Virus record (IMG/VR): IMGVR_UViG_3300042397_001835
Coordinates: 1 to 28,149 of that record
Source of the DNA: a virus
Strand: one strand, 5' to 3'
Length of the DNA: 28,149 nt
Shown: piece after piece, positions 1 through 28,149 of the stretch
Layout: the number at the start of each line of letters is the position of its first letter
Position numbering within the stretch: the first letter of the stretch is position 1
The notes under the pieces: generated by a model
Told to the model about the DNA's origin: nothing
Database searches by the model: none
What the model saw: the letters and a program-made list of their open reading frames with translations, nothing else
Made by a program: the position numbers and the translations under genes

Positions 1-392
1 ATGCAGGCGATCTCAGCCACCCATGCGTGATCCTCCTGGGAGGTCTTCGTCCCGGAGACCCAGATGCCGTTGAAATTTGGCTGGAAGCTGTCCCCTGTGG
101 GCCAGTTCGTGTTGAGGTAGCCGGGCGTGAGCGCGGCCCGGAGCGAGTTGATGGTCGAGACGAAGGCCGCCATCGAGGAGCTCCCCAGCAGGGATGGTGC
201 CGTGATCTTGACGGTCAACTCCGCCTTGTGAAGGCCCCCGGCAATCTGATCCACGGACCCGCAGGAGACGATGAGGTTGACCGCCTCCGGGTTCAGTTCG
301 GCGTAGTCGCTGCCGAGGTTGATCTGGGTGCCGGTGAATGCCGAGGCGGCCAGCGCCGTCCTCATGCTTGTTTCGATAAGCAGGGGGTTCAT
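1..392 (-). CDS. Probable minor tail / head-tail completion protein (C-terminus cut by window edge)
   Basis: The reading frame starts at ATG 392 and is still open at base 1, giving about 130 residues beginning MNPLLIETSMRTALAASAFT. The start overlaps the TGA of the preceding joining-protein gene by four bases (ATGA), which implies translational coupling. I do not recognise a family. The position after capsid and joining protein in a lambda-like order, and the mixed beta-type composition with GYLNTNWPTGDSFQPNFNG near residue 100, fit a tail completion or tail tube-proximal protein. That is inference from context only. The gene continues beyond the window. Confidence 0.7.
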   Translation of the reverse strand, partial: MNPLLIETSMRTALAASAFTGTQINLGSDYAELNPEAVNLIVSCGSVDQIAGGLHKAELTVKITAPSLLGSSSMAAFVSTINSLRAALTPGYLNTNWPTGDSFQPNFNGIWVSGTKTSQEDHAWVAEIAC

Positions 393-727
393 TTCGTTGC
401 TCGGACGGCGGTGACCTTGATTTCGTTCCCAAGAGGGGAACCGAGGAGTGAGGTGGCGCTTTCGACCGTGTAGGTGATATTCTCAGCCACCAGCAGGACG
501 GTGGTCCCCTTCGAGGGCTTCGGAGCACGGCCAACTGGCCATCGAAGGGTGATCTCACGATCAATGTTGAACCCGCCCAGATCATTCATCTCGGTCCCAA
601 CCTGAGGGGTGCTGACATGGGCGTAGAAGGTCCGCCCAGAAATGGTGACCTGTGTGCCGAGAGCATCGGCAATGCTTGCAAGCCCCTTCGCATGGAAGGC
701 GGCGATTGCTGATCGAGACAGGGCCAT
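389..727 (-). CDS. Head-tail joining protein candidate (lambda FII-like position)
   Basis: This 112-residue protein begins MALSRSAIAAFHAKGLASIA and ends KVTAVRATK. The length and the place just after the major capsid gene match small head-tail joining proteins of the lambda FII type, which cap the connector so that the tail can dock. The second half is rich in beta-type segments (TTVLLVAENITYTVESA). The family match is by context and length, not by a diagnostic motif. The start is fixed by the TTTGACA motif 13 bases upstream. A hairpin (754-771) and a terminator-like hairpin (862-893) separate it from the capsid gene, so it probably begins a new expression unit. Confidence 0.72.
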   Translation of the reverse strand: MALSRSAIAAFHAKGLASIADALGTQVTISGRTFYAHVSTPQVGTEMNDLGGFNIDREITLRWPVGRAPKPSKGTTVLLVAENITYTVESATSLLGSPLGNEIKVTAVRATK

Positions 728-740
728 GCAGAGAGGCCCC

Positions 741-747
741 TGTCAAA
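741..747 (-). promoter_or_regulatory. TTTGACA start-proximal motif (N13 to ATG 727)
   Basis: TTTGACA on the minus strand lies exactly 13 bases before the ATG of the joining-protein gene. The same heptamer at the same distance precedes several other structural genes here. The function is unknown. No TATAAT-like box lies 17 bases downstream. Confidence 0.6.
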
Positions 748-753
748 ACGTGG

Positions 754-771
754 TCGGTGGTGACCGACCCG
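754..771 (-). other. Hairpin just upstream of the TTTGACA motif
   Basis: GGTCGGT and ACCGACC form a 7-bp perfect stem around a GGTG loop. It lies six bases upstream (in the minus sense) of TTTGACA, the same arrangement as at the portal and protease genes. It could be an RNA stem or an operator. Confidence 0.55.
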
Positions 772-861
772 GTTAGACTGAGAGCGAAGCGAACAGCCCC
801 GAGCGTCAGCGAGTGGGTGAGCCGAGCGGGCGCGAGCGAATCAAAAGGTCATGACAAGCAG

Positions 862-893
862 AAGGCCGTCCCCCACGCACGAGGGACGGCCTT
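862..893 (-). terminator. Strong hairpin after the major capsid gene
   Basis: The arms 862-872 (AAGGCCGTCCC) and 883-893 (GGGACGGCCTT) form a perfect 11-bp stem with a 10-base loop, 25 bases past the capsid stop codon. On the minus strand the stem is followed by CTGCTTGTC, which is only weakly T-rich. Rho-independent termination or mRNA 3'-end protection is therefore plausible rather than certain. Confidence 0.6.
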
Positions 894-917
894 GCTTGGT
901 TTGCCTAGTGGGAGGAC

Positions 918-1775
918 TTAGGCGGCGGCGACGATGAGGCCCATCGTGCCGGAAGTGACGGCCTTCGAGGCACCGAACATCACCTCGGCGGAGGCGACGA
1001 TCGCGCGGGAGGCGGGATCGCTCCAGACGTTGTAGTAGATCGAGAGGCCGATCTGTTCAAGGGTCACCACGTCGCTGACGAGCATGCGATCACGGACGTG
1101 ATCCATGGCAGGAGCGGCGGAGGCAATCGCAAGAGCCTCGGGGCTGCAGGCGAAACCAGCGAGGCGGGCCTGACCGCTGAACTGGCTGGCATTGAAAATG
1201 CCATTGTCGAATCCATACGAACCGGGCTGAAGCGCAAACTTCGTGGTGTCGGTCGGCATGATGCTGGCGTACTGGGTGGTGCCCAGAACGAGCCCCTTGT
1301 TGGTGCTCTTGCTTACCGAAGCCCATAGCTTCTGAACATCAGCGGCGACAAGACCAGTAGCGGTAGTCGCGGGAGCGACGACTGCCGCGCCGTAGTTAGC
1401 GACCGTGATCGGCGCGGTGACGATGGCCCAGATCCTGTCTGCGAGGGCATTCAGGTTGATCTTCACCAGCTTCTCAAGCCGGATCGCGTTCTGGATGTCC
1501 ACATAGTCCAACCCAAACGGCTGGTAGATGTGGTCGAGGGCGACAGTCGCCTTGTCCAGAGTCGTGCCGCCGGTGCTGTTGAAGCTGGTCGGGTTGGTCT
1601 GGGTGGAGGCGGTTGCCGTGGCGACGGGCACCTGAACGGTGTCCTTGGGCTTCTTGACTTCGGCGGAGAAGTCGGTGCTGAAGAGGTTCAGAGCTGCAAG
1701 GCGGTTGCCAAGCACGGTCTGCGCCTGCTCAGAGATCGTGCTCGCGATGAGCGCGGAATCAATGGTGTTGGGCAT
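918..1775 (-). CDS. Major capsid protein
   Basis: This 285-residue protein would form the icosahedral shell. Evidence is mainly positional: it follows portal and protease-scaffold in the standard late gene order, has a typical coat length, and is rich in Ala, Thr and Val with few charged stretches. The N-terminal helix (MPNTIDSALIASTISEQAQT) is followed by an EVKKPKDTVQVPV segment and a long central domain with Thr/Ala-rich loops, consistent with an HK97-fold coat. The C-terminus ends in a hydrophobic stretch (GTMGLIVAAA). Unlike most late genes here, its leader lacks TTTGACA and instead carries an AACCC repeat (GGGTT on the plus strand) 6 bases before the ATG. A strong hairpin follows the gene. 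Confidence 0.85.
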   Translation of the reverse strand: MPNTIDSALIASTISEQAQTVLGNRLAALNLFSTDFSAEVKKPKDTVQVPVATATASTQTNPTSFNSTGGTTLDKATVALDHIYQPFGLDYVDIQNAIRLEKLVKINLNALADRIWAIVTAPITVANYGAAVVAPATTATGLVAADVQKLWASVSKSTNKGLVLGTTQYASIMPTDTTKFALQPGSYGFDNGIFNASQFSGQARLAGFACSPEALAIASAAPAMDHVRDRMLVSDVVTLEQIGLSIYYNVWSDPASRAIVASAEVMFGASKAVTSGTMGLIVAAA

Positions 1776-1781
1776 GGTGGT

Positions 1782-1801
1782 GGGTTGGGTTGGGTTGGGT
1801 T
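1782..1801 (+). repeat. (GGGTT)4 tract in the capsid leader; G-quadruplex potential
   Basis: Four GGG runs spaced by TT lie on the plus strand, six bases upstream of the capsid ATG on the opposite strand. The capsid mRNA leader therefore reads as four AACCC units. The template strand meets the simple pattern for a three-tier G-quadruplex. No other copy of this tract was noticed in the window. Confidence 0.7.
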
Positions 1802-1836
1802 TGCTTGGTTTCCTGTGGCGTTATTGCCTCATGAAA

Positions 1837-2931
1837 TTAGTTGCGGCGGGCTGCGAAGATCGCGGCCTTGTGCTGCTTGAAGAGTTCGGCGGCGAGCTTC
1901 TTGTCGCCTGCCTCGACGGCGGCGGCATAAGCCTCGGCGGGGTTGAAGGGAGCGGCCTGCGCCTCGATCTCGATCTCGACATCGGAGGGGAGAAGTCCAG
2001 CGGCCCGGAGGGCGATGCGCTTGAGATCCTCGAGCTTGGCGATAGCCAGATCACGCTTCTCGACTTCAGCCTTCAGAGCGGTGAGGTTCCGATGGGAGGT
2101 CTCCAAATCGGCGCGGAGGTTGATGACTTCGGCCTTGGTGTTCTCGAAATTGAGAACAACGTCGGAGAGCTTGGAGGAGAGTTGCTCCTCGGGGAGTTCC
2201 TCAACGACCTCCTCGGCAGGTGCGGCAGGCTCTACCACTTCGGCGGCAGGAGCGGCATCCTCGGGGAGATTCTGCGTGCCTTCTGGGCCACGGACTTCCT
2301 TCGGCCCCTCTGGGTCGTGCTGTGTGCCCTTGGGGCCATCGACCTGAAGCTCGACGACGGCCTCCTCGGCCTTCTCCTCTCCGGGCTGGGACTCGGTGAC
2401 TTCCACCTTGGTCTCCTCGACCTCGGCTGGAACTTCTTCTGGGGCGGTGGGTTCGCTCATAGCTTGAAAGAGTCCGGAGGGATTCGCGGCTGGCTGATCG
2501 ACGAGGGCCACGGCGTAGATTTCCACCGGGCGGGCGTAGCGGTATTCGTCGATCTCCTCGGAGATGCCGGAGAACTCGATGGAAAGTCCGAATGAAGAAG
2601 GCATCATCTCGGCCATCTCCATGATGCGCTCGTATTCCTCCCCGCTTTTGATCAGGTGGAAATCTGCGCGGAGCTGATTGCCGTCGATCACTAAGTCGCG
2701 CAGGACTCCCTCGATCTCACCGAATCCGCTGCCGTGGTCGCTCTTGACCTGAAGGCCGTCGACGTAGGTCTCGGCGGCAGCCTTAACCATTTCGAGGGAT
2801 GTCTGGTCGATCCAGATGCCGTGACCCTTGGCCTCGACCCCGGCTGTGATGACCGAGACGCCGCGCAGGACGCCAGCTTCACGGTCAACCCGTGAGCCAG
2901 TCGCGGCGGCGAAAAGAGTCAGCTTCTGCAT
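1837..2931 (-). CDS. Prohead protease fused to scaffold
   Basis: This 364-residue protein joins two jobs. Residues 1-155 look like a Ser-His phage maturation protease: a His in VKSDHGSGF (H66) and a Ser in SSFGLSIEFSG (S117), then ALVDQPAANPSGLF, as in HK97-type or ClpP-like prohead proteases. Residues 158-255 are a Pro/Glu/Val-rich acidic linker. Residues 265-305 are a predicted coiled coil (NFENTKAEVINLRADLE), followed by a basic C-terminus, typical of internal scaffolds. Lambda encodes C and Nu3 as overlapping products. Here the scaffold is a plain C-terminal extension, although an internal start could still make a separate scaffold. The motif TTTGACA lies 17 bases before this ATG, the largest spacing among the exact copies. 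Confidence 0.88.
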   Translation of the reverse strand: MQKLTLFAAATGSRVDREAGVLRGVSVITAGVEAKGHGIWIDQTSLEMVKAAAETYVDGLQVKSDHGSGFGEIEGVLRDLVIDGNQLRADFHLIKSGEEYERIMEMAEMMPSSFGLSIEFSGISEEIDEYRYARPVEIYAVALVDQPAANPSGLFQAMSEPTAPEEVPAEVEETKVEVTESQPGEEKAEEAVVELQVDGPKGTQHDPEGPKEVRGPEGTQNLPEDAAPAAEVVEPAAPAEEVVEELPEEQLSSKLSDVVLNFENTKAEVINLRADLETSHRNLTALKAEVEKRDLAIAKLEDLKRIALRAAGLLPSDVEIEIEAQAAPFNPAEAYAAAVEAGDKKLAAELFKQHKAAIFAARRN

Positions 2932-2948
2932 ATTGGAGAAATGCGGAG

Positions 2949-2955
2949 TGTCAAA
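2949..2955 (-). promoter_or_regulatory. TTTGACA motif (N17 to ATG 2931)
   Basis: This is a minus-strand TTTGACA, 17 rather than 13 bases before the protease-scaffold ATG. It directly follows a hairpin at 2959-2974, as at the portal gene. Confidence 0.5.
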
Positions 2956-2958
2956 TAA

Positions 2959-2974
2959 GGGCGTGGGAACGCCC
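2959..2974 (-). other. Hairpin with GGGA loop (plus-strand sense) before the motif
   Basis: GGGCGT (2959-2964), GGGA, ACGCCC (2969-2974): a perfect 6-bp stem three bases upstream of TTTGACA. It matches the 4551-4566 hairpin in stem length, loop and distance to the motif, but its stem sequence differs. Confidence 0.55.
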
Positions 2975-3008
2975 GCATTGGACCACGTGCCAGCGGGGCC
3001 CGAAGGGT

Positions 3009-3035
3009 GGCACCGCTCGCCGGGAGGCGAGTGCC
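3009..3035 (-). repeat. Hairpin repeat, copy 1 (after portal stop)
   Basis: This 27-base element has a CTCGCC/GGCGAG stem around GGGA, extended by GGCA/TGCC with a 3-base bulge. It is identical to the copy at 4600-4626. It begins one base past the portal stop codon in the minus sense. It could act as a terminator, an mRNA processing site or a stabiliser. Confidence 0.75.
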
Positions 3036-3036
3036 A

Positions 3037-4527
3037 TCAAACAGCCGCATCAGTCACCGGTTCTGGTGCCGGAGGTGGAACTGGCGAGCCGGGAGCAGGA
3101 GGGAATACCTCGTTCACGCTGATCTCGACCCCCTCCTCGGCGGCGATCTCGGCCACCCGCTTCTTGCGACGGACTGCGGCGCGGATGGTGTCATCGAGAA
3201 CCTTGTCGTGGTCTTGCCCCCTCATGTTGTAGAATTCCTGAGGGGATATCTGGCCACGCTGCACCATGTCGCTGTAGAGGCGACCATCTCTCCCTATATC
3301 GACACTCACTTTCTGCGGCGCGATGAATCTTACCTTTCTGGCAAATCCAAATTCATTGTTTTCCGGAAGGCGTCCAGCGAGGACTTCTTGACCCACCCAG
3401 TATTTCCAAAACGGAAAGGCAAAGTTGTTGATGATGGTCTCTTGGATCAGTTTGATGGTCGCTGCCGCATCTTCCATTGCATACCTCATGGTGCTTCCAC
3501 CGGCATCCTCTGGATCAAAGAGGATGGCGGCTGGCATCCCGAAGCCGTGGGCGATGTCGCGGCGCAGATACTTGAGGAACGTGTCGAGATTCGCGGAGGG
3601 GTGAGTGTTATTCACCGTCTCAATCGACTCACCCGGAAGCAGGCGGGGGACAATCGACCCCTCCATCATCTGGTCACGGGTGACGGTTCCGCTTCCTGTG
3701 GAAGTCTTCTGAAGTGAACTGCCAAGCCCGATGCTCTGCGCCTCAGGCGATTTGATGATGAAGGCGAGCGAGCTAGCCAATTTGCTGCTCATTTTTTCGT
3801 ATCCCAAAATCTCGCTAATATCTTGCAAGTGTTCTGCTGCGCGGTGGAGCCACGGGCGAGAGCGCACCTGACCGATGCGGTCGATCTTCCCAACGCGCGT
3901 GAGATCATCGGCGCTTAGTTCGTTATACTCGGCGTAGTTTCCGGGGGCCTTCAGCACCCGGTAGCGGACTGGCGCGCCGAGCTTGCTGACCTTCACGCCG
4001 TCCACCCACCCGGCCTGCACGTCTCCATGAGACGAGCCGACGTTCTCGCCCGGGATGATCCGGAACATGGCTCGACCTGAGTTGCTGGTCTGCTTCTGCC
4101 AGAAGACATCGCCGGCAAGGGCCATCTGCCGAACCAAAAGAGTCTGAGCCTCGTAGAAGTTGACCGACTGTGAAACGTCACATCCAAAAGCCGCATTTCC
4201 GCAGGCGTCCTCGAATGCCTGCTCGGCGAGGCGGTTCCATGCCTCATCAGATGTAGTAGCCTGAGGAACAAGAGGGCCGACGAACTTTGCAACTGTATCG
4301 ACAGCCCGTGCGGCGAGGCCGATGTTTTCGTAGAGAAAGAAGCTCTTCTTGGTCTGCTCGATCCTGGCTGAAGGGGTAAGTGCCTTGCTCGCGTCCAGCG
4401 TCGGCGTGTAAATCCACATCCGCTGCGGGGAGGCGATGCCGTCCGCAGAGGAGAAGTTGGTTTTCTTAGGGCGACCAGCTCCGGGTCGCGCACCACCACG
4501 GGTTGATAAGTTTGATTTCTTCGGCAT
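3037..4527 (-). CDS. Portal protein (lambda gpB family)
   Basis: This 496-residue protein would form the dodecameric ring at one capsid vertex, through which DNA is packaged. It shows the lambda-type portal pattern: LVRQMALAGDVFWQKQ in the N-terminal half, an RIIPGENVGSSHGD segment, and the conserved stretch GFGMPAAILFDPEDAGGSTM with many Ala/Glu helices after it. The N-terminus carries a basic GGARPGAGRPKK motif of the AT-hook-like type. The C-terminus is Pro-rich. The size is close to lambda gpB. The start is supported by TTTGACA 13 bases upstream. The gene is preceded by three hairpins and a tRNA-like element, and followed by a hairpin repeat. Confidence 0.93.
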   Translation of the reverse strand: MPKKSNLSTRGGARPGAGRPKKTNFSSADGIASPQRMWIYTPTLDASKALTPSARIEQTKKSFFLYENIGLAARAVDTVAKFVGPLVPQATTSDEAWNRLAEQAFEDACGNAAFGCDVSQSVNFYEAQTLLVRQMALAGDVFWQKQTSNSGRAMFRIIPGENVGSSHGDVQAGWVDGVKVSKLGAPVRYRVLKAPGNYAEYNELSADDLTRVGKIDRIGQVRSRPWLHRAAEHLQDISEILGYEKMSSKLASSLAFIIKSPEAQSIGLGSSLQKTSTGSGTVTRDQMMEGSIVPRLLPGESIETVNNTHPSANLDTFLKYLRRDIAHGFGMPAAILFDPEDAGGSTMRYAMEDAAATIKLIQETIINNFAFPFWKYWVGQEVLAGRLPENNEFGFARKVRFIAPQKVSVDIGRDGRLYSDMVQRGQISPQEFYNMRGQDHDKVLDDTIRAAVRRKKRVAEIAAEEGVEISVNEVFPPAPGSPVPPPAPEPVTDAAV

Positions 4528-4540
4528 TTCAAACGCACCC

Positions 4541-4547
4541 TGTCAAA
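4541..4547 (-). promoter_or_regulatory. TTTGACA motif (N13 to portal ATG 4527)
   Basis: Minus-strand TTTGACA exactly 13 bases before the portal start codon, three bases downstream of the 4551-4566 hairpin. Confidence 0.6.
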
Positions 4548-4550
4548 CAA

Positions 4551-4566
4551 GCCGGTGGGAACCGGC
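4551..4566 (-). other. Hairpin GCCGGT-GGGA-ACCGGC before the portal motif
   Basis: A perfect 6-bp stem with a GGGA loop on the plus strand, three bases upstream of TTTGACA in the minus sense. It is the counterpart of the 2959-2974 hairpin. Confidence 0.55.
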
Positions 4567-4574
4567 GCGTAAGA

Positions 4575-4589
4575 TCACGCGAAGCGTGA
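4575..4589 (-). other. Hairpin TCACGC-GAA-GCGTGA
   Basis: A perfect 6-bp stem closing a 3-base loop, one of three consecutive hairpins ahead of the portal gene. Confidence 0.5.
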
Positions 4590-4599
4590 CCCGTAGGGC

Positions 4600-4626
4600 G
4601 GCACCGCTCGCCGGGAGGCGAGTGCC
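4600..4626 (-). repeat. Hairpin repeat, copy 2
   Basis: The same 27 bases as 3009-3035 (stem CTCGCC/GGCGAG, loop GGGA). It lies between the tRNA-like element and the portal gene. Confidence 0.75.
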
Positions 4627-4650
4627 GTCCAAAATCAAACGGATTTCAAA

Positions 4651-4749
4651 TGGCACAGCCCCTCGGAATCGAACCGAGCCAGATGGTTTTGGAGACCTTC
4701 TCGCCGCCTTGGAACATTGGACTGCTAAATTGGTTCCCGGCTGGGCTGA
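4651..4749 (-). tRNA. tRNA-Trp(CCA)-like element with oversized D-arm
   Basis: On the minus strand the 3' half is tRNA-like: a T-arm CTCGG-TTCGATT-CCGAG, acceptor strand GGGCTGT, discriminator G and an encoded CCA. A loop CTCCAAA, as in bacterial tRNA-Trp with anticodon CCA, sits on a stem AGAAGGT/ACCATCT with one A-A mismatch. The best 5' acceptor strand, TCAGCCC, pairs in six of seven positions, making the molecule 99 bases. The excess lies in the D-arm: GCCG/CGGC pairs, with an inner GGAAC/GTTCC stem around a 17-base loop. It could be a real divergent tRNA, a tRNA-like RNA or a decayed tRNA. Its place inside the late operon, same strand as portal, is unusual. Confidence 0.5.
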
Positions 4750-4810
4750 CCATATCAAGCCGCCGAAAAAGTCGAGCGGCACCGGGATCTCTCAGGCGTC
4801 CCCGAGAAAA

Positions 4811-5113
4811 TCAAACCGACCAGCGGAGGTTGCTGAAGTCGGGCCGGGTGCCAAGCTGGCGGGTCTGGACAGATGCGCTCGCGTCCAGAACGGCGATGCA
4901 CTCCTCGATCGCATTCAGATAAACCCACTTGGGAAGGGTCACTTCTCCATTAGCAGATCCCCCCTCGGCACTCGTCCCAGTGATGGTGACATCCTCGACC
5001 GCTTGGTTGAACACCTTCGTGGCGAGATCGCGCAGATCCTCCAGAGAGGAGTTCCGCAGAAGATAGCTCTTGATGCCAGAAATCTTGGCATGGTCGGGAG
5101 TGTTCGAGGCCAT
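4811..5113 (-). CDS. gpW-like head completion / connector protein
   Basis: This 100-residue protein begins MASNTPDHAKISGIKSYLLR. It has an N-terminal helical half (SSLEDLRDLATKVFNQAVED) and then a beta-turn plus helix (VTLPKWVYLNAIEECIAVLD). Lambda W (68 residues) lies between terminase and portal and has a similar alpha/beta-hairpin/alpha plan. Position and pattern suggest the same role, closing the portal after packaging. The protein is longer than W and the match is by eye. TTTGACA lies 13 bases upstream of the ATG, with a second partial copy (TTTGACC) just before it, which overlaps the end of the HAD gene. Confidence 0.68.
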   Translation of the reverse strand: MASNTPDHAKISGIKSYLLRNSSLEDLRDLATKVFNQAVEDVTITGTSAEGGSANGEVTLPKWVYLNAIEECIAVLDASASVQTRQLGTRPDFSNLRWSV

Positions 5114-5126
5114 GAAGGCCCCGCCA

Positions 5127-5133
5127 TGTCAAA
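5127..5133 (-). promoter_or_regulatory. TTTGACA motif (N13 to ATG 5113)
   Basis: Minus-strand TTTGACA exactly 13 bases before the gpW-like start. A TTTGACC copy sits directly upstream, in tandem with it. The TGA of that copy is the stop codon of the HAD gene (5137-5139). Confidence 0.6.
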
Positions 5134-5136
5134 GGG

Positions 5137-5433
5137 TCAAAGGGTGGAAATCCGGGAGGGGTGGATGATTTGCGTCCACTTGATCCATGACCACCCAAGG
5201 TCATCCACAATCCGCCCGGGCTTGGAAATGATCGCGTCGAAAAGGCTCTCGGTCTCTGTCACTCTGGCGGCGCGGCGGGCGTGTTCTCGACCACGGGCTG
5301 ACCAGAGGATCAACTCGTGGCCTTCTTCCTTTCTCACCCGGAGCCAAGCAATCAAGGACTCATTGACCGAGGACCCATGGATCAAGGTGCCATCCACATC
5401 GACTGCGATGGTCTTCCGGAGCGGGTAGTTCAC
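5137..5433 (-). CDS. HAD-superfamily phosphatase, short form
   Basis: This 98-residue protein starts at GTG 5433, whose last two bases lie in the TGA of the large terminase gene (GTGA), so translation is probably coupled. HAD motif I is clear: TIAVDVDGTLI with the nucleophile Asp12 and acid Asp14. Motif II is ELILWSARG. A Lys-then-DD segment (KPGRIVDDLG) fits motifs III/IV. There is no cap domain, which suggests a small or nucleotide-type substrate. Such mini-HAD proteins occur in phages, possibly as nucleotide or polynucleotide phosphatases; the substrate here is unknown. A longer frame upstream overlaps terminase in another frame and is not believed. Confidence 0.82.
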   Translation of the reverse strand: MNYPLRKTIAVDVDGTLIHGSSVNESLIAWLRVRKEEGHELILWSARGREHARRAARVTETESLFDAIISKPGRIVDDLGWSWIKWTQIIHPSRISTL

Positions 5434-7163
5434 AGCTTCTCCTTCAAGATCGCCCAGGCGACGCAGTGCAACTTGGTGCAGTCTCCGTAGTGGTCGTTCT
5501 CGACGTTCTTGAACTGGAAGGGGGTGACCCGGTTGTTCCTGTTCTCCACGAGCACTTGGCCGCTGTGTCCCGAGAGAAATTCCCTCGAGGCATCCGCCGG
5601 GAAGTGGAGGAGCGGCGGCAGCTTCTTCTGGATCCTTTCGACATACAGATGCATCTTCCACACGAAATCTGAATACGCGTAGAGCATGGTGCCGAGTCCT
5701 GGCAGCGGACTGGCTGAGAAGTGCTTGAAGGTGGCGGCTCCTCCTTTGCTCGGGTAGAAGAGGCCAGACGATCTGGCACAGACGGCATACACTCTCTCGG
5801 TGAAGAAACCTGAGTCGATCAGTCCGGCCATGGGGCGGACGATGGTCTCGCCGTCGGGCATGAGGTAGGCGCGGGCATTCAGGAAATCCTCCCTGACCAG
5901 GTCGTCCACGTCCTCGACCTCTCCCCAGTCGATGACCCAGCTCTCGCCGGACATGATCCGCGCCTCGACGGTCCAGTGGGTGCGCTTCCCGCCGGGATCG
6001 GCGCAGAGGGTGAGCATGGGCTGCTGGCCGTCGATGACCGCCGCCTCGGGGATCTCCCGCTGCCGGTATGCTCCGCGCAGATCCATGAGGCTCTCGTCCT
6101 TGATGGTGGTCGCCCGATCCTCCCAGGGCATGCCGAGGTAGGTGTTGTGGAAATCATGGAGGCCGCCGGGGGTTCCTTTCTTCTGCAAGAAGAGCTTGGC
6201 CAGTTCCCCCCATGTGGACTGGGGGGAATACATGGCATTCAGGTGGCATGAGATATGGTCGCGGGGGGCTGCCGTGTTCCCAATGATCCACCGGCCCCCG
6301 GCCACCAAGGCCCTCTGCATTTCCTGTGGCCATAGATCCCCGCACTCTTCGCACTGGTAGCACGCTGAATCGGCCACGCCGTCCAGATCCCAAGCACCAT
6401 CCGAACCGCGAAGCGAATCGGACCAGCGGACGTTCTCAAACTGGAGGTGCTGGAGATGGCCGCACTCAGGACAGGCGACATGGTAGCGGTGCTGGCTACC
6501 GGCCATGAACTGGGAGTAGATGGCACCAGTCGCGACGGTGGGAGTCGAGACCAGGACGCGCTTGCAGATGCTCCGGTAGAAGTTGGTGCGGGCCATGGCA
6601 AGCTCGAGCGAAGGGGCCTCGGTCGCGGAGGCATCTGGCCATTTGTCCACCTCGTCGCAAAAGAGGTATCGGGTGGGACGGGAGGCGAGGTTGGCCTCGC
6701 TGTTCGACCCGACCAACTTGACGGTGCAGGACTTGAACTGCATCTCGGTTTTTTTGAACAGATCGGGATCGTCAGGCATGACTGTCTTAATCGCCGCGCA
6801 GGAGCGCAGCCGGGGGATCAGTTCACGCTCGCTCCATGACTTGGCATTTTCAGCGGTCGATGTGACATAGAGGATCGGACCGGGATCTTCGGCGACGGCA
6901 TACTGTATGAGATTTGCCAGCAGGGTGGTCCCTCCGATCTGGGCACTCTTCACAAAGGTGATCTGGCGGACGCTTCGGTCGCCGAACCAGAGATGAAGCT
7001 GCCGGAGATATGGGGTGAAGTCGCAGGAGAATCTGCCGGGGCGCGGTGAGAAGCGCGGATCAATGACGATCTCCCGCTCGGCCCATGTCAGCGGATCGGG
7101 GCGCTCCTTCGGCTCCCACATGGAAGCCAGATCGGCCTCAAGCTTCTTCAGTGCCGGTGACAT
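5430..7163 (-). CDS. Terminase large subunit (lambda gpA / GpA family)
   Basis: This is a 577-residue packaging ATPase and nuclease. The ATPase domain has a Walker A variant KSAQIGGTT (residues 72-80), as in gpA, a TSTAENAKSWSERELIPRL segment and Walker B YLFCDEVD (166-173). A zinc-binding region follows (CPECGHLQ at 231-238, then CYQCEECG). The C-terminal half has the nuclease-like ADPGGKRTHWTVEA and GLIDSGFFTERV. I chose ATG 7163 (MSPALKKLEADLASMW) rather than the longer frame, because the upstream 32 residues are Pro/Arg-rich and overlap the small subunit. With this start the overlap with the small terminase gene is 26 bases. Confidence 0.94.
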   Translation of the reverse strand: MSPALKKLEADLASMWEPKERPDPLTWAEREIVIDPRFSPRPGRFSCDFTPYLRQLHLWFGDRSVRQITFVKSAQIGGTTLLANLIQYAVAEDPGPILYVTSTAENAKSWSERELIPRLRSCAAIKTVMPDDPDLFKKTEMQFKSCTVKLVGSNSEANLASRPTRYLFCDEVDKWPDASATEAPSLELAMARTNFYRSICKRVLVSTPTVATGAIYSQFMAGSQHRYHVACPECGHLQHLQFENVRWSDSLRGSDGAWDLDGVADSACYQCEECGDLWPQEMQRALVAGGRWIIGNTAAPRDHISCHLNAMYSPQSTWGELAKLFLQKKGTPGGLHDFHNTYLGMPWEDRATTIKDESLMDLRGAYRQREIPEAAVIDGQQPMLTLCADPGGKRTHWTVEARIMSGESWVIDWGEVEDVDDLVREDFLNARAYLMPDGETIVRPMAGLIDSGFFTERVYAVCARSSGLFYPSKGGAATFKHFSASPLPGLGTMLYAYSDFVWKMHLYVERIQKKLPPLLHFPADASREFLSGHSGQVLVENRNNRVTPFQFKNVENDHYGDCTKLHCVAWAILKEKL

Positions 7164-7740
7164 CGGGTAGGTTCTTGGTATTCCAAGGGGCTGAGGACGA
7201 GGCCGTGGAAAGTTCGCGCAGGATCGCAACCACTTCCTCCCGGACAATCCCGGCAACATCGGCCTGAGACTCGATCCGTGCCGCCAGCACGTCGGGAAGG
7301 TTCTCCATCAGGCCCTTCGCCATGGCCATGTTCCCAAGGATGAACTCCGAGACTTTCGAGACCTCGACCAGCCGACCGGCAGCGGTGGAAAGTTTCAGGT
7401 TGTTCTCCGAGACAAGGGTCCAGAGCTTGTGCGCCTCGATGCTGGCCTTCAGTAAAGTCGGCAGGGAGTTCATGTCGCCACGCCCCTCGGCCTGATCACA
7501 GAGAAGTGAGAGCCTCGCATGACGGACAGCGGCGGCCTGCTCGGTCTCCTCCGGAGTCATCGGCTTGGCATTTGCCTCGGGTCGCGCAAAGGAAAAGGTC
7601 GAATCCTGGGCACGAGATCGCAGGAAATCGCGCCAGCGGGGATCGTCAGAGTTGCGCCAGTTCCTGACGGCGCGGACGGAGACGGAGTGGACCTTGGCGC
7701 ACTCCTCGATGAGGGCTGATTCGTGTCGGGATTTCCGCAT
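7138..7740 (-). CDS. Terminase small subunit
   Basis: This 200-residue protein would recognise DNA for packaging. The N-terminus is a helix-turn-helix (ALIEECAKVHSVSVRAVRNW then RNSDDPRWRDF), as in Nu1-type small terminases. The rest is helical with a charged linker and a C-terminal tail that probably contacts the large subunit. It lies directly before the large subunit and overlaps it. It is the first gene of the late head block after a 395-base gene-free stretch. TTTGACA lies 13 bases upstream of its ATG. Confidence 0.88.
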   Translation of the reverse strand: MRKSRHESALIEECAKVHSVSVRAVRNWRNSDDPRWRDFLRSRAQDSTFSFARPEANAKPMTPEETEQAAAVRHARLSLLCDQAEGRGDMNSLPTLLKASIEAHKLWTLVSENNLKLSTAAGRLVEVSKVSEFILGNMAMAKGLMENLPDVLAARIESQADVAGIVREEVVAILRELSTASSSAPWNTKNLPDVTGTEEA

Positions 7741-7753
7741 GACTTCCTCGGAA

Positions 7754-7760
7754 TGTCAAA
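7754..7760 (-). promoter_or_regulatory. TTTGACA motif (N13 to TerS ATG 7740)
   Basis: Minus-strand TTTGACA exactly 13 bases before the small terminase start. The intervening bases include GAGGAAG, so a weak Shine-Dalgarno site may coexist here. Confidence 0.6.
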
Positions 7761-8135
7761 GGAAGGGAACGGAATGGGTTGGGAACGGAAGGAAATGGAT
7801 CGCTTCCCTAATGTGTGGCCCTAATACGCTCGGAAATATCTCGAACGGCCACTCCGAGGATTTCTGGGGACGGGAAAAAGATTCCTTCCGGAGGGGGTGG
7901 GCGAGGACGTTCCGACGCTTGACGCCGTTCCCCCCCAGTTTCTACTCGAGCGACCGAGAGAAAAACTAACTGGGAGATCAAAAGACAATCGATACATTCT
8001 AGATAATATGAATAAGAGGTTAATGGTAAGTGTCTTGATCGGGTCGAATGTGGTGCGGAGAGACAATCGCAAAGCCGCCACTCACAGTCGGTAAAACACG
8101 CCGAACCATAAAAACCCATTCCCTCTTTCCCGAAT
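7761..8135. other. Gene-free region between early and head modules
   Basis: About 375 bases with no convincing gene: the open frames on both strands have implausible compositions. The right half (7970-8040) is AT-rich compared with its surroundings and could hold a promoter or packaging start (cos/pac), since it sits just before the small terminase. Near 7760-7790 are repeated GGAACGGA units. At 8079-8092 is the first of two copies of CACTCACAGTCGGT. No assignment is firm. Confidence 0.4.
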
Positions 8136-8166
8136 TCATTGGCCACTACCGACACTCACAGTCGGT
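8079..8166. repeat. Direct repeat CACTCACAGTCGGT with hairpin
   Basis: Two exact 14-base copies lie at 8079-8092 and 8153-8166, 74 bases apart. The second is part of an ACCGAC/GTCGGT inverted repeat (8148-8166). That copy overlaps the 3' end of the lipoprotein gene. Possible roles are an operator pair, terminase binding sites (it lies upstream of the small terminase) or a terminator for the early operon. Confidence 0.5.
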
Positions 8167-8348
8167 TTCTTTGGAAATCCAAGGGCGCGGGACGGACGGT
8201 GGGATTGAGGCTGAGCGGCCTGCTCCATCTCACGGATCGCATCCATCTTCCCCATCATATAAGCGGCGAGAAGTAGCTTGGAATCTGGCGATTTAGTGGA
8301 GGAGCATCCGGCGGTAACTATGGCCATAAAAAGGAAAACCCTGCGCAT
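8136..8348 (-). CDS. Small phage lipoprotein
   Basis: This 70-residue protein starts at ATG 8348 with MRRVFLFMAIVTAGC, a short basic N-region, a hydrophobic core and a lipobox-like VTAGC with Cys15. Thr at -3 is less usual. The mature part (SSTKSPDSKLLLAAYMMGKM and an acidic/basic tail) has no recognised domain. A six-codon longer frame is possible. It is the last gene of the early operon. Prophage-encoded lipoproteins can act in superinfection exclusion or alter the host surface; nothing here proves that. The coding end overlaps the 8148-8166 inverted repeat. Confidence 0.65.
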   Translation of the reverse strand: MRRVFLFMAIVTAGCSSTKSPDSKLLLAAYMMGKMDAIREMEQAAQPQSHRPSRALGFPKKPTVSVGSGQ

Positions 8349-8391
8349 GGCCGGTGAGCCTTGCACAGGGTGGAATGTTCCGCCAGCTGCT

Positions 8392-9495
8392 TTAGCTTAC
8401 ACGCCAGCGGCGATTGTCCTTCCCCCCCACGCGCTCTAGCTTCACCGTCCCCAGCTCCTCACCGAAGCGGAAGACCCGCCCGTTATAGCGAGCGAAGAGG
8501 CGCGACATCTTGCACCTGCTAGATTGATAAAGATCGAACTCCTTAGTCTCCCGGTCCACCTTCCCCTTGATCTGCTCATCGAAGAGGCCACGGTTCCGGC
8601 AGATCCAGATCACCTCGTCGAATGTCACGCCCTCACGGGTGCGGAGTTCAAGGCCATCCTGGAATATCCCCTCGGCCATGGCCTGCACCAGATCGCGCAT
8701 GTCTGCCGCGTCTGGATCTCCGAAGTCCTCGCTCTCGGGCTTTCGTAGCGGATCGCCGAAGCCCGCATTCTCCACGATCCCCCCGATGACCCGACTCCAG
8801 TCCTCGAAGCCAACGAGCCGCGACGAGCAGGCAGGACGCCCGGCCTTGTCCCATGCCACGATGAGCGACCAGAGAGCCGAGAGAATGGCGAATCTCACCT
8901 CCGGCCTCGCCAGATACTCAGCCCCCATCGGACGCTCGATCTTGCGGGCCTGCGGGTCTGCCTCCTTTTGGAAGAGATCGATGAAGATCGACCGCCGCGC
9001 GATGTCAGAGGAGACCTCCGCCTGGTTCGAGGTGAACATCAGCATGGTCTGCTTGGCCACCTCATACTTGGCCGACGATCCGAGCCGACGCACCGAGACC
9101 ACCGAGGAAGTGGCAAATTGCTCCAGATAGGCGCTGTCCAGCTTGTCCTTCACATTGTCGAAGATCACCGAGTCCGATCCCGCCAGCACCTCCGAGTCCA
9201 GCACCTTCTGCAGTTCCTCCCGTTCCTCCGGGAGGGCTCGCATCGCTGCGAAGCCGCGCACCGGGATCTCCACCACCATGGCGAGGAGAGACTTCCCCGC
9301 CGCAGGGCCATTGGCATTCCAGATGGTGAGCGGCACCTGAGCCTGCTCAGGAAGCAGCGAGACGGCGAATCGCGTCATCATCGCCGCAATCTGGCAGGAG
9401 AGGGAACGCCCCCCATCATCGGCGAAGGGGAACTCGTGGAGGAGATCCGTCAGGTAATCGACGGCAGCCGACTTGGGCATCAGGTCGTATGTCAT
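8392..9495 (-). CDS. SF3/D5-like replicative helicase ATPase
   Basis: This 367-residue protein looks like the ATPase part of a phage/plasmid primase-helicase. Walker A is NANGPAAGKS (60-69), Walker B DSVIFDN (108-114), a sensor-like MLMFTSNQ (151-158) and Arg fingers in DIARRSIFIDL (164-174). These fit the superfamily 3 helicase pattern and suggest a ring helicase that unwinds phage DNA. The primase is not fused: a linker-like protein and an archaeo-eukaryotic primase are encoded as separate genes upstream. The start overlaps the preceding stop (ATGA), and AAGGAG precedes it by five bases. Confidence 0.85.
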   Translation of the reverse strand: MTYDLMPKSAAVDYLTDLLHEFPFADDGGRSLSCQIAAMMTRFAVSLLPEQAQVPLTIWNANGPAAGKSLLAMVVEIPVRGFAAMRALPEEREELQKVLDSEVLAGSDSVIFDNVKDKLDSAYLEQFATSSVVSVRRLGSSAKYEVAKQTMLMFTSNQAEVSSDIARRSIFIDLFQKEADPQARKIERPMGAEYLARPEVRFAILSALWSLIVAWDKAGRPACSSRLVGFEDWSRVIGGIVENAGFGDPLRKPESEDFGDPDAADMRDLVQAMAEGIFQDGLELRTREGVTFDEVIWICRNRGLFDEQIKGKVDRETKEFDLYQSSRCKMSRLFARYNGRVFRFGEELGTVKLERVGGKDNRRWRVS

Positions 9496-9746
9496 TTGGA
9501 CTCCTTTAGCTTCTTGATCTCGTTACGTAGTTCGTATGATTCGTTATAGCCGCCTTTTCGGAATCCTTCGATGATCCCTGCGTAATGGTGCAGTTGTTGA
9601 ACTATCGCCTCGGCTTTCTCGGATCGCTCTTTCCAATGAGAGGCCATCATGTCGCCACGCCTTGCGGCATCCATGACCATTTCTTTAGATCTCTCAAGTT
9701 CATCACGGAGCCTTGCGACCTCGTTGTTGGTGTCTGGTTGGTTCAT
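9492..9746 (-). CDS. Small coiled-coil protein
   Basis: This 84-residue, charged, helical protein begins MNQPDTNNEVARLRDELERS. Heptad-like spacing runs through most of its length, and it ends in a Lys-rich NEIKKLKESK. No family is recognised. It overlaps both neighbours by four bases (ATGA), so it is translated in series with the 47-residue protein before it and the helicase after it. A role in replication is only suggested by that context. Confidence 0.75.
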   Translation of the reverse strand: MNQPDTNNEVARLRDELERSKEMVMDAARRGDMMASHWKERSEKAEAIVQQLHHYAGIIEGFRKGGYNESYELRNEIKKLKESK

Positions 9747-9886
9747 TTGTGCGTGTTTGGTTTTGGTTTCTGTTCCTTCTTCTTCCAGTTGATCGCCGCA
9801 AAGTTGCGCCGATACTCATTGGAGAAATTATTCCTGGGCGCATCGCCCTTGCCGTTCTCGGCAGTCTTTCGGTTTTCATCCTTCAT
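9743..9886 (-). CDS. 47-residue basic protein
   Basis: A small gene: ATG 9886 to TGA 9743, beginning MKDENRKTAENGKGDAPRNN and ending in a Lys/Pro-rich tail (WKKKEQKPKPNTHK). The motif NNFSNEYRRNFAAINW looks structured. AAGG lies eight bases before the ATG, within a period-7 repeat (CTGAAGG). The stop overlaps the next start by three bases in an ATGA. Length and coupling support a real gene; the function is unknown. Confidence 0.6.
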   Translation of the reverse strand: MKDENRKTAENGKGDAPRNNFSNEYRRNFAAINWKKKEQKPKPNTHK

Positions 9887-9888
9887 AA

Positions 9889-9910
9889 TTCAGCCTTCAG
9901 CCTTTCGGCC
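9889..9910. repeat. Period-7 repeat TTCAGCC, copy 1
   Basis: Two TTCAGCC units plus a diverged third fill the short gap between the linker protein and the 47-residue gene. Related copies lie at 10429-10454 and 11371-11404. Confidence 0.55.
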
Positions 9911-10389
9911 TACGCCTCCTTGACTAGGATCTTGGTCTCGGCGTCATAGCCCGCCGACTGGAGAGTCAGTTCACCGGCACGGATGATCGGAACGGGGATA
10001 CGCGAGATCCGGCGCAGAGGACGTTGCAGGGTGAGGAACTGGTGAGAGGTCAGGCACGCCTCCGCCTGCATCTTGTTCATGGAGTCGGGCCGGGCCTCAT
10101 AGGCATCGGAGCCGTCCTCCTTCTTCCATGGCATCTTGACCAGCTTCACCGTGCGGAGATTCTTCTCAGCATAGGTGCGGAAGCAGGCCGGGGTCAGCGG
10201 CTGCATCCTGTCAGTCTTCGGCTCCAGCACCACGGGGAGACCGTCTTGGAGAAAGACCCCGTTCCGGCTCATCACCTCGCCGATGTCATTGGCGAAGTCC
10301 GATAGGATCCTCCCCACCCGGGGAAGCTCGATGTGCGGCAGACCCGGGTCAGTGCCTGGGGTGGGAGAGGGTTCATTGTTTTCAGTCAT
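9910..10389 (-). CDS. Primase-helicase linker-like protein
   Basis: This 159-residue protein resembles the segment that, in fused phage primase-helicases, lies between the primase and the ATPase. The features are GVFLQDGLPVVLEPKTDRMQ, a LTPACFRTYAE helix, RRISRIPVPIIRAGELTLQ and a final SAGYDAETKILV, the typical GYD-x-xT-x-hh sequence before the helicase. It has no catalytic motif of its own. It is encoded between the primase gene and the helicase gene in the same direction. I infer that it bridges the two in a replication complex. A TTTGACT lies 20 bases before its ATG, an off-spacing copy of the late-gene motif. Confidence 0.68.
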   Translation of the reverse strand: MTENNEPSPTPGTDPGLPHIELPRVGRILSDFANDIGEVMSRNGVFLQDGLPVVLEPKTDRMQPLTPACFRTYAEKNLRTVKLVKMPWKKEDGSDAYEARPDSMNKMQAEACLTSHQFLTLQRPLRRISRIPVPIIRAGELTLQSAGYDAETKILVKEA

Positions 10390-10428
10390 GTGCGTGTGTT
10401 CGTTGAGTCAGTCAAATCTTGGTTTTTT

Positions 10429-10454
10429 TTCAGCCTTCAGCCTTCAGTCTTCAG
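10429..10454. repeat. Period-7 repeat TTCAGCC, copy 2
   Basis: Three to four tandem TTCAGCC/TTCAGTC units, preceded on the plus strand by a run of eight T, in the 79-base gap after the primase gene. In the minus sense it begins 15 bases past the primase stop codon. Confidence 0.65.
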
Positions 10455-10468
10455 ACCTGCTGCCACCC

Positions 10469-11668
10469 CTATCGGTGGTGCAGATCGGCCAGAGCCCCCG
10501 CATCCCGTCGTAGCTCCGAGGCCATCGGTGAGAATTTCGCATTGCAGGGAGCGTAAAATTCCAGCCTCTCCGCGCAGGAGAGCATGAGGTCGGCATCCTC
10601 ACCCCACGCCGCAGCGCGAGCCGCCTCCACCGCATCCCGCAGCGCATCGCGGAGCGGAGGCCGGTCGATGATCCTCTCACCGAATGGAGGCCACGGATTC
10701 ACATAGAGCAGCTTCTGGAGCGCACCCTTCTCCGAGCGGTATTGCTGGGGGAGACGGGTCAGGCGCACCGCAGTAAGAGCCTTCGGATCAGCCCCGATCC
10801 GGGCGAGTGTCGCCTTCTGAGCGCGAGCCCAGGCATCCCACTCCGCCTTCGATGTCGGGCCGGAGAGAGCCGACATCCCCGAGCCACTGCCCGGCACACG
10901 GATCAGCGCATGGACAGACCGGCCACCGCTGGAATAGATCGCACTGACAGGCAGTGTCGTCTTGGCCAGAGCCCCCAGCCAGATGCGGGGATCCGCCTCA
11001 TCGGATTCCAGCAGGGCGAACTTCCAGCGCGTCACCGACTCCTCAGAGCGGCGTGATGGCTTCCCCGTGCGAGGGTTCGGGTATTCACGGCCATCGACCG
11101 GATTGGCCAGATACCACATCCCCCGGGAGCCACAGGCCGGGATCGGCTCATCTGGCCACAGAGCCTGACCTTGGGAACGGTCATCTGAGAAGATCAGCAC
11201 CTTCTCCCCCGCATAGAGGAGAGAGAGGAACCCTGCCGAGTCCAGCAGAGATGGATCGGCATAGGAACGTGAGGCGAACCAATCGAGCCTAGGGCGAAAC
11301 TCCCCAGCGAGAGCCGCCAGGGCCGCAGGGTCGAACTCCACCGGATCAGGCTTCGGCAGCGGCTTGTAGTCTTCAGCATTCAGCCTCCTTCCTTCAGCCT
11401 TTCCTTGCAGCAGATAGCCCGAGCCCTTCGAGGAGTGAGAGTTGGCGGCTGATCGCAGCTTATAGGCCAGCTCCCGCTCAGACCACGGGGGGGCGCAGCG
11501 GGCATTGTATTCCTGCATCAGGGCCATTGCCTCCGACTCACCCAGGGCGAACCCATGGACCAGAGCGCAGGCCACCGCGAAGGTCGCATCATGGCCCCCT
11601 GAGCCAGCGACCGCCGCATCCATGCGCGAGATATAACGGGAAGCCCGTTCTTGGATCGTCACGCTCAT
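10469..11668 (-). CDS. Archaeo-eukaryotic-type primase (AEP) with N-terminal PriCT-like domain
   Basis: This 399-residue protein would make primers for phage replication. Residues 22-75 (GSGGHDATFAVACALVHGF, then PPWSERELAYKLRSA) match the PriCT-type helical domain found with phage primases. Residues 212-311 carry the AEP signature: an acidic motif FALLESDE (217-224), an S-x-H motif GGRSVHALIRV (S251, H253) and a third motif RLTRLPQQYR (302-311). The PriCT-like part precedes the catalytic part, the reverse of many family members. Residues 89-100 are encoded by a period-7 repeat that runs in frame between the two domains. The start overlaps the upstream stop (ATGA). Confidence 0.82.
   Translation of the reverse strand: MSVTIQERASRYISRMDAAVAGSGGHDATFAVACALVHGFALGESEAMALMQEYNARCAPPWSERELAYKLRSAANSHSSKGSGYLLQGKAEGRRLNAEDYKPLPKPDPVEFDPAALAALAGEFRPRLDWFASRSYADPSLLDSAGFLSLLYAGEKVLIFSDDRSQGQALWPDEPIPACGSRGMWYLANPVDGREYPNPRTGKPSRRSEESVTRWKFALLESDEADPRIWLGALAKTTLPVSAIYSSGGRSVHALIRVPGSGSGMSALSGPTSKAEWDAWARAQKATLARIGADPKALTAVRLTRLPQQYRSEKGALQKLLYVNPWPPFGERIIDRPPLRDALRDAVEAARAAAWGEDADLMLSCAERLEFYAPCNAKFSPMASELRRDAGALADLHHR
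11371..11404. repeat. Period-7 repeat TTCAGCC copy inside the primase gene
   Basis: Diverged tandem TTCAGCC units inside the primase reading frame, coding residues 89-100 between the PriCT-like and catalytic domains. It is related to the intergenic copies at 9889 and 10429. Confidence 0.55.
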
Positions 11669-12372
11669 GCGTGGGAGGCTGTTAGCGGTTTAGACTGAAG
11701 GCTGTTAGGTTGCAGAAACTCATCCGCTGCCCGATACGCGTTAAGAAGAGCTACAACCTCCTTACCAGTTGGCTCATCCCCGAACATCCTGTGCAGTAGG
11801 GCGGAACAAAGGTTCGATAGAAGCTCGCGCAGTTCGCCAGCCATGAATCGCTGCCTCTCTACCTCGGCCTTGGATGCGGCAAGCTCTCGCTGCAATTTGT
11901 CAGCGTGCTCCCAGATGGTTCCAGCGGGGTCTTGCCCCTCTGCTATGTGAGCGTTTTTCAGGTCGATGTATTTCTCCTTCCAAGTTCTCCACTCGGCAGC
12001 CTTGGTTGCTAATTCAATTAACTCCTTGTGAGTTCGACGACCATCGTCGCCCAGTGCGGCTCGGATCTCTTTGACCTCGGCCTGTGCTTTCTCGCATCGC
12101 TCAAGCAAATCTAAAAACGCTTTATGGCGAGACTCTGGAAGCGTTTGCAGCCTCTCGACCTCGGCCTGTGATGCGGCGAGTTCCTGACGAGCCTCACAAA
12201 GGACATCCTGATAAAACCTCCCCTCTGGTGCGCCATAGCTTCCGCAGGTGTAGTAGATCACTTTTCCGTCGCCTTCCTTAAACGGCATTCGGTTTCCGTT
12301 GCATCTGGGGCAGGCATCCGTTCGTGGCGTCTCTGATTCATTTCCTGAGTTCCTGAGTTCCTTATTATTCAT
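11665..12372 (-). CDS. Zinc-ribbon and coiled-coil protein
   Basis: This 235-residue protein has an N-terminal CPRCNGNRMPF and a further Cys (YYTCG), then Cys in DVLCEARQE, suggesting a small metal site. Long helices rich in Ala, Glu and Arg follow, with two repeats of the type ELAASQAEVERLQ/ELAASKAEVERQR, a coiled coil over roughly residues 60-190. The N-terminal NKELRNSGNE is coded by a GGAACTCAGGAACTCAGG repeat, so the start may have been captured from an intergenic element. Function unknown. It overlaps the primase start by four bases. Confidence 0.75.
   Translation of the reverse strand: MNNKELRNSGNESETPRTDACPRCNGNRMPFKEGDGKVIYYTCGSYGAPEGRFYQDVLCEARQELAASQAEVERLQTLPESRHKAFLDLLERCEKAQAEVKEIRAALGDDGRRTHKELIELATKAAEWRTWKEKYIDLKNAHIAEGQDPAGTIWEHADKLQRELAASKAEVERQRFMAGELRELLSNLCSALLHRMFGDEPTGKEVVALLNAYRAADEFLQPNSLQSKPLTASHA
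12342..12362. repeat. Period-9 repeat TTCCTGAG, copy at a gene start
   Basis: Two units of TTCCTGAG(T) in tandem. Its complement appears as an inverted pair at 19920-20030. Here it codes residues 4-10 of the zinc-ribbon protein. Confidence 0.55.
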
Positions 12373-12375
12373 AGT

Positions 12376-12570
12376 TCACAGATCCAGATTGGAAGGGGTA
12401 GACCGCAGGCCGGGCACCTCGAGGGCATCGACTTTGACCCAGATCCCGACACCTCCGGACGAGTCGGCAGGGACCACGCAGACCTCGCTCGTCTTCGCAT
12501 GGATCTGGACCACCTTCATCAGGCGGCCCGACGACTTCAGGCGCACCAGCTCAGAAATTTTCAAGTTCAT
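12376..12570 (-). CDS. Small SH3-like protein (YodC/DUF2158-like)
   Basis: This 64-residue protein starts at ATG 12570. The segment SELVRLKSSGRLMKVVQIH resembles the G-D-V-V-x-L-K-S-G-G-P-x-M-T-V pattern of the YodC family of small beta-barrel proteins, followed by EVCVVPAD and IWVKVDALE strands. The family call is by eye; the biochemical role of that family is unclear. GAGGAG just before two adjacent ATG codons gives a good ribosome site; 12573 is an alternative start. It overlaps the upstream gene by 20 bases. Confidence 0.65.
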   Translation of the reverse strand: MNLKISELVRLKSSGRLMKVVQIHAKTSEVCVVPADSSGGVGIWVKVDALEVPGLRSTPSNLDL

Positions 12571-12784
12571 CATCCTCCTCCTCATTGATGTGTTGGGCCT
12601 TGCGGCGGCGGACCGAGCCGAACGAGAAAGTCGAGACACGCTCCATCCCGCGACTTGCGAAGAAGGCATCACACTTCCGTTTGATTTCAGCCTGGGGGAT
12701 CCTCCCGCACAGACCGGCCTCATCTCCCGACTTGGAGAGACGCATCAGCTTCCCGTTCATCGTGGCCCAGCCGTCTGCATTCAT
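12551..12784 (-). CDS. 77-residue phage protein, function unknown
   Basis: It begins MNADGWATMNGKLMRLSKSG and ends in an acidic EEEDDELENF tail. The middle (CGRIPQAEIKRKCDAFFASR) is basic and helical. No family is recognised. It overlaps the upstream gene by four bases and the downstream one by 20, inside a run of coupled early genes. Confidence 0.65.
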   Translation of the reverse strand: MNADGWATMNGKLMRLSKSGDEAGLCGRIPQAEIKRKCDAFFASRGMERVSTFSFGSVRRRKAQHINEEEDDELENF

Positions 12785-13005
12785 CGGCGCTTCCTCCGGG
12801 ACTTCGGTGCATCGAGGGCCATCGACGGGGCGAATCGATCCAGTTCGATCTGCATCTTTCTGAGCGCCTTCCCGAACTCAGCCAGCTCCTCCTGGTTGGA
12901 GAAGGAAGACTTGTCCAGCACATCGGAGGCAGCCGCCCGGATCCGACGGCACTCCGCCTTCAGAGCTTGGATCTCATCGCAGAGATCGATAACGCCGGAG
13001 TCCAT
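12781..13005 (-). CDS. 74-residue coiled-coil protein
   Basis: The protein begins MDSGVIDLCDEIQALKAECR, is helical, and ends in a very basic PKSRRKRR tail that could bind nucleic acid. The start shares one base with the upstream stop (TAATG). Function unknown. Its place is in the early coupled gene run. Confidence 0.68.
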   Translation of the reverse strand: MDSGVIDLCDEIQALKAECRRIRAAASDVLDKSSFSNQEELAEFGKALRKMQIELDRFAPSMALDAPKSRRKRR

Positions 13006-13322
13006 TATTTGGCCTCCTCACGCTGATGCATGAAAATCCCATCGGCGACCCAGCTTCCTAACTCTAAAGCGAGAAAAGCAACTTGCTCACGGGTAAGGTG
13101 CATTTCATCCTTTCCACACCCGATCCAAAGCGCAGACATACCCGGAGGATAGCCTTCACAGAGCGAAGACATCTGGATCTTGCACTTCTTCCCATGGGAA
13201 TCTTGAAAGGAAATACCTGGGAACCCACCGGCCTTGGCCGCATACGGAACACCAAGCTTCGGCTCCTTATTGGGAACAAACGTAACGTCATCGCAACCTA
13301 AGTCATCAAAGTTGGAAATCAC
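13005..13322 (-). CDS. Conserved phage protein of the FxDS-G-C-x-x-Q-x-SSL type
   Basis: This 105-residue protein has the pattern ISFQDSHGKKCKIQMSSL, ALWIGCGKDEMHLTREQVAF and a final helix. This F-x-D-S-x-G then M-H-L-T-R-E-Q arrangement recurs in small early proteins of unrelated phages; I recognise the pattern but know no established function. The fold is probably a small alpha/beta domain. It overlaps the preceding gene by four bases and touches the next. Confidence 0.75.
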   Translation of the reverse strand: MISNFDDLGCDDVTFVPNKEPKLGVPYAAKAGGFPGISFQDSHGKKCKIQMSSLCEGYPPGMSALWIGCGKDEMHLTREQVAFLALELGSWVADGIFMHQREEAK

Positions 13323-13789
13323 TTCGCACCTCCTTCCGTGGAGAGAAGATAGTCGTAGAACTCGACCATGGGGCGCAGCAGTTCACAGGCTTTCTTGCGC
13401 TCAACTGTGCCCCACTTTTCGACTTCGGCCTTGCGCCGCCACATATCGAATTCCTGCCGAATCCCTTCGATTGAAATGATTGCGCTTCCTTTGCCCAACC
13501 CGATGTTCAGGTTTGGTTTTTCCTCAGGCCATTTCACCCCGAGGTTAAACTCGAACTGGACAACCTTGTCGGCAACGACCTGAAGCGCCTGTTCAAAATC
13601 TAACTCAAGTTGATTCTGTGCAATTTCGATGCACCTATCTTTCACATAATTGAATAGCTTGGTTCCAAGATGCCTTGCGGCATTTGCGCTTTCTAGTATC
13701 TCCCAAGCTCTTTCAATTTTGATGTCTCTTGAATCAATCTCACTGATGATCCCGAGAATAAATGCGTTTTTTGTTTCTGTTAGTTGCAT
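13319..13789 (-). CDS. 156-residue protein, function unknown
   Basis: The protein begins MQLTETKNAFILGIISEIDS. It is mainly helical, and its DNA is lower in GC than that of the packaging genes. It has a Trp-rich middle (VKWPEEKPN, DMWRRKAEVEKWGTVER). No motif is recognised. It overlaps the HTH gene upstream by ten bases and the next by four. A role in early phage growth is suggested only by position. Confidence 0.65.
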   Translation of the reverse strand: MQLTETKNAFILGIISEIDSRDIKIERAWEILESANAARHLGTKLFNYVKDRCIEIAQNQLELDFEQALQVVADKVVQFEFNLGVKWPEEKPNLNIGLGKGSAIISIEGIRQEFDMWRRKAEVEKWGTVERKKACELLRPMVEFYDYLLSTEGGAK

Positions 13790-14334
13790 GTGTTTTTCAA
13801 TCTGTTGATGGCTTGTTTTTTTGCTGAGGTGAATGGGTCAGTAGCTAGTTCCTTGAAAATCTTTCTGGTTTTTGGGGCTTTCCTGAACTTTGTGACAACC
13901 CCGTTGCACAAGTCCGTAAATGCGAGGACGTAATGACTAAAAAGGGATCTGGTGACGCCTAACTCCCTTGCGAATTGTGCCTGAGACTTCTTTTCACCGA
14001 CCTGATCCAGCCCCCATGAGCAAGCGAGAGCCGGGAGCATCACCCTCAGGTTGTCGCATCGAAGCAAGAACCCAATCACACGCCCAAACGCCTCCCTGTG
14101 CTCCCCAGCCAGTTTTTTCTTTTCTTCTGAATGCCATGCAAGAACGCGCAAAGCTTGCTTCGGAGTAATGCCAAGCAAATCGGCGAGAATATCCTCTTCT
14201 TTGTCAATCTCAGCAGCGTAGTCGGGCGTATGACTGCCTTCGGTCTCTATTACGTCCCCGTTTTTCGTTCCATAAACGGAAGAGATGTCTCTGATAAATG
14301 CGGACTGAGCCGCCCTTGGTGAAGCAGAGATCAT
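13780..14334 (-). CDS. Helix-turn-helix DNA-binding protein
   Basis: This 184-residue protein starts at ATG 14334, coupled to the preceding stop (ATGA); a longer frame upstream overlaps the neighbour and is not believed. A helix-turn-helix lies near residues 125-150 (SQAQFARELGVTRSLFSHYV). The C-terminus is basic. The N-terminal half has an acidic stretch (IDKEEDILADLLGITPKQAL). It may regulate early or late phage genes, or mark an origin near the replication genes. It is not a clear CI-, Cro- or ParB-type protein. Confidence 0.68.
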   Translation of the reverse strand: MISASPRAAQSAFIRDISSVYGTKNGDVIETEGSHTPDYAAEIDKEEDILADLLGITPKQALRVLAWHSEEKKKLAGEHREAFGRVIGFLLRCDNLRVMLPALACSWGLDQVGEKKSQAQFARELGVTRSLFSHYVLAFTDLCNGVVTKFRKAPKTRKIFKELATDPFTSAKKQAINRLKNTCN

Positions 14335-14618
14335 GGCTTTTTCAGGGCCTCCAGCTTCTTGAGTTGAGCGACCGCCGTCCTCGACGCCTCCAAGCACCAA
14401 GAGATCTCATCCGGGGCGCAGATACCCGCAGCCACCGCCACATCCCCCTTCAGCAGATCCGAGGCCCCCAGCAGAGACTCCTGACAGCAGTCACAGAGCT
14501 TCCACGGGTAGCTCTCCGAGCCGGTGGACTCATCGGTGACCGGCAGACCGGCCACCCACTTCGCCGGGGCCGTGCAGAGGGGCATCGTGCAGATGCCGAG
14601 CGAGTTGAGGTCATTCAT
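14331..14618 (-). CDS. Cys-rich putative zinc protein, 95 residues
   Basis: The start at ATG 14618 is coupled to the stop of a 25-residue membrane peptide. Cys pairs CTMPLC (residues 10-15) and CDCC (about 41-44) could bind one zinc ion. The C-terminal helix (CLEASRTAVAQLKKLEALKK) is amphipathic. Function unknown. The longer frame starting further upstream is a shadow of the membrane peptide gene. Confidence 0.65.
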   Translation of the reverse strand: MNDLNSLGICTMPLCTAPAKWVAGLPVTDESTGSESYPWKLCDCCQESLLGASDLLKGDVAVAAGICAPDEISWCLEASRTAVAQLKKLEALKKP

Positions 14619-14692
14619 GACTTGGGCAGGATGAAGAGGGCCAGCAGCAGCAGGATTGCCAGGGCGAGGGCACAGGTCGTGTCGGCGCTCAT
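14615..14692 (-). CDS. 25-residue single-pass membrane peptide
   Basis: A very short gene: MSADTTCALALAILLLLALF then ILPKS, ending TGA 14615. Nearly the whole peptide is one hydrophobic helix. It overlaps both neighbours by four bases (ATGA at each end), and this double coupling is the main reason to believe it. It may be a regulator of membrane proteins or a toxin-like or holin-like peptide; nothing decides between these. Confidence 0.55.
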   Translation of the reverse strand: MSADTTCALALAILLLLALFILPKS

Positions 14693-14877
14693 AGGTTTTC
14701 CTCCTGTGGGTAGACTCGCTTGAGCCGCTTGAGCGCATATTCCGTGACCTTCCAGCCGAGCTTCTCAGCGTCGGTCATCGGATATGCAATGCTGCGCTCC
14801 GGACGTCGGATGCCGCCGACGTTGTGGACGAAGGATAGGATCCTGACGGCCTCTTGGGATGCGAGGGCGTTGCTCAT
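14689..14877 (-). CDS. 62-residue protein, function unknown
   Basis: It begins MSNALASQEAVRILSFVHNV and ends KRLKRVYPQEENL. It is mixed helical with a basic C-terminal region. It overlaps the preceding gene by four bases and the membrane peptide gene by four. No family is recognised. The chain of overlaps supports expression as part of the early operon. Confidence 0.65.
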   Translation of the reverse strand: MSNALASQEAVRILSFVHNVGGIRRPERSIAYPMTDAEKLGWKVTEYALKRLKRVYPQEENL

Positions 14878-15050
14878 TTGCCATCCTCCTTCAGAAGGCG
14901 CAGGTATTCCCTCCAGAGCCGCTCGGTGACCGCCTTCTCGTAGCCAGTCACCCGCTTATACCATGCCCAGATCCGACCCAGCAGAGAGGTCGGCTTCTTC
15001 TGGAACGAGCGGACGTATTCCAGCGCCGCATCAAGTGTCGGATCGCTCAT
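14874..15050 (-). CDS. 58-residue basic helical protein
   Basis: ATG 15050 to TGA 14874, beginning MSDPTLDAALEYVRSFQKKP with a Trp/Tyr-rich middle (GRIWAWYKRVTGYEKAVTER) and an RLLKEDGK end. The whole sequence looks amphipathic helical. It overlaps both neighbours by four bases. Function unknown. Confidence 0.62.
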   Translation of the reverse strand: MSDPTLDAALEYVRSFQKKPTSLLGRIWAWYKRVTGYEKAVTERLWREYLRLLKEDGK

Positions 15051-15157
15051 CGGGAACCTCCCATGAAACGGGCAATCAGCCCGGCCAGAACCTCAGAAAA
15101 CTCCCGACGGCCCACAAAGAGGACCCCCGCCAACGCCGCAAAAAGGAGGGCGATCAT
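15047..15157 (-). CDS. 36-residue membrane peptide, first gene of the early operon
   Basis: Begins MIALLFAALAGVLFVGRREF and ends ARFMGGSR: one hydrophobic helix and a basic tail. The ATG at 15157 follows a very strong ribosome site (GGGGGAGGGGG, three to four bases away), unusual here, so it probably drives translation of the coupled genes after it. A longer frame upstream runs through attP and is not believed. Function unknown. Confidence 0.6.
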   Translation of the reverse strand: MIALLFAALAGVLFVGRREFSEVLAGLIARFMGGSR

Positions 15158-15179
15158 TTTGCCCCCTCCCCCAAAAAGT

Positions 15180-15199
15180 TTGGGACAACCTTGGGACAA
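15180..15199. promoter_or_regulatory. Tandem TTGGGACAA pair near attP (left)
   Basis: TTGGGACAA occurs at 15180-15188 and 15191-15199, 11 bases apart, one helical turn, so a protein could bind both on the same face. A related pair lies at 15332-15349 on the other side of the att core. These could be integrase arm-type sites or operators. Confidence 0.5.
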
Positions 15200-15223
15200 A
15201 CAGCCGCTAGAGGCTGATAAAGA

Positions 15224-15262
15224 CTGACCCCGCTGGGAATCGAACCCAGATCTAGAGTCTGT
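15224..15262 (-). other. attP core: 3' part of a tRNA gene
   Basis: On the minus strand this reads as a tRNA T-arm (CTGGG-TTCGATT-CCCAG, 15233-15249) followed by an acceptor-like CGGGGTCA, and preceded by what would be the anticodon-stem side (AGACTCTAGAT). No D-arm or complete cloverleaf exists, so it is a tRNA fragment. It lies about 90 bases before the integrase. Phages that integrate into tRNA genes carry such a 3' fragment to restore the gene. The amino acid of the target tRNA cannot be told from the fragment. Confidence 0.72.
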
Positions 15263-15331
15263 GGGTTTGTTTCTACGTTTTTCATTTTCTCTCTGTAGGA
15301 TTTTATTTTTTGTTGTTTTTTTTACTCTGTC

Positions 15332-15349
15332 TTGGGACACGTGGGACAC
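15332..15349. promoter_or_regulatory. Tandem (T/G)TGGGACAC pair (right of attP)
   Basis: TTGGGACAC at 15332-15340 and GTGGGACAC at 15341-15349, directly adjacent and ending four bases before the integrase ATG. They match the pair on the left side of attP, so one protein may bind both. They may also repress integrase expression. Confidence 0.5.
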
Positions 15350-15353
15350 AAAC

Positions 15354-16409
15354 ATGGCCAAGATTTACTACCGAAATTCCTCCCCGATGATATGGATTCA
15401 GCGCAAGGTCGCGGGACGATGGGTTCGCGAGCGCACGGAGTGGCGTGTCGGTGATCGTGCTGGGGAGAGGAAGGCCCTCGCCCTGTGCGCCCGGCTCTCC
15501 CTCGAGGAGATGAGTGCAGGGAAGCGGGAACTCTCCGGAGACTTCGCCAACTGGGTTGAGCCGTGGCTGGTTGAAAAATACGGCAGCAGCACCACGACCA
15601 CGCTCTCCGTCTACCAGCGCCAGTGGCGGCACCTGAGCAAGTGGATGCAGGCCAAAGGCCACAGACACCCACTCGACATCACGAGGGCTTCCCTCTCCGA
15701 CTACCGTGCCTGGCGCGATCCCGACTCTCAGGCCCGCAACCTCGGCGCGAGAATCAACACCGTCATCGGCGAGATCCGGACGCTCGGCGTGATCCTGAAG
15801 GAGGCCAAGGCCCGTGGCCACTGCCGCGAGATCGTCACCGACAAGCTGGGCTGGAAGTCCGAAGCCCGCAGGGAATACGAACCTTGGACTGACGAGGAAT
15901 TTGCGAAGGCCCTGAGCGCGAGTGAGAAGCTGAAGGGAGATCGGGAGTGGATTCGCGTCGCACTCATCCTCGGAGCCTACCAGGCTGCCCGAGGGCGACA
16001 GGTGCAGGTGCCCCTCTCCGCCATCGACTTTGAGGCAGGGATGATTTACTGGCCCAAGGAGGTCATGAAGGGGAAGCGTGCCGACTGGGTGCAGCCCCTT
16101 GATCCCCGGGCGGCGATCCTGCTGAAGCCTATTGTCGAGGCTCGCAGGAAGGCCGGCAAGGCCACCCTCGCAGACGTGGCCCTGTTGAACTCCATAAAGA
16201 TGCGCCGATGGCTGGACGGACTCGGGATTCACAAGGTCCACCACGGCCTCCGGGCGACGTGGATCACCAAGGCCGCACTTGCTGGAGTCCCTCAAGCTGT
16301 GGCTATGGCTTTTGTTCATCATAGTGGTCCAGCGGTGCATCGCTTGTATCAGCGGGTCAGGCCATCGCAGTCTGCCGAGTTTTTGCAGAAGATTTCTTTC
16401 GGGAAATGA
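15354..16409 (+). CDS. int: Tyrosine-family integrase
   Basis: This 351-residue site-specific recombinase integrates the phage. A core-binding domain covers about residues 60-160 (SVYQRQWRHLSKWMQAKGHR). The catalytic domain starts at PWTDEEF (177). Catalytic residues seen: Arg213 in GAYQAARGRQ, Lys in KEVMKGKRADW (239/241), the H-x-x-R box HHGLR (H297, R300), His in FVHHSG and Tyr332 in HRLYQRV. Start 15354 (MAKIYYRNSS) is preferred over a 31-codon extension that would translate T-rich attP-adjacent DNA. There is no good Shine-Dalgarno site before it. The 3' end overlaps a convergent excisionase-like gene by 53 bases. Confidence 0.93.
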   Translation: MAKIYYRNSSPMIWIQRKVAGRWVRERTEWRVGDRAGERKALALCARLSLEEMSAGKRELSGDFANWVEPWLVEKYGSSTTTTLSVYQRQWRHLSKWMQAKGHRHPLDITRASLSDYRAWRDPDSQARNLGARINTVIGEIRTLGVILKEAKARGHCREIVTDKLGWKSEARREYEPWTDEEFAKALSASEKLKGDREWIRVALILGAYQAARGRQVQVPLSAIDFEAGMIYWPKEVMKGKRADWVQPLDPRAAILLKPIVEARRKAGKATLADVALLNSIKMRRWLDGLGIHKVHHGLRATWITKAALAGVPQAVAMAFVHHSGPAVHRLYQRVRPSQSAEFLQKISFGK

Positions 16410-16599
16410 TCGGCGCTGGCGCGTAGGCGTCGGCCACGCGGAAGTCAGGGTTTTCAGCCATCCATTCGAGGGCTGACTTGAGCGTCGTGCGACCGCATGG
16501 CGTCGAGAATCCAGCCCTGCACATTGCGCTGACATAGCCCTTCGAGCGGCCTAAACGCTCGGCCAACTGAGTTTTATTGAGGAGTTCCGTGTTGTTCAT
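16357..16599 (-). CDS. Excisionase-like HTH protein
   Basis: This 80-residue protein begins MNNTELLNKTQLAERLGRSK. The HTH (TQLAERLGRSKGYVSAMCRA) is of the AlpA/MerR-related type common in phage excisionases. A basic tail follows (SRKKSSAKTR). It converges on int and their 3' ends overlap, so the two transcripts are complementary over 53 bases, which may link the choice between integration and excision. A good promoter lies upstream. It could instead be a plain transcription regulator. Confidence 0.68.
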   Translation of the reverse strand: MNNTELLNKTQLAERLGRSKGYVSAMCRAGFSTPCGRTTLKSALEWMAENPDFRVADAYAPAPIISRKKSSAKTRQTAMA

Positions 16600-16618
16600 T
16601 GGTCGTATGGTTTAGCTT

Positions 16619-16646
16619 TGTATAGGCATCATGCTTATTGCGTCAA
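16619..16646 (-). promoter_or_regulatory. Sigma-70-type promoter for the excisionase-like gene
   Basis: On the minus strand TTGACG (16646-16641) and TATACA (16624-16619) are separated by 16 bases. This is the best -35/-10 pair noticed in the window. It would start transcription near 16612, leaving a leader of only about 12 bases before ATG 16599, with no Shine-Dalgarno site. Confidence 0.5.
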
Positions 16647-16708
16647 CAAGATTTATGAAAAAAGGTTAAAAAAATTGATAGGACGAGAAAACAGGGTGAA
16701 CTTAAGGA

Positions 16709-16957
16709 ATGGCCAGGCCCACCAACCCCGAAGCGTCATCCTACACCGTGCGTATTCCGCGCGAGTTGGTTCCGTTTATTCACGCACGGTCGCAGGAGCT
16801 TGGCCTCTCTCAAGCCGTCTACGTCCAGAGCCTTATCAATTCCGACCGGGTCAACCGGCGCAAGCCCGCCTTGATCTACCCGACCGACTACAGCGGTCCA
16901 GCTCTGGAGTTGCGGGTTGCGGAGACTCCCCCACCCCATTTGCGTTCGGGGAAATAA
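16709..16957 (+). CDS. Ribbon-helix-helix-like protein, 82 residues
   Basis: The core YTVRIPRELVPFIHARSQE then LGLSQAVYVQSLI has the beta-strand, helix, helix plan of small RHH DNA-binding proteins, with a Pro-rich C-terminus. AAGGA lies just before the ATG. It is divergent from the excisionase-like gene across an AT-rich intergenic region, the usual place for a lysogeny regulator. A repressor role is inference. Confidence 0.65.
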   Translation: MARPTNPEASSYTVRIPRELVPFIHARSQELGLSQAVYVQSLINSDRVNRRKPALIYPTDYSGPALELRVAETPPPHLRSGK

Positions 16958-17056
16958 AGGGTAGAGTGCCCCATCATGGCGTGGTCGTTTGTAGTTTAAT
17001 GACTACGCAAGACAATACAATTTTCAAAGGAGGGCTGGACGGGCAGATTGCTGGGG

Positions 17057-17248
17057 ATGATTCAGAAGAACGTGGTCAAGACGCTCAGGGTGCCGCAGGC
17101 ACTGATTGATCGCGTCCGGAAGTTGGCCGCCAGGAGTGGCATCGAGGAAGCGGACCTCTTTCGACTCGCCATTGTGGCTGGATTGGACCGGATGGAGACC
17201 GGAGAGTTTAATCCCTTCCTCCCCCCACCCTGCAAGCCAAAGAAATAG
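17057..17248 (+). CDS. Small ribbon-helix-helix-like protein
   Basis: This 63-residue protein begins MIQKNVVKTLRVPQALIDRV, with a second helix GIEEADLFRLAIVAGLDRME and a Pro-rich end. It has the RHH plan, similar to the previous gene but not a close copy. The start is uncertain: a TTG at 17048 is nearer to the AGGAGGG at 17028-17034 and would add three residues. A TACAAT box lies at 17016-17021 with no good -35. Confidence 0.65.
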   Translation: MIQKNVVKTLRVPQALIDRVRKLAARSGIEEADLFRLAIVAGLDRMETGEFNPFLPPPCKPKK

Positions 17249-17287
17249 CCTTGTAGGACCGAATGGCGAGGACTAGGTGTTCTCGTC

Positions 17288-17551
17288 ATGAATACACTCT
17301 TTCTGGCTGCATCCGATGGGGCACTGGCGGCCTTTGGGATTTTCGGGATCTTGGCCTCGGTGGTCATTGGGTTGCTCTATGCGCTCTTCCCCCTGATCGT
17401 CATGTGGCAGTTGGGAGGGGTGAAGCAGCGGATCGACCGGCAGCGGAGCGAGGAGCTGAAGGCCATCAAGGGTGCCACCGAGGAGATCCGGACTCAGAAT
17501 GCCCTGACCCGCCAGTTGCTCAGGGCCTACGGCCACGATCCGGAGGTCTAG
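17288..17551 (+). CDS. Membrane protein with cytoplasmic coiled coil
   Basis: This 87-residue protein has an N-terminal hydrophobic region of one long or two short membrane helices (FGIFGILASVVIGLLYALFP), then a charged helix (RIDRQRSEELKAIKGATEEI). No family is recognised. It converges with the HEXXH gene, overlapping it by four bases. It may be an accessory prophage gene. Confidence 0.65.
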   Translation: MNTLFLAASDGALAAFGIFGILASVVIGLLYALFPLIVMWQLGGVKQRIDRQRSEELKAIKGATEEIRTQNALTRQLLRAYGHDPEV

Positions 17552-17799
17552 AACTCGATCCTTCGCCACCGATCCCTCCACAGGAGGTCGCTCATCCGGT
17601 TGGCGAGGGCGATGATTCGCACCTCTGGCTCGGCTGGCAGGAGCAGATGGAGTGCCTCATGGCAGACCGTGTCGAGCCTTTCCCTGCTGTTGTTCTTGGT
17701 CGGGTCGATCTCGATCAGGTCGGGCGCGATGGCCTGACCGAGGGCCTTCTCCTTGCCAAGTTTCCGGTCGCGGATTTTTAGCGTCCGGGGAAGCTTCAT
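17548..17799 (-). CDS. Mini metallopeptidase-like protein (HEALH)
   Basis: This 83-residue protein starts at ATG 17799, coupled to the gene before it (ATGA). The motif TVCHEALHLLLP (H47, E48, H51) is an HEXXH zinc site followed by hydrophobic residues, as in small phage or IrrE/SprT-like peptidases. IDPTKNNSRERLD precedes it, a common strand-loop in such minimal domains. The third ligand may be Glu57 or Glu59 in PAEPEVR. A longer frame upstream is a shadow. Targets unknown: such enzymes can cleave a repressor. Confidence 0.7.
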   Translation of the reverse strand: MKLPRTLKIRDRKLGKEKALGQAIAPDLIEIDPTKNNSRERLDTVCHEALHLLLPAEPEVRIIALANRMSDLLWRDRWRRIEF

Positions 17800-17990
17800 T
17801 TCAGACGTTCCTCGATCTTGTCCAGGAGCATGCTGTGGAAATCTGCCAATGCCTCGAGCATGTCTTCGTGGTTGTCGGTGGAGAAGCGGAGCCGGAAGGG
17901 CAACTCGATGCCGTCGATGGCAACATCGAGGCAGAGGCACCAGCGGATCTTCCCCTCGGGGAGTTGCTCGCTCTCAGTGACGACGCTCAT
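17796..17990 (-). CDS. 64-residue protein, function unknown
   Basis: It starts at ATG 17990 with MSVVTESEQLPEGKIRWCLC, followed by a beta-rich stretch (LDVAIDGIELPFRLRFSTD) and a helix (DMLEALADFHSMLLDKIEER). It overlaps the HEXXH gene by four bases and lies ten bases after the phosphoesterase. The longer frame upstream overlaps that gene and is not believed. No family is recognised. Confidence 0.68.
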   Translation of the reverse strand: MSVVTESEQLPEGKIRWCLCLDVAIDGIELPFRLRFSTDNHEDMLEALADFHSMLLDKIEERLK

Positions 17991-18000
17991 TTGGTAGAGG

Positions 18001-18756
18001 CTAAAACGGCAGACGCCAGCCGTGGTCTTCACCCTCGCTGGGGCCTGTGAAGAGCCAGACTTGGGAGGCAGGCTTCTTCCCCTCGCGGATCTCTGCGGCG
18101 ACAAGGCCCATGCCCCACCCCATGGTGGCCCGTCGGCAGGAGGCGTAGGTCATTTCCCTCTTCCGAGTCAGGGTGCCGACGCAGTAGCCGTGGGAAGCCT
18201 TCATCGTGCGCCCGGGGGCTTGCATGGCGCGGTGGGTGTGGGCAAAAACCACCTTGCCGCCGTAAGCCTCGGCCATGTCACGGGCTGCCATCTCATTGTA
18301 AAACGTGCCGTGGGTGAAGAGGACATCGCCAATCATCAACTTCTGATAGATGCCATCGTAGGGGATGACGCGGGTTCCCATCTTCCGACACTCCTCCTCG
18401 ATGTGGTAGAGGGCGCGTGATGCTGCATACGCAATCACGGCGTTCGGCGAATTGGAGAGGGAAGCGAGACGAGCTTCGTGATTTCCCAGAAGGAATGAGT
18501 CTGCCTTTAGCTCACGCAGGAACATCAGGCCGCCGTCGATGTCCGGGGCGACTGGTTCGGCTGAGTCGGCGTCGATGCCACGCGCCCCACTGCGGAAGGC
18601 TGATGTGTCCATCGCATCCCCGAGGTGCAGGATGCGGTCTGGCTTGAACTTGGCCTTGGCCTCCAGCACGGCGGCTTTGGCAGAGGGGCAGATGTGCTTT
18701 CCATGACTGCATCCAATGGCAAGCACCTTTGTCCAGCGCGAGGCGATGTTTGCCAT
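18001..18756 (-). CDS. Calcineurin-like metallophosphoesterase
   Basis: This 251-residue protein has the metallophosphoesterase motif series: GCSHG (15-19), LHLGDAMD (43-50), LLGNHEAR, LFTHG and FAHTHRAM. The first motif has Cys16 where most members have the metal-ligand Asp. Phage members of the family act as nucleases or phosphodiesterases; the substrate here is unknown. TTTGACA lies 14 bases upstream of the ATG, so it may be expressed with late genes. It leads the group 18756-17548. Confidence 0.85.
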   Translation of the reverse strand: MANIASRWTKVLAIGCSHGKHICPSAKAAVLEAKAKFKPDRILHLGDAMDTSAFRSGARGIDADSAEPVAPDIDGGLMFLRELKADSFLLGNHEARLASLSNSPNAVIAYAASRALYHIEEECRKMGTRVIPYDGIYQKLMIGDVLFTHGTFYNEMAARDMAEAYGGKVVFAHTHRAMQAPGRTMKASHGYCVGTLTRKREMTYASCRRATMGWGMGLVAAEIREGKKPASQVWLFTGPSEGEDHGWRLPF

Positions 18757-18770
18757 ACTCTCGGAGGCCG

Positions 18771-18777
18771 TGTCAAA
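18771..18777 (-). promoter_or_regulatory. TTTGACA motif (N14 to ATG 18756)
   Basis: Minus-strand TTTGACA 14 bases before the phosphoesterase start. Upstream lies an A/T palindrome (AAAAAAAGAATCTTTTTTT) in a 145-base intergenic region shared with a divergent gene. Confidence 0.5.
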
Positions 18778-18807
18778 GGTTCCTGAAAAAAAGATTCTTT
18801 TTTTGTG

Positions 18808-18835
18808 TTTACAAAAAAAGAAACGGGGTTATGGT
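18808..18835 (+). promoter_or_regulatory. Possible promoter for the 18902 gene
   Basis: TTTACA (18808-18813) and TATGGT (18830-18835) are spaced 16 bases apart on the plus strand, facing the small gene at 18902. It is only a partial match to a sigma-70 consensus. Confidence 0.35.
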
Positions 18836-18901
18836 GATTCCAGAAGGTGAAACCACCTACTGCCGCCGGGGGCCACCCGGAACAACGAAAAAAACGACAA
18901 A

Positions 18902-19096
18902 ATGAAAACGACAGTCCTCCTCTACAAAAAAGATACTTCTCGCTCATTCATGGAGCTTCCTTGGTGGATCTCCACATACAAGGGAGACACAATACCAGTG
19001 AAGGGTTTTGAAACGGCAAAAGCTGCCAGAGCTTACGCAAAATCAAAAAAATGGTCGGTTCTCCGTTCCCCGGGTTGTGATGAACACGGGGCATAA
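18902..19096 (+). CDS. 64-residue protein, function unknown
   Basis: It begins MKTTVLLYKKDTSRSFMELP and has a compact pattern of strands with helix AKAARAYAKSKKW. The DNA is AT-richer than its neighbours, which may reflect recent transfer. The next gene follows one base after its stop codon. No family is recognised. Confidence 0.62.
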   Translation: MKTTVLLYKKDTSRSFMELPWWISTYKGDTIPVKGFETAKAARAYAKSKKWSVLRSPGCDEHGA

Positions 19097-19097
19097 A

Positions 19098-19277
19098 ATG
19101 ACTACCTCCGCAAAACGTGGACGGCCTCCTCTCCCTACCGGGGAGGGGGCGGCGTCACACCTCCACCTGAGAGTGAGCCGCGATCAGAAGGCCGCCTATG
19201 TCAGAGCCGCCGTGAAGCAGGAGAAGAAGCTCTCCGAATGGGTGACTAGTCAGCTTGACCGGGCCGCAGGACGCTAG
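19098..19277 (+). CDS. Small DNA-binding-like protein, 59 residues
   Basis: MTTSAKRGRPPLPTGEGAAS includes an AT-hook-like KRGRPPLP. The rest (HLHLRVSRDQKAAYVRAAVK and SEWVTSQLDRAA) fits the strand-helix-helix plan of RHH proteins. It starts right after the preceding gene. Its 3' end overlaps the convergent endolysin gene by four bases. It could be an antitoxin-like or regulatory protein; no toxin partner is recognised next to it. Confidence 0.65.
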   Translation: MTTSAKRGRPPLPTGEGAASHLHLRVSRDQKAAYVRAAVKQEKKLSEWVTSQLDRAAGR

Positions 19278-19849
19278 GCCACCAACTCCCGCTTGATCGC
19301 CTCGAGGCGGTTCATCCAACCGTTCCTGAACTTCTCAAGCTTGGGATTCCCCGCCATGATTGCCTCATAGCGGCGGCGCGATTTTTGGAGGAAGGCCATT
19401 GCGAGGCCGTGGCTATCTGGCGATGCCATCGCGGATCTGCGGGTTTTTTCCCCGAGGATGCCGTCCACGATGATGTTTGCCCCGTAGTCGTTGATGGCGT
19501 TCTGTAGCATCCTGACCGCGGTGCGGGTGCCTTGGTTCACGCCCTGGACAAAGCAGACTTCCTGCACGGGTGAAGGAAGGCCCGCAAAGGGCATCCAGTC
19601 CGCCTCGTAGTAGTGCGCGGCGATGGCTCGGGCGGTCGGCTCGGCAGGAGGCGGGGCGATCCGGTCATGCTTGACTGTCAGCCCCGCGAAGGTGGCCCCT
19701 CCGGGGTCATCGTGATCGTTCTCCCAGCGGATCGTCTCGCCGTCTGGTTCATAGACGCATTCCCAGCGGAGGACCAGGCCGAGCGACTTCCGGAATCGGG
19801 AGGGGAGGCCAGCATCTTCTGCGGCGTTGAGGATGTAGGAGCGTTTCAT
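19274..19849 (-). CDS. Endolysin (glycoside hydrolase 108 type with PG-binding-3-like end)
   Basis: This 191-residue protein would cleave peptidoglycan at lysis. The N-terminal domain has LRWECVYEPDGETIRWENDH then DPGGATFAGLT, matching the E-x-G-x(n)-D-P-G-G-x-T-x-x-G-I-T pattern of the family, with the catalytic Glu at residue 30. The usual Glu-Gly-Gly is Glu-Cys-Val here. The C-terminal part (MLQNAINDYGANIIVDGILG) is the PG-binding-3-like region. It lacks a signal peptide, so export through the upstream holin is expected. No TTTGACA precedes it. Confidence 0.88.
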   Translation of the reverse strand: MKRSYILNAAEDAGLPSRFRKSLGLVLRWECVYEPDGETIRWENDHDDPGGATFAGLTVKHDRIAPPPAEPTARAIAAHYYEADWMPFAGLPSPVQEVCFVQGVNQGTRTAVRMLQNAINDYGANIIVDGILGEKTRRSAMASPDSHGLAMAFLQKSRRRYEAIMAGNPKLEKFRNGWMNRLEAIKRELVA

Positions 19850-19874
19850 GAGGAGAGGTGGAGAGAGTGACGAT

Positions 19875-20030
19875 TTACCATGCAGATCATGGAGAACATA
19901 AAGATGGAGAAGGGGAAAAATATGGAACTCAGGAACTCAGGAAGGAAACGGAGAAGAGGCACTTGGAAGACAGCGACGTCACGGACCGTTCTGGCTTGCT
20001 GTCCTTTCCTGAGTTCATGAGTTCCATATT
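19875..20030. repeat. Period-9 repeats and imperfect inverted repeat between holin and endolysin
   Basis: A degenerate CATGGAGAACATG-type copy lies at 19875-19903. Then ATATGGAACTCAGGAACTCAGG (from 19920) and its imperfect complement (CCTGAGTTCATGAGTTCCATATT, 20008-20030) form an inverted repeat about 60 bases apart. Frames across it are not believed. The RNA could fold into a long stem between the two lysis genes. Confidence 0.65.
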
Positions 20031-20033
20031 GAT

Positions 20034-20249
20034 TCACTTTGTCTCGGCGAATTTCTGGACGACCTTGGCCCCGGCTGAGGTGGCGAGCGTGATTTCAAGC
20101 AGGCTGCCGACTCCGTGAGGCACGTCCTGTCCGGTGACGAGCCAGCGGCAGATGACCAGGACGACCAGCGAGAGGACGACGGCCAGCGAGAAACGGGTCA
20201 TCGAGGGGCTACCCGGCTCATCGCTGATCAGGCCGCGAAGGAAGGTCAT
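20034..20249 (-). CDS. Holin candidate
   Basis: This 71-residue protein starts at ATG 20249, coupled to the spanin-like gene (ATGA). After MTFLRGLISDEPGSPS comes a strong membrane helix (FSLAVVLSLVVLVICRWLV) and a weaker second hydrophobic segment (VGSLLEITLATSAGAKVVQK). Its size and its place between spanin-like and endolysin genes fit a small holin that opens the inner membrane. No holin family signature is recognised, so the call rests on context and topology. Confidence 0.6.
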   Translation of the reverse strand: MTFLRGLISDEPGSPSMTRFSLAVVLSLVVLVICRWLVTGQDVPHGVGSLLEITLATSAGAKVVQKFAETK

Positions 20250-20695
20250 AGGAAGCGGGGGCGGTAGATGCGCCATGCCAGCCAGAGGCCCATGCAGGCG
20301 ATCTCGATGATCACGACCATGCGCCAGAAGGCGACTTCCTTGAGAGCCTTCCTCTGTTTCGCTTTCCAGAGTTCGGCCTGCTCCTGAGACTGGACGAGCT
20401 TGACGCTCTGGTCATCAACCTTGGCCGCGTAGTCGGTCAGCGCGGTCGATGCCTGGTCAAGGTGGGCGTGGAGTTGGTCGAGCGTCCGCAGTCCGAGCGG
20501 GTTGACATTGGCCCGGAGGAGAGAGGCCGACTGCTTGGCCGCAGAGACGGAGGAGACGACCGCTGCGGGTGAGGGTGTCAGCACTTGCTTTGGTGCCGAG
20601 GCGCATCCGGTGACGCCGAACAGGGCAATCGTGGCGGCAAGCATGGCCGCGCAGAGCAGGAAGAGGAGCTGGATCGGGTCTTGGAATCGCCTCAT
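20246..20695 (-). CDS. Single-molecule spanin (u-spanin) candidate
   Basis: This 149-residue protein has an N-terminal lipoprotein signal: MRRFQDPIQLLFLLCAAMLA, then a lipobox-like GVTGC with Cys31. A periplasmic helical/coiled region follows (LDQLHAHLDQASTALTDYAA and EQAELWKAKQRKALKEVA), and then a C-terminal membrane helix (VVIIEIACMGLWLAWRI). A lipid anchor at one end and an inner-membrane helix at the other is the layout of u-spanins such as phage T1 gp11, which fuse the two membranes at lysis. It sits before holin and endolysin genes. TTTGACT lies 13 bases upstream of its ATG. Confidence 0.75.
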   Translation of the reverse strand: MRRFQDPIQLLFLLCAAMLAATIALFGVTGCASAPKQVLTPSPAAVVSSVSAAKQSASLLRANVNPLGLRTLDQLHAHLDQASTALTDYAAKVDDQSVKLVQSQEQAELWKAKQRKALKEVAFWRMVVIIEIACMGLWLAWRIYRPRFL

Positions 20696-20708
20696 GCAAG
20701 AGGCGCGG

Positions 20709-20715
20709 AGTCAAA
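20709..20715 (-). promoter_or_regulatory. TTTGACT motif variant (N13 to ATG 20695)
   Basis: One mismatch from TTTGACA, and exactly 13 bases before the spanin-like start codon. It follows a large palindromic repeat. Confidence 0.45.
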
Positions 20716-20727
20716 GAGAGGAGAGAT

Positions 20728-20800
20728 TCACCATGGAGAACATGGAGAACATGAAGGGGGAAAAATCAGGGCTTCATGAGCTTCATGAGCTTCATGGTGA
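20728..20800. repeat. Long imperfect palindrome of period-9 repeats
   Basis: The left arm 20728-20756 (TCACCATGGAGAACATGGAG...) and the right arm 20772-20800 (CTTCATGAGCTTCATGAGC...TGGTGA) are imperfectly complementary, with perfect outer TCACCATG/CATGGTGA. The arms are built of 9-base units (CATGGAGAA/CATGAGCTT). The RNA could form a stem of about 29 pairs. It fills the gap between the 80-residue membrane protein and the spanin-like gene. Confidence 0.75.
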
Positions 20801-20812
20801 GTTATTCCCCAC

Positions 20813-21055
20813 TTACTGCTTCTCCAGCGTGCGTAGCCGTGACTCGTGGTCTGCGAGGAGGGCGTCGTGACGCTTGTCTGTCTCGGCATTGGCCTCCATG
20901 CGGATCAGGACCGCCTCGATCTTTTCAATCCGGGTATTGGCCGCCGTGAATTCGTCCTTGGTCACGAACTTGGTACCGAGCAGGGCCACGGCGAGGAGTG
21001 CCAGAGTCGTCGCGACTTTGAGGATCGTGTCGAAGTATTTGGCGAGATCGGTCAT
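20813..21055 (-). CDS. Membrane-anchored coiled-coil protein
   Basis: This 80-residue protein starts at ATG 21055, coupled to the fibre gene (ATGA). MTDLAKYFDTILKVATTLAL opens a membrane helix (ending ALLAVALLGTKF), then a heptad-rich helix (AANTRIEKIEAVLIRMEANA). It resembles hemolysin XhlA-type or antiholin-like lysis accessory proteins in size and parts, though XhlA has the order reversed. It is the first gene of the lysis group. Confidence 0.65.
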   Translation of the reverse strand: MTDLAKYFDTILKVATTLALLAVALLGTKFVTKDEFTAANTRIEKIEAVLIRMEANAETDKRHDALLADHESRLRTLEKQ

Positions 21056-23373
21056 GACGATAGGATGCTCACGTCCTGAATGAGGGCGTAGCATAGCGAA
21101 GTTGAATTGGAGGTGGAATTATTGACGACCACGTGGTCGATGTAGTTGTTGGTAGCGGAGCCTGTGGTTGTCGGCCCTCCGGTTATCGTGGAAATGACAC
21201 TTGGCCTTGCTCCCTGCGCCCCTTGCAAAAGCGAGATGTTCCCGAGGCCGTCCGAGATGATGCCATAATTCTGTATGGTAATAGAGGTTGCCGAGACCCA
21301 TGCTCCAATCGTAAGGCTCGTCCCATCGTGCGCGAAAGCTCGGATTGATGCAGTCGTCCCGTTAGCTCCGAACTCAAATCCGAACCCCTGCGATGTCAGG
21401 GGCGGAGAATCAGAAGTCGCAGGCACTCCTCCATTCCCTCCGACAATGAGCCGTGAAACTGTTGTCGCATCTGTCGTCCCTGCGTAGACGTGCACCCCGC
21501 GCAGCATCACACCCAGCCTTCGGCCAAAGCGGATGCCTCCGCCTTGAATAAAGTGAATAGCATTGCAGCCGCGAGACAATGAGACTCTGCCATAGGAAGC
21601 AGCAACAGAGTTGCCGGGGTTGATATTGAGGTTGTAGAACAGCCCGTCACTATTGATTGAGGCGGTGGCTCGAAGTGATCCGGTTGCGGGGTTGGGAACG
21701 GGCCGAAAGACGTTCCAGATATTGAAAAACTGCTCATCGCCCACCAGTGAGCGCGTCATCAGTGAGGAGGCTGTTGCGGCGGTCTGGCTGGAAGATTCCA
21801 ATGGGGAAGAGACCCAGCTTGTGCCGTTGAAATACCTGATGACCTCGATCCGTGATGGAGCAAATGCCACGCCCCCGATAGTGCAGGTGCCGCTTGCGAC
21901 CATCACCTCGTAGTTGTCGCCCAGTGTCGCGGTGCCCGGATCGGTGATCGTCAGGGTCGCCGTCGTCATGTAGCGGACGCCTGTGGCTGCGGTGAAGTTG
22001 CTTGAGCGGATGACTGCTGTGGCCCCCGTGCCGGGATCGCCCTTCGTGAATGAGCCGCTGCCCCATGAGCCTGCGGTCTTCGGGCCATAGAGTCGGTTGC
22101 CGAGCGTGTCGATGTAGAGGTCGCCATCCGCTCCCAGTCCAGCGGAGGGCACCGTTGTGCCAGAGAGGATCGTCCTCTTGTTGGCGAGGTCTGAGACTAG
22201 TCCCGTGACATCGCTCTGAGCGTGGCCGTGGATGCTCGCGGCCTTGCCAGCGAGTGCCGAGGTCGTGGCTGCGGCGTCGGCCTTGGAGGCAAGATCGCTG
22301 ACAAGGTTGGTGATTTCGCTCTGAGGATGTGTGTGGGCCGAGGGGGTGAAGGTGGTCGGCCTGTTGGCAATCGCCGTCCACTCGGGGGTGATGTCCCCCA
22401 TCTCGATGTAGGAGGCCTCGAGGGTCTTGGAGCCTGTGCCCTTGTAGAGCCAGCGCCGTCCATCGGTCGTCGTGACAATGGCCCCCGTGATGATCTGGGC
22501 CTGCTGGGGAGCGGTCAGGTCGGCGATGGTTCCGGAGGAGACGACCTGCACTCCTGTGGAAAGTGAAGGAAGGCGATCCAGCGAGATCGTGCCGGAGGTG
22601 ATCAGCGCCGCATCATGGGCCAGCGGTGGCCGCGCATCGGAGAGCCGGGCGTCGGTCGTGGAGACGGCACCGAGTTCGGCGAGTGTCGGGATGCGGTGAA
22701 CGTGATCGGCACGGGCCGCTGTCGCTGAGGAGCCGACTGCGGAGGTCGAGCCGAGATCGGCAGGGGCTGTTGTGGCAATGTTCGGCTTTCCAGCCAGCAG
22801 GCCATCAGTCTCGGCTTGCGAGTAAACGGAGAGATTCCCACGGGCCGAGGGCACCGATCCCAGCCCGGCGAGGTTGCCCGATTTGGTCAGGACATCGGCG
22901 GCGGCGGGATAGTCAGGATTGGCCTGAGCCAAGGCCCCCTCGTCGCCCCGGATGACATCGTTTGCGATGACCGCAGGCAGGGTCACCGAGGAGGTGACCA
23001 CGCTCCCGACTGTCCACTGCACCTCGAGCATGGCGCGGAGGCTGGACCCCTCGGAGGCCGAGGTGAAGAGAGCGTCGATCTCGGCGGTGTTGAGCGTGAG
23101 GGAGAACGTGTATTTTGCAGAAGTGCCGCTTCCGGTCTTCACCCATGACAAGGCACTGGCGATGTAGCCGCTCGCATAGGCCCCGCTCCGCTTCAGCCCA
23201 AGGATGCCCGTGGCCCCCGTGCCGAGATCGGTGACGACGCCATTGGTCAAAAACTGCACCTCAACGGGCTCCGCATCACGACGCTTGAGATCCAGCGACT
23301 CGATCAGCATCCCCCCGGCAGAAGGGAGATCGTCCAAGAACGTGCGGTCGGTCAGGTCGATGAAGAGCTTCAC
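21052..23373 (-). CDS. Tail fibre / receptor-binding baseplate protein with HxH motifs
   Basis: This 773-residue protein starts at GTG 23373. The N-terminal 150 residues form a beta-type attachment domain, similar in plan to baseplate-upper-protein N-domains. The middle has three His-x-His motifs: DHVHRIP (HVH 224-226), SAHTHPQSEI (HTH 347-349) and IHGHAQSDVT (HGH 382-384), which in trimeric phage fibres bind metal ions along the shaft. Repeated segments SDLASKADAAATTSALAGKA and TGLVSDLANK, and a GDLYIDTLGNRLYGPK unit, follow. The C-terminal 300 residues are Gly/Ser/Thr-rich and probably bind the receptor. The GTG start is supported by TTTGACA 13 bases upstream. Confidence 0.85.
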   Translation of the reverse strand: MKLFIDLTDRTFLDDLPSAGGMLIESLDLKRRDAEPVEVQFLTNGVVTDLGTGATGILGLKRSGAYASGYIASALSWVKTGSGTSAKYTFSLTLNTAEIDALFTSASEGSSLRAMLEVQWTVGSVVTSSVTLPAVIANDVIRGDEGALAQANPDYPAAADVLTKSGNLAGLGSVPSARGNLSVYSQAETDGLLAGKPNIATTAPADLGSTSAVGSSATAARADHVHRIPTLAELGAVSTTDARLSDARPPLAHDAALITSGTISLDRLPSLSTGVQVVSSGTIADLTAPQQAQIITGAIVTTTDGRRWLYKGTGSKTLEASYIEMGDITPEWTAIANRPTTFTPSAHTHPQSEITNLVSDLASKADAAATTSALAGKAASIHGHAQSDVTGLVSDLANKRTILSGTTVPSAGLGADGDLYIDTLGNRLYGPKTAGSWGSGSFTKGDPGTGATAVIRSSNFTAATGVRYMTTATLTITDPGTATLGDNYEVMVASGTCTIGGVAFAPSRIEVIRYFNGTSWVSSPLESSSQTAATASSLMTRSLVGDEQFFNIWNVFRPVPNPATGSLRATASINSDGLFYNLNINPGNSVAASYGRVSLSRGCNAIHFIQGGGIRFGRRLGVMLRGVHVYAGTTDATTVSRLIVGGNGGVPATSDSPPLTSQGFGFEFGANGTTASIRAFAHDGTSLTIGAWVSATSITIQNYGIISDGLGNISLLQGAQGARPSVISTITGGPTTTGSATNNYIDHVVVNNSTSNSTSLCYALIQDVSILSS

Positions 23374-23386
23374 GAACTCAAGGGGA

Positions 23387-23393
23387 TGTCAAA
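23387..23393 (-). promoter_or_regulatory. TTTGACA motif (N13 to GTG 23373)
   Basis: Minus-strand TTTGACA exactly 13 bases before the GTG of the tail fibre gene. The fixed spacing to a non-ATG start suggests a link to translation start rather than chance. Confidence 0.6.
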
Positions 23394-23403
23394 ACACTGA
23401 GAC

Positions 23404-23470
23404 TCACCATGAAGAGCATGGAGAACATGAAGAGAGGAAATTCACCATGAAGAGCATGAAGAACATGAAG
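23404..23470. repeat. Two direct 29-base period-9 repeats (CATGAAGAGCATG type)
   Basis: Copies at 23404-23432 and 23442-23470 are almost identical (TCACCATGAAGAGCATGGAG... versus ...GAAG...), 38 bases apart start to start. They are made of 9-base units and match the 20728-20756 arm. They fill the gap between the glycosyltransferase stop and the TTTGACA of the fibre gene. Confidence 0.75.
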
Positions 23471-23478
23471 GTGGAGAC

Positions 23479-24486
23479 TTAGGCCGGGACAAAGGGCTGA
23501 GTCCTGACCCGGAGGTGGCCACGGCATTCCCCTTCCTGCTCGTGATAGGCCCGATGGTGGAGGATCTCCTGTTTGCCGGGTTGCCGCTTGATGTGATCGC
23601 AGGCGACATGGGGGACGCAGGCGATCCTGAGTCCCGCCGGGTGCCATCGTGACCAGCAGAGAAAGAGATCCTGAGTGCCCCTGCCGTCATAGCCGCAGAA
23701 GTCGGCATGGGCCAAGGCCGCCTTGGAAAGCAGGGTGCAGCCGAGTCCGCACCAGTCTGAGGGGACGACTGCCCCGTGACCGATCCCGGGATAGGCAAAG
23801 TCCATCCAGCCGCGACGCCTCCATCCATGCTTTGCGGTGACCGACCAGATGTTCCCATCCGGAGGAGAGGATTTCACCCGTTCCATGAGCCGACCCATCC
23901 GCTTCTGTTCCTTCTCGGAAGTGGCAGAGCGCAGCCGTTCTTCGCATTTCTCAAGCAGGAGTTTTAGCCGGGGCTTCAGCTTGCGCTCTTTCGGCAGGAA
24001 GTCCTCAGCGATCTGGTGACGATGATCACCGAATCCTCCCAAGAAGAGTCCGTTCGGGTAGGTGGCGGCGGCGATGTCATAGTGAGGCGAGCCGTCGGCC
24101 TGTGGCATGGCAAGCGTCCACTCCAACACACGGAGGGAATTGGCGGTCGGGATCGTGTCACTCTCTACCGACCAGCAGATCGAGGCGCGGATCTTGCGGG
24201 CAAAGGCGAAGGCCGATCCCTGAAGCTGGGCGATCCTCAGCTGGGCCTCCTCCTTGTAGTTCGTCGAGGTGTCGTCCGGGATGTGGTGCTTCAGCACGGA
24301 GACCTTCCACCCTTCAGGCAGTTCAGACTTGGCAAGCTCTGCGGCGGCTGTCGCCTCCTTGCTCTCGTCCGTGGCGAAGATGAAGTGGGCATCCTCGTGG
24401 TGAGCGGCTGCGGCGGCAATGGCCCGAATGCACTGGGGCCAAGCGTGGAGGTAGGTGCGGGTGGCCGAGACGGCGATGGCGATCAT
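23479..24486 (-). CDS. Glycosyltransferase-like protein (GT-A type)
   Basis: This 335-residue protein starts at ATG 24486 (MIAIAVSATRTYLHAWPQCI). A first beta strand with helix, then HFIFATDESKEA, and an acidic SVESDTIP (E108, D110) fit the nucleotide-sugar and metal site (DxD-like) of GT-A enzymes. A later GLGCTLLSKAALAHADFCGY with YDGRGTQDLFLCW fits the acceptor-side region common in family 2-like enzymes. The 121-residue upstream extension is Pro/Arg-rich, overlaps the tail gene and is not believed. It lies between two tail genes, so the acceptor may be a tail protein or a host surface sugar. Confidence 0.72.
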   Translation of the reverse strand: MIAIAVSATRTYLHAWPQCIRAIAAAAAHHEDAHFIFATDESKEATAAAELAKSELPEGWKVSVLKHHIPDDTSTNYKEEAQLRIAQLQGSAFAFARKIRASICWSVESDTIPTANSLRVLEWTLAMPQADGSPHYDIAAATYPNGLFLGGFGDHRHQIAEDFLPKERKLKPRLKLLLEKCEERLRSATSEKEQKRMGRLMERVKSSPPDGNIWSVTAKHGWRRRGWMDFAYPGIGHGAVVPSDWCGLGCTLLSKAALAHADFCGYDGRGTQDLFLCWSRWHPAGLRIACVPHVACDHIKRQPGKQEILHHRAYHEQEGECRGHLRVRTQPFVPA

Positions 24487-24505
24487 TTCGGAATGTGGGT
24501 TGGTC

Positions 24506-26131
24506 TCAGTAGCCGGGGGTGACCGACCAAGTGAAGACTGCGGGGGATAGAGGTGGCTGGATCGGCATGGGGGTGAGTTCCTGCAAAGGGTTCGCTCCGA
24601 TGATGGGAGAGGGCAACGCCTGCGGGGCTGTTCTGAACTGGGTGGCCGATACCGAGGGGCCGGTCGAGGAGAGGATCTGGCCCGGGTAGAGCGAGGTTCC
24701 GGTGGAGGAGCCGACCGCTGTCCGGTAAATCCCGGCAGGGAGACCGGCCTGCCACGACTGCCCGGCGGCAAGCTGGCTGGAACTGAAGGTGCTGCTCGGT
24801 CCAAAGGCTGGCACTTTCCAGAGTGTCGTGGTGGCACCTCCCGTGGCAAAGGTGACAGGCGTCCCGGTGCCCGTGGTCAATCCGGTCGCAGGAGGCTCGA
24901 TCACCGGGGCGTATCGGCCAGACTGACCGAACTGGGCGATGGAGATCCCGCTGACCGATGGGTTTGCGGAAAGTGTCGCGCCTGCCGAGGTGCCGCTGTC
25001 GGTGAAGAGGGCCATCCGCTCCTGTGGGTAGCTGAAGCCTGCACTCGGCACAGGGCCAGAGCCGATGGCATAGAAGCTGGAAGGCGGCGCGGCTGTTGTC
25101 AGAAGCCGGGTCTCGACCACCGTTCCATTCGTGTCGCCCGTGTTCACCGGGGCCGCTGCGATCACGCTCCGGGTTGAGGAGGTCAGCACATAGGGCTGGG
25201 CAAAGGTCTGGAACCCTCCCCAGATTGGCAGGACGGCAGTCGATAGGGAGGTCGTGACCACAGGCACCGAGGAGGTGGAGGAGACATGGTATCCCACCTC
25301 GCTGGTCTCGACCCAGCTTGAGATGGTCGAGCTGACAGACCACCCGGTCGTGATGTCCTCACCGGCACGGAGTCCGTCCATCGTGGAGTTCGGGAAGCTC
25401 GAAAGCTGATCCGGTTCGGTGTAGTAGAGGACATCCATCTGGGCCTCCTGATAGGTTGTCACCGCAAAGTAGGTGACCGAGATGGTGGCAGAATTGGCCG
25501 GGGACGTGACATACGGGACGGTGTAGCTGACCACATTCACCGATCCCGCCTGAGAGTAGCTGGAGGATGTCGTGCCTGCCGCAGTCGTGGCGACGGGCGC
25601 AGGCGATGAAGCCGTCGCCCCCACAAAGAAGGCCCCGGGGCCGTAAAATCCCGAGGCCGAGTTGATGAAGGTGTCATAGACCGTGGACTGGCCCCTTGAC
25701 CATGTGAGGGCGGTCGTGCCGGGGCCTGCCACTGAGGTCGTGGCTGACGTTCCGGAGGTGGTGCTCGTCACCGAACTCGTTGTCGTGACCACGGTGGTCG
25801 TCGGGTAGGTGGAGGTGCCCGATGATCCAGCCGTTGTCGTGAGCACCCGGGGGGCCAAGGTCGTGCCGCCGAACATCCCTCCGAGAGCAGTCGATGAGGC
25901 CACGGTGGCCGTTGTCACCGTGATGGCCGCACTGGCTCCTGTCGTGACAAAACTGGAGGAGAGAGCCGCTGAGGCTGTGGCGGGTTCGTTGTAGCCCGAG
26001 GCGCTGGCGCTAGAGCTTGGAACATTCGCGATGCTTGTTCCATCGATGAATGAATAAGAGGGAGTCGTGACCGTCTGCCTCCACGATCCGACCGGCACCG
26101 TGACCGTGCGCGGGATCACCCAAGAGTTCAT
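24506..26131 (-). CDS. Ser/Thr-rich tail protein
   Basis: This 541-residue protein begins MNSWVIPRTVTVPVGSWRQT. It is extremely rich in Ser, Thr, Ala, Val and Gly, with Thr/Ser runs (TTTVVTTTSSVTSTTSGTSA), almost no Lys and no Cys seen. Such low-complexity beta-rich sequence suits an extended tail or baseplate structure. The neighbour downstream is a glycosyltransferase, so its Ser/Thr could be glycosylated. It overlaps the preceding tail gene by four bases. No family is recognised. Confidence 0.78.
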   Translation of the reverse strand: MNSWVIPRTVTVPVGSWRQTVTTPSYSFIDGTSIANVPSSSASASGYNEPATASAALSSSFVTTGASAAITVTTATVASSTALGGMFGGTTLAPRVLTTTAGSSGTSTYPTTTVVTTTSSVTSTTSGTSATTSVAGPGTTALTWSRGQSTVYDTFINSASGFYGPGAFFVGATASSPAPVATTAAGTTSSSYSQAGSVNVVSYTVPYVTSPANSATISVTYFAVTTYQEAQMDVLYYTEPDQLSSFPNSTMDGLRAGEDITTGWSVSSTISSWVETSEVGYHVSSTSSVPVVTTSLSTAVLPIWGGFQTFAQPYVLTSSTRSVIAAAPVNTGDTNGTVVETRLLTTAAPPSSFYAIGSGPVPSAGFSYPQERMALFTDSGTSAGATLSANPSVSGISIAQFGQSGRYAPVIEPPATGLTTGTGTPVTFATGGATTTLWKVPAFGPSSTFSSSQLAAGQSWQAGLPAGIYRTAVGSSTGTSLYPGQILSSTGPSVSATQFRTAPQALPSPIIGANPLQELTPMPIQPPLSPAVFTWSVTPGY

Positions 26132-26724
26132 GAGAAGATCCAGTTCCAGTATGAGGTGTAGGGAAGCTCAAAGGGGCCTGCTCCCGTCCTGCTTGTCCGG
26201 TAGCTTTCAACCGGGACGGCAGAGATATTCTTCTTCAGGACATTGAAATAGGTGCCGTTCACGCTGACGCCGATCAACACCTTGAACGAGGTGGGTGGCG
26301 CATCTGCCGCTGCCGTTGCCATTGCTGGCTGGGTGGAGCCGCTTGAGATCGTGCAGGAGGAGACTGATCCCGCCGTCGTGGTGGCATCGACCCAGAACCA
26401 TTTGGTGTCGGTCAAGGGAGCCGTGAAGTCGGTGAAGATATTGGATGGCATGACCCCGCCGACCGAGCCGGGCTGGAACTTGAAGGTGATCGTCCCTGAT
26501 ATCTGCGAGGTTACAATCTGATCCCACTGAGACTCAACCGGCGCGGTCGGACCACCGCCTCCATTGACCACCAGCGACGAGCCCCCCGGGCCGTTCTTCA
26601 ACGTGTAGCCGACGCCAGGCTGGAGCGTGACCTCGCGGAAATTATCCTCGATCACACGCGCCACGGCCTCCCACTGAGGCGGGGTCAGGATTCCCGACTT
26701 GCTGAGTCTTGGTAGCCGCTTCAT
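26128..26724 (-). CDS. Tail-associated protein, 198 residues
   Basis: It starts at ATG 26724 (MKRLPRLSKSGILTPPQWEA). The N-terminal helix with VARVIEDNFREV and the following VTLQPGVGYTLKNGPGGSSL resemble openings of phage tail or adaptor proteins. The rest is beta-type, rich in Ser and Thr. A longer frame upstream overlaps the next gene and is not believed. It is coupled (ATGA) to the Ser/Thr-rich gene, suggesting they act together in the tail tip. Confidence 0.7.
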   Translation of the reverse strand: MKRLPRLSKSGILTPPQWEAVARVIEDNFREVTLQPGVGYTLKNGPGGSSLVVNGGGGPTAPVESQWDQIVTSQISGTITFKFQPGSVGGVMPSNIFTDFTAPLTDTKWFWVDATTTAGSVSSCTISSGSTQPAMATAAADAPPTSFKVLIGVSVNGTYFNVLKKNISAVPVESYRTSRTGAGPFELPYTSYWNWIFS

Positions 26725-26728
26725 GGCG

Positions 26729-27388
26729 CTATCCGTAGAGGTCGTTGTCCCAACCGGCCTTTCCGCTGGCGCGGTATTCCCTGCTGATCCTCCATTTCCC
26801 ATTGGCCAGCGCCGAGAAGTTACAACCTGAAAAAAGCCAGTTGCCTCCGGACGGGAGGGTCGGTGCGTTGCTCAGTCCGGTAGCCTTCTTTCCCAAGTTC
26901 GTCAGGTCAGGGACATTCGACTCGTCTGCCGTGATCGTCAGCGTGATGGTCGGAGCGAAGAAGGTTTCTATACCTTTTAAGATGAAGGAGGCATACTTCG
27001 CCAACCCATCCGTGCCGACTGCATAGGTCTTCCAGAGTGTCGGGTCGGTCTCGGCTTTCTTGATCTTGTCCTTGGCCGTGTCATCCAGAACCCATGCACC
27101 ACCTGCCTGGAAGGAGCCGAAGGTGATCAGTGGCTCTGTGGAGACGGAGGTGTGGCACTCGTAGTTGTAGTTGCCCGTGCTGGTTGGCGGCGAGCCTCCT
27201 GTCCCCGTGGAGTCGCCGATGTCCTTGTAGGTGACCCGGAAGGTTCCGTTCTCCTGCGACTTAGTGGCATCGACCGCAGTGGCCGGGATTGTTGGGAATT
27301 GGGTCAGGTTCTCAAGCGTCGTCGTGGTGACGAAGTTTCCAATCTTGGAATCCCATGTGGCTGATTTGGATACAATCGTGTCGGGCAT
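26729..27388 (-). CDS. Tail protein, 219 residues
   Basis: It begins MPDTIVSKSATWDSKIGNFV, mainly beta-type, with two Cys (YECHTS, SGCNFS). It follows the tape-measure gene directly, where siphoviruses encode distal tail or tail-tip proteins. The C-terminus (ANGKWRISREYRASGKAGWD) is a charged, Trp-containing segment. The family is not recognised; the tail role is from order. Confidence 0.7.
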   Translation of the reverse strand: MPDTIVSKSATWDSKIGNFVTTTTLENLTQFPTIPATAVDATKSQENGTFRVTYKDIGDSTGTGGSPPTSTGNYNYECHTSVSTEPLITFGSFQAGGAWVLDDTAKDKIKKAETDPTLWKTYAVGTDGLAKYASFILKGIETFFAPTITLTITADESNVPDLTNLGKKATGLSNAPTLPSGGNWLFSGCNFSALANGKWRISREYRASGKAGWDNDLYG

Positions 27389-27394
27389 AAAAGG

Positions 27395-28149
27395 CTAGGC
27401 GGTAGAGGCTGAAAACGCGGCACCACCGAATGAGTTGGCGATGCCTTGGTTTATCTGCTGAAGCAGTGCTGTCTGCCTCTTGTTCTCCTCAAGGATGGGA
27501 TTGCTCGATGGACCGACGGCGAACCCGCCGCCGCCGACCTTAGCAAGGCTGTCGGCGATGATGGACTGCTTGGCACCCATGCCGATGTCCGAGGCGTTGA
27601 AGAGGCCGGTCTTCTTCTGGAGCGATGCCTTGTCACGGGCGTCCTGGTTGCTCTTCTCCAGGGACTGGTAGATCGAGTCGGTCAGGCTCTGAAGCTCTTG
27701 TTCACTACCGGAACCGAAGAGATCGAAGTTTTTGAACTTCCTTGCAAAGTCGGAAGTGGCAAAGCCAACTGCCTCGGCCACTTGGTCCCTGAAGTTGTCG
27801 TTGACCCTCTTGATCTTGTCGAAGCCGCTCGACCCCTGCTGCATGGCGAGGTTGCGAAACTCGGAAGCCTTCTGGTCAATCGCGTCTGCCCCCCTGCCGA
27901 TAGAACCACCGATGAGAGGGATATTCCTCATCTCATTGACCAGTGAGGCGATCCCCCCCAGCAGTCCCGCATTGAAGGAGTTCACAAACGACATGAGCGT
28001 GTCGTAAAGCCCTGTCCAGAAACTGGTCTCGTTGATTGCAGCAAGGCCCGATGTGAAGACGGTGGTGGCAATCGCCATCTGCGCTGGGATCGATCCGAAC
28101 AGGGCGTAGAGAGACCCGCCAAGAAAATTGATAATGCGCTCAAAGGCCA
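27395..28149 (-). CDS. Tape-measure protein, C-terminal part (cut by window edge)
   Basis: The frame is open to the right edge, 250 residues up to the stop at 27395. It contains hydrophobic stretches (LGGSLYALFGSIPAQMAIAT, SFNAGLLGGIASLVNEMR and PLIGGSIGRGADAIDQK) and helical charged regions (QELQSLTDSIYQSLEKSNQD), then a Gly-rich GGGGFAVGPSSN and a final helix. Hydrophobic Gly/Ala segments within a helical protein are typical of tail-length tape-measure proteins, which set tail length and help DNA enter the cell. The N-terminal portion is not in the window. An internal ATG at 28078 is not a real start. Confidence 0.72.
   Translation of the reverse strand, partial: AFERIINFLGGSLYALFGSIPAQMAIATTVFTSGLAAINETSFWTGLYDTLMSFVNSFNAGLLGGIASLVNEMRNIPLIGGSIGRGADAIDQKASEFRNLAMQQGSSGFDKIKRVNDNFRDQVAEAVGFATSDFARKFKNFDLFGSGSEQELQSLTDSIYQSLEKSNQDARDKASLQKKTGLFNASDIGMGAKQSIIADSLAKVGGGGFAVGPSSNPILEENKRQTALLQQINQGIANSFGGAAFSASTA

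What the first reader, a model, noticed from the sequence alone, without database searches (positions are those of the whole stretch)
23479..26131. Glycosyltransferase next to a Ser/Thr-rich tail protein
The tail protein is dominated by Ser and Thr runs, and the very next gene is a GT-A-like enzyme, followed by the fibre. Phage-encoded glycosylation of virion proteins is rare but known. The layout suggests O-glycosylation of the tail; alteration of host surface sugar against superinfection is the alternative.
Basis: inference. Interest (0 to 1): 0.6.

Follow-up and report, generated by a model that had tools for sequence, protein, structure and literature searches.

The report
Phage tail-protein glycosylation gene pair
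In more than a hundred uncultivated phages, a highly conserved sugar-attaching enzyme sits next to a fast-changing tail protein that is usually very rich in serine and threonine, and in related phages the two genes come and go together, which suggests that the phage coats part of its own tail with sugar.

Summary
Window 24506-26131(-) encodes a 541-aa tail-module protein with 33% Ser+Thr. It is followed by a 335-aa GT-A glycosyltransferase (ATG 24486 to 23479) and then a fibre. The enzyme call is supported by an AlphaFold model (Foldseek E 1e-9 to COLGALT1), an invariant V-E-x-D motif and Pfam GT2 hits in relatives. It has no match in 50,697 GenBank phages, but 122 IMG/VR stretches encode relatives. 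In 95 of 95 loci with the neighbour complete, that neighbour is a 436-945-aa protein with 21-39% Ser+Thr, mostly unrecognisable between loci while the enzyme stays conserved. Natural controls exist: sister phages, one with an 80%-identical capsid protein, lack the enzyme and carry a short, Ser/Thr-poor gene (12-21%) at the same position; three independent joint switches, all concordant. The pair occurs with lambda-like and SU10-like portals and is sometimes convergent. About half of non-redundant loci carry a further sugar-related or GT-like gene nearby. Best reading: a phage-borne cassette that O-glycosylates its own hypervariable tail protein. No glycan was shown, and very distant relatives pair with neighbours of only 18-21% Ser+Thr. 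Virion glycosylation is known in mycobacteriophages; this enzyme family with its linked putative acceptor looks new.

The parts
27395..28147 (-). C-terminal part of the probable tape-measure gene (runs off the contig)
   Evidence: Matches the C-terminus of 502-526-aa proteins at the same place in sister phages L121/L122; tape-measure role inferred from size and position
26729..27388 (-). Conserved 219-aa tail-module protein
   Evidence: 74-75% identical to the gene at the same place in enzyme-less sister phages L121 and L122
26128..26724 (-). 198-aa upstream protein, proposed adaptor: N-terminal ~56 aa conserved, C-terminal part swaps with the cassette
   Evidence: N-terminal 56 aa 79-84% identical to enzyme-less L121/L122 but the remainder only 24%; alignment A2
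24506..26131 (-). Ser/Thr-rich hypervariable tail-module protein, 541 aa, 33% S+T; proposed acceptor of the sugar
   Evidence: Composition; always the immediate neighbour of the enzyme gene in relatives with flank; no family match
23479..24486 (-). GT-A glycosyltransferase, 335 aa (true start ATG 24486)
   Evidence: AlphaFold model pLDDT 78, pTM 0.73; Foldseek E 1e-9 to COLGALT1; Pfam Glyco_tranf_2_3 in 10 of 22 family members, best 2.2e-5
24157..24165 (-). E-S-D (residues 108-110), the DxD-like metal / sugar-nucleotide motif; E and D invariant
   Evidence: Alignment A1, columns V107 E108 D110 invariant in 22 of 22
23593..23598 (-). D297-H298, invariant; position fits the C-terminal metal-binding His of GT-A enzymes (inferred)
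   Evidence: Alignment A1; role from general knowledge of GT-A enzymes
21052..23373 (-). Tail fibre downstream of the cassette, 773 aa
   Evidence: PHROG tail / fibre families, best 8.1e-10; weak Pfam PTR 0.003

Best explanation
The two genes form a mobile virion-glycosylation cassette. Shown: (1) the second gene has the fold and sequence signatures of a soluble GT-A glycosyltransferase; (2) its partner is a large, hypervariable, usually Ser/Thr-rich tail-module protein that is nearly always its immediate neighbour; (3) both are absent together in closely related phages, where a short Ser/Thr-poor gene takes the place; (4) the pair is found on different phage backbones and in different gene orientations, and in about half of lineages with further sugar-related or GT-like enzyme genes. 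Inferred: after synthesis in the host cytoplasm, the enzyme transfers sugar from a host (or phage-modified) sugar nucleotide onto Ser/Thr hydroxyls, perhaps also Tyr, of the adjacent protein, so that virions carry a sugar-decorated tail tip or side fibre. The C-terminal part of the upstream protein would attach the decorated protein to the tail. Likely use, least certain: binding to the host or protection of a disordered or beta-rich appendage, with the protein sequence free to drift because the sugars carry the function.
For: GT-A fold and motif. Neighbour complete in 95 loci: all 21.5-39.4% S+T, most S/T-rich large ORF of the locus in 92 of 95; other large ORFs there have median 13.1%, 95th percentile 23.3%. 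47 representatives below 90% enzyme identity; their S/T proteins fall into 37 unconnected BLASTP components. Twelve or more enzyme-less phages matched by the upstream gene carry a 153-378-aa gene with 12-21% S+T; three independent joint switches, three of three concordant. Sister L122 shares an 80%-identical capsid protein and 76% portal fragment. Lambda-like and SU10-like portals. Convergent orientation with adjacency kept. Nearby enzymes: FdtA/RmlC-type cupin, GT4, DUF3431, sulfotransferase. T 2.1x, Y 2.1x and S 1.6x enriched, K 0.38x; N-x-S/T sequons not enriched.
Against: No glycan, activity or donor sugar shown. Three independent switches are too few for a formal sign test. The most distant enzymes (37-42% identity) pair with equally large proteins of only 18-21% S+T, so what is strictly constant is 'large hypervariable tail protein', and Ser/Thr richness could partly reflect beta-rich fibre composition (Tyr and Phe are enriched too). 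Ser/Thr-rich fibres exist without the enzyme (e.g. 549 aa, 28%, in L121). The S/T protein could not be modelled (pLDDT 25).
Confidence: 0.62

Rival explanations
1. The enzyme alters a host surface sugar (superinfection exclusion or receptor change), and the S/T protein is the adhesin matched to that surface, so the two travel together without the protein being modified.
For: Adhesin-linked surface modification would also give co-inheritance; the cupin and GT4 enzymes near some copies resemble LPS/polysaccharide genes.
Against: The gene lies inside the tail operon; the predicted enzyme is a soluble single-domain protein; no GtrA-type flippase or other polysaccharide gene was seen among the window proteins scanned; the link is to composition of the neighbour, which keeps being Ser/Thr-rich while its sequence is replaced.
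Confidence: 0.13
2. The enzyme modifies another virion protein (capsid, tail tube or the collagen-like downstream fibre); the S/T neighbour is incidental.
For: Nearest fold is a collagen hydroxylysine galactosyltransferase and several relatives have collagen-like GPQGPQG fibres; in mycobacteriophages the known acceptors are capsid and tail tube (PMC12363180).
Against: The fibre is not the neighbour in the SU10-like and convergent groups, while the S/T protein is; a collagen-like fibre is also found in enzyme-less L121/L122; the S/T protein, not the fibre or capsid, is lost with the enzyme.
Confidence: 0.1
3. The enzyme glucosylates hypermodified phage DNA.
For: Glucosylation of phage DNA is a well-known role of phage glycosyltransferases (PMC12619734).
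Against: No base-hypermodification gene among the window proteins scanned, only primase, primase/helicase-like, metallophosphoesterase, lysin and terminase; late tail-operon position. The contig is incomplete.
Confidence: 0.03
4. Co-occurrence without biochemical coupling: the S/T gene and the enzyme gene are simply two neighbouring genes of one exchangeable tail-tip module, each with its own role.
For: Only three independent switches are resolved; the upstream gene's C-terminal part moves with them, so a whole block is swapped; in the most distant members the neighbour is not strikingly Ser/Thr-rich.
Against: Adjacency is kept when orientation is inverted and on unrelated backbones; sugar enzymes accumulate at the same spot.
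Confidence: 0.12

Closest known systems
Mycobacteriophage virion glycosylation (Che8, Corndog, Myrna; Freeman et al. 2023, cited in PMC12363180, PMC11256854 and PMC12619734)
   Same: Phage-encoded glycosyltransferase thought to decorate the phage's own structural proteins
   Different: There the acceptors are capsid and tail tube; Che8's three GTs (gp108-110) form a cluster at the end of the genome. No sequence relation of the window enzyme to Che8 gp108-110 by profile comparison. Here the enzyme is welded to one hypervariable Ser/Thr-rich tail protein.
GT25 / COLGALT1 collagen hydroxylysine galactosyltransferase and related GT-A enzymes
   Same: Best fold match (E 1e-9); a protein-modifying GT-A enzyme; Che8 gp110 is also Glyco_transf_25
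   Different: About 13% identity, query TM about 0.47; sequence libraries put relatives in GT2-like Glyco_tranf_2_3 instead
Bacterial adhesin glycosylation loci in which a glycosyltransferase gene sits beside its Ser-rich acceptor (serine-rich repeat adhesins, flagellin loci; from general knowledge)
   Same: Dedicated enzyme gene adjacent to a Ser/Thr-rich surface protein
   Different: Those are cellular surface systems; this is a virion tail module in phages

Membership tests
GT-A fold glycosyltransferases | GT-A fold | tested here: met
   AlphaFold pLDDT 78; 138 PDB matches at E <= 0.001, top ones GT-A enzymes
GT-A fold glycosyltransferases | DxD-type metal/nucleotide motif | tested here: met
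   V-E-x-D invariant in 22 of 22 members
GT-A fold glycosyltransferases | Match to a known GT family by sequence | tested here: inconclusive
   Window protein: none; 10 of 22 relatives match Glyco_tranf_2_3, best 2.2e-5
GT-A fold glycosyltransferases | Sugar-transfer activity | not testable with these tools
   needs an assay
Phage virion-glycosylation systems (Che8 type) | Phage-encoded GT | tested here: met
   Gene inside a phage tail operon with terminase and portal on the same contig
Phage virion-glycosylation systems (Che8 type) | GT homologous to Che8 gp108/109/110 | tested here: not met
   hhalign probability about 1% or less; no match in 50,697 phage records
Phage virion-glycosylation systems (Che8 type) | Sugar on virion proteins by mass spectrometry | not testable with these tools
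   uncultivated phage
Serotype-conversion (gtr) cassettes | GtrA flippase and GtrB bactoprenol GT beside the enzyme | tested here: not met
   Neighbours are tail genes; no GtrA/GtrB match among the window proteins scanned
Phage DNA-glucosylating systems | Base-hypermodification genes in the same genome | tested here: inconclusive
   None among the window proteins scanned, but the contig is partial

The most novel reading that the evidence does not exclude
A widespread, previously undescribed phage module: a conserved GT-A enzyme paired with a sequence-hypervariable, hydroxyl-rich 'mucin-like' tail protein as dedicated acceptor, with optional sugar-nucleotide enzymes and extra GTs that would diversify the glycan. 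Phages would thus carry variable sugar-coated tail adhesins, an analogue of glycosylated bacterial adhesins.
Probability: 0.45. Interest if true: 0.8.

Novelty: new variant of a known kind. Interest (0 to 1): 0.62.

Why it matters
The virion glycosylation in phages that I could find documented is confined to a few mycobacteriophages, where protection from antibodies was proposed. A linked enzyme-plus-acceptor cassette in well over a hundred environmental phage contigs, on different virion backbones and with natural enzyme-less sister phages, would make phage glycoproteins a general phenomenon and gives ready-made pairs for a two-gene co-expression test. It would also bear on why some phage tail proteins change beyond recognition while their function persists.

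Tried and rejected
AlphaFold of the S/T protein with three sequences gave pLDDT 25, uninformative. Broad alignment of S/T proteins is too divergent to use (mean 21% identity). N-linked glycosylation: N-x-S/T sequons are not enriched (340 vs 350 expected). Sequence search of the PDB: nothing relevant for either protein. PHROGs and NCBIfam: no family for the enzyme. Host link through the intergenic repeat: absent from the two MAGs that carry relatives. Alignment A3 was not conserved enough to search with. Freeman et al. 2023 itself is not held, so its content is cited through other papers. Corndog could not be fetched.

Full report
What is there. The window is a whole 28,149-bp virus record with GpA-type large terminase, lambda-type portal and capsid genes, all on the minus strand. 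The tail module reads: probable tape-measure end (28147..27395), a 219-aa and a 198-aa protein (27388..26729, 26724..26128), the Ser/Thr-rich 541-aa protein (26131..24506), the enzyme, then a 773-aa fibre (23373..21052). The listed enzyme ORF begins at TTG 24849, inside the S/T gene; relatives align from ATG 24486, giving 335 aa and a 19-nt gap.

The enzyme. No library names the window protein, but 10 of 22 relatives match Pfam Glyco_tranf_2_3 (best 2.2e-5). The AlphaFold model (pLDDT 78, pTM 0.73) matches GT-A enzymes, best the collagen galactosyltransferase COLGALT1 (E 1e-9) and viral glycosyltransferases. V-E-x-D and a C-terminal D-H are invariant. That it is a GT-A glycosyltransferase is well supported; donor and acceptor are unknown.

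Distribution. No hit in 50,697 phage records. IMG/VR holds at least 122 stretches that encode relatives; GTDB genomes give two, in MAGs labelled Chthoniobacter flavus (72%) and Betaproteobacteria (40%), both with the S/T neighbour. MAG binning makes these weak host hints.

Co-occurrence. Of 102 loci, 95 have the neighbouring gene complete; in all 95 it is 436-945 aa with 21.5-39.4% S+T, ranking first among ORFs of at least 300 aa in 92. Other such ORFs in the same loci have median 13.1% and 95th percentile 23.3%. The other seven loci are cut by contig ends; three of them show a partial neighbour of 24-26%. In one clade (L034-L048) and again in L189/L201 the two genes are convergent but still adjacent. 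The enzymes stay mostly 60-95% identical to the window's; the S/T proteins of 47 representatives split into 37 groups with no BLASTP link. Among records scanned for portals, 30 of 45 have lambda-type and 5 have SU10-type portals, so the pair has moved between phage lineages.

Natural controls. Searching with the gene just upstream of the S/T gene found phages without the enzyme. In them the next gene is 153-378 aa with 12-21% S+T. L122 shares with the window an 80%-identical capsid protein, a 76% portal fragment and the 74% upstream tail gene. Trees of the upstream gene need three joint changes, all concordant; this is too few for a sign test. The first 56 residues of the upstream protein are 79-84% identical between window and enzyme-less sisters but the rest only 24%, and a similar break is seen in the second clade. 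A drop of that kind also occurs between some enzyme-bearing relatives (83% versus 27% for L110), so the C-terminal part is variable in general. I read this as an adaptor whose C-terminal part is swapped with the cassette.

Accessory enzymes. Twenty-four of 47 representatives have a further sugar-related or GT-like gene within 8 kb. The commonest is an FdtA/RmlC-type cupin (Pfam PF14667, PF05523, PF00908), adjacent or overlapping in most of the loci that have it, upstream in one clade and downstream in another, and kept next to enzymes only 37-40% identical to the window's. Others are a GT4, DUF3431 proteins, a 324-330-aa enzyme of unknown family and a sulfotransferase. The window itself has none of these.

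Composition. Across non-redundant S/T proteins Thr (2.1x), Tyr (2.1x) and Ser (1.6x) are the most enriched, Lys the most depleted; N-x-S/T is at chance. This fits O-linked rather than N-linked modification, but Tyr and Phe enrichment also suits a beta-rich fibre, so composition alone is not proof.

Limits. In very distant relatives (37-42% identity) the neighbour is as large but only 18-21% S+T (one 41% relative, L124, has 29%), so Ser/Thr richness is a strong tendency, not a law. The S/T protein could not be modelled. ORFs were called mechanically, so individual start sites and a few long starts may be off.

Relation to known systems. Virion glycosylation is documented for mycobacteriophages Che8, Corndog and Myrna, on capsid and tail tube (PMC12363180; PMC11256854). 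Che8's GTs lie at the far end of its genome and show no sequence relation to this family, though Che8 gp110 is a GT25-type enzyme and GT25-type COLGALT1 is the nearest fold here. So it probably works like that system but is not shown to be a member of the same enzyme family.

Verdict. I put 0.62 on glycosylation of the neighbouring tail protein.

Noticed in passing
window 23385-23470: Imperfect ~29-bp tandem repeat (TTCATGTTCTTCATGCTCTTCATGGTGAA on the minus strand) between the enzyme and fibre genes; two copies here, one in L002, a different arrangement in L003.
   Followed up: partly
window 4651-4725: tRNA-Trp (cca) lying between the terminase and portal genes.
   Followed up: no
L005 2912-4635; L022 1118-2283: SU10-like relatives carry extra proteins of 35-51% Ser/Thr, some with poly-Ser/Asn repeats, in the structural module; possible further acceptors.
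   Followed up: no
L017 9046-10020, L021 9095-10087, L096 9045-10034, L099 9055-10041; L011 8852-10519: A second enzyme-like gene directly after the glycosyltransferase (324-330 aa; weakly similar to a larger ORF in L011-L013), no confident Pfam family; looks GT-A-like by eye (ELDSTP motif in L011).
   Followed up: partly
L086 8897-11129: In a betaproteobacterial MAG the distant enzyme (40%) is followed by a nucleotidyltransferase-like gene and a sulfotransferase.
   Followed up: no
L065, L070, L074, L076 downstream of the enzyme: DUF3431 (PF11913) protein inserted between the enzyme and the cupin in some siphophage relatives; also present with a GT4 in SU10-like L005 and L007.
   Followed up: partly
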